Below are positions 1-64,000 of a stretch of 64,000 nt of DNA, in pieces. Origin of the DNA: Lepiota brunneoincarnata (taxonomy: Eukaryota > Basidiomycota > Agaricomycetes > Agaricales > Agaricaceae); assembly GCA_023014365.1 (NCBI GenBank), contig JAEBUN010000063.1, forward strand, positions 62,001 through 126,000, given 5' to 3'. Each line of letters begins with the position of its first letter. The stretch's first letter is position 1. The position numbers and the translations under genes were made by a program. The notes beneath the pieces were generated by a model. It was given only the letters and a program-made list of their open reading frames with translations. It had not been told where the DNA came from and made no database searches.

Positions 1-230
1 GTGGGCCAGGTATCGTATGCACAGATTCATATGCAGTTTAATGAAGCCAAGGGTACATCGAGGGTTGGAAAGCTCTCACGATGTGCGATCTTCCCGGTGC
101 CACGGACAGAGAGAGCAGCATAAAATCGTTGGACAACATGTTCCTCTAGTACAAGCATCCACGCTGGCTTGTCACGCAAGGCCGCGCCACCTCAATATCA
201 GGTCAATTTTCCTCCCGAGATCAAATGTTT
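1..230 (-). pseudogene. HNH-nuclease family gene relic (middle exons)
   Basis: This stretch aligns by eye with the middle exons of the better preserved HNH gene at 1974-2201: the same run from the histidine-containing LHxxH segment through a conserved ESFPTL-like block. It is cut off at the window edge. At about 230 it changes abruptly to sequence resembling the C-terminal exon of another family member, so it is a rearranged fragment. No complete reading frame is visible. Confidence 0.5.
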
Positions 231-1085
231 ATACAGGTAGCAGATTGAATTTCTTAGCTTTCATAGTATCATCAGAGATCGATTGGGTCCATGCATGATA
301 TAAAGCTGCAAGTTTCTCCAGGAATGGCCTTTCCCATGAGGGGAAAAACGTCTAAGTTACGGCCTGCTTCGAAAATGACAGGTTTAGGATGGAGATTGCT
401 CGTGAGCAAGGGTAGCTTCAAAAACGGGTAGATGTGACCAATGACATCACCGGATGAAGGTGAGGGATTCATAGAACTGCTTGACGTGTTCTTCTGGTAT
501 AAACATCTAGGAGTGCTTGTCATGCATGGTGTGCAGAGCCGCACCATCTGAGCTGCAGCTCAGTTTCCTCATAGTGAAAAGGCTACGAACAAGATGGACC
601 AACACAGGAAGATGTTGTACCACGTGTCCAAGCTCAGCGTAAGATGTTACATTCCCCGAGAATGGTGAGCTAGGAACTGTGTCAGTCATAACCGATAACA
701 GCACGGATACCGTGATTACCACGTCCTCGTCGTTTCTGACTCTTCTTGGAACACAATGAGCGAACTCCCCGGCACGTTCCGAGTGAACGTTTTCAACGAG
801 ACAGCAGCCGTGACATGGATCTACATCTCAGACTCGATTTTTGGCTGCTTTGTCTACTTTCCGGTGGGCCCCGAGTTGCGCAGAGGAGGTTGTCTGAGTT
901 TCTTTGGCAATCTCGCTCCGAGGACCGTATCCTGGGTCCATGAAACCAAGAACACCGGATTAAATAAGCAGTTAACCTCAATAAAGACATGACTCAAAGC
1001 TGTTAAGCTTGACAAGCTTGAGCGCTGAGCGCTGACTGATTATCGATGTTCTGTGGTGCAATCGCGAGCGCATTGCGGAAGTAGG
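231..1085 (-). pseudogene. HNH-nuclease family pseudogene
   Basis: Reading on the minus strand, 740-860 encodes the family HNH core: a Cys-x2-Cys pair (PCHGCC), then LVENVH and the histidine block FAHCVPRR. A TGA lies in the core frame a few codons before the Cys pair, where intact relatives have CGA (Arg). The downstream conserved exon (LEWYWG... in relatives) is degraded to a form keeping only DTWYNIF. The C-terminal exon is short and lacks the acidic and basic tail seen in relatives. I read this as a nonsense-carrying duplicate; a splice variant skipping the TGA cannot be excluded. Confidence 0.55.
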
Positions 1086-1296
1086 GTTAGTTCGAGTTGA
1101 CGGAACTAGCATTACGAGATGGGCCCCCCCCACCCGACCCCATCCTCTCTTCCCCAGGTCGAAGCTCGGCGACTGACGGATGCAATTATGCTTATATTAT
1201 AACCCCATTTCCCTCTCTTCAAAAGCATGAATTTTTATCAAACCCACGGAATGTGGGGCTATATCATACAAGGTCCAGAATATCAAACATCGGCTA

Positions 1297-2700
1297 TCAT
1301 GCATAAAGAGGAGGATCACATTGCTCAGACCACGACCTGATCGATTCCACAGTCCACTTCTGACGCCCCACAACTTGCCCATGCTCGTATAGGGTCCTTC
1401 CTGACAACCTCGAATGGCTTGGACGTTTATGACCGCTATGTTGGGCTTTTTCAGCAGGAGCAGTGTTATCACCACTGCCCTGCAAGCGTTGACTTTTCCG
1501 TGGAGCAGGGGAACCGCGGTTGGGGCTACTCCTTCGTGGCCGCTTCGCCGTACGTGTCTCATCATGGTCATCATTGTCAGAATCATCGTCGCCACCACCA
1601 TGCGGCGGGTCAAACTTCTCATCGTCCATAGCATCATCGGGGATAGGTCCAGTCCATGCAGCATATATGGCTGCGATTTTTGGCAGAATTGATTCGCCCT
1701 GAGTAAAGGGAAGAATTTGATCGAACAGCTCCAATCTGCGGCTAGCTTCAAAGAGTAACAGGGATATTTTGCGGCCGGCTTCGAAAATGACAAATTTAGG
1801 ATGAAGATGACTCGTCAACAGGGGTAAATTCGAATATGGGCAAATATGCAGCATGAAATCGTCAAATGATGGTGCTATCTCGTCAGCCAAAACAGTGTGC
1901 TGACGAACGATGGGCATGTGTTCCATCCTGCCGGGGATTGGAAGAAGGCGGTATTTGAATATATTTTCCTGGGTCAAACATCGTAAGCACAGACATATAT
2001 GCGGTTCAAACAAAGCCAAGGTACATTGAGGGTTGGAAAGCTCTCACGATGTGCGATCTTCTTGGTGCCAGTGACACAGAGAGTGTCATAAAGTTGTTGG
2101 ACGACATGTTCCTCCGGTACGAGCATCCACGCTGGCTTGTCGTGCATTGCATGCAAGGTTGCACCACCTGAATTGAACGTCAATTCACCTCCAGAGACCA
2201 AGGATTATGCACAATAATCACTCACATGTGAAGATGTTATACCGCGTGTCCAGGTTCAAAGTGTAACGCTCCATGCCCCAATACCACTCGAGTTTAGTGA
2301 GCTGAGAGCCACTTCAGACATTCGAAAAGTAGCAGCAATATGACACGTACCAAATCCTCATTCTTCATTAACCTTCTTGGAATACAGTGAGCAAACTGAA
2401 CGGCACAATCTGGATGAACATTTTCAACGAGGCAATGACCACCACAGGGATCAACACTTCGGACTCGATTCTTCGTTACTTCGTTTATGCATGTCCCAGG
2501 CTGGAGTCGCGTAGAAGGAGTTGTCTGCACGTCTGTAGCAGCCTCGCTTCGAGGATGGTATTCTGTCTCCATAAATGCAAGAAGACTGGGGGTAGACAAC
2601 CAACTAACCTCAGCGAAGACATGTTTTAAGGTTGTTGGCCTGGATAAGCTCCGGCTCAGACTGATTATCGATATTATGTGACGCGACTGGGAATACGTTG
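1297..2700 (-). CDS. HNH-nuclease domain protein, tandem copy 1 (multi-exon)
   Basis: At least four exons can be followed on the minus strand. At 2510-2350 lies the first half of the HNH fold: VDPCGGHCLVEN then AVQFAHCIPRRLMK. At 2290-2230 is LEWYWGMERYTLNLDTRYNI, followed by a GTGAGT donor. At 2185-1990 is LHAMHDKPAWMLVPEE and QQLYDTL. A long last exon contains NLPLLTSHLHPKFVIFEAGR, an Asp-rich block, an NLS-like TAKRPRR and the end WSEQCDPPLYA, with stop at 1297-1299. The H...N...H order and Cys pair fit the HNH_2-type nuclease domain abundant in some agaricomycetes. The 5' end is unresolved: a conserved HNIDNQS stretch near 2680 suggests one more upstream exon. Biological role unknown. Copies at 8722 and 12358 are close paralogues. 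Confidence 0.6.
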
Positions 2701-3090
2701 AGGAAGTGATTAGGAAGAAAGAGCGGCAACATTGTAGATAAACATGTCCAAACACGGAACCATCATTACGGGATCTCGGCGTCTGACCTGCGTACTTTGG
2801 CCTTCTTGTGGCGACTGCGAAGCACACGTTTCTGCATCGTGGACCAGATATCTGCAGGTATCAGAGGGTGATACATTTGTCCAACATAAAGGCTAGCCGG
2901 AATCAGCAATAAGCAGCCACACAGCAATAATGCCTTGTATATATATTGTGGCATGCTAGTGTCAGCAGGAGGATTTGATTTTCCTGGTCCAACAGGTGAT
3001 ATGCAACCCCTGAGTATGACCATTTTTTCATAACCTAGCGTGACTTCAAATTCATGACCAGTATTCCAGCCTGATGTGCATTGTGCACTG
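2700..3090. other. upstream region of HNH copy 1
   Basis: This AT-rich stretch is shared with the region upstream of the HNH gene at 8722-10254 (10100-10440), so it was duplicated together with the gene. It presumably holds the promoter or an unrecognised first exon. I see no other gene. Confidence 0.4.
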
Positions 3091-3471
3091 GTATTGCCCT
3101 TTATCCACCAACGTTTTGGAACTGGGCAACTGCAGTCGAGAGTTCTCCTTCATTGCTGAATGATTCTTCTCCATCGTAGTCACTAGACAGAGGTGGATTG
3201 TTGGGGATAGGCCGGACCCACACACGATGTGTGGCTGAAATACTTTTGACAGATTCAGTTTGCCCTAGACAATATGAAGGGTTTCATTCATCAATGGCTA
3301 ACAGGGTGACAATGTCTTCTCAGGCCTAACTATCAAAGATCAAGTATCATTCGTAAACAGGGGATTACATTGCTCAGAGCATAACCTGATCAATTCCACA
3401 GTCAACTTCTAAACTTGCACATGCTCATATAGTATCCTTCCCAACAACCTTGAATGACTTGGACGTTCATG
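3090..3471 (-). pseudogene. HNH-nuclease family relic (C-terminal exon)
   Basis: The stretch around 3360-3420 is a degraded version of the C-terminal coding block of the intact paralogues (WTVESIRSWSEQC), preceded by remnants of the PIPDDAM-like segment. A closely similar relic lies at 10440-10915. No open frame remains. Confidence 0.5.
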
Positions 3472-3771
3472 GGGGGACTTATGTGGGTTTTGCCCTTGCG
3501 AATGGGCTCACCAGAGGGCTTAACCACTGCCCTAACCCGCCTTGGCTCATGTAGCGATAGAATTAGACTACCTAACTTAGGATGGCTGTGGGGGAGTATG
3601 AATCAATACATCAATTGATCTGCTGGACCAGCTAGCGCGCCGGGGTGCCTCCGGGGCCCCGTACAGGTAGGTAGGAAGGGGGGCTGGGCCTGGGGCATCC
3701 CTCCCACTTGGGACCCCTCATGGCATGGTTACCTGATGAGAGGCCGGCCCACTGCGTAGTCTTTTACACTA
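3472..3771. repeat. dispersed repeat of about 270-300 bp, copy 1
   Basis: This block, from a GGGGGACTT start through CCTAACCCGCCTTGGCTC to CTGATGAGAGGCCGG and TTTTACAC, recurs with about 80-90% identity by eye at 29779-30049. It contains no open frame and I recognise no family. The second copy runs directly into a SINE-like sequence, so it may be part of a larger composite repeat. Confidence 0.65.
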
Positions 3772-3838
3772 TGGTGAAGAGAACTAGACTCTTCAGCACG
3801 TGAAAGGCGCCGAAACGAAACCGAAACACGATCGAAAC
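3772..3838. repeat. dispersed repeat R, left part of copy 1 (split by hAT)
   Basis: The GAAAC-rich sequence here continues after the hAT insertion at 5344 and matches the start of a second copy at about 24885-25668. The last eight bases, ATCGAAAC at 3831-3838, are the target site duplicated by the hAT element. Confidence 0.5.
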
Positions 3839-5335
3839 TAGGGGTGCCGAAGTTCGGTTCAGAACTTCGGTTCGAACCTGAACCTCCTGAACTGAACCTA
3901 AAAGGTCAGTCCAGTTCAGGTTCAGGTTCAGCCCCTGGCCTGTTGGTTTGGTTCACGGTTCAGGCTCAAAAATGATGGGCCTGAACGCGTTCGAACCGAT
4001 AAGTTAGAGCCTCGCAGTAAATACAACAATTTACAACAATTTTCCCAGTAGAAATGGGAAGATTGATGTATATCTCAGGGACAACTGCAGGGATCAGCAA
4101 GCAATTTTCGCTGTTCGATAGCCCCTGCTGACACCTCTTGAACGCGCCACTTCATGCCCCAATTGACCCACCCCTTCCCTCGTCATCGCCGTCAACATTG
4201 CCTAGATTCATTCCTCATTTCGTAATTTCACACTGCACCATTCCTCTCATTACTACCACCGTTCGATGCGCATCTTTAAGGGCTTTCCAACGCCATATTG
4301 CACATCCTGGGAAACACTCTTTCAGTGAAGTAAAACACGTTTTCCTGGCTGATCACCATCCCCACACAGATGTCTCTGTTCTGGGGCCATTTCTCAACAC
4401 CTTGGGATACAGTAACTTACATCTGGAAGGTCTCTCCCGTGCCTTTCCAACAAGCCCACTCACGTCCGGTTGCGCTTAGCGGTTGTCTTGCAAATTGAGG
4501 ATCTTTGCTGTCTCATCACTTTCCCTCCTTGCAGGGCTTCTGGGCCCACTGCCTTGCTTCAACATGCTTGGGCTTATCTTTTTTATGTTGGAAATAAAAA
4601 CCAATTGTGAGTGTCATGGTGCACAGGGGGTCCAAGCATTGACTGCTTGTCCCTATGATCACCCACCTCCCTGTGGTTTGGCTCCTGAGCATTTTATTTC
4701 TCTCATCCTCTATGTAAAAGGTAGCCAGCATGCCAGGATAGTTATCTACTCATTCTATTGTTCTGGCTTTACTTTAAATACCATAGCAAGAATCCCCTGC
4801 AGTCTCAATTCTCACAGAATCACACATACAAGTTTCTGAGGCTGTAAGAAGTCTTTATCACTTTCCTCTCATGACAATTACTTGTCTTCTAACAGGTATA
4901 GAATACATCAGTTCTTGCATATATGAGTTTCTGAGGCTAATGATCACTCATATTCTAACATTTTACTCTTATTCACCCTTCCTACCCTTCTTTGGTTATT
5001 TGTACCTGTTTTTTTCTTTTTTTGGAGGGGCTAATATATGTGTATGGAAAAGATGGTTACAAAACTGGACTTCTAGATGGAGGAGCAGAAGCAAAGGAAT
5101 GGGAGCTCAAGGAATGGAACTTTGATTAGTTTATTGCCAATATAAACACTTTTTATAACATAGTACAAAAAAGTTCAAGTTCGAACCTGTTTGAACCCTG
5201 AACTGAACCTTCTGAACTGAGTTCAGGAGGTTCAGTTCAGGTTCAGGTTCAGGTTCAGTAAATCTGAGTAGGTTCAGGTTCAGGTTCAGGCTGAGGGGGT
5301 GCCGAACTGAACTGAACTGAACTTTGGCACCCCTA
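3839..5335. mobile_element. non-autonomous hAT-like DNA transposon (1,497 bp)
   Basis: The left end TAGGGGTGCCGAAGTTC and right end GAACTTTGGCACCCCTA form imperfect terminal inverted repeats. The element is flanked on both sides by the perfect 8-bp direct repeat ATCGAAAC (3831-3838 and 5336-5343), the target duplication length of the hAT superfamily. Subterminal regions are full of short GGTTCAG/CTGAACC motifs in both orientations (3850-3970 and 5165-5320), as expected of transposase binding sites. Internal frames (for example 4138-4479) have no recognisable transposase or BED/hATC motif, so mobility would depend on a partner elsewhere. The intact duplication and TIRs suggest fairly recent insertion into repeat R. 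Confidence 0.8.
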
Positions 5336-5343
5336 ATCGAAAC

Positions 5344-6005
5344 ACGATCGAAACAGTGCTAACACGAACAAACAAAGGGGCGAGTGTGGTTGGCGAAACA
5401 ACCACTGGGCTTCGAAAACCAAGAAAGACGAGTTATATGCAAGAGAGCGAGAGAGAGGGAGAATGAGACTGAGAGGGAGTTTTTGGGTCATATATTGACT
5501 GCCGAGCTCATAAGTGAGCTCGGAACTTTATATACAAGCAAAATATTGTACTGACTATGTTTTCTGTACCGAAACAGACCGGAAATTTTAGATATAATTA
5601 TGCTAGGACAAATCTGGGGATAGTGAAGGTGAAACAGGGGAAGAATGAGAAGTTTTTGTGGCTACAAGAACAGATATAAGGGAAGCTGAAGGGAACTAGT
5701 GAATGGGGTGGTGTGCGAAGCTCAGAAAGATCTAAATAAGGGAGAAAAACTTATGCTAAAGTTCAACCTCAGGGAAAGGAATAGAAATATAGTGAAAATT
5801 TATTTGTTAAGGAATGTAAGAGGTTTCGGGCAAAATGGATATGTTGCAAAATGATAACGGCTCTAATCAGCTGGGCGCTCCGAGTGTCTTGATCCGGGTT
5901 TGGATTTCGGATTCCGAGTTTGGGTTCCGAGTCCAGGTTCTGAGTCCTACGAGAGGTGGCATAGGGCAGCCTTTGCAGGTGTAGCCGCTTGCCCACCTCT
6001 ACAAC
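5344..6005. repeat. dispersed repeat R, right part of copy 1
   Basis: This continues the repeat split by the hAT insertion. It shares scattered blocks with 25040-25668: AGGGGCGAGTGT, GTGAAACAGGGGA, GGGCGCTCCGAG, and the end GCCCACCTCTACA against GCCCACCCCTACA. It is AT-rich with no coding potential that I trust. It could be a solo LTR on the minus strand (TGTAG start), but no clear target duplication was found. Confidence 0.5.
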
Positions 6006-6131
6006 GGCTTTTTCATCTGTCGGTCTGTGTGTAATTCCTTAGCCAGATCCTTACTCAAGCATCAGGCTGGCCGTCTCCGAAGATAGGGCAGCAAGCTGCA
6101 AAAGTGCAAGATCTTGGAATCGAACCAAGAT
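6006..6131 (-). repeat. SINE-like repeat, copy 1
   Basis: On the minus strand the sequence starts with a tRNA T-arm-like block containing GGTTCGATTCC inside a perfect CTTGG/CCAAG stem (a pol III B-box match). It continues through a body with CGGAGACGGCC and GTAAGGATCTGGCTAAGG and ends in GATGAAAAAG. Diverged copies are at 13811-13931 and 30055-30155. No full tRNA head can be folded upstream of the B-box, so this is either a 5'-truncated tRNA-derived SINE or another pol III repeat. Confidence 0.5.
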
Positions 6132-6239
6132 GACTACTGTGTTGACTTTTGCGGCCAGAGAAGCACGACCACCATTCCCTGCAAGGGCCAATTTCTTCTT
6201 GGATTTGGGAAGCAGCGTTCGAGAGTGCTCCCTGTCACT

Positions 6240-7030
6240 GCTTTGCTGTACATGTCATGTCATTTGTCGCCCTCGCTAGTGAGCAGGTGGTGGATTGAAT
6301 TTCTCAGTTTTTATAGCATGATCGGGGATAGATTGGGTCTATGTACATACACTATATCTCAGGGAAGGGCGGTATTGGAATGTAGTTTCATACATGAAGG
6401 ATAATCAACTTCTGTGCTGCTCACCGAGACCAAGGGATGCTGGATGATGGGAAAAGGTTCGCGAATGGTAACCGTCTTAACTTGTAAGACTGCTGGACGA
6501 TGCGTTCATCTGGTAGAAACATCCAGAAATGCTCGCCATGTATGGTGTGCAGAGCCGCACTGCCTGAACCATGCCTCCCCCAAGTTAAAATGCTACGAAC
6601 GAGATGAACCCAGACGAGAAGATGCTCCACCCCATGTCCATGTTCAGCTTAAGATATTCCATTTCTTAACACCACTCAAGGTGAGTGAGCTAAGAGCTGC
6701 TTCAGGCAAGACCGATAACAGCAAAGATACAGCAATTAGCATGTATCCTTTATTTCTCAAGCTTCTCGGAATGCAATGAGCCCATTCCACAGTGCGATCT
6801 GGGGGAATGGGGAACAATTTGAAAGGGACGGCAACTGTGACATGGATCTACATCTCGGACCCGATCGTGAGCGGCTTTGTCTACTTGCAAGTCGGCCCGC
6901 AGTCGCTTTGAGGCCGTTGTTTGAGCATCTGTGGCGGCCTCGTTTTGAGGACGTTATCCTGGGTCCATGAACCGAAGAACATTCGATTAAACAAGCAGCC
7001 AACCTCACGAAAGATATGACTCAAAGCTGT
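6240..7030 (-). pseudogene. HNH-nuclease family pseudogene, subfamily b copy 1
   Basis: Minus-strand reading shows VRDVDPCHSC at about 6830-6865 and VEWAHCIPRSLRN at about 6755-6800, the two halves of the HNH core. They lie in different frames, off by one base. The same shift is present in the sister copy at 11700-11820, so it predates their duplication. Further down, LHTIHGEHFWMFLPDERIVQQSY (two parts) and a C-terminal fragment at 6280-6340 are visible. The long acidic/basic tail of the intact paralogues is absent. Confidence 0.5.
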
Positions 7031-7488
7031 TAAGCTTGACAAGCCTGAGCGCCGACTGATTATCGATGTTATGTGGCGCAACGGGAAGCGCGTCACGGAA
7101 GTAGGTTAGTTCAAGTTGACGGAACCAGCATTACGAGATATACCTGATGACCACAGCCTGCCGCCAGGCTCTCCCCAGCCGACCTCACCACGCTCTGGCA
7201 CCCACATGCCAGGAAGATTATTTTACTCCCCACTCAACTACCTACTACCTAAGTTCCCCTTCTCTCACTTCCCTGGGTCAAAGCTCAGTGACCGACGGAT
7301 GTAGTTGTGCTTACATTACAACCCCCTTTGCCTCTCTTCAAAACCACAATTTTCCTCAAACGTATGGGGTGTGGGGCTATATAGTACAGGATCAAGAATA
7401 TCAAAGATTGAGTATCATAAATAAACAGGAGGATCATATTGCTCAGACCATCGCCTGATTGATTCCACAGTCCACTTCCGATGCCCCA
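7030..7488. other. intergenic spacer repeated between HNH units
   Basis: The segment at 7080-7330 (CCGCCAGGCTCTCCCCAG, CCTGGGTCAAAGCTCAGTG and following) recurs at 1100-1210, 8549-8650 and 12060-12290. It therefore belongs to the duplicated unit and probably holds 5' or 3' flanking sequence of the HNH genes. No separate gene is seen. Confidence 0.45.
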
Positions 7489-8112
7489 TCATTTGCCCAT
7501 GCTCATATAGGTCCTTCCTGACAACCTCAAATGGCTTGAACATTTATGACTGCTATGGTGGCCTTTTGCAGCGTGACCAGTGTTACCACCACTCCCCTGC
7601 AAGTGCTGACTTCTTCGTAGAGTAGGGGAACCGCGGTTGAGACTGCTCCTTAGTGGCTGCTTCGCTAAATGTATCTTGTCGTGGTCGTCATTGTCAACAT
7701 CACCGTCACAAGCATGCAGCAAGTTGAGCTCCTCATCTTTCATAGCACCACGCAATCTTCTGTAGAATTGGCATCACCAATATAAGATTGAAAACTCCCG
7801 AGGAGGGTAACAGGCCCAACTCGTGGCAGGCTTCGAAAGTGATGAATTTAGGATGAAGATGACTCGCCAAGAGAGATAGATCCGCAACTGGATAGGTGTG
7901 GATAGTGAAATCGCCGGATGAAGGTGTGGTTCTTGGGCGCGCGATAGTGATGGTTAAATCAACTCATTTGGGTGATATCTGAACAAGACGGTATCAAAAT
8001 GTAGTTTCCTACCCAAAGGATTATTAATTTCTGTGTTACTCACTGAGACCAAGGCGTACATATCTGAGACCATAGCATTACGAGATATGCCTGATGACAA
8101 TAACCTGCCCTC
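7489..8112 (-). pseudogene. HNH-nuclease family relic (C-terminal half)
   Basis: At 7489-7755 the minus strand keeps the family's acidic and Lys/Arg tail (DNDDHDKIHLAKQPLRSS) followed by LSGRTYMSMGK. Upstream at 7780-7880 the FVIFEAGRK-like block is present but shifted in frame. The region is cut at 8112 by the LTR-like insert at 8114. Confidence 0.5.
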
Positions 8113-8113
8113 T

Positions 8114-8548
8114 TGACTCTTGTAAAACGAGTTCGTCGTTAGCAACAAAAATTGTAGATGATAAGACCGGCAAAACGGTCTAAGGGCTTAGGTCCGAGTG
8201 AACGAGGGTAAGATATAGAAGGAACGTGTAAAATTAGAGGACCGAGAGTAAAAGTAAGGAATTCCGAGAGTAACGAAAGAAAGGGGGGGCCCAGAACTAC
8301 CTAGCTAGGTGCTCGAGCACCCGAATTTATACTACGAGTCCGAGATAATTAGCTATGAGAAGTGGAACGAGTCGCGAGGGAGGTGAATAGGTGTCTATGG
8401 TGACAAAGAGAAAAACTACGCTAAGGAGGCATTGTGCCACCGGGAGCGACAACGGCTCGGAAATCGAGTCGTGTCGGGATCTGATGAGACAATGGCGAGG
8501 AGGGAGCGCGCAACGAGCTGTGCGCGTAGGCGTGTTTCCTCCCTCACA
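8114..8548. mobile_element. probable solo LTR (435 bp)
   Basis: This segment is absent from the corresponding place in the paralogous units (7165, 12110), where the flanking sequence continues uninterrupted. It starts TGACTC and ends CTCACA (TG...CA) and is bracketed by CTCT on both sides (8110-8113, 8549-8552). No internal coding region is present. A solo LTR of a Ty3 or Ty1-type element is the simplest reading. The short flanking repeat is weak evidence. Confidence 0.4.
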
Positions 8549-8721
8549 CTCTCCCCAGCAGACCTCACCCTCTCTTGCCCAGGTCGAAGCTCGGCAACTG
8601 ACGGCTGCAATTATGCTTATATTATAACCCCCTTTCCCTCTCTTCAAAACCATAATTCTTTATCAAACCCACGGAATGTGGGGCTATATCATACAAGGTC
8701 AAGAATATCAAACATTGACTA

Positions 8722-10254
8722 TCATGCATAAAGAGGAGGATCACATTGCTCAGACCACGACCTGATCGATTCCACAGTCCACTTCTGACGGCCCACCACT
8801 TGTCCATGCTCATATAACGTCCTTCCTGACAACCTCGAATGGCTTGGGCGTTTGTGACCGCTATGTTGGCCTTTGTCAATCGGGGTGGCGTTACCACCAC
8901 TGCCCTGCAAGCGTGGACTTCTTCGTGGAGTAGGAGAATCACGGTTGAGATTGCCCCTTCGTGGCCGCTTTGCTGTACGTGTCTCGTCATGGTCATCGTT
9001 GTCAGAATTATCGTCACCAGCATGCGGTGGGTTGAACTTCTCATCATTCATAGCATGTTTGGGAATGGGTCCGGTCCATGCAGTATATATGGCTGCAATT
9101 TTTGGCAGAATTGGGTCGCTCCCGGTGAAGTGAAAGATTTGATCAAGGACTAACGAAGATATTTTGCGGCCGGCTTCGAAAATGACAAATTTAGGATGAA
9201 GATGACTCGTCAACAAGGGTAGATTCGGATATGGGCAAATGTGCAGCCTGAAATCGTCAAATGATGGTGTTGTCTGGTCAGCCAAAGCAGCGTGCTGGCG
9301 AACAATGGGCAAATGTTCCATCCTGCCAGGGATTGGAAGAAGGCGGTATTTGAATATATTTTCCTGGGTCAAGCACCGTAAGCACTGACATATATGCGGT
9401 TCAACAAACCCAATGTACATTGAGGGTTGGAAAGCTCTCACGAAGTGCGATCTTCTCGATGCCACGGACGCAGAGAGCGTCATAAAGTTGTTGCACGACA
9501 TGTTCCTCCGGTACGAGCATCCACGCTGGCTTGTCGTGCATTGCATGCAAAGTTGCACCACCTCAATTGAACGTCAATTCGCCTCCAGAGACCAAGGAGT
9601 ATGCACAAGAATCACTCACATGTGAAGATGTTATACCGCGTGTCTAGGTTCAAAGTGTAATGTTCCATGCCCCAATACCACTCGAGTTTAGTAAGCTGAG
9701 AGCCACTTCAGACATTCGGAAAGTAGCAGCAATATGACACGTACCAAATCTTCATTCTTCATTAACCTTCTTGGAATACAGTGAGCAAACTGAACGGCAC
9801 AATCCGGATGAACATTTTCGACGAGACAATGACCACCACAGGGATCAACACTTCGGACTCGATTCTTCGTTACTTCGTTTATGCACATCCCAGGCTGGAG
9901 TCGCGTAGAAGGAGTTGTCTGCACATCTGTAGCAGCCTCGCTTCGAGGATGGTATTCTGTCTCCATAAATGCAAGAAGACTGGAGGTAGACAACCAACTA
10001 ACCTCAGCGAAGACATGTTTTAAAGCTGGTATCCCGGATAAGCTCCAGCTGCGACTGATTATCGATGTTATGTGGCGCAACTGGGAATGCGTTGTGGAAG
10101 TGGTTAGGAAGAAAGAACAGCAACATTGTAGATAAATATATCCAAACACGGAACCAACATTACGAGATATCACCTGGCCCTGTGTCTGAACTGGGTACTT
10201 TTGGCCTTCCTGTAGCAACTGCTCCGTACACGTTTCTGCATCGTGGACAGACAT
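8722..10254 (-). CDS. HNH-nuclease domain protein, tandem copy 2 (multi-exon)
   Basis: Organisation is the same as at 1297-2700. Minus strand: VDPCGGHCLVEN / AVQFAHCIPRR at about 9745-9880; LEWYWGMEHYTLNLDTRYNI at about 9620-9690 followed by a GTGAG donor; a middle exon with MLVPEE-like and RESFPTL blocks at 9400-9590. The last exon has NLPLLTSHLHPKFVIFEAGR, an Asp/Asn-rich block, TAKRPRRG, and ends WSEQCDPPLYA with stop at 8722. Cys pair, AHC histidine and RYN asparagine are all kept. This is the best conserved member of the array. The first exon and start codon are not determined; a conserved HNIDNQS stretch near 10060 may be upstream coding sequence. Confidence 0.6.
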
Positions 10255-10440
10255 CTACAGGTAATAAGGGTAATACATTTGTCCCACATAGATGCTAGCC
10301 CGAATCGGCGATGAAGCAGCCACACAGCAATAGCACTACATATGGTAGGTATCAAGGACCACAATGTCAACAAGAGGATTCGATTTCCTGGCCCAACAGG
10401 CGATATGCACCCCTTTATTATGACCGCGTAGCACATTTAT
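10255..10440. other. upstream region of HNH copy 2
   Basis: This matches 2830-3030 upstream of copy 1 and no independent gene is seen. It probably contains the promoter of the HNH gene at 8722-10254. Confidence 0.35.
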
Positions 10441-10915
10441 TCATAACATAACATGACTTCAAATTTGTGAACACTATTTCAGCCTGATGTGCAGTGGTAT
10501 TGCCCTTTATCCACCAACAGCTTGGAATTGGGCGACCGCAGTTGAGCACTACTGGAACAATTCTTCTCCTCATCATAGTCACTAGACAGAGGTGGATTGT
10601 TGGGGATAGGTTGGATCCATACGTGATGAAAACCTGCGGTTCTTTTGACAAATTTGGTTTGCCCTAGACAATATGAATAGTCTCATTCATCGATGGTTAG
10701 CAGGGGGACAATTTCTTCTCGGGCCTAACTATCAAAGATCAGGTATCATGCGTAAACAGGGTATCACATTACTTGATCGATTCCACGGTCCACTTCTAAC
10801 GCCCTGCAACTTGCCCATGCTAATACAATACCCTTCCTGGTAACCTCGAATGACTTGGACATTCATGACCACTATCTTTACCTTTGCGGCTGGAGGGTCG
10901 TGACCGCTATTCACC
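10440..10915 (-). pseudogene. HNH-nuclease family relic (C-terminal exon)
   Basis: This is a counterpart of 3090-3471. The block around 10770-10800 corresponds to the WTVES...C end of intact paralogues but is interrupted. It lies directly upstream of copy 2, as the other relic lies upstream of copy 1, so gene and relic were duplicated as one segment. Confidence 0.45.
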
Positions 10916-10979
10916 TATAAGAGTCAATTTCTTCTTGGATTTGGGAAACCGCATTTGAGAGTGTTCGTCTGTTACTGCT

Positions 10980-12000
10980 TTGCTGTACGTCGCTTGTCAT
11001 TTGTCTTCCTCGCTAGTAGCAGGTGGCGGATTGAACTTCTCAGTTTTCATAGCGTCATCGGGGATAGATTGGGTCCACATACGATATAGGGTTGCAATAA
11101 TTTCCAGGGCTGGCCTTTCCCTTAGTAGGATAACAGCGTCCACGAGGGACAACAGGCTTAATTTACGGCTGGCTTCGAAAATGGGCAGGCATGAGCAGTG
11201 AAATCGCTGGACGAAGGTGTGGTTCTTGGGCGTGCAATAGTATGCTGGTAGAAGATGGGTAAATCAACCCTTCTGCACGATATCTGGAAAAGGCGGTATT
11301 GGAATGTAGTTCCCTACGTGAAGGATTATCAACTTCTGTGTTGCTCACTGGGACCAAGGCATGGTGGACGATGGGAAAAGGTTCGCGAATGGTAACCATC
11401 TCATCGTTAACACAACTGAGGGACTCGTAAGACTGCTGGACGACGCGTTCGTCTGGTATAAACATCGAGAAGTGTTTGTCATGTATGGTGTGCAGAGCCA
11501 CACCGCCTGAACCACACCTCCCCCAAGTTAAAATGCTACGAACGAGATGAACCCACACGAGAAGATGCTCCACCGCATGTCCATGTTCAGCTTAAGATAT
11601 TCCGTTCCTTAACACCACTCAAGGTGGGTGAGCTGAGAGCTGCTTCAGGCAAGGCCGATAACAGCAAAGATACGGCAATTAGCGTTATCCTTTATTTCTC
11701 AAGCTTCTCGGAATGCAATGAGCCCATTCTACAGTGCGATCTGGGGGAATGGCGAACAATTCGAAAGGGACGGCAACTGTGACATGGATCTACACCTCAG
11801 ACCCGATCGTGAGCTGCTTTGTCTACGTGCAAGTCGGCCCGCAGTCGCTTTCAGGCCGTTGTTTGACCATCTGTGGTGGCCTCGTTTTGAGGACGTTATC
11901 CTGGGTCCATGAACCGAAGAACACTCGATTAAACGAGCAGCTAACCTCAACAAAGACGTGACTCAAAGCTGTTAAGCTTGATAAGCCTGAGCGCCGACTG
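10980..12000 (-). pseudogene. HNH-nuclease family pseudogene, subfamily b copy 2
   Basis: Closely similar to 6240-7030. The minus strand carries VRDVDPCHSC (about 11780-11800) and VEWAHCIPRSLRN (about 11700-11735) with the same one-base frame offset. A longer open stretch at 11163-11573 includes LHTIHDKHFSMFIPDE and RVVQQSYESL, so the middle exon is better kept than in its sister. The shared frameshift argues for duplication of an already damaged gene, unless a non-canonical intron lies between the two core halves. Confidence 0.5.
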
Positions 12001-12357
12001 ATTATCGATGTTATGTGGCGCAACGGGAAGCGCGTCGCGGAAGTAGGTTAGTTCGAGTTGACGGAACCAGCATTACGAGATATGCCTGATGACCACAGCC
12101 TGCCGCCGGGCTCTCCCCAGCCGACCTCACCGCGCTCTGGCACCCACATGCCAGGAAGATTGTTTTACTCCCCACTCAACTACCTACTACCTGAGTTCCC
12201 CTTCTCTCACTTCCCTGGGTCGAAGCTCAGTGATGACGGATGTAGTTGTGCTTACATTACAACTCCCTTTCCCTCTCTCTTCGAAAGCACAATTTTCCTC
12301 CAACGCACGGGGCGTGGGGCTATATAGTACAAGATCAAGAATATCAAATATTGAGTA
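12001..12357. other. intergenic spacer between HNH units
   Basis: This repeats the spacer at 7030-7488 (GGGCTCTCCCCAGCCGACC, CCTGGGTCGAAGCTCAGTG). No gene is seen. Confidence 0.45.
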
Positions 12358-13770
12358 TCATGCACAAACAGGAGAATCACATTGCTCAGACCACGACCTG
12401 ATTGATTCCACAGTCCACTTCTGATGCCCCATCACTCGCCTATGCTCGTATAGGGTCCTTCCTGACAACCTCGAATGGCTTGGACATTTATGACCGCTAT
12501 GGTGGCCTTTTGCAGCGTGACTGGTGTTACCACCACTCCCCTGCAAGTGCTGACTTCTTCGTGGAGTAGGGGAACCGCGGCTGAGACTGCTCCTTGGTGG
12601 CCGCTTCGCTGTACGTGTCTTGTCGTGGTCGTCGTTGTCAGCATCATCATTGCCAGCATGCGGCGGGTTAAACTTCTCATCGTCCATAGCATCGTTGGGG
12701 ATCGGTCTGGTCCATGCAGCACATATGGCTAGAATTGCTCGCAGAATTGGTTCGCCCTGGACGAGGTGAAAGATTTGATCGGGAGTCAACAGCTCTAATT
12801 TGCGGCCAGCTTCGAGAATGACAAATTTAGGATGGAGATGGCTCGTCAACAAGGGTAGATTCGAATGTGGGAAAACATGCAACGTGAAATGGCCAAATGA
12901 CGGTGTTGTCTCCATAACAGTGTTCTGACGAACGATGGGTAAATCTACAATCCTGCCGGGAGTTGGAAGAAGGCGGTATTTGAATGTATTTTCCTGGGTC
13001 AAGCATCGTAAGCACGGACGTATGTGGAGTTCAACGAAGCCGAGGTACATCAAGGGTTGGAAAGCTCTCACGATGTGCGAGCTTTTTGTTGCCGCAGACA
13101 GAGAGAGCATCATGAAATCGTTGGACGACATTTTCTTCTGGTATAAGCATCCACGCTGGCTCATTGTGCATGGCATGCAAGGCCGCGCCGCCTCAATTAA
13201 TGTCAATTGCCTCTCGAGATCAAACACTTGTACGAGATTCACTCACATGTGAAGATGTTATACCGCGTGTCCAGGTTTAGCGTAAGATATTGCATTCCCC
13301 AATACCACTCGAGCCTAGTGAGCTAGACACTGCTTCAGACATGTAGATAGTAGCAGCCGTATGACGCGTACCAAATCATCACTCTTCATTAAGCTTCTTG
13401 GAACACAGTGAACAAACTCAACGGCGCAGTCCGGATGAACATTTTCGACGAGACAGCGACCATCACAAGGATCTACAGTCTGAACACGATTTTTTGTCGC
13501 TTCATCTACCTGCTTCCCGGCCCAGAGTCGCGCAGAGAGGGCTGACTGTGCGTCCTTGGCGGCCTCTCTTCGAGGATAGTATTCTGGACTCCATAAACGC
13601 AAGATGACTGGGTAGACAAGCAGCTAACCTCAACAAAGACATGAATAAAGTTGATCAACTTGAAAAGTTTAAGCTTTGACTGATTATTGATGTTATGTAG
13701 CACAACTGGAAACGTGCCGTGGAAGTTAGTAGAGAGAACGGTTATGATGTAAACATATCCGAACATGTTG
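12358..13770 (-). CDS. HNH-nuclease domain protein, tandem copy 3 (multi-exon)
   Basis: Minus strand: VDPCDGRCLVEN / AVEFVHCVPRSLMK at 13385-13490; LEWYWGMQYLTLNLDTRYNI at 13245-13310; a middle exon LHAMHNEPAWMLIPEE at about 13120-13195. A long terminal exon (12358-13000) has NLPLLTSHLHPKFVILEAGR, an acidic block, TAKRPPRS and the end WSEQCDSPVCA. Compared with copies 1 and 2, the second histidine region reads MHNE instead of MHDK, and AHC is VHC, so catalysis may differ. Stop is at 12358. The start is not resolved, although coding-like sequence continues upstream to about 13770. Confidence 0.55.
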
Positions 13771-13810
13771 GCCTAAACGGGATTATCGATTGCCGGATAA
13801 GAGAGTATGA

Positions 13811-13931
13811 CTTTTTCGTCTGTCTGTCTGCGCGTTATCCCTTAGCTAGATCCTTACTTGAGCGCCAGGCCGGCCGTCTCCGAATATAGGGCAGCTGCAA
13901 AAGTGCGAGGTCTTGGAATCGAACGAAGACC
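13811..13931 (-). repeat. SINE-like repeat, copy 2
   Basis: A B-box-like GTTCGATTCC sits in a TCTT.../AAGA stem on the minus strand. The body continues to a GACGAAAAAGTC end, and the order of blocks is the same as at 6006-6131. Confidence 0.5.
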
Positions 13932-14411
13932 CCTGCCCTGTTGTCGACCGCACGTGACCACCGTTACATGCACTCCCACTCTCAGTGCTCTTTGCCCTCT
14001 CGACCTTACGCTGGGGAGGAAACCCGAATAATGCTGATTCGAACACACGATGTGCCGGCCCCGCCGACCATCGGCCTCCAAGACACATTTTGGGTAATCC
14101 AAAGATTACCAACTATATAGGCCCCTGAATGATCCTCCCCTGTCTACACCTGGGCAGAGCGTAAAAGGCACACGAAGGATTCATCGCGAACAGAATAACA
14201 CAAGCAAAAAAGTGCCAGTGGTCCTGTCACACGCCCTTCCAAGCTTCACCGGCACTTGTCATATGTTCCGAGGATATCAATAGCCAACCAGTTACATCGT
14301 TCTCTTTACGAGAAGGCCCTGGATAATTTAATGAAAGCCAGGTGACCCCTCGTCCGGCTCATCTTATATAGCCGCCTTCGCTGTGGGGACTATCACTAAG
14401 CGAAAAGGCCC
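13932..14411. other. no gene recognised
   Basis: This is the boundary between the HNH array and the first conserved gene island. Two B-box-like TTCGAA/TTCGAT motifs occur on the minus strand, but neither folds as a tRNA. The last 100 bases probably include the promoter of the esterase gene; a TATATA-like element lies at 14366-14371. Confidence 0.4.
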
Positions 14412-15580
14412 ATGTCGTCCGAAACCAAGCCAGACGCTACTCCAGGGCCACTCGTGCTCGTATACAAGAAAGTCGATGGGTTATCCATTGCGATGGACGT
14501 GTATATTCCTGAAGATGCAACAAAAGAGAATCCAGCACCGGTGTTCTGGTGGTGGCACGGTAAGTGAGGATATCGGTCGCCAGCACTGCAAGATCTGATA
14601 GGACAGACGCACAGGTGGAGGGCTCCTACAGGTATGGCTCTGTCACTTGCGATTATAATTGGAATGACACGCTTCAACTCTTGCAGGGAACACGCAAAGG
14701 TGAATGAATACGTTTAAATGAACCGGCGATAGCATATACTCATTAAAAAATCCACTCAGCCCTAGCCCCCCACATGCTCCGCGCACCCACAAAACACAAA
14801 CTCTGTATCATCTCAGCCGACTACCGCCTCGCACCCCAAACGCGCATCCCCGCCATCCTCTCCGACTGCAAAGACGCCATCGACTTCCTCCACACACCCG
14901 AATTCGCCAAAGCTACAGGCAACCGCGTCGACGTTTCCCGCCTAGTCGTCAGCGGCAGCTCGGCGGGGGGTTGGCTTGCATTAATGGCTGGAACAGGCAT
15001 CGGTTACGAAGCGAGTGGATTGGAAAGGCCCAAGGGTATCAAGGGTATCGTCGGACTGTACGCCATCACTGACATCCTCGACCCGTTCTGGACGACACCA
15101 CAACGGCCGGTGGTGTACATAGGTCGAATCATTGAAAAATCCAAAGTCGAGACGTTTTTGGATCCAGACTCGGAGAAGACGAGTTGGGCCATGGCGGAGG
15201 GCGAGAGGAGTTTGTTCTATCCCTATATGCTCCAAGAGTGAGTGGAGCAAGCGTGTTGAGAGCCATAGCTCATTATTAATATTTCCCGTAGGGGAATCTT
15301 GCAAAGCCTTTTACTTGATGGGACTGGTATAGAACCCATCAAGTACAGCGTTGCGCAGAACGTACGGACTGGAAAGTTCGCAACGCCCCCAACATATATC
15401 ATCACCGGCAACTCTGATACCCGGGTGCCGCACCGGCAGTCTTTGGACGTGGTTGAAGCATACAAGAGCATTGGAGCCGATGTAGAGTACCACGAGCTCG
15501 ACGGACTGGAGCACTCGTTCGATAAGGAGGAGGGCAGGGAGATGGAGAGTCTGTATGAATTCGTCAACAAAACATTATGA
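14412..15580 (+). CDS. HSL-family alpha/beta-hydrolase (esterase/lipase)
   Basis: Five exons can be placed with frame preserved: 14412-14559, 14615-14631, 14687-14699, 14760-15237 and 15292-15580, giving 314 aa. The oxyanion-hole motif HGGG is assembled across intron 1 (CAC-G/GT-GGA-GGG). DYRLAPQ and the nucleophile elbow GSSAGG are in exon 4. The Asp (NSDTRVP) and His (LEHSF) of the triad are in exon 5. This fits the hormone-sensitive-lipase-like esterases that hydrolyse short acyl esters. No signal peptide is visible, so it is probably intracellular. Exons 2 and 3 are micro-exons of 17 and 13 nt. The natural substrate cannot be told. Confidence 0.88.
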
Positions 15581-15680
15581 AGTCACGTGGTTAGCCAATA
15601 ATTGCGCCATCGGAGACGATTGTTGCTCATCTACAAGAGAATACAAAGTACGGTTGCACAGATGCCCAAAGAAATATATC

Positions 15681-16605
15681 ATGGATCACTGCCCACCAGA
15701 GCTGCACTCGTACATCTGCAGTCTAGCATGTACAGACGACGGCTTCACAGCCCGTTCGCTCTCCCTGGTTTCCAGATACTTTGCACAAATCGCCCTCCCC
15801 TATCTCTACCAATCCCTCTCCGTTAGTGGTACCTCTCAACTATCCGCCCTCGCGCGCCGCCTCCAAAACGCCCCCCCCACACCACAGACTCATCCACCAC
15901 CTGTACCTCTCCGACACCGATTCCAAGTCCAATACCGATTACCGAGACCCCACACACTCCCTCCTCACCATCCTCACCCTTGCAGCTCCCACCCTCGAAT
16001 CACTCACCTTCGTCGCCTCTTCACCCACGTCCAGCACACCCCTCATCGGGCGACTCCTCCGTACCCCATTCCCACGTCTCCATGACCTCACCATCGTGGG
16101 TCACTACCCCTTCCCCTCCTCCCCCACTTCCTCATTCCCCTCACTCGAACGTCTTCACTTACTCGGGAACCGGAATCCACACGGCCTGCTACACCTCGGT
16201 GCCCTCGAATCATGCATGCCCGGCCTCACTCACCTCCGTATATCCGGACTGAACCTTGCCGTCTCATTCTCCAAGGAACTGTCTGACGCATTTAGCACGT
16301 CCTCAGACACGGGTGACGATGATGAAGGGTGCATCTTTTCCGCAAAGCTCCCCTCGAAATTAAAAAATCTCCTAGTCCAATGTGGCCCGGAACCCTCGTC
16401 AAATCGAATGAGCAAGCCTGCTCAACTCAAAGACCAACTGATGTTCAAGAACCTCGAAAATCTCCAACGACGTGTGAGCGGGGAGAACCACCGGACTCGG
16501 TTCTCCGTGTTACCGAGGAGCTCAACAGACATTTCACCAGAGGATGTACGGACACAGTGGGCAGACAGGCTGCGTGGGGGAGAAGAGTGCTGGAAGTGCG
16601 CATAG
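15681..16605 (+). pseudogene. F-box/LRR-like protein gene with a frameshift
   Basis: The first frame (ATG at 15681) reads an F-box-like start typical of agaricomycetes: CPPELHSYICSLACTDDGFT, then SLSLVSRYF and LARRLQNAP. Right after this is a run of eight C residues at 15871-15878. The continuation with LYLSDTD, LLTILTLAAPTLESLTF and leucine-rich stretches is in another frame, open to a stop at 16605. Joined, the product would be about 300 aa, a reasonable length for this family of ubiquitin-ligase substrate adaptors. The break sits exactly at a homopolymer, so a sequencing error is as likely as true inactivation. Confidence 0.65.
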
Positions 16606-16710
16606 AAGGATCGTACAATTGTCTTGGCAATGATTAGTATATACACAAAAGCGAGATTAAGCAAAAGGAAAACAACCCGCGTCCGAAGAGGGATGAGAGA
16701 TACGCATAAA

Positions 16711-18974
16711 CTAATCCTCGGGGCGATTATCGCCATGTAGATGGTCATCGTCGTGATAGAGATGATGATGTGACGTCGGTAGCAATGGTGTTGAGACACT
16801 TGTGTTCCGCTGATGGCCGTCTGCCATCCCACTGGGCGTTCGTTGATGGCGGTATTTTTGGAGGGACGAGTCTCCTCGCGAATGAGAGCTGTTGAGCGTC
16901 GAGCGCGAATGTGACGGTCGAGGACCATGATGTGGTACTCCAGCACCAACGAGAGTATCCTCATTCCACACACCACCCCTCAGGCCAAACTCATCCGAAT
17001 CACCAGCGAATCGAGACGAGTAGCTCAAGGCGCGTTCCTTTTTGCTGTATGCCTCATACCGCATCGCTCTGAGTGTATCCTCACTCGGCATCCCCGCAAG
17101 CTCCGCAGACCCTCTCCTCGCAAGCTGATACGCCAATGCACGTTTGTCATCTGGCAGTCCCTCCTGACGGTCTCTCTGCTGTTGTTTCTTGTATCTCCTC
17201 TGATAGATCAACCACCGAGCAAAGAATAGGACACAGCAAAGCGCGAAGAATCCAGCAAGGGAAATCAGTACAATGATTCCCACGGACAGCTTTTTACCTC
17301 CATTCTGCGTTGAGGAATCACTCAGACCCCCAGACGAGGAGAGTGGTTGGTTGAGCACACGGACCCTGTTGAACTCTTCGAGTGCATTCGCAGGATCCGT
17401 GAGGCTCATCAAGCCCAGACGCGGCCGCACTGGTGGCATACCAGCGTTTGATGATGAGTTGATAGAGGCGAACGAACCATCGGGTTCAGGGACGGTATAC
17501 GCCATGACCGTATAGACGTTGCGCATGAATGGGACGCCCAGAATCATATCACCAATAGAAAAACCAGGACGTGCAAGCTGGGCGTCGGCAGCTTGTACAA
17601 GTCCAATACAAAATTCCGCATCGTTTTCTTTTGGGGGCTCGCCGGTGAGATCGAGTGGGTGGAGTGGGAGTTCGGGTCTGTCATCCAGGGTGATGGTCAG
17701 GTTAAGCGGTGTTCGGCATGGTACATAGTCTGCGGGGCCAGATCACGAAAAGAACAAACACACATCAAGGGTTGGACTCACAGCTTCCGTCCTCTGCGGG
17801 ATGGACATCAATGGCACCGTATATCCCATTCGCCACCGCCGAAGTTGTGAAAATAAGAGGCACCCCGGAGTCGATGATCGCGCTGGGAAAGACTGACCCA
17901 GTATTCGAGCGCCCAATCTCGACTCTTCTTGCCTGACCATCCACATAGACAGTAATAGCCCTAACACCCGCCTTCCAGAACAAACTCCCAGGTCGGTCGG
18001 CAACGACCGCTGAATAGTGGATCTTGGTAGGGTCACTGACAATTTGGGATGGGTGTTTCCCAATACCAAGTAGGGAGGGTATTCGATCTGATCCAGGACG
18101 TGAGAGTGTTAGTGAAAGAAAGTGTGCGGCAGGGGCGCTTTCGACTGGTGTGATGGAAAAAAGGTTGGACGCCCAAGCGGCACCATCGGGAGAGTTGTTG
18201 GTGACTGGGGGTATCTGTTCCGCAATGATCGAGTTGAGAGGGAGAGCAAGGCCAAGGATGCCATGGAAGTTGGAAGTGAGAGGTTCGTCTTCGACAGATG
18301 TGGCGGCGGCTGGGTAGCGAAAGGTTAAACATGAGAGGAGAGCACAGGCAACGGAACGCACCTAGAGCCTGGTTCTCAATGCTATATCCGCCTACATCAA
18401 CACTGTCCCAAACGACAGGGCCAGATACCTGGCCCGATAGATAAGTGATAGAAAACTGAACGCCTGTTTCAGTTGCAGATGCAGAAGGATCATAGGAGCG
18501 GCCTCCTGTGCCACCGCAGCTGGAGGAAGAACACGAGTTGGAAGCGACCCACTACAATACAGTCAGGCTGTGAACATGATGCAAGGACGCAAGACGCACG
18601 AGGTCAGAGGAGCCAGTATCGACTTGAAGTGAAAAAACCTGGGCATCGCGCCCCACACGCACAGGAACAGTGTAAGCGCTAGGGTGGGACGAGTGAGCGC
18701 TGGCAGAGAATAGAGAAAGATGGCCGTACATATCGTAGACACCGCTGCCAACGACGTCGAGGGGGATGACGACACCTCCAGTGCCGCCGCCGCCGTCGTT
18801 GTCGCCGCGGGGCAGGGCCCTTGCCTTGCCCTTCCAGGTGGACATGGATGGTGGGAGGAATGATCCTGAATCATTGAAGGTGTGGGTTGAATTACCCGAA
18901 TTGATGGTCGCTACTTCAAAAAAGGAAAACATATCTTGCCCCTGAGACACTGCCTCCCCTACAGAAAATGCCAT
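16711..18974 (-). CDS. pepsin-like aspartic protease with C-terminal membrane anchor
   Basis: This is a multi-exon minus-strand gene. The exon at 18552-18930 contains the first catalytic motif VDTGSSDL at its end. A middle exon (17765-18360) carries the second motif IIDSGVPLIF. The last exons include GDMILGVPFMRNVYTV, the usual pepsin C-lobe block, then a Ser-rich stalk and a single transmembrane segment (IIVLISLAGFFALCCVLFF) followed by a basic RRYKK stop-transfer and a cytosolic tail with RGD/HHH-rich stretches. Stop is at 16711. Family A1 proteases of this layout sit at the cell surface or in the secretory pathway. The start is uncertain: the first ATG in frame (18974) overlaps the divergent 2H-phosphoesterase start, and no signal peptide is evident; ATG at 18932 is an alternative. 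Confidence 0.8.
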
Positions 18975-19842
18975 TCTCAAGACCAACCCACTGTGCGTCC
19001 TCGAAAATAAATATTAAGGGCGCGAATCTTACTGACAGAACACAGTCCTGGCACTGCCTCTGGTACGCCCTTGCTTGTGTCATTCTCGCCAACTGCTAAG
19101 GGGGTGATCGTGAAACAGCACAACCATCCGACACTCAGGAGTAGAGTAGGTTCGTTTCACCAGAAGCTGTTCGATGAACAAGGCGTACCACTTGTGCGAG
19201 GTCTGGACCAGAGCATTGTGATTGATCCGCGCCGGTTGCATCTCACGCTGGGTGTTATGGCGCTGGACAATGAGACGAAAACAGTCGACTCGGCTTTGAA
19301 GTTGCTCGAATCGATTCAGCTAGAGCTACGTACGATGCTGGGTGAGAAAACCGTCAAAGTTAAGCTAGAGACCCTGGACGTCCTAAAGACGGAAAGACGC
19401 GATGATGAGATCGACGGACATGTGCTATACCTCGGGGTGAATGAGTCTGATAGTGAGACTGCACAGCTAAAGCGCATCTGTGGTATGGGGAATATAGGAC
19501 GGAAGGTGGATTCTCCTGACATACTTACACAGACAGGGTGCATCAGACATTCAGGACCGCTGGCTATATAACAGAGACTCGGCCGCTCAAGGTATGATTA
19601 GCATCATCGTTTTTCGAAAGCAGTCATTGACGTAGTATACAATTTAACAGCTGCATTGCACTATCCTCAACACAAGTCACCGAAGACCTCGGCGCCGCGA
19701 GGCTTTCTCGTACAGTGACATCCTGAAAATTTCACGAGAGAAAAAATTCGGAACATACGACGTCGGACGGGTAGAACTCTGGGTCATGGGGAGTCATGGG
19801 CCCAACAACGAATATGTGAGCTGCGGGGGGATAAGTCTTTGA
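18968..19842 (+). CDS. 2H phosphoesterase (AKAP7/ASCC1-like)
   Basis: The five-exon model is 18968-18992, 19046-19062, 19101-19482, 19533-19591 and 19651-19842 (224 aa), all GT-AG and in frame. It assembles the family start RPTHFLALPL across two introns. The first catalytic motif is RLHLTLG (HxT, exon 3), followed by the block DRVHQTFRTAGYITETRPLK. The second motif is LHCTILNTSH (HxT, exon 5), whose Leu begins exactly at the splice site. The family (A-kinase-anchor 7 / ASCC1 N-terminal domain) cleaves 2',5' or cyclic phosphodiesters of nucleotides or RNA. The substrate here is unknown. The gene is divergent from the aspartic protease with overlapping first codons, so they likely share a promoter or one start is misplaced. 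Confidence 0.85.
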
Positions 19843-19963
19843 AAATAATAATAAATAATAAAATGATGCTGTGCAAATTCGCACGCACAGACACTTACAT
19901 AATCGAACGGTTAAATGGTGGTGTGATGTACGCCTCTCTTTGCACGTTGAACCAGTACTAATC

Positions 19964-20780
19964 ATGTCTGAAATCAGAAGAAAGCTCGTCATCGTCGGCG
20001 ATGGTGCCTGCGGCAAGGTTACTCCTTCCCCTCATCGTATCCCACAGCGAGCTGACACACCGCCCAGACCTGTCTCTTGATTGTCTTTTCCAAGGGCACG
20101 TTCCCAGAGGTACCCCTACAACAACACCTCGCTCCTTCATCCACTCACCATCTACACTCAGGTCTACGTCCCCACCGTGTTCGAAAACTACGTCGCTGAT
20201 GTCGAGGTGGACGGCAAACACGTCGAGCTCGCCCTTTGGGATACCGCCGGTCAGGAGGACTACGACCGCCTCCGCCCCCTCAGCTACCCCGATTCCCATG
20301 TCATTCTTATCTGCTTTGCAATTGACTCGCCCGATTCGCTTGACAACGTCCAGGAAAAGGTGTGTAGCTTAGCCACAGCTTCCGATACAGCATTTTTTTC
20401 CCTTTAGGCTGACACACCATTTTTGTAGTGGATCTCCGAGGTGATGCACTTCTGCAGCGGGTTACCCATTATCCTCGTTGGCTGCAAGAAGGATCTTAGA
20501 CGCGACCCTCGTGTAATCGACGAGCTCAGGAAGACTAGTCAACGTCCTGTGACCCCCGAAGAGGTTCGTGTGGGCCCCTTTTGTCCCGCCATGTTGTAAT
20601 GCTTATCGCCGTTGCTAGGGCGCGGCTGTTGCGGGCAAGATCTCAGCAAAGCATTATCTTGAATGCTCGGCCAAGACTGGAGAAGGCGTCCGTGAGGTAT
20701 TCCAGTATGCAACCCGTGCCGCCCTCCTCAGCAGAACGAGGGGAAAGAAGGGCAAGTCGTCACACTGCACAGTGCTCTAG
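19964..20780 (+). CDS. rho1: Rho1-type small GTPase
   Basis: Five exons (19964-20017, 20068-20109, 20162-20359, 20429-20563, 20619-20780) give a 196-aa protein. P-loop GDGACGKT is split by intron 1. Effector loop [16 protein letters not shown], switch [22 protein letters not shown], base-binding GCKKDLR (NKXD-type as in Rho) and SAK are all present. The C-terminus HCTVL is a CAAX box whose final Leu predicts geranylgeranylation. Length and every motif match fungal Rho1, the regulatory subunit of beta-1,3-glucan synthase and activator of the Pkc1 cell-wall pathway at the plasma membrane. A short polybasic RGKKGK precedes the lipidation site. Assignment to Rho1 rather than another Rho is from overall sequence resemblance. 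Confidence 0.93.
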
Positions 20781-21083
20781 TAGATATGCACCCACAATCT
20801 CCCTCTCCGTGCGTTCTTCCTGCATCGCATATGTCTGCACATTTTTCGCTGCCGGTATAATCGGAATATATCACCTTTGTTCCTCTTGACACTGCTGACA
20901 CCGTCCGTTTGAGGTGGCCGGTGATAGTTGTGCAATGGATGAATCTCCTCTTGTGTCTGTCTTTACCTCTACATAACATTCGAGTTGTCCTTACGCCCTT
21001 CCTATGTCACCGTCATACCCCTTTGGCGACCGATGCCACTTGAGTTTATAAATACAGATATCTGCCATCTCTCTCAACATTGA
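20781..21083. other. convergent 3' regions of rho1 and the dynein light chain gene
   Basis: No gene seen. The two flanking genes converge here, so this should hold both 3' untranslated regions. Confidence 0.5.
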
Positions 21084-21690
21084 CTATGTAACCGTTGGAT
21101 CGTGCAGAACAGCCAACAGATACCGCTCATCTATCCCTTATCAGCAATGAGCATTTTGCACCCGGCGCGCACATACCAGGCGAGATCATAATCTCGTGTC
21201 GCTTCGTCCGAATCCTCATAAACCGCACCTCATCCTAGGGTGGTCACGCCCCATTGCACAAAGACAAAAGGCAAAGAATCACTCACCACCTCACTACCCT
21301 CCTCTGCTCCTCCAGGTCCGCTCGCACCCCCACCTCCCACCTCCTCGAGCCCCGCCTGCACACTATCCACAATCCGGGCAATGACACCCGCGTACTTTTT
21401 CCCCTTTTCGCCCTCGAACAAGACACCCGAATGACGAATGATGCTGGCGCTATGTGGACCACCGCGAGCGATGAGGAGGTAGCCGAGGACAGAGCGGTGA
21501 GAGGTGAGTGTGCTGAGAGTTTGTTCCAGTTCAGCTGGGACGGGGACCGTTGGTGGCGTCGAGGTTGATGTTGGTGCTTGGGCCGGGTTGGTGGGCGCTG
21601 CTCGCGCGGTGCTCGTTGGTGGAGGTTGGGGTGCCTGCGATTTTAGTGCCTTAGCCGGGGTTGTAAGATTGTATGACCTTTGGACGGACC
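21084..21690 (-). CDS. dynein light chain, roadblock/LC7 type
   Basis: Minus-strand exons: an upstream exon ending at 21287, then 21234-21177 and 21130-21084. They join to give LEQTLSTLTSHRSVLGYLL, KYAGVIARIVDSVQAGL, DEVRFMRIRTKRHEIMISP and DERYLLAVLHDPTVT-stop. This is the roadblock fold of dynein light chains, which bind the intermediate chain of cytoplasmic dynein. The tail matches the animal pattern RIRSKKxEIMxxPD closely. The middle carries a Gly/Glu-rich insert (GGGGASGPGGAEEG), and the N-terminus is a Thr/Pro/Ala-rich extension. The start codon lies in an exon I cannot place (candidate ATG near 21735). Confidence 0.82.
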
Positions 21691-21699
21691 ATTGAGATT

Positions 21700-22100
21700 G
21701 GGTTCAGGATTAGATGATCTTGGGGTTATTGGCATTTGTTTGTCATGACATTATATTTATCGGCTATCAAACATATAGATATTTAATACTCTGCCGTGAA
21801 AACTGTGGCCTCCACCAAGTTCCGAGCAGCTACCGAACGCGGAGTTATAGAGCATTGGTATGGGCGTATACGTCTGGACAGGGTTAAGGACCTTTCTACT
21901 GAAGAAATGGACAAGAGCACATACAGCGCATACATTTTCTGAACCTCAGTCGATTTATTGTTTCCGTCGGGACAAATACCGCGCACACGGAAGCAATCAC
22001 CAGCCACACCTAGACGAGACAATAATAAGGACTCCACCCTTCCCCAAGCCAAGCCTTGCAACGTACGGTAGAGCCCGCGAGGTATCGCCCAGGGCACACA
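21700..22100. other. no gene recognised
   Basis: No frame on either strand shows a family motif. This is probably the upstream region of the roadblock gene plus degraded 3' sequence of the P450 relic. Confidence 0.35.
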
Positions 22101-22129
22101 CCACCCGGGACCGGTTGAGCCATCAAATC

Positions 22130-22640
22130 TATTGTTCGTTAACTCTAACTCGCCGACGGCTGAAACCAAACACGAGAACCCGTTTATCCTCGTTCAAATT
22201 GCCATGCTCATCGAAAAATCTCTCTGGTATCAACTGATCTGGATCATTGCATTTCGTCTTGTCACGGGTCATCGCCCTAATCCCGTATGTGAGCAATGCG
22301 CGCATAATGTAGACAAGGATTTTCAAAAATGCCTACAAAACATGGTAGTGGGTTTTTATCTGCGATGGTAACACCAAAGAGGCACTCCTCGGAATATCAT
22401 ACCCCTTATATACATCGTCCTCCTGAGATACATGCGGCACAACCAAAGGGAGCGGTGGCCTCCACCTGAATATCTCACGATAAATTGCTTCGAGGTAAGG
22501 GAGCGATACACGATCCTCCAATGTGGGCAGCCCATCCATGTCAAGCACTCGATCCAGCTCTTCCTGCGCCTTTTTCTGGATCTTCGGGTGGATCACCATA
22601 GCGAAGAAAAAACATTCCAAGGCTCATAGAACCTTTGTTC
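22130..22640 (-). pseudogene. cytochrome P450 pseudogene fragment
   Basis: The minus strand at 22620-22360 reads HPKIQKKAQEELDRVL, DRVSLPYLEAIYREIFRWRPPLPLVVPHVS and DDVYKGYDIPRSA: the P450 K-helix ExxR region (EIFR) and beyond. At 22290-22135 it continues with AMTRDKTKCNDPDQ, PERFFDEHGNLNEDKRVLVFGF and then SRRRV, where the haem-binding FGFGRRxCxG should be. The cysteine is missing and a stop follows, and the two parts are separated by a stop. N-terminal portions are not recognisable upstream. Class-II P450s of this type are abundant in agaricomycetes; this copy is non-functional. Confidence 0.8.
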
Positions 22641-24880
22641 ACGGCATGTGGAGTACTGGTCGACCGTCATCACTCCAGACATGGAAAACGTACCGTGTCC
22701 GCCCCGGCTGTTGCATTATTCTGATCTGAGTGTTATGGATCGAATGAGGTCCAAGTGGGACTACGCACCAGAGAAAGCCGTCCCAGCTATGCATTTCACG
22801 GACTCCGCTCCAATTGTGTTGGATTCGAGGAGAGACCGCATCAAGGATGACTTGGTGCTTCCCTTGCGCTAGCAAAACCAAAGCTGCCCTCCTGACCTAC
22901 CGATTGAGGTATAGCATCACGGTATCACCCACCATACATACTCGAAAGGGGTATTCAACAATTCAAGTGCACGCTGCCGGCCATCATCTGCGATACGATG
23001 GAATTCTGTCCCTGGAACTCATTGTGGGAGGTAGCGGAGGATTGGGAAAACATTCAGGGCGGCCACGGAGGAGTTGGCACCATTTCACTAATCCTGTGGA
23101 TTGTGTGTTCGACTACACTTACGATATGGTCGCCCTTGGGTTTGAATTCGTAGCGCTATATGATTTTGAGAATGATAGCTGCGCTCAATCTGGATTAAAC
23201 GTCGCGACCGAATGTTAGAAGGTGGGCACGCTATGCGCCAGGCGTACCTTTACAATGAGCAGCAAAGTTACTGGGGTCTGTAAGCAGTTGGGGTATCATC
23301 GCATGGACTTTAGTTAACTGGACCGGCTGGAGTCGGACAGCAGATTCCTGTTTGAAGTTCTGTTGGAAAATGCGTCGCTCCTGTCGCCAGCGCTCGCAGA
23401 TCGGCATGAGCCCGGTGTTGAACGTTGAACGCCATCTCGCCCTAGTAGCGGCTGTTCAGGGACAATGGCTAGGAGAATGGGAAACAATGGGCACATGCGG
23501 GCGAACACTGTACACTGCCGCGCGCCTCTCCAACAACTCCGGTGCATCCTTGAGGGCATTCAGCACCACTATTCTCTTTCCGGGAGCTGTCAGGCCAAGA
23601 ATCTTGCCTATCTTACGGTTAGCCAAACCCTACACCACGGGCATACGAGCGAGGCGAAGGACCTTGGTATTTTTGTAAGGATATTGCCAATGAGTAGACG
23701 TGATTGATCATTGGGGTCCTGGTGGCTAGATTCGCTTTGAGGTCCTCGTTCTCTTTGCGTAGGAGGTACAGAGGAGCAACAATAGAAGCGCAACAAACGA
23801 ACAGGGGAGCAAAATTCCTGGTTTCATGGTGACTAGGGAAGGAATCCAAAGGGTGCGCCCCCAAATTTGAGTTCACGGTCCATATATCCTCCATGTGACG
23901 GAATCTATTAGGGGGCGTTGGAATGCACTGCAGCAACGGTATGGGCCCGCCTAAGCGAGGGCGGTGGCACGAAAGGGAAAGTCTTTTATGGCGGTTCGGA
24001 TATCAATCAATTGAATTAACAGCAAGCTATGTGAGGGGTGAGTCCCCTGTATGCCAGCGTTGTGCTTATCTCGGAGGATGGTGGCTGTATTGAACGTCCT
24101 CAAGGATGAGTCATGAGCTTGAGCTTAGAGAAGAGTGTTGCATTGTCGGCGTACCTAGCGCAGTCTACATATACAGGCTCTATATACGTTAGGGGGGCGG
24201 CGCGGCGTAGCTTTCCCCCCACCACGATCAGCTGGGCATGCGATCTTGATATTCAATCTCTGCATAAACGTCCGTAAACTATCTGCAATTTATATCTACG
24301 CAGCTGAATAAGGGGGAAGCCATAAAGGCGCTCTAATGAGAAAGAGAATAAAGCTTAGGTATATGTTTGTGATAAAAACGCGAGGCTGTTGAATGCTCCG
24401 TATCCAAGGCGATTGTGGGTCCATGGCCCTGCCACGTATTTGCATTCCAACAGTTATTATTGTATCTAACATCTAATCTGATGAAAGTAGTCATTAAGTT
24501 GCAAGTGTGCACATTGGGAAGTGGCCGAGCTCGTGTTGGCAGCACAGACCGATCGGGCTTCTGCCAGAAACGGATTCTCCATGTCGCAGAAGCTTTGTTT
24601 CTGAGCTTCAAAGAACTTGGGACGGCTACTAAGGAAAGTGTGCATCTTGGGCCGCGTGTTGAAAGTGTCGACAAATCCACACCATATACATACTCCCGGA
24701 AGTTTCAAGGTGAAACCTTTGCGAAGAGGAAGAGTTGTGTCCATCTACCTTCTCAGCCTCATTTCCGGGCCACCTGAGAGCTTCCACTCTATCAGACGTT
24801 GAACCTTTTTGTAATGTTCATGGGAAAGGGAAAGAAATCGCTCCTCTGCAATTGGCCTGGGGGATGGGTGGCTCTCCTGC
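22641..24880. other. long stretch without a supported gene
   Basis: Several open frames of 60-135 codons occur on both strands, but none shows a domain, codon bias or splice pattern that I trust. A hydrophobic stretch on the minus strand at about 23740-23820 (FVCCASIVAPLYLLRKENEDLK) could be a membrane anchor from the destroyed N-terminus of the neighbouring P450 gene; this is a guess. The region looks like decaying gene sequence. Confidence 0.4.
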
Positions 24881-24884
24881 AAGT

Positions 24885-25668
24885 GAATCACGTCGAAACA
24901 CAATGAAACAATGCGAAACAAGACGTCGAGGTCCGGGCGTGGGGCGGCGATGAAGAGGTACGGAATCTCCTACAGGTGTATCGTGTCGAGGCAGGCGCGG
25001 CCAAGCGAAATGAAACGAAACACGCCGAAACGAAGCGAAACACAACGAACAAGGGGCGAGTGTAACCCGCGAAACGATTACAAAGCTTCAAAAACCAAGA
25101 AGACACATCGATTATTAAAGAGATGAGAGAACGAGATCGAGAGAAACTTCCTGGGTCCTTTATCGACTGGGGGGCTCGTCTCCTAGGTCTGTACTTTTAT
25201 ATACAAGTTAACGATATGTTTCCTACATCAAAATGAAGAGGAAAATAGGAGGTCCTAAAGCTAACTCATGTGTGGGAGATGAGGAGGGTGAAACAGGGGA
25301 TAACATAAAGTTTTCACGACTACATAAGCAGAAAATTAGGAAAGAAAAAAGGAGAGGATAAAAGGGACGGTGTGCGAGGCATAAAAATAAATATAAACAG
25401 AGAGAAAACTTATTCTATGATCGGACTCAGGGAATGAAATGGAGAATGAGTAAATTTTTATCTATCCTTGAACATATGAGGCTGCTGCCGACAGAACGGA
25501 GAGGTCGTCGAAATGCTCCTGGCTCCGTTGGTACGGGCGCTCCGAGATCCCTGATCCGAGAGTTGGTTTCGGGTTCGTCAGGGTCCGTCTTCCGAGCTCT
25601 ATGAGACATGGCTTGGGGCGGCCGCCACGCGCGCAGCCGCGTGCCCACCCCTACACGGAAACAATCAC
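24885..25668. repeat. dispersed repeat R, copy 2
   Basis: This uninterrupted counterpart of 3772-3838 plus 5344-6005 has a GAAAC-rich start, AACAAGGGGCGAGTGT, GGGTGAAACAGGGGA, GGGCGCTCCGAG and the end GTGCCCACCCCTACA. Comparing copies shows the hAT element was inserted within copy 1. No coding region. An LTR or non-autonomous transposon origin is possible. Confidence 0.5.
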
Positions 25669-26047
25669 TTGACTTCGAAACTGAGAGGGCTTGTCCAGAA
25701 ATAAATGAGATAAGATGTGAGAGACAAACGAGAGACCGGGGCGCATTACCGGCAGGGGAGCGGGCCCCTGAGAGCCATGCCTCATATACACGAGCAAATA
25801 CGCAAATTACAGTCGACTCTAAAATAACCCATGCCTATAGTAACCCATAATCTATAATAACCCATGAATTTGGGCTGCCACCGATTTGGTGGGCGGGGAC
25901 AACCCATAACTCTTCAACACCCCGTAACCCATAAGGATTTTGGGGGTCCTAAACCATATGTGGACCATTTCGGGTGTCCAGGACTACCAAACTCAGTAGT
26001 CTCCGACCCTTGTAACAGCTCAAATGAAGTAGATTTGCAATCTCAGA

Positions 26048-26482
26048 ATGACGAAACTCACAGTTTATTCAAATTTTAGGAGGAACAGAGTGAGCTCCCC
26101 TGGATACAGAGCATCTACTAGCAAAATTTCACTCATTCTCTCACCCCTCGTCACAGCTATGGGCAATAATCCACTCAACGTGCTCAAGAACAGGCTTAAG
26201 AAACTCAAAGAGCAAGTAAAAACACATAGGAATGTACTTTTGGCACGCCTTAGCCAGGCAGAGAAGCTTTCCTCGGAGGAAGAGGAATGGCTTGATCATG
26301 ATGGGAACCTCGTTGATGAAGAAGCACTCATTGACATGCTTGAGAAGGCCTCCAATTATGAGCATGGACTTGAAGGGCTGGATGCCGAGAAACAACCCTT
26401 AGTGAGACGCCTGATTGAGCTTGGTACTAAAACAAAAGATGTTGTTGTCCCAGGGAACTTGAAGAAAAGGAAGCGTATGTGA
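26048..26482 (+). CDS. N-terminal ORF of the pogo-like element
   Basis: The frame runs to 26482, and a likely intron (GTATGTGA donor at 26475, GACAG acceptor at 26530) would carry it on. From M at 26159 it reads PLNVLKNRLKKLKEQVKTHR, SSEEEEWLDHDGNLVDEE and ends in KKRKR, a charged, probably coiled-coil and nuclear-targeted segment. After the putative intron it continues PTEPKKKLAQ and then meets TAG, directly upstream of the transposase frame (LKKLPVFMKKE). It may therefore be the N-terminus of the transposase separated by a nonsense mutation, or a second protein. I recognise no domain. Confidence 0.5.
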   Translation: MTKLTVYSNFRRNRVSSPGYRASTSKISLILSPLVTAMGNNPLNVLKNRLKKLKEQVKTHRNVLLARLSQAEKLSSEEEEWLDHDGNLVDEEALIDMLEKASNYEHGLEGLDAEKQPLVRRLIELGTKTKDVVVPGNLKKRKRM

Positions 26483-26585
26483 CTGGCTCTCAAGGTTCTG
26501 ATGACAGTCCACAATGACATGTTTGACAGGTCCAACTGAACCTAAAAAGAAGTTGGCTCAATAGTTAAAAAAACTGCCAGTTTTT

Positions 26586-28289
26586 ATGAAGAAGGAGATT
26601 GCGACTGTCCAGCAGCGAATCGAAATTCTTGACTGGTATCACACTCACAAAGCAACCCAGGATGCTACTGCACGTCATTTTGATGCCAAGTACCCAAATC
26701 TACAGCTCCATCAGTGGACCATCAGTGATTGGGTGAAGAATGAGGCCAAGTGGCGGCAACGGTGGGCTGAGCTACAGGGCACAGCACAACTTGGGTACAT
26801 GAAACGAGCAAAGCAGACTGAACATCCAGCAGTCACAGAGATGCTCAAGCTATGGGTAGCCAAGGCAATGCAGGATGGGATAAACCTCAATGGAGAGGTA
26901 CTTCGGCAGGAGTGGAGGCATTTTGCTGACCCCGAGGGGATCCCAGACGATGAGAGGTTGAACCTGAGTGGTGGGTGGTTAACATCATTCAAGAAGCGTT
27001 GTGGTTTAAAGGAGTTTAGGAATCATGGTGAAGCAAGATCTGCAGACCCTGTCCAGGTTGAGAAGGAGTGCAAGCGAGTTCAGGAGCTCATCAGGAAATA
27101 TGGGTATCGGTTAAAAGACATATTTAATATGGATGAGACTGGTCTATTCTATGTGTAAGTCTCTGAACCTTAGTGATTCCGAAACCTGTTTCTGATTGAA
27201 CGAGACACAGGGTGCCTCCAGACTGTGGTTTGATGGATAGTCCCACATCAGGGGTTAAAGGAAACAAGAAACGAATCACATATGCATTCACAGCGAATGC
27301 AGATGGGAGCGAGAAGCTTCCTCCTTTTGTGATTGGAAAGGCAGCACGTCCATTTCTACTACCGAGCCAACGCGAAGGCTTGGATGACAGCTGTTCTTTA
27401 TCAAGAATGGCTTTCTGCATGGGACAAGAGGCTAAGGAGCTAAGGGCGTCACATACTCTTACTGCAGGACAACTCTAGTGCGCATATCCCACCTGAAAAC
27501 CTCACGAACATTCATGTGGAAAATTTTATGGCCAATCTGACCTCACACGTCCAGCCAAATGATGCAGGAATCATCCGTTGCTTCAAGGCACATTATCGTA
27601 GCAAATTCATTTCCTGAGCTATCGATTGCTACGACAACAACATCACACCAACTCACATTTACGATATCAATCAACTAGAGGCAATGCGTCTGGCTGACCT
27701 AGCCTGGAGGGACGTTGATACGACCACGATCCGCAATTGCTGGCACAAGGCCGGTATTCTTCCTCCAGACATGGACTCCATCACTCCTGCAGAACCTCCG
27801 GCTCCGATTATTCCCATCTCGTCTCTAATCAATTCACTACCTGCGGTGGTCAATGTGCCTGCCCCTTCGGTGGAGGAGGAGATAATGGATGGCCTTGCCG
27901 ACTTGGAGAAGAGGGGTGTCCTGTCAAAATCAAATCGCATGACAATTGAGGAACTTCTCAACCCAGAGTCTGAATGCGAGGTCATCTGTACCCGAATTTC
28001 TGATCAGGAAATTGCTGACTTAGTTAACGCAAAGAGGACAGCAACAGAGATGATGGACATTAATGGGGGAGATGATCACGGTGACGATGTGGAAGAAGTC
28101 CCCCCAAGGCCATCACGCCAACAAGCTCTTGCAGCGTCAGAGACTATTCAGCAATACGTAGCTGATGTGGATTCTGAATTTGCACGTCAGCTCGAGGTAG
28201 TTCTTTTGGAGTTCGGTCACCAGACCCGGCTTGAAGGGTCTCGCACACTCCAGCAGACATTAATTACTGACTATTTCTCTTCTACTTAG
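26586..28289 (+). pseudogene. pogo-type transposase, interrupted
   Basis: Exon 26586-27158 holds the two DNA-binding helix-turn-helix units: RIEILDWYHTHKATQDATAR, then a CENP-B-like WLTSFKKRCGLKEFR. The first acidic residue of the DDE triad is in FNMDETGLFY. After an intron (GTAAGT donor at 27156) come VPPDCG and GNKKRITYAFTANADGSEKLPPF. The second Asp is in LLQDNSSAH, and the third acidic position region is VQPNDAGIIRCFKAHYR. Between TYAFTAN and LLQDN the frame shifts. After KFIS there is TGA where Arg is expected, then the frame continues to a C-terminal domain (LADLAWRDVDTTTIRNCW...) ending at 28289. Inactive as it stands. Confidence 0.82.
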
Positions 28290-28479
28290 TTGCAGTAGAA
28301 CTACTATATACCCTTCGTTATAAAATACATGAGTTTAGGCCCGCCCGCTCCGGGAACCCCGGTCCGGAGAGGCCTTTGTGGCAACCCATACTCTATGATA
28401 ACCCATGGGTTTAGGGTGTCCACCAAAAGTATGGGTTATTTCAGAGTCGACTGTATTTTCTTCCTAGGCCCGAAATGAT

Positions 28480-28850
28480 CGCGCTCAGGGAAGGAATGGT
28501 AACAGAAGAAAATATTTGAATGAGCGAGATCGCAGGTGGAACAGGGAGGCTGTCGACGAAACTGGTGAGCTATGGACCTTTTCGGATGCGTGTATAGTAG
28601 TAACAACGATGTGACGCATACCAAGCTATTCTCCCTCATTCAATTTCTTGGAGCGCAGTGAATAGACTCTACCGCGCATTCTGGATAAATGTTTTCAACG
28701 AGACAGCGACCACGCCCAGGATCAATGCTCCGGACTCTACTTCTCGTTGCTTGAATTGCTGGCCTCTCACAAAAAAGGCGGAAAAAGGAGGTTGTCTGAT
28801 CTTCCGTAGAGGCCTCGCTCTGTGAATAGCCCATGAATCCAAGAAGGCCG
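28480..28850 (-). pseudogene. HNH-nuclease family relic, outlying copy
   Basis: The minus strand at 28660-28760 reads SRVRSIDPGRGRCLVEN followed by CAVESIHCAPR, the family core. The first Cys of the pair is replaced (PGRGRC instead of PCGGHC) and AHC has become IHC. Downstream exons are not visible. It lies immediately beside the pogo-like element, far from the main array. Confidence 0.6.
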
Positions 28851-29778
28851 GGTGGGCCTGATCGACGATGAAGTTAAGCACAGGGATCCTTGGCCTAACA
28901 CGGCGCATGCTGGGTCGTTTCAGCGGTCGGAGCTTAAAAACCGTTGAAATTCGACTTCATGCATAAAGCAAAACACACCTGACACCCTTTATAGCTATCT
29001 ACGATCGCCTGCTGTTAATCCTGCCAGGACTTCCAATTCGCGTTAAGGAATATCGAAACGCAGATATAATAGTAAATGGTAAGTGTGGATAGACAACAGA
29101 TCAAAACCAGTACCAAGGGGCCTGAGCGTCAGTATTGATTCAATTAGAAGAGAATCAAGAATGACATAACCCCCGCGAGGAGGCAGAGGGGGACACAGCC
29201 CATGCCTGACATTCGAGAGCATTCATTAATTCCGCCGTGTAGCGCGTGACGGTTGAGTCATGCCATGGCTGTGGTATAAGTCTAGGTTTACTACAATCCC
29301 ACTACTGTATGTCCATATATACAGTCCGGCAACAGAACACCTAACGTGTTCTGTTATGTCCCTTTGGTGCAATGGTTCACCGAGGTTCGCCACACAACTA
29401 CTAGAGGTGGCTAGGGGAGACGTGCGGTGGGCATCACACCTGCAGCCACCCGTCCACCTCTACAGGCTAAGAAATTTTGAAGTCCTCGGTCACGTTCCCG
29501 GGACATTTCTTAAGGATCCAGGTGCCTTGGTTGTGGGTACTCTCTTGGCTGAGCAGGATCTGGGTGAAGCCAATCTTATTACGGGAGTTGCCAGAATTTG
29601 ATGAGCCTCCCCACTCCAAGGGAAATCGTGAGGCTGATCGGAATCACCTGCGGTGCATCCCCGGTTGCAGCGGGGTGGACCCAGCGGGTGAGCAGGGTGC
29701 TCCGCAGCATCGTCTGTATCATATCTATGCTGTTGACATATATCTCTAGCGTGCCACATCGCGGCCCGGGCCATACGG
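28851..29778. other. no gene recognised
   Basis: There are short frames only. The stretch 29355-29400 has TGGTGCAATGG and GGTTCGCC motifs resembling pol III A and B boxes, but the spacing is too short for a tRNA. This may be the 5' continuation of the composite repeat that follows. Confidence 0.35.
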
Positions 29779-30049
29779 TTGGGGGGACTTCGCCCTTGCG
29801 AAGGGGCTCATCAGAGGGCTTAACCGCTACCCTAACCCGCCTTGGCTCGCGTAGCGACGGAATTAGACTACCTAACTTAGGGTGGCTGCGGGAATATATT
29901 AATTTGCCGGACCAGCTAACGCGCCAGGGTGCCGCAGGGACCCTGTACAGGTGGGTAGAATAGGGGGGCCGGGCCTGCATCCCTCCCACTTGGACCCCTC
30001 ACGGCACGGTGCCTGATGAGAGGCCAGCCTACTGTGTAGTCCTTTACAC
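29779..30049. repeat. dispersed repeat of about 270 bp, copy 2
   Basis: Matches 3472-3771 in block order, with short indels. Runs directly into the SINE-like copy at 30055. Confidence 0.65.
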
Positions 30050-30054
30050 CACAG

Positions 30055-30155
30055 CTTTTTCGTCCGTCAGATCCTTACTTAAGCATCAGGCCGGTCATCT
30101 CCGAAGATGGAGCAGCAAGCTGTGGAAGTGCGAGGTCTTGGAATTGAGCCAAGAT
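30055..30155 (-). repeat. SINE-like repeat, copy 3
   Basis: Same order of blocks as at 6006-6131 but more diverged: the T-arm-like stem CTTGG/CCAAG is kept while the B-box reads GCTCAATTCC. It ends with GGACGAAAAAGC on the minus strand. Confidence 0.5.
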
Positions 30156-30557
30156 GCAGCTTTCCAGCCAACTTGGGGCTGGGATTAGCGGTTTGGAATG
30201 TTGTGAGAAAAAGGAAGGTGTCATTCTCGGGGCTATCGGAATAGCCGACATAGCAATAATGATGGCAGGGAGGCCATCGAAGGGAGGGAGCTTGGTTCGC
30301 TAGAAAGTTCTTGAGAGGTGTGTCCAGCAGGCTGTGGAATCCCCACTTGTGTAAATGAATTACTCAAATTGACTGCCCCTTTTTTGTCCGAAATATGCCA
30401 CAGGGACGGCACCATGTGATCCGCAGGCACGACAGTCGATGGTACTTAAGCAATAGCTTAGGCACCATGCTGCAAAAAAAAGACCCTCTGTCCTCTTTTT
30501 TAATACTGTTACACTGTCCCGGCACCATCTTTGGTTCTCGACACCTAGTCAATAACA

Positions 30558-31064
30558 ATGCGCCGATTTGCGAACACACTTAATCTGAAGGTATCGCCGG
30601 ATCCCACTGTTTCCGAGTCTGTTTGCGTTGATATACGGATTATGCCTGATAAGGCGAACCAGAGGCCAGGTGACCAGGCAGAGAGGGAGCTAGAAAAAGC
30701 GACGAGAAAGGAAAAAAAAGCAGCGAGAGAATGTGATAAATTACTCTGGAAAATCGACCAGACGCACTCGGGGCAGGGGCAGCACCCGAAAAAAGTAGCC
30801 AATGCAAGGAAGAGGTGGCTAAGGAACGACGTCGAGTGGACGTGTGCGAACGCAGAAAGAGAAAGGGCAGAAAAAAATGCAAGGGCACAGAATCAGTTGA
30901 AACGGAAGGAGTTGGCTGGGTCATCAAGCGGTGGGAAGGATGGGGATCGGGAGAGGGACTCAGGTCAGGGGCGGCGGAAGTTTGTGAAAACCTCTGGGGA
31001 CATGGGGCCTGATGTTACCTATCCAAAAATAGCATCGAGGTCATCACAAGCGACGCGACTGTAA
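30558..31064 (+). CDS. hypothetical charged coiled-coil protein
   Basis: This single open frame of 168 codons is rich in Glu, Lys and Arg (ERELEKATRKEKKAARECDK, RKRWLRNDVEW, ERERAEKNARAQNQLKRKEL), then Gly/Ser/Arg-rich. The heptad-like charged stretch at residues 40-125 predicts a helix or coiled coil. I recognise no family and there is no nearby gene of related function. The lysine/arginine-rich composition could also arise by chance in A/G-rich DNA, so this is a weak gene candidate. Confidence 0.3.
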   Translation: MRRFANTLNLKVSPDPTVSESVCVDIRIMPDKANQRPGDQAERELEKATRKEKKAARECDKLLWKIDQTHSGQGQHPKKVANARKRWLRNDVEWTCANAERERAEKNARAQNQLKRKELAGSSSGGKDGDRERDSGQGRRKFVKTSGDMGPDVTYPKIASRSSQATRL

Positions 31065-32214
31065 CATACACCCAATAATCCCAAATAACCCCTGAGGTTA
31101 CACTGTGATATCGGGCCGGGACCAGCCTCTACAGGCCTCTACCACCCATCTCGTGTTACATGACATACATCTTCACACCGGAACGTTGGTGTTTTTAAGT
31201 TCAATCAAAAGGTTCACATAGTTGCACAGTGTCAGTTTCAAATCGGGCTGGAAACACTTGTAAAGTTTGAGCAATCATCCAAACTGAAAACCCAGTATAA
31301 CAATTACTTTTCATTAACTTTTCAACTCAGCTGAAAGTGATGTATAAACAATTAGATAAAGCCCCCAAAAAAACCCATATCTTGACCCATAAAATTGGGA
31401 TGACATATATGTCGAAGTATTCCGTTTTGAAAGGAAGCAGTCGGTGGGCGGCCTCACTAAAGGGGAAGGGCCAACGAATGAGCGGGGCTCGAGATAGTAT
31501 TCGGAGGTCAAGGGGGGAGTTTTCCATTTGCATGAGCTCGCCGCTATCTATCTTGATGAAGTAAGCCAGCGGGCTTACAAGTTTCCTCAATATATTCGGA
31601 TGGCTCAAACCAATTGTTTCTAGTTGAGCCAAAATACTTGCCCAAAAACGAGATTTTAAGAAGGCCAAAAGTAATCCTACGCCCCTCCCATGCGCATCAT
31701 GCACTCAACGTCTGCCCCAGTGGCACTCCCGGATTTATTTTATTACATCCTTCAATCATCGTAACAAAGAACGAAAAGAGAAACTTCAACCACTCTTTAT
31801 TAGGAGCTACCTTCCTTCATGAGACGTCAAGTAGACAACGAAAACATTTGAAATAGGGCTCTGTTCAATGCTTTCAAAGGACTCAAAAGAATCGCGGACC
31901 TCTTTGCTCCTGCATAGCTACAAATTCCTCATTGTCGATAATTCTGCTAGCGGTTGTAGAGGCGCTTACCTCGTAGTACGCGAAGAATATTGCATAATAA
32001 ATCACATATTACTCGAAACCAATACAAGCCAAAACTGATAGCTCCAGGCCGCGATGGAGGCCTGCTAGTTAAGACAGGCTCAACTGTATTTCATTATCCA
32101 TATTATTTTATGATACCATCATCGTCACAACCAACAGAGAGTCCAACGACCAGACATGCGTGAAGAATACAAATCCACTAGAAGTTCTTAATGGAGTGTA
32201 ACTACCAATCAGTT
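31065..32214. other. no gene recognised
   Basis: AT-rich stretch with several short frames and no family motif. Its right edge is the 3' flank of the FAD-linked oxidase gene. Confidence 0.4.
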
Positions 32215-34311
32215 CTACTTTCCAGAGGTGCAAAGTCGGCCGTCAGGCTGCTGCGCCCAGCGATCCCCACCGACCGCCGTCGCGCCATACAGGATCTGGT
32301 CTGGGTCATACTTGTCTTTAACGGCGAGGAGCTTAGCGTAGTTGACACCGTAGAATGCGGTCTTGAAATCAGGTTCGAACGGGTCGGCCTGAGGGATAAA
32401 TATTGATCAATGAACATGTGGACGAAACAAGAGGAAGGAATTTTTACCTCGTTCAAATATGCACCACTGTCAGGTGTAAGGGCGCGAAGTGCGGCATCAT
32501 AGACCGTTGTGAGCGTATGAGCCTGTGCAAAGTCGTCTTCGAGGCTAGCAGTATCACTCCAGGGCCTGCACCGATGAAGTAGTATTAGTAACCCTACTCC
32601 CAAGTTTACGGAGGAGGAAACTAACAGGGTCGGGTTAAACGTCCTCTCGGCGTTCCTCCATGCCGGTAGCACTGCATTGTGGGGATGTCCCGCAGCCTTT
32701 GCTGTCGGCCTAATCGCAATATCAAATGCATTCACGCCGTCATCGACCATTGTCCTAATCGTGCTCGTGAGCTTGTTCAGGCTGTCCGGATTTTCCCAAA
32801 GCCTTCTGGGTAGGAGCCTTCCACCAAACAACATGGTGCCCACTCCGAAGAGACTGGTGGGGAAGAGGCCAAGGTACGCCGGGAGTAAACCTGGGAAAGA
32901 TTGGATCGTGACGTTGTGTGGGATACCCAGGTCTGTGAGCTTCTTGTGGAAGGGATCTAGGAGCTCGGCGACTTGTGCGGAGGTGCCGTTGGGTAGGAAG
33001 AGAGGGGAGAGGTTGAAGACCCCGGAGGAGTAGAAGGCATAGGAGGCACCGCCGGCATCGGTGTATCTTGGTGTGCTGGCTTGGTAGAAGTTGACACCTT
33101 CCCAGAAGAGGTTGAGGGTGACGTTGGGACCGGTTGAGAAGGAAATAAGGCCCCCGGCCGCGGGGGTGTTGGGGTGGACCCTGACTGTTACGGTCCAGAG
33201 GACGGCGTATGCGCCTCCACCCTACGAATGCCAGCTATCAGCCCAAAGGAATGCAGGAGGAAGCGAATGGACTCACCCCACCACTCATCGCCCAGAAGAG
33301 GTCCGAGTTCCGTGTGGGCGAGATAGTCAAAAACTTTCCGTCCATGGTAATGACCTCCATCTCCAACGTCTGGTCCGCAGCAAGCCCATACAACGAGCTC
33401 AAATGTGAATGGCCACCACCTTGGAGGTATCCTCCGGCCCATCCAACCGTCTGTTCATAGTTGCAGCAGACATGATAAATAGTAATGCTGATTAGATGAA
33501 CCCACAGGACATTCCCCGCCGACGACGGCGAAACCACGTGGCTCGGCCTCCTGGTACATCTGCAAAACTGACACTCCAGCCTGTGCCTTGACAGCGGGAC
33601 CAGAATACCCAGGTGAATTGAAGTGTGTCGTCCATGTCGTTTGCTTGAGATTGCCCGTCCAGATTGCCAGTGCACCAGCACCAGTGGACTTGCCCATGTA
33701 ACTATTGAGTACGCACACAGTCAGCATTTCAAGGGTACTTCGGGTGCGAATCTGGAATGGGATAGAAGGGAGCTCCGCTCACTCGTGACCGGTATTCCGT
33801 ACGACGAAGCGGATGTTGTGCTGCTTTGCAAACGTGATCGTTTTGATGACATGGTCCACGCTAGAGACGTTTACAGCATACTGCACGTAGGTGCCGATGA
33901 TACACTGCGAGGTCGGGGATGAGAAGGGGTCGCAGCTCTTGTTCGCGAAGAGCGGCGCCTGGGCCGAGTTTGCCGTGAGTTCACTGTCGTCCGTATTTCC
34001 TCTTTGGGTTATCAGCACCGAAGTCAAATGACTCACTGGAAAGCTGGATCATGCCAATTGGCCCTGATATTGTCGCACTCGTTCTGGCTGAAGCTAACGC
34101 CGGGGAAATTGCTATGGCAAGGCGCGCCAATCGGGACGGTCTTAATTAACCTCCCACCGACGGTCTTGTTGAATGCTGACCATTGCAGGTTGCTCGGCCA
34201 GTCCCTATCGCTCGGGACCATGCGACATTCGGTAACGGACCCTCCCGTAAAGGAGGTTAGGCTGGGAGAGAGGATGAGGGCAAGAATGGCTTTCAGGAGT
34301 GCGGTGAGCAT
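32215..34311 (-). CDS. secreted FAD-linked oxidase (berberine-bridge-enzyme-like)
   Basis: Multi-exon minus-strand gene. The start at 34311 gives a hydrophobic signal peptide (LLKAILALILSPSLTSF). Then CIIGTYVQYAVNVSSVDHVI and, across an intron, RNTGHDYMGKSTGAGALAIW, whose His is the covalent FAD attachment site of this family. GGYLQGGGHSHLSSLYGLAA and DLFWAMSGGGGGAYAV (across an intron) complete the PCMH FAD domain. The C-terminal BBE motif YGVNYAKLLAVKDKYDPDQI is near 32300 and the stop is at 32215. The cysteine used for bicovalent FAD in plant BBEs is replaced by the GGGHS type. About 590-600 aa, a normal length. Secreted oxidation of sugars, phenolics or alkaloid-like compounds is the family role; the substrate is unknown. 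Confidence 0.9.
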
Positions 34312-36087
34312 CGTTTTGGGCGTCGATTACAGTAGACTGCTGCTAGATTTGGATTTCGACTTCGGCCCGCCAGTAGGCTTTTCTTGGGAGGGTGGAGGGG
34401 TGTAAGCCTGTGGGCTCATTAGCATCAGAGATTCACCAAGTCACACGAGGCAAGAGTAGTCCCAACAGTATATTCAGATTGGAAGGAGCACGCGGATCAA
34501 GCGTAAGGAAGATGATAGTATCAGGAGAAGAAGACGAAGATTGTTTACATCGCGGTTTGTTATTTATCGCTCGGTTAGTTATCTATATCTCGTTTAGCCA
34601 TCACGTGTGATCACGACCGCTGTAGGTCCAATACTTACGGGACGACCCATTTGCAGAGATCGAATGCATGGAGTGTCGTATGCTTGGGGGCTTTTAGCCG
34701 CGAAAGGAGGCTGATGTTGCGCACGACGTGAGAGCCGTCAGCGGCAAGGCTGACACGCCTGCGCTTCTTCACCTCTATCACCAGTGACCCAAAAATAGAC
34801 AGTCGAAGCGGCGGAACAGTGCGTCGCACATTCTCCAAGTTGCAAAATCGTGCAAGGTCAACAGATGTCGGTGGAACAGAAGTAGGAAAGATGCCTACCT
34901 AGGCGTTGGCATACAAGGATCTGCTATGGACAGATGTGAATAGCACCTGGCAAGGGTGGAAGGCACTTACCCATTACGGGAACGCATTTCCGCGGCTAAA
35001 GAAGCAGCGTGCATGGCAGGGTGAGGCCACCTGCACGATTTCAGAGGTGATCTCATTCTTATCAACATACACATATGTACCATCATTGGCAAAAGGGTGT
35101 ATCCGTTCGGGCCCACATTAACAATACGACTAAATACATACATAGCCTTTGGAAGTGAAGGAAAACGATACTCGGATTTGTGCCTCGGCATTCAGTAATC
35201 ACATCAGCGAATAAGCCTGAGGCCGGTGGATCCTCGGATCTGCAACAATCGCGCCGTTGTTGTGGTTTACCACTGCGGGCGGGCAGGATCCCGCTTGCCC
35301 TATTAATATTGGTGGTACGCCACAATACACAATCCATCGTTGATTAACGGCAAACCGTCATATCGATTGTTTGTCCGGGGCTAATCGGCTAACAGCAGTT
35401 TTAGTAATGGAGAAGGTTGGGCGAGATCATGATATTACAGTCGAGATTCCCAACTGATAGACCTCCGTCACGGCCCGGAGCCAGCAGTTTTGGCTGCCCT
35501 GTACAATAGCTAGGTTTGCAGCCGGGAATCGTGGGTCCAGATACTAGCGGCTCAGTTTCGTCAGTGACAATCTATACCATGAATAATGACACCGTTGTAG
35601 AACGAGAAGTACGTACGTTCGCAACAAGAATAGTAAAAGCGAGTGCAACCGGCGTAACGGTTGCTGTGTTCGTCTTCTCGACCTCGTGAAATTGGTACAA
35701 GTACAGCTCCGGGGTGAGTGAGGGAAAGATTGAGGGAGACTTGAGAGAGTGTGTGTGTATGTGTAGGTAGTTTTACAGATTACGCTGTCGCCCGGGTGGT
35801 CCTACTGCAGCGGAGATATCCTCGTCGTTACGAGGTAAGGTATCTGGGTACAAACGTGTTACTTAAATACCTAATGAAATGTGTTGAGCGCAGGATTCTG
35901 CGCGCAACAGAAGTCTGTTCCTCATGCGATCTTTACCGGCTGATCGCAGGTTACACGTTTCACTGAATAAATACTATTACAATCCTACTCATGCTTAAAA
36001 TCAGCACAACAGGGTACAGGGTTACTCGAAACCAAACAGTCGAGTTCACATTATCCACCACAACAAATCATATCCTTCAATTTCAGA
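34312..36087. other. no gene recognised
   Basis: Promoter region of the oxidase followed by low-quality sequence. Short frames on both strands show no motifs. A GTGTGT/GAGAGA-rich patch lies at 35715-35765. Confidence 0.4.
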
Positions 36088-38466
36088 TTACTCCTGGGCC
36101 TGGATTTTTTCTCTCGCAGCTCTCTCATGTTCCCTCCACTCTTCAATCTCTTCCGCCAGAACCTGGTCTGGGTCACGCCCACGAACTTCAGGGAGAAGTA
36201 GAGTGGAAAATGCGCCAGCAATGTTGCATCCCACGAAGACTAGGGTTCAATGAATATTGAGGGTCGCTTATAAGAAAAAGAAAAGAAGTGGACGCACTCC
36301 AAAGGACGGCAGGTGTCCCTATATCCTTACTAAGGGAATTGAACGCAAGGGCGGAGATAATAGCACCTGCTTTTCCTGAAGCAGCGGAGATGCCATGCGC
36401 GAACCCACGGTATCGCGTAGGGAACACTGTGGGCACATTATGTAAGAATCTGGGATTGGGACAAGGGAATGTGAATCGTACGTTCGGCAGGGTAACACTA
36501 GCCGGGTCGAGGGAAGATGTGTGAGGCTTTGCTCTGGAAAATGGTGAAACGATACTTACGTATGTTGTTCTAACAAGAAACAAGTGGATTATTGTTGGAG
36601 TTTTGCAAACACAAGTGAGGGGCCACATACGTGTTGGCACCAAAGTTGAAAAAGAATTGCAAGAGTGCGAAATTGACAATAAACGCCGCCTCACTAAGAG
36701 TGTGGAACTTGCCGGCGAGGATACCCACTACACTTCAAATCAGTGCCGACCTCCTTAGTGGAAAAAGGAACTCACGGAAAAGCGAAGTGACAAGGAAACC
36801 CTGAAGCTGAATCCACTTCCTCCCTAATATCTCGATAGTCAAAACTGATGCGTAATATCCCGGGACGAACCCAAGGGCAGTAATGATGATATTTCCCGTC
36901 GCAATCTTGAAAAGCCTGTTCCACGGCGAGCCCTGGGTGCCATCGAACCCAATTTGCTGTAGGACGACGTTCTGGTTCAAGTTGATACCATAAAATGCAA
37001 TGTCGAGGAAGAACCATGACATCGAGGTGCCGATAAGCAGTTTCAAGTGCCTCCATTCCGAGATGTACGTCACGAACTCCCTAAAGTGAGCTGTCTTCTT
37101 TACCACTGTTTCGAGAGGCGCGTTAACATCGGCCTCCTTCGCATCCGCACTAGAAGACCTCGAGCCGCCACCACCAGCCGCCCTTTTTTCTTCGCTCAAA
37201 TCGGTGCCTTCTTTGGTTACAGAGGCCGCAGACGAATCATTTGGCGAGGCCGAGTCAGTGGCTTCTTGCCGCTTGAGTTCACTGGTGTCGCTCCCAACTT
37301 CTGAATCCAACTCTTTCCTCTGCAGCTGAGCCTTTTTGTAACGCTTAGCCTCGGGGAGTGTGAGTCTCTGGTAGAGGGTTGCGAACGCGGGAATCAAGGA
37401 GAGGCCGACGACGATCCGCCATGCTAGATTATTCCGATCAGAAATTTGTTGCACAGAGCCACCGAAGTGGATCGACCCACCTCCATCAACCCTAGACGTT
37501 TTTCCAGCCTCCATCACATTCTTGTAACAGGCCAAGACAATAATAGTTGCGAGGGAGCCGACGAAAGAACCCCAGCCTTGGTTTGAGAATATGTAAGCGA
37601 GCATGGTACCCCGCTTACGCAAGTTTGCGCGGTCGGAAGTAACAGTGGCGGACATGGGGTAATCTCCCCCTACACCAATGCCGAGCATAATACGGAAGAT
37701 AGAGAGATAGATGATCGAGCCTTCGGGCGAAAGGGAGCCGGTGGGTGTGGTCATGGTAAGTATGGTTGCAACAATGATGAGCATGAGTTCTTTTCCATCT
37801 GGGCTCGGGATAAAAATGTCAGCCAATGAAATAGATTTAGCTCCAAGGGAATGACACATACAAACGGCCTTGCGGCCCAAAGCGTCTGCTGCATAGCCTA
37901 GGGACGAAACAAAGAGGTGGCATCAACGCTTAAGTAATTCGAACTGACAACGAGGAGCACTAACCGAACGCGAATTGGCCAATTACACTACCGATGTTGG
38001 CGCTGGCCTTCATGAAGCCCTCAAGGTTAGCGGGAAGGTGCCCACCATTGTAGAGGCGCCATTGTAACATCGTCGACACGGGCTTACGACAACTGAAGTG
38101 AGCGGCAGGACGAAGACTTAGTACATCCGGCGCTTACATTGATGACGAAGAGGTCGTAGGCTGTGGTCACCCGTCGGGTTGTGTTGTCAGCTTGTATAGT
38201 TGAAAACGGCAAGAAGGGCATACCATCGAGGAAGAAACCGACCTATCGAGACAGAAGAGGGTAAGTCATGATGAGTGGGTGAGGAGAGGGAAGGCGATGC
38301 TTACCCCAGCAATGCCGAGCAACTTGAGCTCTGTTTTAGTCAGGACGAAAGGTGGCCTGCTCGAATTCTCGAACTCCTCAAGTTGGGACCAGTGAGTCTT
38401 GGGAGCAGCAGTTGCACCAGACGCAGCAGGGACGGGTGGCTTTGTTTCTGTGTTCTCTTGGGCCAT
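36088..38466 (-). CDS. MFS phosphate:H+ symporter (Pho84-like)
   Basis: Start M at 38466 ([13 protein letters not shown]), stop at 36088. The first transmembrane part spans short exons ([15 protein letters not shown]). The MFS loop motif [13 protein letters not shown] (D-x-x-G-R-K) is split by an intron, and [21 protein letters not shown] matches the Pho84-family signature in TM4. TM5-6 is followed by a long charged cytosolic loop (about 37120-37350; [12 protein letters not shown]) and then TM7-12 with [14 protein letters not shown]. The C-terminus ends [20 protein letters not shown]. Seven or more introns. The protein should import inorganic phosphate with protons at the plasma membrane. Fungal homologues are induced by phosphate starvation, but I saw no regulatory sites to prove that here. 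Confidence 0.9.
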
Positions 38467-39823
38467 GTCGATCTGGCGGGGTGATGGGAGAGGGGAGGAG
38501 AGAGAGACAACCGGGGGAGTTTTAGAGGGCAGTTGAGGAGAGAGGTGGAGAAAAGAATGGAGGGGATGCGGCCTATCAGAGGCGGACAAAGTGGTCGTGT
38601 GCCCTTTAAATCGTTCTTGAATTGTTCTGACAGGTCGTGAAGAAAAGTCCCTGTTGCGAGATTGGTATCGGAGTTTCCCAATCATGCGCTAGCCTTCCGG
38701 TTCTTTCCCATCCCGCAAGCCGATCCCGATCCAAGCATCCAACGAGTCCCCCAACTGTGAGGATGAGATCTGCACGAGCGAGCCATAAGAGCCCCAGCTC
38801 GTATTTTCGCGTGCGTCATAGGAGTGAGCCTAATAATGAATCGACGTGTCAGTCGGGGGGGGGGAGAGATGGATCGGTGAGGGCGAACGTGCGTCGCGTA
38901 AAAGAGATTGGATTGGCCAGGCGAAGTAATCCAAGGATAGAATTGATTCATCTTATCAGTTCCCAGTTCTCCCGCGTGATCAGCCTCCTTTCCCTCACCT
39001 CTTCCGGCCTCCAAGCTCATCCTTGCGAGCGTACGTCGCCACCAACCCGCCAGCGGCACCCAGGGCGCAGCGCCCCCTACGACTCTGTTGGGTCTCATCC
39101 GCTAGAATGAGGACTGCAAAATTGACTTGGGGCACGGACACATGAATAGAAGCAGATGGTGCCGCAGAGACGGTTGATACTTACTCCATGCTGCCAGAAC
39201 GACGAACGTGCGCATGGCAGTGTCCTATAGCATGCGCATCCTTCAATGATCGTATCCAACATTGTTCCTCGGGTGGCGGACAAGCGACAAACTCTGGCGT
39301 CTACCCCAAGCAGTTGGCGCCCTAACGCTCAGCTCTCGTCGGTTGGAGAGGTCCACGCTGAGCCAGGAACGAGTTGTGGATCGTTGGAACGTGCGATGGC
39401 GACAACAGGGTCTAGGGCCTAAATAACACGTGATACACATCAGAGAAGTCTCCAAAGCGCTCCATGATAAGCAACGGGCGCTCTGTTTGCAGAACCGATA
39501 ATGAAGGAGAGTGGGAAGGATGAAGACGGGGATGAGGGGCCCTCCATCTCTGATGCCTCTTATATGTCAAACAAACCTCTGCTGATTTTCCCCCGTTCAT
39601 GCCAAGACACACGATCAATAATGCTGCCAACGTTGGTCGGAGTCTTCCGACTGATCCAAGGTTCTTTTACTGGTTCTGGTAGGGAACGGAAAACTTAAAG
39701 GATTGCATATTCCCCTGGGCCTACTATACCGACTCATTGGAACGCTTTGGCGGAAGCACTCTACTACTCTACATCAACCCACCAGATAAGAGCCTTCCAT
39801 ACCAATGCGCACCCATGTCCTTG
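38467..39823. other. no gene recognised
   Basis: Left part is the promoter of the transporter. A run of ten Gs occurs at about 38857-38866. Frames on both strands lack family motifs. Confidence 0.4.
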
Positions 39824-40620
39824 TCAGTCTCTGATGCGCAATACGAGCAGCCTATCTCCAAACCCCCCGGGAGAAACAGACTGGTTCGAGCGGTTGCCCT
39901 GGTCAAAATCCAGCTTCATCTCATACCATACCTCCTTCCCTAAAACGACTTCTGCTTTTCCCATACTTGTGAACCCCATCCGCTCATACACAGACAACAT
40001 ATTACGCTTCGCCACCAAAACCATTCTATCATATGTTCCCCTATCCCTGCATACCCGCACAAATTCGACGAACAGTTCGAGCCCAATGGAGGCTCCACGA
40101 AAATCCTTATCAACACATAACGTATGACTGCAGACGGTTGTAGAGTGAGGCATATGGGCCGTCATGAATTGCTGGGTATAACGGGGATATGGTGAAAGCG
40201 TTGCATATATATACGCTATCAGGCGACGGTGTCTGGGACCAAGTGGAATCGAGCTCAACGGTGGGGTGGTATCAGCACCAGTTGCATCGGTACGGACTAG
40301 GGGTACGAAAGCACCAAGGAAAAGATCCGGAGCTACTCTTTGATGAAACCTATCTCCAATATGATCGACATCTCCACCGGCTAGGATTATAGCGGACGTA
40401 CCTCAGAGTCTCCAGATTGTCGGCTTCATCTGGTGGAAAGCCTGTAGAGCAGTCATTGTCCCTCAAGACACTACTTCAGGCGACTAGACAAACCTTGTCG
40501 CTCAATTTCCCAAACGGTCTCAACCTCCTCATGCTGGACAAAGTCATAGAATATCACATCCTTCGAAGCGAGGGGGTCCCGGATGATAACCGGAGAGTTC
40601 TCTGATGCTGTAGCCGTCCG
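39824..40620 (-). CDS. GNAT acetyltransferase (AANAT-like), tandem copy 1
   Basis: Minus-strand exons join as VIFYDFVQHEEVETVWEIERQ, then GFPPDEADNLETL, then FHQRVAPDLFLGAFVP and the long exon with RRLIAYIYATLSP, HTLCVDKDFRGASIGLELFVEFV and NMLSVYERMGF, with stop at 39824. The order is that of the arylalkylamine/serotonin N-acetyltransferase branch of GNATs: FPPDEA substrate loop, acetyl-CoA loop V-x-K-x-x-R-G-x-x-x-G, and an N-x-x-x-x-Y-E-R-x-GF end. The acetyl-CoA loop reads DFRGASIG. The ATG used by copy 2 is not in frame here, so the start is unresolved and the gene may be weakened. Amines or polyamines are plausible substrates. Confidence 0.75.
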
Positions 40621-41687
40621 TCCTTGAACAATGGTAGGCGCATAATCCCCTGGCCCTGGCTTGTTCTCTGCTGGACGTGACCTTGAACTAGGATCGTTAA
40701 TTGCACAAAGGAAATCACAGCGGTTGCGATACCTCACTACCCATGTTCCTTCCGTTCTCTGTGACGATCTCTTGCTGCACCAAGCCACTTGTTCAACAAA
40801 ACCTGCGAGGAAGGAGGTGCGACATGAGTCGAAGAAGAGGTTCTGAATGTCCTGGTGTACCCTGTAGCTGCCCGGCGCAGACACCCCTGATCATGGTCGA
40901 CGGTTACGCTAGGCTGGGGCGAGGCGCCCAGAGCAACCGAGGTATAGTACCCTCGTTCATAACGGATGACGCTGGGAAGGGCAGAAGGCTTGTGTTATTA
41001 CATTTATTTCACTAAGCTCAGTGCTACATGCGTCACAACGTGACCCTGAAGAGTTGCCACCTGAAGAACTGGCCCGATGTCGTCCGCTGCACATTCCATG
41101 AGTTGATGCTCTGTCAGACTAAACAAGTCTTCAAACAAAATATATTTTTTGGGCAGACGCGACGAGGCCCTCCAACAACCCCCCCCCCACCGCAGTGTGA
41201 GGACAACTTTCGGCGCTTGTTTTCCAATAGCGCCGCGTGGGCCTCGTGGCTTGTGTAACGGTGCAGAGCCACTCACTGGGGATGTGGGGTGGCGTTCATC
41301 AGGTATATACTCACGTCAGGACTGTTTTTGCGTTACCTCGTAACTGAACTGGGCCCTTACTGCGTGGGAATACATGTAGCCACAAGCTTCTTTCATTAGA
41401 GGTGACCTCATTCGCAGATAGTCCGGCCTCGACGCCTCGTTGGAGCGCGGAGCATGTATATACAAACAGACAAACAGTAGCCTGGAAACACTTGCACGCT
41501 GCTCAGCTTGTTTAATCGAGCGACCCAGATCTAGGCCGATTTAGTTTGTGTCCCCTCCTTCCCGATCCCAAAGGCAGGCAGCAGAAGTACACAGCGCAGG
41601 CCTTGAAGGATCACGCTGTTTCCGCGAAAGTACTTATTTCATATGGAGTCACCAGCTAAGAACGTTCTATGCCGGCTAATACGCTTG
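40621..41687. other. spacer between the two GNAT copies
   Basis: Parts of this (40860-40960 and 41360-41480) recur after copy 2 at 42740-42985, showing that the duplication unit included flanking DNA. No other gene is seen. Confidence 0.5.
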
Positions 41688-42503
41688 TCAGTCTCCGGTG
41701 CCCAGCACGGGCAGCCTATCTGCTAGCTTACCTAGGGAATCGGACTGGTTCAAGCTGTTTCCCTGATTAAAATCCACCTTCATCTCATACCAGACCTCCT
41801 TCCCTAAAACGACTTCCGCTTTCCCTACGGTTGTGAACCCCACTCTCTCATACACAGACAACATATTGCGTTTCGCCATAAAAACCAGTCTATCGTACGC
41901 CCCCCTCTCCCTGCATACTCGCACAAATTCAACGAACAGGTCGAGTCCAATGGAGGGTCCACGAAAGTCTTTATCAACGCACAGCGTATGACCGCAGATG
42001 GTTCTGGACCGAGGTACATGAGCCATCATGAATTGTTGAGTGTAACGGGCGTATGGTGAAAGCGTTGCATATGTATACGCTATCAGGCGACGGTGTTTAG
42101 GACCAGGAGGGGTCGGGCACAATGGCGGGGTAAAGTCGTCGTCAGTGGTATCCGTGCTGAGTATGGGGACGAAAGCACCAAGGAAAAGCTCCGGGGCCAC
42201 TCGCTGATGAAACCTACATATTCCCAGATGACCGACATCTCGGCCGGCTAGGATTATAGCCGGACATACCTCAGAGTCTCCAGACTGTCTGCCTCATCCG
42301 GCGGAAAGCCTGAGGAGCAGTCATTATTCCTTAACACACGATCTCAGGGCTACCAGACGAACCTTGCCGCTCAATCTCCCAAACCGTCTCTATTTCCTCA
42401 TATCGGACGAGGTCATAGAATACTACATCTTTTGAAACCGGGGGGATGATTCCCGGAGAGCCCTCTATTGCCGTAGCCGTTTGTCCTTGAGCAGCGGTCG
42501 ACA
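41688..42503 (-). CDS. GNAT acetyltransferase (AANAT-like), tandem copy 2
   Basis: Exons: M at 42503 (MSTAAQGQTATAIEG) with VVFYDLVRYEEIETVWEIERQ, then an intron, GFPPDEADSLETL, an intron, and FHQRVAPELFLGAFVPILST through RRLIAYTYATLSP, CVDKDFRGPSIGLDLFVEFV, NMLSVYERVGF and VLGKEVWYEMKVDF, with stop at 41688. All GNAT motifs match copy 1, and both splice sites are canonical (GTTCGT, GTATGT donors). A complete start codon makes this the better preserved copy. Reaction expected: acetyl-CoA-dependent N-acetylation of an arylalkylamine or polyamine. Confidence 0.82.
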
Positions 42504-44854
42504 TATGAAGCCTTGGCCCTGGTTGGCTCCCTGCTAAACATGACCTTGTACTAAAATCGTCAATTACACACAGGGCCCGCGGCAATTGCGGTACCTCGTC
42601 TCCCGAGTTCCTTTCCTTCTTGGCGACGGGCTCTCACCATACCAAGCTACTTTTCTAGGGAAACCTGCAGCGAAAGAGGCGCGGCATCAGCGAAAGGGGA
42701 GGTGCTGTATGGTCTTGTGTACCTCGTAACCGCCTGACACAAACACCCCTGATCATGGTCGTCGCTGATTATGTGAGGTTAAGGCGAGGCGCCTCGAACA
42801 ACTGAGGTAATTATTGCGTGTAGTCACAAGCTTCTTTCATTAAGAGCAACCCCGGCTTTCGCAGATAGTTTGGCCTCGTGACTAGGCATTTACCATGCCC
42901 TATTGCTAGTATGGCCGGAAGTACGACAGTACGCAAAATTGGCACCCCGCCTGGAGTGCGGAGCATGTACACAAACAGTAGCTCGGAGGAACATTACTTA
43001 CTCAGCAACGTTGCTTACACAGTGGGTATTGAGCGGATGGGTTCCTGGATATATCACCTAAGATAAACTCGCAATGATGATGAGGTTCCCACACAGAAGC
43101 TGTCAATCACACCCCTTGTCAGCATTCCTCGGCCACCTACATCGTCTCTTGGGCATGAACGTTGAACCCCAGTGTTACCTTTCATGACACAGCCACCGAG
43201 TATAGCCAAAGGTCGAATCCTCCCCATATCTTACCGCTCAGCGGTTTATGAGCGAGGAATAGGGTGAAAAGCGTCACGGAAAGTTCCACACCACTCCAAA
43301 TTCGCAGAGCCCATTCCCAACGCACGATTACACCATCTAAAGTCTATTCCTTTGACCTGTCGCGGGAGGCTAAACCAACACTGACAATGTGAAACGGGGA
43401 AGGACATTGCGGAGTAGCGCGAATCATCACGAATCAGCTCCCCAATATATTGGGCTACTCAGCAGATCCCTGAAGAAAATTCGCTGAACTGCCCACTTTA
43501 AGTTGGCAGTCGCCAAGACACCGACAAACTGTCAACACAGCCACTATTACCAGCAAAAGTACGGGGTTGCCAAGACGCCAGTTGATGAGGTGCAAGAGGA
43601 CTTCTTACTGGTGACATCTCAGCTGATTACCCGACGAGGCAGGTCGTTGAATGGCGGCACCACTTAGGCTAAAATTTGCATTCGAAGGCTGTCCCAGCTT
43701 ACTTGGAGAGTACTTAGTTTTGCGTCAAGCCACAGGAGCTTCGTTATGTTGTTGATGCCAAGAATTTACTACGACCAGCTAAACGGATCGCTCCTGCATC
43801 GTGAGTGGGGCGTATATGCCTACTCGAGATCAGCATTATTTAACGCCATGCTCGACCCTGTGTCTAAGAATGCCCATAGAATGTGGTATCACTCCACAAT
43901 ACCTATATGACTCTCAGCGGAAGATTTTTGGATAGCTGACTGTCGAGTGTTGGTTGTCTCCAGGTATTGAATGCAGTTACATTGGGATCAACACCATTCT
44001 CCGTTTGCTAAGCGAGTTATGCATTGGCATATCATGATCGGCGTTGAGTCTTCACTCCCGAGCAACAACAAGAGGCCAAATAGGATGGCACATACCTACT
44101 GTGATGAATGGTCCATACTTGCTATTTAGTATCCATCTGCCAGCTGTCTTTCCAGGTAGTTCCTCACCTTCCTCACCTTCCTGCGGAAACATGCTTGAAC
44201 CATGTGGTGCGTGAATGATGGATTGCTCAAAGCTTCTCGTCTTTGGCAGGCGCTGAGAAACTAACTCTTGATCTTTGACGGGAGTCTGATTATTAGGAGC
44301 GTTATTAACATCTCTGAGCTGAATGACCTCGTAATGATGCTGCAGAACAGATTCTGAGATATTGAGCGCTGTGGATGGTAGCGGGGTAATTATGGAGAAT
44401 AATTGCCAGTAATATAGCCAGCGGAAGGCTGTTGATTGATGATTCCCCACATCTGCTAGTGATGCATTGATGTTTGATCTTGCTACCTTGACAACGTCAT
44501 CTTTTGGGGCCTATCGATATTTCTGATTTTGTGACGGGAATTGAATTCAAGCTGTGTAGTCTGACGCACAATACCACTGACAAGTCTTATGACATTACTG
44601 ATCTTGGGAGCACTCTTCCCAGAACTGATGATGACAGATCGCATGTACTCCCGGCGACCGTGTTCAAAATGGGCTTGCTTTCACCGATACACATATAAGG
44701 AATATTTTCCCTTGAGTTTTGAGCGTCAAGCCCTTTCTTTCCCTTTCGCTCCTTTTCTCTTCCAGATTCTCTCATTTCTATCCTCTTGAAGAGGTTTTAT
44801 TCTGTTCACCTTAATTGTTCTCTAATTCATTGGAACAGTCGGACGAGCCTTACA
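42504..44854. other. no gene recognised
   Basis: Left part is duplicated GNAT flank. A 132-codon frame on the minus strand (44052-44450) has no motif or signal and is not convincing. Right part (from about 44650) is the promoter of the lysozyme gene. Confidence 0.4.
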
Positions 44855-46232
44855 ATGAAATCAACCTCCCTCTTATCATTCCTTCTCCTCTCAATTTCTT
44901 TCGTTCATACTGCCCCTGTTCCGGCCGCCAAGCGTGCCTGCTCAGCTACGAATGGTAGGCTAAGGCTTTCAGTCATTTCTCCATTTATTTATTAATATAT
45001 ATTATTCTGGGCCAGGTGCCTGCCACATTTCTCGCGCCATTCGTGTCGACTCTGGCGCTCTGATCAAGAGACAATTTGATGATTTCGGTGGCGATAGCGG
45101 TGATTTTGGCGAGGACTTCGGAGGCGACACTGGCGGCGACTCTGGTGATGACTTTGGAGGCGACACTGGCGGCGACTTTAGTAGTAGCGATCTTGGTGGC
45201 GACACCGGTGATGATTTCGGAGATGATGCTGAAGGTGACCCAACTTTCGACGATACCTTCGAGGGGGATGGGGGATTCGATGATTCCAGCTCCGGCGATT
45301 TCGATGATTCGGCTCTGGATACAACTGATCCGGACTTCGATGATTCCACTTCCACAGACCCTTCCCTCGATACCTTCGACCCAAACGCGGACGATACCTT
45401 CGGTGATACCTCTGGACTTGATGGCGGGACAACAGACGACGTTGAAGGTCTAGATGAAACCACAGACGACTCTACCGAGGATACCACCGAAGACGATTCT
45501 ACAGGGGACGATGGCAGTATAGATGATACGGATTCGACAGACAACACCACAGCAGACGATGATAGCAATGACGATACAACAGCCGCTAATCCCTCCTCTG
45601 CAGATGACACTGCGAATTCAAAGGCAGCCTCCCCAACGAAAGCCGCTCCCCCCGCTAAAGCTCCTCCTGCCCAAGCCGCCCCCCCTGCCAAAGCTCCCCC
45701 TGCCAAAGCTGCTCCCCCTACAGGGGCTGCTGGGGCTACCTGCCCACCTGCTATCAATGATGCCACTGTCAACTTGATCAAAGACTTCGAGGGCTTCGTC
45801 GCAAGCCCGGCCCCTGACCCAATTGGTCTCCCTACCGTTGGTTTCGGGCACAAGTGCGAGAAGGCTGGCTGCTCTGAAGTGCCATTCTCCTTCCCCCTCT
45901 CACAGGCCACGGCCGCTCAGCTTCTCCAGAACGACGTTAAGACGTTTACGAAATGCGTGAACGATTTCGTGAGCCCAAATGTGAAGCTCAATGATAATCA
46001 GTTTGGCGCTCTGACTTCATTCGCCTTCAACCTTGGATGCGGTAACCTTAAATCATCCACTTTGTTGAAGCGACTGAACGCTGGGGAAGATCCCAACACC
46101 GTTGCCGCTCAGGAGATCCCGAAATTCAATAAGGCTGGTGGAAAAGTTTTGGCCGGCTTAACCAGACGAAGAAACGCTGAGGTTGGATTGTTCAAGACGG
46201 CCTCGAGCACGGTTGCACATCCATGCAATTAG
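44855..46232 (+). CDS. secreted GH24 (phage-type) lysozyme with Asp-rich insert
   Basis: Two exons (44855-44954, 45016-46232; 438 aa). A signal peptide (LLSFLLLSISFVHTAPVPA) is followed by KR, a likely Kex2 site. Residues about 55-245 are an Asp/Gly/Ser/Thr-rich low-complexity region, then a Pro/Ala/Lys linker (PPAKAPPAQAAPPAK). The C-terminal 155 residues are a GH24 domain: LIKDFEGFVASPAPDPIGLP (catalytic Glu in DFEGF), TVGFGH, the T4-type helix LNDNQFGALTSFAFNLGCG and RRNAEVGLF. GH24 muramidases cleave bacterial peptidoglycan. In fungi they are taken to be of bacterial or phage origin. A secreted antibacterial role is probable. The acidic insert is unusual in length. Confidence 0.92.
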
Positions 46233-46865
46233 ATGGACTTTTTTTCTGCAAAAGGACTTGATTATTGTAATTTTACTTTATTACTGACTGTGTGTTAGTG
46301 GAGCTTAATGCGTCACTTGGTCGTGTAAAGACGTAGGACAATACAAAGGCACTTTTGTGTCGTTCGTACGCTGAGTACGTGAGGAGCCTGATCATAGGTT
46401 ATTATCCCGTATAGCCTAAGCGCAGTTCTGTCTGGGCTCATATCAGTTCACCCTTCTCGATGAAAAGTGTGAGCCTTGTTAATGAGATTGGAACGACCCT
46501 CCAAGGAGTCTCGGTCACTCAACGGTTGTACCTGATGAAAGCAAGGCGGCCCCCTAAAGTTGGAGTACATTCTACGAACCGTTCGGGTCCTCGCCCGACA
46601 GGGGCGGGGACAAATCTCGTCACGAAAGAGAAGCGAACAAGTTTTCTCCCCATATTGATGCTTGAAATATGTTCTGGTTGTGGCTATGACCCGCTGACTC
46701 CTCAAGCATGCGGTCGCCGAAATTCTTGAATTATAATCTTGGTTTCTTTACCCATGCAATAATTCCCCCATCAGCGTGTGTTGCGACGGGGTACCGAGCT
46801 TCTGAGAGTGTCCAACAGGTATAAAGCTCTGTGATTAGCCTTAGTAATCCTGCGACCTATCCGAA
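46233..46865. other. no gene recognised
   Basis: 3' region of the lysozyme gene and upstream region of the next gene. Short frames only. Confidence 0.45.
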
Positions 46866-47706
46866 ATGTGGGTTTTACCAGCTCTCCTATTGGGATTTAT
46901 TACAGCTCCTGTCCTTGCGATTAACGAGTACACTCTGATCGGTCAGTCTTCTGGCCTGCGCAGACTCTCTTTCTGACTTTTGGCTCACGAAGGAAATGTG
47001 CCCAAGCCCGCAACTTGCGGCAATTCAGGTATCTTACCAGCAGGCGGATGGATTGCAAACAAACGATGTGGCTATGTCATGGGCACCGCTGTAGCTGGCC
47101 GGCGTTTCGATGTCGAGTCCACTGATGGAACCAACTATCACTACGGCCGCTATCGAGGCACAGGAGGCAACTTCTGTACTTGGTTGATTCCATCGGTCAG
47201 TCGGTGGTATGACAGGAGCGTAATAAGTTATTGACGAATGACATCGCGGCCTAGGCTTTAAATTTGAATACTCAAGTGTCTGGAATACCGTCTTCCTGCT
47301 CTTCTGCGACGGCTGCAGCAATGTGTGATCGCAACCATTTCGGACACGACTTCGACTCGCCTCCTCACCAGGGGGACGGTGCCATTGTAGTTCCTGTCAA
47401 TCTCGCCGGATGCCCGGGCTTCTACAATTACTTCATCGTAAGTCACTTGCGGTTCAGCACGGGAAAAATACTCACTACTTGTAGGATTCGAATTTCCAGA
47501 CAGGAGTATTCCAAGATCCTGTACCCTTTAATATGGCGGCAACAACTGGTGGAGGGTATCGTTACACTACTCGTGATGGGGTAGCAAGCATGGTCAGGGC
47601 CACTGTTGCAGAATATGGTCAGGTCATCTGGTTCTTCGTCCCTCGATCTTGCATTACTGGGCAGCTGCCAGCTGTGCTCAATAACGACGGAGGAGATGGG
47701 TGCTGA
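46866..47706 (+). CDS. small secreted protein, unknown function
   Basis: Four exons (46866-46941, 46993-47195, 47255-47437, 47485-47706) all join in frame to 227 aa. The N-terminus MWVLPALLLGFITAPVLA is a clear signal peptide. The mature part has Cys residues at ATCGNS, NKRCGY, NFCTW, SSCSS, AMCDR, AGCPG, RSCIT and GDGC-stop, spaced as in disulfide-bonded secreted proteins. I do not recognise a named domain. Neighbouring a secreted lysozyme, it may be part of the extracellular interaction repertoire, but nothing here proves a role. Confidence 0.75.
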
Positions 47707-47787
47707 AGGTCCTTTTTCCCGGTATATCGGTTGAAATCGGAGCTTCTATTGTGTACATACTTACTGAGATATATTCATATGGAAATG

Positions 47788-49099
47788 TTATGACTGTGTA
47801 CCGTGTTGAGGATTCCCTTCCCTGGCCTCTGCCATGTGCTCTCCTAACTTCCTAGCAATCTCACCCGCATCGTTCCCACTGAACATGACATTCAGGTTCG
47901 AGAGTGTGAGATTTGCGTCGTTGGCCGCTCTCGTGAGCATCTTTTCCTCGAACTCCTTTAGCGCAGTTTGCCAGTCTACCTTCCGCTCCACATGCAAGCG
48001 AATGGCATGAGAGAGTTCAAAAGCATCTGCCAATGCTAGGTTGACACCGACACCCGCGAAGGGGGTCATGAGGTGTGCGGCATCGCCAATCACTGTTACA
48101 CTGCAAAAATAGACATTATAAGCCCAAAGATGGCATGGAGTGTATCCAGGACCGTACCCAGGGCGCGTAGGCCAGCTCATTTCGGGAGGGAGCATGTACA
48201 ATGGACGGACAATGAGATGATCGTCGCTTTGGAAGAGTAGCTGTTTTCCTAGTGGGTCCCAGTCGCTGTACATCATCTCGATCAGCTCTTGCCTCGACCT
48301 CTTGTCATCCTGCCAATTTATTATACATGTTGTCGACCAATCCTCTGGGACACGGACCATGGCATATGTCCTAATAGACTGGTCCCCGTTTCTTTGGCTC
48401 AAAAGTCCATTGCTGTCGCCAAGCTGGAAGCAGGAGCCACTGCCAACACGCCGGGACAAGTCAGGGTAGTTGAACTCAACATTGTCGATTCGAGCCTCAA
48501 CACAAGTGATGCCGGAGTAAAATGGCTTCGCATCTATAAGGAGACTCCTCACCCGACGTCCGCGCCCACGACCAAATCCAAGTCCTTTTCCACGCCACCA
48601 TCCTCGAACACAATCTCGAACTTGGGGCTATTGCTCGCCGATCCAGAGCTTTCCAAGACACCAATCACCTTCTTCCCCCACGTAATTGTCCCTCCTTCCA
48701 ACGAGCCCAACAAAATCGCCCGCAGGGCGTTTCTGTCGATCTCTGGCCGCTGATCAGGTTCCTCTGACCCGTCATCTTCGAAGACCGCCACCCCATGTTT
48801 GTCGAAGATTTTGAGCGCTGCCCCCTCCTTTCTTGCATGTTTTTGGAAAGCGGGGTAGAGACCAGCTTCTTTCAAAGCTCTCTGTCCCGTGCTTTGATGA
48901 ATATCGAGCGTGCCGCCTTGAGAACGGCTTCCGCGAGACTCATCGAGCTCGTAGAGGGTGTAGGGTATTCTCTGCACCTGGAGAAGCCGGGCAAGGGTAA
49001 GGCCGCCAGGGCCGCCTGTGTAAACAATTTTCGGCGATGATTTGGCAATGTAAAATTTCATTACTTACCACCAATAATTGCGATCCTCGGCAAGGTCAT
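47788..49099 (-). pseudogene. FAD-dependent monooxygenase (TetX/aromatic hydroxylase type), frameshifted
   Basis: Exon 1 (49099-49069) and exon 2 (from 49015) join to MTLPRIAIIGGGPGGLTLAR, the GxGxxG dinucleotide fold. RPEIDRNALRAILL (the R-x-x-L region) and VVGAD (the DG motif region) follow. At about 48550 the normal GADGxWSxVR is shortened to GADVG and the frame changes by one; the next frame resumes at VRSLL. After a 57-nt intron (48157-48101) the second FAD motif VTVIGDAAHLMTPFAGVGVN is intact, and the ORF ends at 47788. Only this small deletion prevents a normal protein of about 400 aa. An assembly error is possible. Confidence 0.75.
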
Positions 49100-49427
49100 G
49101 GCAAGGCCTGAGGCCGTGAGTTTGAGGGTTTTTAATATTTATCTAGACCATATGACTTGCTGAACTTGATGAGAACGCTCGGTGCCACGCAATCATAACG
49201 GCAGCTCCGTTGCAGTAAAGAATAGCCTCAGGGCCTGGAATAGTTTCAGCGGTGATTGATACAGCCCCTGGGAAGATATGTTGGGTGAGGCTGGATGTGT
49301 CGATGCACAGCATGCTCTGAGTGGTTGTGTTTGTTTGTTCCCGATTAGATAATGTGAGCGCTTGTGCGAGGCCGGGGATTGCTGAAGTAGCGAGAAGCCT
49401 GGAAAATGGCGCTCATGTTGCCCTACA

Positions 49428-50705
49428 ATGTTCGATGACCTACCTCCATTGCTTGAGCCTGCGGCCCCGGGTGGGGACATGTTTGGTGCTTTCCCTGGCT
49501 ACAGGAGGCCACAGGCACCAATGAATGGCCCATGGTCGCCCGTCTATGACCCACCCCCTCAATGGCTCCAGCAATCTCATCCATCCGCTCCGGCGTGGCT
49601 CAGCCCAGCCGGTTACCCAACGCACTCGCACTCCAATTCCTGGGCTGCTGGGTCAACCCCATTTCATCGCCCCACAGAGCTTAGCCCTTGGAGCCAACCC
49701 GTGGGGCCACCGCCTTGGTCGACAAACGACGCTACAAACCCAGCTGATTCCGCCTTCAGTCAACCCATCACGCAGGGTTTCTTCGGGGCCAACAAGGTCA
49801 ACAACCGGCCATGGGGCGGCGTAATTCGTACAACCTCAGCGCACGCCACACCTCATACTGCCGTGGATCCATGGTCGACACCAGCCCACCAACCCTGGGA
49901 TATAATGCGACCTAAGTCCGCTGGTCCGGACTGGGGAGGACGCGCCACCCCACATACACCGCAAATAGGCGTACCTGCACACCTCATGCCCGACATTTAT
50001 GATGAAAAGAACCTAGCCAGGAGACCGAGAGATTGGAGATCCAACTACAACCCCCGCGCTACTTTTCTTTCGTCCCTCCCGTCATTGCCTTCCATCCTCA
50101 AGGCCCAATCCGACGTTCACGGTATACCCATCTATTGCTGTACATCCGCAGCCGCTGACTTGACCACCAACACAGACTATTCCGACCCGATCAAACGACG
50201 TGTGAACCAACTTCTCCAGTATCATCCCTCTCGACCACCCATCTTCCATGATCTTCGCCTCGATCCCATCAATCCTTCTACTCCAATCCTACACGCGTCC
50301 TCGTCCCACAGTCGACATCCATTTAATCAAATCGACCTCGCACAGCTCGCAACGACGCCCCCTGCTATGACTCTCCGGCTCTTCCATCCCCGTTTGCCTT
50401 GGTATATAGACGTCCAACAAACCCAGAGCAACGGAATCACAGTCATTGACATTCTTACCCAAATTTACGCAGCCTTGCATACACAGATCATGCAACGGCA
50501 CTACTGGAACGAAGTGCTCACCACAGATGATCGTGGAGAGATCGCAAACGCATTCCATAAGCGAGTGCGGTTAACGGGCGGCGCGAAAGAGGTGGTTGAC
50601 CGCGGAGTCTTATGGATCGATTTTTTGGGTGAGGATCTCGTCTTTGAGGGTCTCGCAAGGACTAGAGGTGGGTTGTGGGAGATTAAAACAAGGAGAGGAT
50701 CATAA
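49428..50705 (+). CDS. DUF6699-like Pro/Trp-rich protein
   Basis: ATG at 49428, stop at 50705. A 54-nt in-frame intron is probable (50122-50175, GTATAC...ACACAG), which would restore QSDVHDYSDPIKRR and give 407 aa. The first half is Pro, Ser, His and Trp-rich (PPPQWLQQSHPSAPAW, HQPWD) and probably disordered. The second half has a compact domain: IHP-like FHDLRLDP, PPAMTLRLFHPRLPWYIDV, GITVIDILTQIYAALH, and a C-terminal DFLGEDLVFEGLARTRGGLW. This is the pattern of the DUF6699 family found in many agaricomycetes. Function is unknown. Confidence 0.78.
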   Translation: MFDDLPPLLEPAAPGGDMFGAFPGYRRPQAPMNGPWSPVYDPPPQWLQQSHPSAPAWLSPAGYPTHSHSNSWAAGSTPFHRPTELSPWSQPVGPPPWSTNDATNPADSAFSQPITQGFFGANKVNNRPWGGVIRTTSAHATPHTAVDPWSTPAHQPWDIMRPKSAGPDWGGRATPHTPQIGVPAHLMPDIYDEKNLARRPRDWRSNYNPRATFLSSLPSLPSILKAQSDVHGIPIYCCTSAAADLTTNTDYSDPIKRRVNQLLQYHPSRPPIFHDLRLDPINPSTPILHASSSHSRHPFNQIDLAQLATTPPAMTLRLFHPRLPWYIDVQQTQSNGITVIDILTQIYAALHTQIMQRHYWNEVLTTDDRGEIANAFHKRVRLTGGAKEVVDRGVLWIDFLGEDLVFEGLARTRGGLWEIKTRRGS

Positions 50706-51977
50706 GGTGGATAGGGCGCTTTATATTGCTTCATGTACAACATGCTGTTATCCCTCGCGCGGCTCATACCCGGCCGATGTATCTTTTATCCATAAATATC
50801 CGCTATCAACTTTTCACTGTAAATGGGGGTCTGCGCGATGAAGAATTGATTACCAGGTTTACAATACTCATTGCGACGGACCTGTTAAGCGCCTATAGAA
50901 TGAACGTGACCCAGAATTTCCCATACCAAGTCTTTTTCCGACCACGATGGCTGAATCGTCCGACGGTATGTAAACAGCTTAGAACCTTGTCCAGTAACTG
51001 AAACATCGTTTTGACGCGTAGTTTTGGTGTATATTACTATTGTACTAGCATCAATTGGGGCTGGATACTTTGCCGGAACAAAGTCTCGGTCAAATCATAC
51101 CCCAATAGTAGAAGGCTTTTCGGAGAGCACCGGCTTACATAGGGTCCCTGAGGGGAATTATTGTAAGATGGTATGCAACTGGATTTTATTGCACAATGTG
51201 GTCGTTGTCCTGATAGGAGAACTAGGTTCTGGTTGTCCGGACTGACCTTGGAATGACGACTGGAAAGATTGCTGCCCAGTGCGTCGACCTATTTCTGTGG
51301 AGTAGGATAACTAATGCCCAAAGTGCCGGTTAGATGCTCGTAAGATTTTCTCTTCATCTCCATCTCCAATCCAATCCATAGTGTTGAGCTAGACACGCGA
51401 CATTGGCATGCTACAAGACGTTACAAGCAACAAATCCAGCGGTATGTTCATCGGTCCGTCCTCGCTATCAATTCTCAATATCCGATACCATCGCAGCTCC
51501 TACGACAATGGGAACGTGCAGGGTTCGTTGACTGTTCATGGTCACACTTAGCTCACGTTGAGTTATTACCTTCATTCGCAGGCAAATCAAAATCGCCCTC
51601 CGCTGTTCTTCCGAAGACGAATTATTGCGGCTCCAGAACCAAGCGATGGGCCTAAACCTGTGTGCGCGTTCCATTCAAGATGCGTGAGTTCTTTCACTCT
51701 ATGCTTTACATCCAGCCTCAGGAACACGGGCCAGTGGAAGGACGCAGATTGCAGCCGGGTCGAGAACGGTTCTCGGTATTGTGGGTACGTCGCTTGAGTT
51801 GCTCTGGCAGACGATTGACCTTTGATCCCTCCTCTCACAGGGCCAAGTCGCCTTATAAATAAAATTACGGGAGCACTCCGCTTGTTGTAATGGAAAAATT
51901 AGTTGTCCATACTCACGCGATTTATTCTAGTTATGAGATGTGTTTGGGCCTTCTAAAATCATTTATTTGACAGCTGA
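50706..51977. other. last stretch before the subtelomeric array, no gene recognised
   Basis: AT-rich DNA with several short frames and no motifs. The boundary to the telomeric retroelement array is sharp at about 51978, where GGTTAGGGG appears. Confidence 0.5.
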
Positions 51978-51986
51978 GGTTAGGGG
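51978..51986 (+). repeat. first interstitial telomere-repeat remnant
   Basis: GGTTAGGGG marks the junction between unique DNA and the first retroelement fragment. It is likely what remains of an old chromosome end onto which the first element was added. Confidence 0.6.
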
Positions 51987-52256
51987 AGGGGGGACTATAA
52001 CACGAGTCGCGACGGTGGGGCGCAACGGGTTGTTGGGGTTTCCAACTACCCACCCATTTCGTCTTATAAAGACTCATCAGGCGCATGATATCTGTCAGAT
52101 ACCTGCTGTCCAATCGATTGTCGCCGATAGCAATCGATTGCGATTTTGATCGATAGATCAAAATCCGCGGAACGTATTTATAATCCCCCTGTTAATAACA
52201 GGTGAAAATAGGATTAAAAACTTAACTTCAAGTTTCAAACTTACTGCGCTGACTTA
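51987..52256 (-). mobile_element. terminal PLE family A, fragment A1 (3' end only)
   Basis: This carries the family A 3' terminus (the complement of ACACGAGTCGCGACGG) and its hammerhead, then about 170 bp shared with A2 and D (ATACCTGC.GTCCAATCGAT, GATCGATAGATCAAAATCCGC in D). It stops near GCGCTGACTTAG, where A2 and D continue. A 5'-truncated copy without coding sequence. Confidence 0.75.
52020..52084 (-). ncRNA. hammerhead ribozyme, type I (A1)
   Basis: On the minus strand: GCGC stem I strand, core CTGATGAG (52080-52073), stem II GTCTT-TAT-AAGAC, core GAAA (52060-52057), stem III TGGGT.../ACCCG (one G-U pair), U16.1 and U17, predicted cleavage, then the second GCGC strand. All invariant core bases are present. 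Confidence 0.88.
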
Positions 52257-52260
52257 GATG

Positions 52261-52294
52261 CGAAATATACGACTGAGCCGGTGGACTTGGGCGC
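52261..52294 (-). mobile_element. terminal PLE family B, 34-bp fragment B1 ending at the ribozyme cleavage site
   Basis: This matches the 3' end of B3 (AATATACGACTGAGCCGG, then ACTTGGGCGC). After GGGCGC, where B3 continues AACGGGG into the hammerhead, B1 goes directly into TTAGGGTAGG. That position is exactly the predicted self-cleavage site. Confidence 0.75.
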
Positions 52295-52304
52295 TTAGGG
52301 TAGG

Positions 52305-52873
52305 AGGAAATATACGACGGCGAGCGTGGACGGGCGCAACGGGGTCGTTAGTATTAAACGATCCCACCCGTTTCGTCTTATAAAGACTCGTCAGGCGCAC
52401 GATTAGTCCACAGACTCTTACCTGCCCGACCAATCGGAAGACTTACACTTATCTTACCGATCGGGAAGCACAGTGGCTGTGCATTCCGCGGAACACTTAA
52501 TAATTAAAGTTATAACTCACTTATTTCACCGAGGGAAAAGTCACGTGCCCAAGAAATCACGTGGAGAAAATCACGTGACCGTGGGAAGAAACATCGGGCG
52601 ACTGACTCCGATGGAATCGGACTTCTCACGGGGTCGGGCTTACCTCAGCACACAGGTCCGAGTGCCTCCCAAAAGACTTACAGATCCGCCCTAACCGGGG
52701 TTCTCACGCTACCGTAGGAAATCGCACATGACTCCGGGCCGACAGGTCCGGGTGAGTTATTAATAGGACATGACGTACCTATTAGCGCACACATACCAAA
52801 GTGGTTGATCTTCGCACGGTCCTAAAGAGGAAGCCCCTTCCTACGCCACCCCGAGCGAGCGCAAAATACGGGC
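52305..52873 (-). mobile_element. terminal PLE family B, non-coding copy B2
   Basis: The 3' terminus AGGAAATATACGAC (as + strand) is followed by a hammerhead, a CACGTG cluster (52541-52577) and blocks shared with B3: CCCACGGGGTCGG, CTTACCTCAGC, CACAGGTCCGAGTGCCTCCC, TAGGACATGACGTACC, GGAAGCCCCTTCCTACGCC. It ends in CGGTTAGGTTTCGGTTAGGG. No open reading frame. The 3' subterminal 30 bp differ from those of B1 and B3. Confidence 0.7.
52334..52398 (-). ncRNA. hammerhead ribozyme, type I (B2)
   Basis: Minus strand: GCGC, CTGACGAG (position 7 is free in the hammerhead consensus), stem II GTCTT-TAT-AAGAC, GAAA, stem III ACGGG.../CCCCGT-type pairing with a longer variable loop, GTT and cleavage, GCGC. 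Core fully conserved. Confidence 0.86.
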
Positions 52874-52894
52874 TCGGTTAGGTTTCGGTTAGGG
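52874..52894 (+). repeat. degenerate telomeric tract between B2 and A2
   Basis: CGGTTAGGTTTCGGTTAGGG separates two elements. The same string begins the tract to the right of B3 (56931). Confidence 0.65.
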
Positions 52895-52929
52895 AAGGGG
52901 GAGCTCAAATACACGAGTCGCGACGGAGG

Positions 52930-52994
52930 GCGCAACGGGTTGTTGGGGTTTCCAACTACCCACCCGTTTCGTCTTATAAAGACTCATCAGGCGC
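52930..52994 (-). ncRNA. hammerhead ribozyme, type I (A2)
   Basis: GCGC / CTGATGAG / GTCTT-TAT-AAGAC / GAAA / ACGGGT...ACCCGT / U17 / GCGC on the minus strand. The distal part of stem III, GTTGG/CCAAC, closes a small loop. Identical in core to A1. Confidence 0.9.
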
Positions 52995-53430
52995 ACGATA
53001 TCCGTCAGATACCTGCCGTCCAATCGATTGTCGCCGATAGCGATCGACTGCGATCGGTTACTTACGTAACGCGATCCGCGGAACGTGTATGTAATCCCCC
53101 CATCAAATGGGTGAAAATAGATTAAATACTTATCGTCGAGTTTCAAAACCGTCGCCGTGCTGACTTTGGCGCGCGCTTACGCCTGAGAAAAGTCACGTGA
53201 TCGTGCGACCGGTCACGTGCCATCGGGCTATGTTACCCGACGACGGAACAATCCGGGCCGGGGTAGGGCCGTCACGTGACAACGCAACAAGGTGCACTTT
53301 CGCACGGGGTCCAAGCGTGGGAGACTTGTGAAACCCGGCACCGGGGACATGAATACCCGGTGGCGGTGTACTTACCTTAGGTGGCTTTCCTTCCCACGGG
53401 TCTACTAGAGTACGCCCCGCCCGACCGGGA

Positions 53431-53462
53431 CGGTTAGGTCCGGGTTAGGTCAGGGTTAGGGG
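53431..53462 (+). repeat. telomere-like tract inside A2
   Basis: CGGTTAGGTCCGGGTTAGG followed by TCAGGGTTAGGGG. The equivalent tract occurs at the same place in D (62221-62252), so it belongs to the element and is not a junction. Confidence 0.7.
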
Positions 53463-53960
53463 TGAGCTTAGTATTAGTAAGCCGCACTCGTTGGGAAGGT
53501 AAGGTAGTACTTACCGCAAAGAACGTTCCGCACGGCATATAACCGGCGAAAGAGCGAGTTAACCGCCACCAGGGGGAGAACTTGCGTTGTTTACCGCTTG
53601 ACGCGAGAGCTACTTTCCGAGAGACTTAGGAAGGAGGCATAACCGCCCCCCCAGACGTGGTTCCGGGTTACGCCGCACCATCACACCCAAACCGATAAAA
53701 GGCCACCTATTTAAAAACCTGTTTTCGCGTGCTGCGATCGAAGCGCAGGTCGTGCAACCCCGAAGTCTTCTAACAACGGGGTCCCAGGAAGGTTACTCAA
53801 GATCAGCAAATATGGGCCGGCCGACATACGGGAATCACCCCGCAGAGGTCGGTACCCGAACGCCCAGGGATTTCCCCATTTGGGCGCCGACTTGGTACCA
53901 GTCGCCGCAGCTAGGTTGTGCGGACAACTACGGCTGGCATGGTATACCACGTAAGCCATA

Positions 53961-56246
53961 TCAATCGAAGTTCGCAATCGCGATCCACGGATCAGGCGTC
54001 TTCTCACGATGGTGTTCTACCGCCGGAGCGGAGGAAGAGGCCACGGGAGCTCGAGCTTCTGCGAAGAAGTCGGTTATTAACGCCTGGCGGTCGCGCCGCG
54101 CGAGGACGGAAGCACGCCAGATTGACGTGAGATCCATTATCTGTCGGGTTCTTTTCTTCGAAACCAACAGACGTCGACCAAAAAGACCGAGTTTATCTAG
54201 CCGCAAAAAGGGTCCTTGCCAACCCTCGTCTAAACACCAATCCTTTGCACACTCCGCCAAGTCAGCCTCGGCTTCAGCACGCGGGATCTTAGTAAAGAGT
54301 CGCATCAGCTCAAACGCCTTCTTGGGAAGGCCTAGTTTCACAAGGTTATACGGGAGCGGGACGTTACGCTGCCCCCGCATATCGAGTCGGGCGAAGGTAT
54401 TCATAGCCTGCGCCCACCCGGTCTTAATCGCGTCCTCAAGTTCTTGAGCGTTAAACATATCCCAGGAGACGTTGTATTCGCTTTTCAGCACAAGTACGCC
54501 ATTCGCTGGCGGTACGGACTCCCTAAGCCGTACATCCCAACGTACTCGGTAGTTATCACGGAGCCAAGCCGCGATCAACGTCGGAGGGTAGCCGCGCGCG
54601 ATGTAGATATCCGAAGCTTCTCTACACGCCATCACGTAATCGTTGAAACGCGATGAGAGCGCGGCGAGCCTCGATAGCTCCGAAACGAACGTGCCTTTCT
54701 TCACGTATAACGGATGGAAGCTAATCCAGGGTATGCGCTCGAAGTGGTTCATCGGTTTCCTATACGGCTTATGCTCAAGCCGACCGTTTGCCGTAAACAG
54801 CATCATGTCAAGGAATACCATAAATTGATCCGAGGATGACCACGTAATAGTACAGTTATCGAATCTAAGATTGTCGCTAAGTAAGCTCAACGCGTCCTTC
54901 TCGTTACACGCATAAACGAGTGCGAGGCAATCATCGATGTAGCGACCGTAGTACGCTACGTCAGGGGACCGGAGGGCTTCGCACTTCTCCTCGAAGTGTA
55001 CGCCGTAGAGGTTCGCTAGGTCGGGGCTTGACGCCACCCCCATTGCGAGCCCACGGGCCTGCCGGTAATATTTCCCTTGGAACTGTACTAATAAGTTGTC
55101 GTCCGCTGCCCGCATGCATTCCCGTAACAGCTGTACTTTAGCTGCTGCACGCGTTGCGTCGAAGTCGGTATCATCGACTTCTGGCTCGGCCTCGGCTAAC
55201 CAACGGGTATAGTACTCTTCGGCAAAGGAGTGTGCCTTTTGTACATCCACGTGAGGATAGAAGGCGACAACGTCGCCCGAGACAAAGTACAAACGCTTAA
55301 GCATACCGTTCTCGAATCGGAACTGCGGTAGCGACAACTTGCTCAATTTTATCGCCAGGTCTTTCGAACCATGAATAACGTACGGCGCCGATTGAATGAT
55401 CGGTTTGAGACTTTTAGAAACGTACTTCCCTGCAGGCCCTTGCGGTACGGAGTGGCACGGTAAAATCGGCCGGGCAGCCACCGGTGTCTTATGTATTTTT
55501 GGAATGACATAAAACGTCGGGATAGAGCTAGGCTCCACCGATAGCTGACTCCGAAAGAAGCGGGGAAGTTGCGATTGAATGGCGTAATCTTCCGACATTC
55601 TCGCGATGGACTTAATATGTTCGTTTTTATTATAAAGTATATTATACGCCGTAGTGGCGCTAACCGGTTCGTAATCTACACGGTTAGATAATAACGACAA
55701 AGCCTTATCAATGATCCAGGCACGCGGGGCAACTGCGCAACCAAGGTTCTTATCGGTCGCTACTACGACGAGTTCGTGGGACGTCAAGTAGTCGCGGAGT
55801 TTGGCCACCGGGGGAGCAAGCGCGTGCTGATAACGGTCCCCCACGTGTTCGTCTGTCGGCATATCAGAAACCATTTTATCAATGGCCCTACGACCGCACC
55901 AGACACCATACTCAAATACCCTGTCCAACTGGTGCATCGCGACGCGGTTAGGCTTCGGCGACCAGTAGTCCGGATCAAAGTCGTCTTCTGCATCTTCGGC
56001 ATCAGTGGCACGAAACCACGTGGACCAACGGAGACGATCGACGAAATCGTCCCAAGCGGAGTTAATTAATTCATCACGCCGCTTAGTCGGGATCATATAC
56101 TTAAGTCCCGCACTCAGATGCATCGCTATCTCACGCGGTATATCGCAGGAAATCATATGTATTGTACTACGGTAACGCATGGACTCTAGAACTACAACAG
56201 GAGTCCGTAGTACAATAAACCTGTACGCGTGTTGAGGGGTAACCGT
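53961..56246 (-). CDS. Penelope-like reverse transcriptase, 5'-truncated (A2)
   Basis: The RT core is almost complete. VIPKIHKTPVAARPILPCHS is the Penelope-specific PKIHK block, preceded by ATDKNLGCAV. VSGDVVAFYPHVDV is motif A, GLAMGVASSPDLANLYG motif B, YIDD motif C (54930-54941), and YVKKGTFVSELSRL and IARGYPP the thumb region. No GIY-YIG endonuclease follows; the protein ends SKKRTRQIMDLTSIWR and a short tail, with stop at 53961. The open frame extends to 56420, but beyond about 56246 it only translates telomere repeats and fragment A3. The N-terminus, present in the C element, is lost. Confidence 0.88.
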   Translation of the reverse strand, partial: TVTPQHAYRFIVLRTPVVVLESMRYRSTIHMISCDIPREIAMHLSAGLKYMIPTKRRDELINSAWDDFVDRLRWSTWFRATDAEDAEDDFDPDYWSPKPNRVAMHQLDRVFEYGVWCGRRAIDKMVSDMPTDEHVGDRYQHALAPPVAKLRDYLTSHELVVVATDKNLGCAVAPRAWIIDKALSLLSNRVDYEPVSATTAYNILYNKNEHIKSIARMSEDYAIQSQLPRFFRSQLSVEPSSIPTFYVIPKIHKTPVAARPILPCHSVPQGPAGKYVSKSLKPIIQSAPYVIHGSKDLAIKLSKLSLPQFRFENGMLKRLYFVSGDVVAFYPHVDVQKAHSFAEEYYTRWLAEAEPEVDDTDFDATRAAAKVQLLRECMRAADDNLLVQFQGKYYRQARGLAMGVASSPDLANLYGVHFEEKCEALRSPDVAYYGRYIDDCLALVYACNEKDALSLLSDNLRFDNCTITWSSSDQFMVFLDMMLFTANGRLEHKPYRKPMNHFERIPWISFHPLYVKKGTFVSELSRLAALSSRFNDYVMACREASDIYIARGYPPTLIAAWLRDNYRVRWDVRLRESVPPANGVLVLKSEYNVSWDMFNAQELEDAIKTGWAQAMNTFARLDMRGQRNVPLPYNLVKLGLPKKAFELMRLFTKIPRAEAEADLAECAKDWCLDEGWQGPFLRLDKLGLFGRRLLVSKKRTRQIMDLTSIWRASVLARRDRQALITDFFAEARAPVASSSAPAVEHHREKTPDPWIAIANFD

Positions 56247-56262
56247 CAGGGTTAGGGTTAGG
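56247..56262 (+). repeat. telomeric repeats capping A2
   Basis: AGGGTTAGGGTTAGG immediately follows the truncated RT frame of A2, as if telomerase healed the truncated element end. Confidence 0.75.
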
Positions 56263-56323
56263 AAAGGGGGCGTATAAACACGAGTCGCGACGGAGGGGCG
56301 CAACGGGTTGTTGGGGTTTCCAA
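56263..56323 (-). mobile_element. terminal PLE family A, 61-bp fragment A3
   Basis: This contains the A-family 3' terminus and the first third of the hammerhead (GCGCAACGGGTTGTTGGGG on the + strand). It breaks off in the stem III loop at 56323, then TTAGGG. The shortest A copy. Confidence 0.75.
56298..56323 (-). ncRNA. truncated hammerhead ribozyme (A3)
   Basis: Only the cleavage-site side (GCGC, U17, half of stem III) is kept; both catalytic core strands are absent, so it cannot self-cleave. Confidence 0.7.
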
Positions 56324-56350
56324 GGGTTAGGGGGGTTAGGGGGGTTGGGG
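56324..56350 (+). repeat. telomeric repeats between A3 and B3
   Basis: Three units with slipped G runs (GGGTTAGGGGGGTTAGGGG and so on), showing variable numbers of G per repeat. Confidence 0.75.
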
Positions 56351-56930
56351 AAGAAGGAAATATACGACTGAGCCGGTGGACTTGGGCGCAACGGGGTCGT
56401 AAGTTAGTACGATCACCCACCCGTTTCGTCCTTATATCGGACTCGTCAGGCGCACGATTAGTCCATCAGACTTACCATCCGTCCAATCGGAAAACGTTCC
56501 GGGCTTACCGATCGGGATTGCGACATTTGCTGTGCAATCCGTGGAACAGCTTACTTAACGAAGCTAAAAATAACTCACATTTTTCACCGAGGGAATATGC
56601 ACGTGACCACGTGATCACGCTGAGAAAAATCACGTGACCGTGGGAACTTACACGGGCGACTAACTCCGCGGAAGTCGGACTTCCCACGGGGTCGGGCTTA
56701 CCTCAGCGCACAGGTCCGAGTGCCTCCCAAAAGACTTACATCTCCGCCCTAACCGGGCATCAAATGCTACCGTAAGAAATTCACACGAGCATCCGGGCCG
56801 ACAGGCCCGGGTGAGTTATTCATAGGACATGACGTACCTATGAGCGCACACTTACCAAAACGGTTATATCTTCGCACGGTCCTAGAAAGGAAGCCCCTTC
56901 CTACGCCTTCGCCGAGTTGCGTAAAGGGCT
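56351..56930 (-). mobile_element. terminal PLE family B, non-coding copy B3
   Basis: Same order of blocks as B2: hammerhead, CACGTG cluster (56600-56636), CTTACCTCAGCGCACAGG, GGCCGACAGG, TAGGACATGACGTACCTA, AAGCCCCTTCCTACGCC, and GGGCTCGG at the right end, immediately before telomere repeats. The end point is the same as in B2. No ORF. Confidence 0.72.
56386..56453 (-). ncRNA. hammerhead ribozyme, type I (B3)
   Basis: CTGACGAG and GAAA cores and GCGC/GCGC stem I are kept, while stem II is GTCC...GGAC with a longer loop instead of GTCTT...AAGAC. The changes are compensatory, which supports a selected RNA structure. Confidence 0.87.
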
Positions 56931-56956
56931 CGGTTAGGTTTCGGTTAGGGTTAGGG
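56931..56956 (+). repeat. telomeric repeats between B3 and C
   Basis: CGGTTAGGTTTCGGTTAGGG then TTAGGG, directly before the left end of the C element. The GG of the last unit merges with the element start. Confidence 0.75.
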
Positions 56957-57056
56957 TTGAGAGGGTGAGTGGTTTCTCTGATGAGCTAAGCAAGCGCAAT
57001 CGGAGGGATGGTTAGTCCCTACCGGATTTCGTCTACTTATATAGACTCATCAGGCG
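56957..57056 (-). repeat. 3' pseudo-LTR of C
   Basis: 100 bp, identical to 61551-61650 by eye. Contains the hammerhead and the core-complementary octamer (ctgatgag on the + strand at 56978-56985). Confidence 0.85.
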
Positions 57057-57057
57057 C
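56994..57057 (-). ncRNA. hammerhead ribozyme, type I (C, 3' copy)
   Basis: Minus strand: AGCGC, CTGATGAG (57053-57046), stem II GTCTA-TATAAG-TAGAC, GAAA, stem III ATC...GAT with GG/CC and AGGGA/TCCCT extensions around one-base bulges, U17, then GCGCT. Stem II and III sequences differ from family A while pairing is kept. Confidence 0.88.
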
Positions 57058-57262
57058 TATTTGCTATTGCTTACCTTGTTCCATTGTCTTCCGTGGCTCC
57101 CACGAGAGACTTACGCTATAGGTTAGTATAAATAACCTACACCGAGTTTGACAAGACATGGGAAAGTATTCTAATTTTAACGTGACATTCTCTCACAGAG
57201 TGTCATACCTGGGAATATCCGGGCATAGAGCGGGGATAGAAGACAGGCTAAAAATACTTACT

Positions 57263-57347
57263 CACGTGATGTTACTCACGTGACGTGACATTACCTGCAC
57301 GTGATTATGCTATCACGTGACCTGCGATACTTACCACGCCCCACGTG
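57263..57347. promoter_or_regulatory. CACGTG cluster in the 3' region of C
   Basis: Five CACGTG palindromes (57263, 57277, 57298, 57314, 57342), four within TCACGTGA or near it. Comparable clusters lie at the same place in B2, A2, B3 and D. This is the recognition site of bHLH factors such as Cbf1 or Pho4; whether one binds here is unknown. Confidence 0.5.
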
Positions 57348-57354
57348 ACCCAGC

Positions 57355-57412
57355 CGGTTAGGGTTTGGGTTAGGGTTCGGTTAGGGTTCGGGTTAGGTCA
57401 GGTTAGGGTTTG
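57355..57412 (+). repeat. telomere-like tract inside C
   Basis: Seven TTAGGG-like units with T or C insertions (GGTTAGGGTTTGGGTTAGGG and so on). It lies in the 3' region of C at a place comparable to the tracts in A2 and D. Confidence 0.75.
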
Positions 57413-58140
57413 ACCTCAAGACGCGTGCGGTTAGCAAGCTGTCCAGTATCGGTGATAGGTGCAGGCAGTACGTACCGCCAAGATGCCATGTGGAACAACG
57501 CGGCCATCCCTTTAGGGGTGCAGGCCGCCCATCACTAGGTGAAATTAATTCCTGGGATGAAGATATTTCGTCTTACAGACGCCAAAGCCGTGAATATCGG
57601 AATCGGGAGCCCCCGAGCCAGACCGGCCTTTTACGGAAGTACTATGCGATCGGATCCTGCGAGGGTTTATCCTCGGCTACCGGGCTGGCATACGCGACAA
57701 CGGCCGAGCCGAGCTTTGCCCGTCCGACCTGTACGTACACGCATCCAGTCACCTCGCCAGAAGAACCGCCCTGCAGGGCGACAACAATTCCAACCGCAAG
57801 TGACTCGGACCCAAGGCGTTCGGTTTATAGAGTTTTTCTCGACTTCAAGGTCGTCCGCATAAATGCGTACCTAATTAGCCGCCAGGGGGAAGTTCTGTCC
57901 GAATCCCAAACGAAGCATGATTTACACGCTGATTGGGTTAAAATGCACCCCCGAAGGGGATGGGGGAGTTTTGATAACCAGCATCCGAGCGGCTGGGCGG
58001 CAGGGAGTGTTAAGTCCCTGGGATCCTACCAATCGTACGCGACACACGACTTACACGCAACGGGGTTGCTTACCGGTGGTCTCCCGCGGATATTCCAGAC
58101 ATTACTCTACGACTTCCGACGGAACACGAACCAGGTACTT
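57413..58140 (-). other. 3' untranslated region of the C element
   Basis: About 730 bp between the RT stop and the internal telomere-like tract. An antisense frame (57490-58149) is open but shows no motif. I consider this non-coding. Confidence 0.5.
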
Positions 58141-61100
58141 CTAGTCTGAATCGACATCCATATCTTCCGAACCGGATCCCGACGAGCCTTGCGAGTCGTC
58201 GTTTGGGTTGCTAATCCGGTCCGTTTTCTCAAGAACGAGTCGTTTCCAAAGAGACGACAAGTCAAAGAGATTCTGGGTTCGCTTCTTGCTAACCAGAACC
58301 CTGCGACCGAAAACAGTGGTCTTATCTAATCGGTAGTACGGGCCTTCGTTCCCGAAGCCCTGGAACTTGCGAGCCAGCCCCTCCATAGAGGGAGCGAGGC
58401 CGCTGTCCCCGGGTCGGTACTTGTAAGCGGGCACGCGACTAGTTTGAGGGAATAACTTGCCATCAACCGGTTCGTCATCCCCTTTGGACCACCACTCGAG
58501 AGCGGAGGACCATCCATGTTTAATTCGTTCTTCCAGAATTTGAGCGTTCATATAATCCCATGCGGGGTTGAACTCGCTTTTCAGCACCAGCACATCTGCC
58601 TGTGCCGTTTGGTACTCTCGTAACCTCGATTCCCAACGTGCTTTGTAGTTCTGTCTGAACCACGAGTCAACTACACCCGGCGGATAGCCCCTAGCAATAT
58701 AGATGCAAGCTATATCCTTGCACCCTAATAGGTATTCCTTTAGAGTGCTGCTGAGGGTTGCTATACGCGAGAGTTCACCAAGAAATGTACCTCGCTTAAT
58801 GTACATAGGATGATTACTAATCCACGGGATGCGCTCGAAATGGTTGAGTTGTTTCTTGTAGGCTTTATGCTGAAGCCTGCCTTCGGTATCGAAGTATAGT
58901 AACATGTCCAAGAAAGGCATTTGGCGTGCCGAACTCGACCATTCGATTGTACAGCCTGGATAATTGACTCTGAACGAGATATACTCCCTAGCGTGAGTTT
59001 CGGTAGGGGCGTACACCAACGCCAGAATATCGTCAATATACCTTCCATAGAAAGGCATACGTTCTGTAGTTAGTTCGAGGGCTGCTTCCTCGAATTCGAG
59101 ACCGTAGAGATTGGCAAGATCGGGGGATGAAGCTACCCCCATGGCCAGTCCACGTTCCTGTACATAGAACTTATTATCAAACTGCATAATCAATTCGTTG
59201 TCTGCAGCTTTAAGACATAAATCAAATAGCCTAGTCCTAAAGCTTTGCGCGTGAACGTCATCCGGATGGAGCGTTTCCAAACAGTACCGGGCGAAACGCC
59301 TAGACGCGATATCATGCGCGAGCTCGACGTTCACATGCGGATAGAAAGCGACTACGTCGCCGCTTACTATAAACAATTCACACGCAACGCCATCCACGAA
59401 GCGGAGGCGCGGCAACTGAAGATTACTTAATTTTATCGCCAGGTCCTTGGAACCATGGATAATATATGGCGCCAATTTAATAATTGGTTTAAGACACTTC
59501 GAGACAAACTTCCCGGCAGGTCCTTGTAACACGGAGTGACACGGACATATTGGTCTGGCTTTGACCGGAACCTTATGTATTTTCGGTATCGCGTAGAACC
59601 GTGGAGCAATAGGTTTATATTCCGTTACGTCATTCTCCTCAAGAAGGTGAAATTGAGACGTGAAGAACACGGGAAGTTGCGGAAAGCCACTAAGCCTGGC
59701 TAACCGGTTGATCTCAAGCATTTCCTTACGTTTTTCGGCCGTAATTAAAGCGGCCATCGCGTAGCTTATCTCCCTGTAGTCTACCGGATTATCCAGTAGC
59801 GCTTGAGTTTTAGACTTGATCCAGTCGGCGGAACAAACCGCGCAGCCGAGATTCTTATCGGTAATACTAACCACGAGGTCGTGAGACGTTAAGTATTCCC
59901 TAATACGTTTAACCGGGGGTGCGAAGTTCCTCAGGGGGAGACCCTGATCCTCCGGTCCATCCAAAGGCATATTAGACAACGTTTCATTAACGAAGCTTTC
60001 GCCACAACGGATTCCGTACTCTATAATGCTGCCCATGTCCCCACACGGCTTCCGGTGTGTTTTGGGGACGTAATAGTCTGGGTCGAAGTCTTCGTCCACG
60101 TCGTCATTTAGTTCAAAGAACAAACGCCATCTAAGGCGATCGACGAAGTCATCCCACGTGGACTTAATTAGGTCCTTATTATACTTAAGTGGGAGCAGGT
60201 ACTTAAGTCCTGCACTTATGTGGACGGCCAGTTCCTTAGGTATCACACAATCAATCTGATGGACAGTATTACGATATCTCATAGCCTCTAAAACTACTAC
60301 AGGCGTACGTAATACTATCCAATTGCGGGCTAAGGTGTAGGGTAAATCTAAGATGAAGTCAGGAAGGGTCGAGGGGTTCTCGTACCGGTATTCAGCAGGG
60401 AACCGCTGCCCTGAATAAGCATGTGGGGGCCTCATTGCCCCCGGTTGTTCTGACGCGCTCGCTGAGCGCGCCTCCTGGTTTGGACCCGGGGTCCAGGTCG
60501 GTCTCCCTTCTTGGGGGAGCCCTTGGTCCGGGTCGACTTCTTCTTCTTGTTCTGTAACGTCGGGATCATTAATAAAGGCTTTAATAGAGTTAAAAATAGA
60601 AAGACGTACGTCCTTCTTATTACCACCACTCTTCTTGCCGCCTTTGCCCGGCGTCACCTTCTTGGCCGCGGCGGTGACAGCCTTATCAATCATAGATTGA
60701 ATAGACTGTTTGGTGATGGCGTCTGAAACGTCTGCCATCACTACGTCCGCGACCTCCCGCTTTTTGGCCGCCTTGGCATGATCGGCGTGCCACCCGCTCT
60801 CGACCAGAGAGCGGGAGCGGTAAAGGTATACGAGGAAGTCGCGTTTGACTTCCTCGGCCTCCTTTTCCGCGGCGGGGTCGGTGACCCACCCTCTGATGAC
60901 GAGAACCCCTTCGACGTGACCAAAGGAAGGGCGCTTGCGCGCTGTGGTCACTTCCGTCGCACGTTTGTCGACGGCGGGGCCAAATTGTTCGTACAATTTG
61001 GCCGGGGATAACTCGGCATCAAGCCAGGTGACCTGAGCCTGCATACCCTCGATCAATTGATCGAGGGCATTACGTTGGTACGCGGCAAAGGTCACCGCCG

Positions 61101-61494
61101 GAGAGCTGGCGGTCTCCGGGTGGGCCGCCGCGAATTCCCTCATGTATTGAACAGAGGGGGGCTTCGCGGTGAGGGTGGCCGGCAGGGTTCCCGCCTCCTT
61201 GTGGGAGGTCAGCTTCAAGAGCTGAGCCTGGGAAGCAAGAAGCTTCCGGGACGCGGACGCGACAGCGTCCACGGCCCCAGTCAGGCAGAGGCGGTAATCC
61301 TGCGGAATTGACATAATCAATTCCAGGCGGTTGTTCGCCATGGAGACGGCGGACAACCGGGCGGAGTCGACAATGTCGACATCCGCCCCCTCTGCAGCGC
61401 CCAAAGCCCTGGAAATACCCAGGGTGACGGCGGCGGAGGGCGATGAGGCACGGGCACGAGCCGGCCTAGACGTGGAGGGAGTAGGGAGGGCCAT
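58141..61494 (-). CDS. Penelope-like reverse transcriptase with long N-terminal region (C element)
   Basis: 1,117 aa, ATG at 61494, stop at 58141, no interruption. Residues 1-about 385 form an Ala-rich, helical, partly basic region of unknown fold with a Lys-rich patch (KKVTPGKGGKKSGGNKK, about 280-300) likely to act in RNA binding or nuclear entry. Then ITDKNLGCAV, PKIHK (P637), motif A SGDVVAFYPHV with D713, motif B GLAMGVASSPDLANLYG, motif C YIDD (819-822), and a thumb region. The C-terminus FGRRVLVSKKRTQNLFDLSSL ends in a Ser/Asp-rich tail. There is no GIY-YIG endonuclease, so the enzyme should need free 3' ends such as telomeres. Confidence 0.93.
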   Translation of the reverse strand: MALPTPSTSRPARARASSPSAAVTLGISRALGAAEGADVDIVDSARLSAVSMANNRLELIMSIPQDYRLCLTGAVDAVASASRKLLASQAQLLKLTSHKEAGTLPATLTAKPPSVQYMREFAAAHPETASSPAVTFAAYQRNALDQLIEGMQAQVTWLDAELSPAKLYEQFGPAVDKRATEVTTARKRPSFGHVEGVLVIRGWVTDPAAEKEAEEVKRDFLVYLYRSRSLVESGWHADHAKAAKKREVADVVMADVSDAITKQSIQSMIDKAVTAAAKKVTPGKGGKKSGGNKKDVRLSIFNSIKAFINDPDVTEQEEEVDPDQGLPQEGRPTWTPGPNQEARSASASEQPGAMRPPHAYSGQRFPAEYRYENPSTLPDFILDLPYTLARNWIVLRTPVVVLEAMRYRNTVHQIDCVIPKELAVHISAGLKYLLPLKYNKDLIKSTWDDFVDRLRWRLFFELNDDVDEDFDPDYYVPKTHRKPCGDMGSIIEYGIRCGESFVNETLSNMPLDGPEDQGLPLRNFAPPVKRIREYLTSHDLVVSITDKNLGCAVCSADWIKSKTQALLDNPVDYREISYAMAALITAEKRKEMLEINRLARLSGFPQLPVFFTSQFHLLEENDVTEYKPIAPRFYAIPKIHKVPVKARPICPCHSVLQGPAGKFVSKCLKPIIKLAPYIIHGSKDLAIKLSNLQLPRLRFVDGVACELFIVSGDVVAFYPHVNVELAHDIASRRFARYCLETLHPDDVHAQSFRTRLFDLCLKAADNELIMQFDNKFYVQERGLAMGVASSPDLANLYGLEFEEAALELTTERMPFYGRYIDDILALVYAPTETHAREYISFRVNYPGCTIEWSSSARQMPFLDMLLYFDTEGRLQHKAYKKQLNHFERIPWISNHPMYIKRGTFLGELSRIATLSSTLKEYLLGCKDIACIYIARGYPPGVVDSWFRQNYKARWESRLREYQTAQADVLVLKSEFNPAWDYMNAQILEERIKHGWSSALEWWSKGDDEPVDGKLFPQTSRVPAYKYRPGDSGLAPSMEGLARKFQGFGNEGPYYRLDKTTVFGRRVLVSKKRTQNLFDLSSLWKRLVLEKTDRISNPNDDSQGSSGSGSEDMDVDSD

Positions 61495-61550
61495 GGTGAT
61501 GAGGAGGGGCTCGAGGAGGGGAGGATTTGAGTGCTAAGAATGTGTTTGGG

Positions 61551-61650
61551 TTGAGAGGGTGAGTGGTTTCTCTGATGAGCTAAGCAAGCGCAATCGGAGG
61601 GATGGTTAGTCCCTACCGGATTTCGTCTACTTATATAGACTCATCAGGCG
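61551..61650 (-). repeat. 5' pseudo-LTR of C
   Basis: Identical to the 3' copy up to CAGGCG, where it passes into GGGTTAGGG. The last base of the stem I strand (C of GCGC) is replaced by G from the telomeric tract. Confidence 0.85.
61588..61650 (-). ncRNA. hammerhead ribozyme, type I (C, 5' copy)
   Basis: Same core and stems II and III as at 56994-57057. Stem I is shortened by one pair at the telomere junction. Predicted cleavage lies between 61592 and 61591, so a cleaved transcript would have a leader of 97 nt before the ATG at 61494. Confidence 0.83.
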
Positions 61651-61690
61651 GGGTTAGGGTTAGGGGGTTTAGGGTTAGGGGGTTAGGGGA
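61651..61690 (+). repeat. telomeric repeats between C and D
   Basis: GGGTTAGGGTTAGGGGG then TTTAGGG and two further units. Forms the cap of C and the attachment site of D. Confidence 0.8.
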
Positions 61691-61721
61691 GGGGAGTCAA
61701 TACACGAGTCGCGACGGTGGG

Positions 61722-61787
61722 GCGCAACGGGCTGTTGGGGTTTCCAACTGCCCACCCGTTTCGTCTTATAAAAGACTCATCAGGCGC
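61722..61787 (-). ncRNA. hammerhead ribozyme, type I (D)
   Basis: CTGATGAG, stem II GTCTT...AAGAC with one more loop base, GAAA. Stem III has GGGC/GCCC where A2 has GGGT/ACCC: a paired T-A to C-G change. GCGC/GCGC stem I. Confidence 0.88.
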
Positions 61788-62220
61788 ACGATATCCGTCA
61801 GATACCTGCCGTCCAATCGATGGTCGCCGATAGCGATCGATTGCGATTTTGATCGATAGATCAAAATCCGCGGAACGTGTACGTAATCCCCCCAATAAAT
61901 GGGTGAAAATGAATCAAATACTTAGCGTCGAGTTTCGAAACCATCGCCGTGCTGACTTTAGCGCGCGCTTACGCCTGAGAAAAGTCACGTGATCGTGAGT
62001 ACGGTCACGTGTCATCGGGCTATGTTACCCGCCGCCCGAGGGCAAGTCACGGGGTAGGGCCGTCACGTGATCACGTGGCAAGCATCACTTTCGCACGGGG
62101 TCCATGCGTGAGAACATGTGAAACCCGGCACCGGCGACATGAATTGCCGGTGGCGGTGCACTTACCTTAGGTGGCTGTCCTTCCCACGGGTCTGCTAGAG
62201 TACGCCCCGCCCGACCGGGA

Positions 62221-62252
62221 CGGTTAGGTCCGGGTTAGGCCAGGGTTAGGGG
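62221..62252 (+). repeat. telomere-like tract inside D
   Basis: CGGTTAGGTCCGGGTTAGG then CCAGGGTTAGGGG; differs from the A2 tract by a single base. Confidence 0.7.
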
Positions 62253-62751
62253 TGAGCTTAGTATTAGTAAGCCGCACTCGTTGGGAAGGTAAGGTAGTAC
62301 TTACCGCAAGGAACGTTCCGCACGGCATATAACCGGCGAAAAAGCGAGTTAACCGCCACCAGGGAGGAGAACTTACGTTGTTTACCGCTTGACGCGATCG
62401 TTACTATTCGAGAGACTTAGGAAGGGGGCATAACCGCCCCCCCAGACGTGGTTCCGGGTTACGCCGCACCATCTCACCCAAACCGATAAAAGGCCACCTA
62501 TTTAAAAACCTGTTTTCGCGTGCTGCGATCGAAGCGCAGGTCGTGCAACCCCGAAGTCTTCAAACAACGAGGTCCCAGGAAGGTTACTCAAGATCAGCAA
62601 ATATGGGCCGGCCGACATACGGGAATCACCCCGCAGAGGTCGGTACCCGAACGCCCAGGGATTTCCCCATTCGGGCGCCGACTTGGTACCAGTCGCCGCA
62701 GCTAGGTTGTGCGGACAACTACGGCTGGCATGGTATACCACGTAAGCCATA

Positions 62752-64000
62752 TCAATCGAAGTTCGCAATCGCGATCCACGGATCAGGCGTTTTCTCACGA
62801 TGGTGTTCTACCGCCGGAGCGGAAGAAGAGGCCACGGGAGCTCGAGCTTCTGCGAAGAAGTCGGTTATAAGCGCCTGGCGGTCGCGCCGCGCGAGGACAG
62901 AAGCACGCCAGATTGACGTGAGATCCATTATCTGTCGGGTTCTTTTCTTCGAAACCAACAGACGTCGACCAAAAAGACCGAGTTTATCTAGCCGTAAGAA
63001 AGGTCCTTGCCAACCCTCCTCAGTACACCAATCCTTTGCACACTCCGCCAAGTCGGGCTCAGCTTCAGCACGCGGGATCTTAGTAAAGAGTCGCATCAGT
63101 TCGAACGCCTTCTTAGGAAGGCCTAGTTTCACTATGTCATACGGGAGCGGGACGTTACGCAGCCCCCGCATGTCCAGACGGGCGAAGGTGTTCATAGCCT
63201 GCGCCCACCCGGTCTTTATACTGTCCTCAAGTTCTTGAGCGTTAAACATATCCCAGGAGACGTTGTATTCGCTTTTCAGCACGAGTACGCCATTCGCTGG
63301 CGGCACGGACTCCTTAAGCCGTACATCCCAACGTACTCGGTAGTTCTCTCGCAGCCAAGCCGCGATCAACGTCGGAGGGTAGCCACGCGCTATGTAGATA
63401 TCCGAAGCTTCTCTACAAGCCATCACGTAATCGTCGAAACGCGATGAAAGCGCGGCAAGCCTCGATAGCTCCGACACAAAGGTGCCTTTCTTCACATAAA
63501 GTGGGTGGAAGCTAATCCAGGGTATGCGCTCGAAGTGGTTCATCGGCTTCCTGTACGCCTTATGGTGGAGGCGACCGTTTGCCGTAAACAGCATCATGTC
63601 CAGGAAGACCATATATTGATCCGAGGATGACCACGTAATGGTACAGTTATCGAACTTAAGATTGTCGCTAAGGAGCGCCAGGGCGTCCTTCTCGTGATAC
63701 GCATACACGAGTGCGAGACAATCGTCGATGTAGCGACCGTAGTACGCTACGTCAGGGGACCGGAGGGCGTCGCACTTCTCCTCGAAGTATACGCCGTAAA
63801 GGTTCGCGAGATCGGGGCTTGACGCCACACCCATCGCTAGCCCACGGGCCTGCCGGTAATATTTCCCTTGGAACTGTACCAATAAGTTGTCGTCCGCTGC
63901 CCGCATGCATTCCCGTAACAGCTGTACTTTAGCTGCTGCACGCGTTGCGTCGAAGTCGGTATCATCGACTTCTAACTCAGACTCGGCTAACCATGCGGTG
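62752..64000 (-). CDS. Penelope-like reverse transcriptase, partial at window edge (D)
   Basis: C-terminal 416 codons of an RT nearly identical to A2: GLAMGVASSPDLANLYG, YIDD (63721-63732), YVKKGTFVSELSRL, IARGYPP, SKKRTRQIMDL, stop at 62752. The frame stays open to the window edge (LAESELEVDDTDFDATR). Compared with A2, many third-position differences leave the protein unchanged, so both copies were under coding constraint. No endonuclease domain. Confidence 0.88.
   Translation of the reverse strand, partial: TAWLAESELEVDDTDFDATRAAAKVQLLRECMRAADDNLLVQFQGKYYRQARGLAMGVASSPDLANLYGVYFEEKCDALRSPDVAYYGRYIDDCLALVYAYHEKDALALLSDNLKFDNCTITWSSSDQYMVFLDMMLFTANGRLHHKAYRKPMNHFERIPWISFHPLYVKKGTFVSELSRLAALSSRFDDYVMACREASDIYIARGYPPTLIAAWLRENYRVRWDVRLKESVPPANGVLVLKSEYNVSWDMFNAQELEDSIKTGWAQAMNTFARLDMRGLRNVPLPYDIVKLGLPKKAFELMRLFTKIPRAEAEPDLAECAKDWCTEEGWQGPFLRLDKLGLFGRRLLVSKKRTRQIMDLTSIWRASVLARRDRQALITDFFAEARAPVASSSAPAVEHHREKTPDPWIAIANFD

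Follow-up and report, generated by a model that had tools for sequence, protein, structure and literature searches.

Endonuclease-deficient Penelope-like elements (PLEs) associated with telomeres were reportedly described by Gladyshev and Arkhipova in 2007, as Coprina in basidiomycetes and Athena in rotifers. Telomere-associated PLEs encode a reverse transcriptase (RT) without a GIY-YIG domain, occupy chromosome ends with the 3′ end pointing inward, and are truncated at the 5′ side, where telomeric repeats follow (PMC3846280). Head-to-tail stacking of such elements is a known phenomenon, and PLEs at the chromosome ends of Agaricus bisporus have been published (PMC7473861), so that the array described here, whose elements share the RT type, the lack of GIY-YIG, the end location and the telomeric junctions of the Coprina/Athena kind, is not new in itself. 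What goes beyond this standard picture, as judged from sequence, are the matching LTR-like repeats (pLTRs) at both element ends, each with a predicted hammerhead. According to PMC3846280, Athena shows no association with Penelope pLTRs, in contrast to the array elements, which do have LTR-like pLTRs. Terminons of Adineta vaga (Arkhipova et al. 2017, via PMC6431247) are giant units that can reach 40 kb and contain accessory ORFs; the array elements resemble them in the head-to-tail arrays, in the 5′ ends cut by telomeric repeats and, by sequence only, in the 3′ hammerhead beside complementary telomeric repeats, but they are not giant multi-ORF units, having about 5.3 kb, one ORF and a second hammerhead in the matching 5′ pLTR. 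Canonical Penelope/Poseidon PLEs (PAc, PMC11167929) share the arrangement of an ORF between direct pLTRs with a hammerhead and the tandem or partly tandem copies, yet differ in their GIY-YIG endonuclease, for which the array elements show no match, and in their AT-rich targets. Plant LTR retrozymes (PMC4918200) likewise carry a hammerhead in both direct repeats, commonly occur as solo repeats and have a circle as proposed template, whereas they are non-coding and thought to use Ty3-gypsy machinery; the array elements encode a telomerase-like RT in an ORF of 1117–1200 aa. Among the papers covered, no report of hammerheads or pLTRs in fungal PLEs was met, and the main text of the A. bisporus report does not contain the word hammerhead.

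The window analysed here, a stretch of 64,000 nucleotides of Lepiota brunneoincarnata, corresponds to C62:62001–126000 of a 55.6-Mb assembly. Contig C62 terminates in a perfect (TTAGGG)n telomere tract 11.7 kb beyond the right edge of the window, providing the telomere that the original prediction had expected to the right of the array. Genome-wide, 50 of 55 RT matches are closest to the contig end predicted by their orientation, with the remaining five all on one 66-kb contig, and on contigs of at least 250 kb all 33 matches are within 50 kb of that end, placing the copies at chromosome ends with the 3′ end inward. Terminal elements sit immediately beneath the terminal telomere, and the host genome carries a TERT gene. 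Two observations run against this pattern: one solo copy is internal, 159 kb inside C5, and one pLTR of 41, on C21, is inverted.

Mapping resolved the array at 51978–64000 into eight element pieces, which all lie on the minus strand, their 3′ ends pointing left, as originally predicted. A suspicion that the internal tract at 53.4 kb had made two predicted pieces, A2 and A3, out of one element was dropped, since mapping gave eight pieces, as many as originally predicted. The base of the array is a 5′-truncated A-type pLTR fragment (51978–52262, predicted type-I hammerhead at 52020–52084 from helix I to the GCGC after the cleavage site) bearing a single TTAGGG repeat on its left, 3′ side, followed by a 33-nt B2 element tail (52262–52294) whose 5′ end coincides precisely with the predicted cleavage site of the hammerhead. 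A B1 solo pLTR (about 52303–52890, predicted hammerhead 52334–52398) stops at its own telomere-like tract, 52870–52892. The 5′-truncated A4 element (about 52893–56243) comprises a 3′ pLTR with a predicted hammerhead (52930–52994), a 3′ UTR and an RT coding region cut at its 5′ end (53964–56243), the open frame of which continues to 56462 via junction DNA; a listed plus-strand feature (56244–56262) adjoins the element end. Next come a 72-nt A1 3′ tail (56252–56323), 5′-truncated inside hammerhead helix III, and a B2 solo pLTR (about 56352–56950, predicted hammerhead 56386–56453) that stops at its telomere-like tract. The C element (about 56953–61651) has a 3′ pLTR with a predicted hammerhead (56994–57057), an intact RT ORF of 1117 aa (58144–61494) and a 5′ pLTR truncated within its hammerhead (61588–61650), leaving a remnant of 107 bp (61544–61651) that is 99.07% identical to the 3′ copy. 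A plus-strand telomeric tract (61652–61690) separates C from the A2 element, which starts at about 61681, fills the window to 64000 and is full length to 66967; its 3′ pLTR carries a predicted hammerhead (61722–61787), its second pLTR is 99.65% identical to the first, and the 3′ part of its RT ORF (62755–64000; 1197 aa in full, L029) lies in the window.

TTAGGG-type tracts are found at six of the seven junctions between pieces; the original prediction of such repeats at every junction thus holds except at 52262, where the tract is absent, although the equivalent junction on the homologous end, C43, does carry one. Matches to the GGTTAGGGTTAG pattern with up to two mismatches number 23 in the window against 3.77 expected, a count reached in none of 100 shuffles. 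Further tracts are internal to elements (53428–53462, 57352–57413 on the plus strand, and 62222–62252), and the A-element tracts turn up again in other copies. Judged by eye, 75 of 78 3′-end junctions have at least one telomere-like repeat, the first of which may be the element's own. At the other side, 5′ truncations are spread along the element at many different points, each with its own tract, so that 3′ ends are joined to, and 5′ truncations capped by, telomeric repeats. Microhomology at the truncations is weak in a test of the 78 junctions, of which eight were unmappable and 37 of the 70 mapped were excluded (29 with a non-canonical tract beside the break, four at the pLTR tract and four duplicates). 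The junctions and the spread of truncations fit the alternation of element addition with telomere-repeat addition that had been suggested for this end.

These observations lead to a mechanism in which the element RNA would terminate in CCUAACCC, able to pair with the TTAGGG 3′ overhang, and the RT would start copying at the paired RNA end, a mode of priming suggested by the junctions; copying from the overhang would account for the RNA 3′ end facing the centromere. Copying may then halt anywhere, often at a telomere-like tract, after which TTAGGG would be added as a cap to the bare cDNA end, the host telomerase being the presumed agent in view of the TERT gene, and the next element would land on this cap. 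We consider this end-addition part highly probable. Array segments are also common to some ends, as would be expected if the arrays were passive subtelomeric repeats of inactive elements, spread by segmental exchange alone. This seems very improbable to us, as frames of 1197–1200 aa are open from an ATG in nine of 13 loci inspected, A1 bodies have equal scores on several ends, each of the many truncation points has its own tract, and elements lie directly under the terminal telomere.

The array RTs contain PKIHK and YIDD, which together with a DKG-like motif we take to be the motifs of a PLE-type, telomerase-related RT, and telomerase is the nearest fold to the structure predicted by modelling, including that of the C protein. 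As the original prediction had stated, there is no GIY-YIG domain: the three window proteins gave no such match at E values up to 1, and Pfam and NCBIfam searches of the elements gave none at that level. Protein searches returned two relatives from C, two from the alignment and 128 from residues 640–1120 of P0002; GIY-YIG (PF01541) is absent from the precomputed Pfam column among the 120 of 128 relatives listed, in line with the expectation that the RTs would not cluster with endonuclease-bearing PLEs, which may lie beyond the reach of this word-based search. The nearest named proteins are from A. bisporus, and in a tree built without named Coprina or Athena sequences the RTs group with Agaricus and Leucoagaricus proteins. 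The C protein groups with an Agaricus protein, away from A and B, which bears out the predicted coexistence of at least three RT lineages at one end. A PDB sequence search gave weak RT matches only, and viral contigs contained no relatives by RT patterns or exact hammerhead core. Given the end location and orientation, the lack of GIY-YIG, the telomerase-near fold and the TERT gene, the reading of the elements as endonuclease-less telomeric PLEs holds.

Three features were missed in the original prediction: the hammerheads, the LTR-like repeats and the tracts inside elements. A full-length element is a unit of about 5.3 kb with one long ORF between two pLTRs, LTR-like direct repeats of about 580 bp with a telomere-like tract at the 5′ end. 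In 16 of 17 pairs both pLTRs of an element belong to the same lineage, while lineages A1–A4 differ by about 11–18%; given near identity within a pair alongside such divergence, each RNA-templated cycle probably makes the 5′ pLTR anew from a 3′ pLTR. Five copies are longer than unit length, a count that leaves out the flags on pairs 2, 8, 11 and 16 (for the last three the upstream slice was too short; pairs 8 and 11 were judged from neighbouring pieces and pair 16 was excluded). A 113-nt GT..AG stretch surrounds the internal tract in A4 (53402–53514) and, as an intron candidate, in A2 (62192–62304), both on the minus strand; the A4 stretch matches the intron-like stretch spanning the tract that is missing from two copies elsewhere. 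One loss is exact from GT to AG, pointing to a spliced RNA. In copy C22 the stretch is lost at the 5′ pLTR and retained at the 3′ pLTR.

The identity of pLTRs and the longer copies could be due either to an RNA-templated process or to DNA recombination or gene conversion among subtelomeres, with unrelated 5′ and 3′ pLTRs at insertion. The latter reading draws on the homologous ends C62 and C43, which have a common array base, and on C22 and C37, which have one junction in common, indicating that ends do exchange DNA; it also draws on the A1/A5 mosaic copies, such as C20, and on the extra segments of the longer copies. In the four copies tested, the copy's own 3′ end is not specifically closest to its extra segment: it ties for best in C83, has one mismatch against none in others in C46, ranks sixth behind closer copies in C45 and is not among the best nine matches in C20. 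However, neighbours are not homogenized, only 11 of 48 adjacent hammerheads being of the same lineage against the 16 of 17 within one element; moreover, the exact loss points to spliced RNA, and no spliced 3′ pLTR is available as a partner (none of 44 examined; the only two pattern matches genome-wide are both on the 5′ side). As the source of the pLTR identity and the longer copies, recombination appears to us unlikely. Overall, renewal of the pLTRs apparently passes through RNA, by strand transfer or a circle, or is due in part to recombination.

Towards the 3′ end of each pLTR in the full-length elements lies a predicted type-I hammerhead, whose predicted cleavage site is about 35–45 nt from that end; 194 matching cores are found in the genome. 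Sequence comparison identifies the conserved type-I core and three helices: CUGANGA, GAAA and the UU that precedes the cleavage site are kept in all six lineages compared by script, while helix II and distal helix III vary on both sides (helix III pairs GUUGG/CCAAC, UCGUU/AACGA, UCGUA/UACGA and AGGGA/UCCCU). PLE hammerheads are minimal according to PMC7761336, unlike those of the array with their long helix III. Ribozyme activity is a prediction only, and the motifs might be inactive, conserved for lying near an RNA 3′ end that the RT recognizes. Consistent with this, the best Rfam hammerhead score is 25.4 bits, below the family threshold of 48.5, the minimum-energy folds differ from the textbook junction, with single-sequence folds pairing the core partly in other ways (z between −0.20 and −4.44), and the main substrate of a lizard PLE in vitro is uncut RNA, cleavage being not needed (PMC11167929). 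Since the core bases are nevertheless kept alongside two-sided changes in helix II and distal helix III, we consider inactive motifs rather improbable.

In full elements the hammerheads come as a pair facing the same way, with a spacing of 4594 to 4737 nt in 17 pairs chosen at 4.5–4.9 kb. As proposed for plant retrozymes, both might cut, and the 4.6–4.8-kb RNA might be ligated into a one-pLTR circle, around which the RT would run more than once from a telomere primer at CCUAACCCUAA, yielding identical pLTRs, solo pLTRs and longer copies, of which the last two are outcomes of the retrozyme model (PMC4918200). DNA continues past the predicted cleavage site in 88 of the 89 motifs listed, the last one abutting the sequence end, and no A-type 5′ end matched the site in a pattern search that tolerated up to 8 nt from CTAA; this suggests that the template is not usually a linear cleaved RNA, although a re-ligated circle could be one. 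An enrichment of 5′ ends at the site was not found for A and B types; the single B2 5′ end there is one event seen at the two homologous ends. Against the circle stand C22, as a single circle cannot both lack and contain the intron-like stretch, the extra segments, which do not favour the copy's own 3′ end, and the absence of two full-unit spacings in a row among the first 100 of the 194 hammerheads. We therefore downgraded the longer copies as proof of a circle, and regard this route as unlikely.

For pLTR renewal we favour an LTR-like strand transfer or, alternatively, a tandem RNA; in either, cleavage by the hammerhead would supply a short shared RNA end. This part is tentative, somewhat short of an even chance, as the relationships of the extra segments speak against it as well and recombination between subtelomeres would also yield longer copies. 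Taken as a whole, the explanation of the array as a chromosome end grown by endonuclease-less PLEs with renewal of their pLTRs is likely. In comparison with LTR elements, the telomere overhang would replace the tRNA primer, telomerase would replace second-end integration, and hammerhead cleavage would enable the cDNA to jump to, or circle back through, a 3′ pLTR, renewing the 5′ pLTR and its built-in telomere seed in each cycle, a scheme that we put forward more cautiously still.

The role of the hammerhead in PLEs and Terminons is called unknown in a review (PMC7761336), and the presence of a predicted self-cutting RNA in end repeats that match each other makes it testable. One fungal genome offers 194 hammerhead cores, lineages with intact ORFs and chromosome ends in which the stacked copies form a record, and this stack predicts RNA ends at the cleavage bond, a spliced leader RNA and a circle or strand-transfer intermediate. 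Retroelement addition and telomere repeats use the same ends in a TERT-bearing host. If true, the reading of telomere priming and pLTR renewal would bring PLEs, LTR elements, retrozymes and telomerase together within a single working system, and would give the PLE hammerhead its missing role.

The original prediction of a growing chromosome end is borne out by the assembly (G000; 55,598,151 bases in 95 contigs), in which the contig carrying the window, C62 (137,701 bases), terminates in perfect TTAGGG repeats 11.7 kb to the right of it. Comparing the sequence with itself and with element copies at other genomic sites also confirmed the eight element pieces noted from 51978 to the window edge, all on the minus strand with their 3′ ends left. 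TTAGGG-type repeats had been noted at each junction; they are present at six of the seven junctions between pieces, but the seventh lacks a tract. The telomere-like tracts at 53.4, 57.4 and 62.2 kb of the window lie within elements, not at junctions. Right of the window, toward the contig end, the A2 element is completed and is followed by one full and one truncated A1 copy and by a solo A3 pLTR (the LTR-like direct repeat without an element body), which is located directly beneath the terminal telomere. The array base is common to two chromosome ends (window 51978–52480 and C43:301950–302450, locus L061), with the telomeric tract that separates the B2 tail from the A fragment present on C43 and absent on C62. 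A DUF6699 (PF20415) protein gene at 49428–50705 of the window lies immediately inward of the array.

The same polarity is found genome-wide. Using the A4 protein as query, we obtained at least 55 reverse transcriptase (RT) matches spread over 19 contigs, a lower bound given that 54 of 254 candidates were scored, and including one 32-amino-acid scrap. Fifty of the 55 are nearest the contig end predicted by their own orientation, and the remaining five are on C83, a 66-kb contig, where the distance to that end is up to 57 kb. For the 33 matches on contigs ≥250 kb, this distance never exceeds 50 kb. Searching with the hammerhead-core pattern gave 57 forward and 137 reverse hits, compared with zero for the reversed control; among the 100 matches listed, 99 are within ∼46 kb of an end with the expected polarity. 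Only an isolated copy at C5:159210, on a contig of 1.29 Mb, departs from this pattern. It belongs to an A1 pLTR piece (C5:158900–159400, locus L060), 159 kb inside the contig with CCCTAACCCT at its 3′ end, which possibly marks the repair of a break or an ancient end fusion. Usual orientation was seen for 40 of 41 pLTR matches, the inverted one (C21:27467–27845) lying beside an array.

From tract to tract, a full element measures ∼5.3 kb and consists of a 5′ pLTR, 5′ UTR, single ORF, 3′ UTR and 3′ pLTR, with a degenerate CCTAACC tract at the start of each pLTR. The junction between 5′ pLTR and 5′ UTR is CCTAACCCTA(A/T)ACACA in lineages A1, A2, A4 and A5; A3 carries a close variant, and the C element has CAACCCAAACACA. 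All of these sequences are telomere-complementary. In the proposed priming step, a TTAGGG 3′ overhang would be extended from CCUAACCC on the 3′ pLTR RNA. CACGTG boxes are concentrated in the pLTRs (e.g. window 53190–53290) and are possibly promoter sites; the A1 pLTR contains 3, compared with a mean of 0.16 and a maximum of 3 in 2000 base shuffles, and 51.9 kb of host DNA contain 7.

In RNA sense, the pLTR motif reads GCGC-CUGANGA-helix II-GAAA-helix III-UU-GCGC, which predicts a self-cleaving type-I hammerhead, with the putative cut after GUU (AUU in C) leaving a product that would begin GCGCCC. All six lineages folded by script have GCGC/GCGC as helix I; helix II is GUCUU/AAGAC, GUCC/GGAC or GUCUAU/GUAGAC, and distal helix III is GUUGG/CCAAC, UCGUU/AACGA, UCGUA/UACGA or AGGGA/UCCCU. 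Two results count against this assignment: the motif scores do not reach the Rfam hammerhead threshold, and folding without constraints closes part of the core into pairs (z = −2.24, −0.20, −0.47 and −4.44 in four lineages). Compared with the minimal PLE hammerheads described in PMC7761336, helix III is longer here.

We analyzed 96 anchors, comprising 78 3′ ends and 18 5′ pLTR junctions. By eye, at least one telomere-like repeat is present at 75 of the 78 3′ ends (the other three are at C22, C37 and C53), although the first repeat may itself be the terminus of the element; automatic measurement returned a length of 0 at several anchors that end before the tract. Internal tracts measured up to 45 nt and terminal tracts 55–68 nt on four contigs, with that of C79 reaching 31 nt up to the first irregular repeat. 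DNA extends 35–45 nt beyond the predicted cleavage site in 88 of 89 motifs, the 89th being cut off where the analyzed DNA ends, and a search for A-type 5′ ends at that site found none, indicating that the usual template is something other than linear, fully cleaved RNA. The start of one B2 tail coincides exactly with the cleavage bond, both on C62 and on the homologous C43 end, probably reflecting one event; we estimate the probability of one such match by chance at ∼1–4%, depending on the events counted. The 33 usable truncation points are scattered along the element and show little microhomology. Twelve of 78 older 5′ ends fall inside the pLTR tract and two more within 35 nt (17 automatic assignments, three discarded by eye), against an estimate of ∼1 if breaks were uniform.

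Choosing hammerheads 4.5–4.9 kb apart gave 18 element pairs, and 17 after one false pair was dropped, with spacings of 4594 to 4737 nt. Within an element, the best local identity of one pLTR to the other is 98.7–100% in 16 of these (alignments of 107 to 628 bp, four of them ≤165 bp) and 95.9% in the C20 element. The pLTRs of A1, A2, A3 and A4 differ mutually by ∼11–18%, and those of A5 and A1 are 97.5–99.1% alike. In 16 of 17 pairs the lineage of one pLTR is also that of the other, a value reached in none of 100000 permutations; adjacent hammerheads not forming a pair share a lineage in 11 of 48 cases.

In five of 17 elements with a judgeable upstream side (the 17 pairs plus the C22 copy, minus C47), namely on C46, C83, C45, C20 and C22, the 3′ UTR of a same-kind body precedes the 5′ pLTR in place of a telomeric junction. 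The C46 extra stretch terminates in a telomeric tract, followed by the 3′ end of another element. DNA recombination stays a live rival as the source of these longer copies, because the extra segments do not specifically match their own 3′ end most closely and A1 and A5 sequences form a mosaic in the C20 copy. Mosaic A1/A5 patches also occur in element bodies of L044 (C47) and C53:185780–202368, which suggests recombination between lineages.

Two longer copies carry a further signature. At C22:699410–699433 (locus L071), upstream of the 5′ pLTR, a 118-nt intron-like GT..AG stretch covering 3′ UTR, tract and pLTR start is exactly missing, and at C20:766500–766525 (locus L050), also upstream of the 5′ pLTR, it is missing with one extra G; small indels lie close by in both. 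Forty copies among the loci examined retain the stretch (113, 118 or 119 nt), each containing TACTAAT. Where the loci examined include sufficient upstream DNA, all 44 copies on the 3′ side are unspliced; on the 5′ side, C22 excluded, there are three unspliced copies and one spliced. Since the losses occur on the 5′ side only, a spliced RNA spanning one body, a pLTR and the next ORF was probably a template. A circle, which would measure ∼4.6–4.8 kb and was also considered for pLTR identity and longer copies, fits the C22 copy poorly, as one circle does not explain its unspliced 3′ side.

The host encodes a telomerase RNA-binding domain (PF12009) on C2, scoring 60.9 bits, plus another piece at 36.4 bits. 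The closest named relatives of the element RTs are Agaricus bisporus proteins, which makes a mushroom-type basidiomycete the probable host. The elements resemble Terminons (PMC6431247) at their 3′ end, but not in size. They work like the endonuclease-deficient telomeric PLEs described in PMC3846280, sharing the defining features tested: a PLE-type RT, no GIY-YIG match, copies at chromosome ends with the 3′ end inward, and telomeric repeats at 3′ ends and over 5′ truncations. The same paper reports pLTRs as not associated with Athena, in contrast to the LTR-like pLTRs present here.
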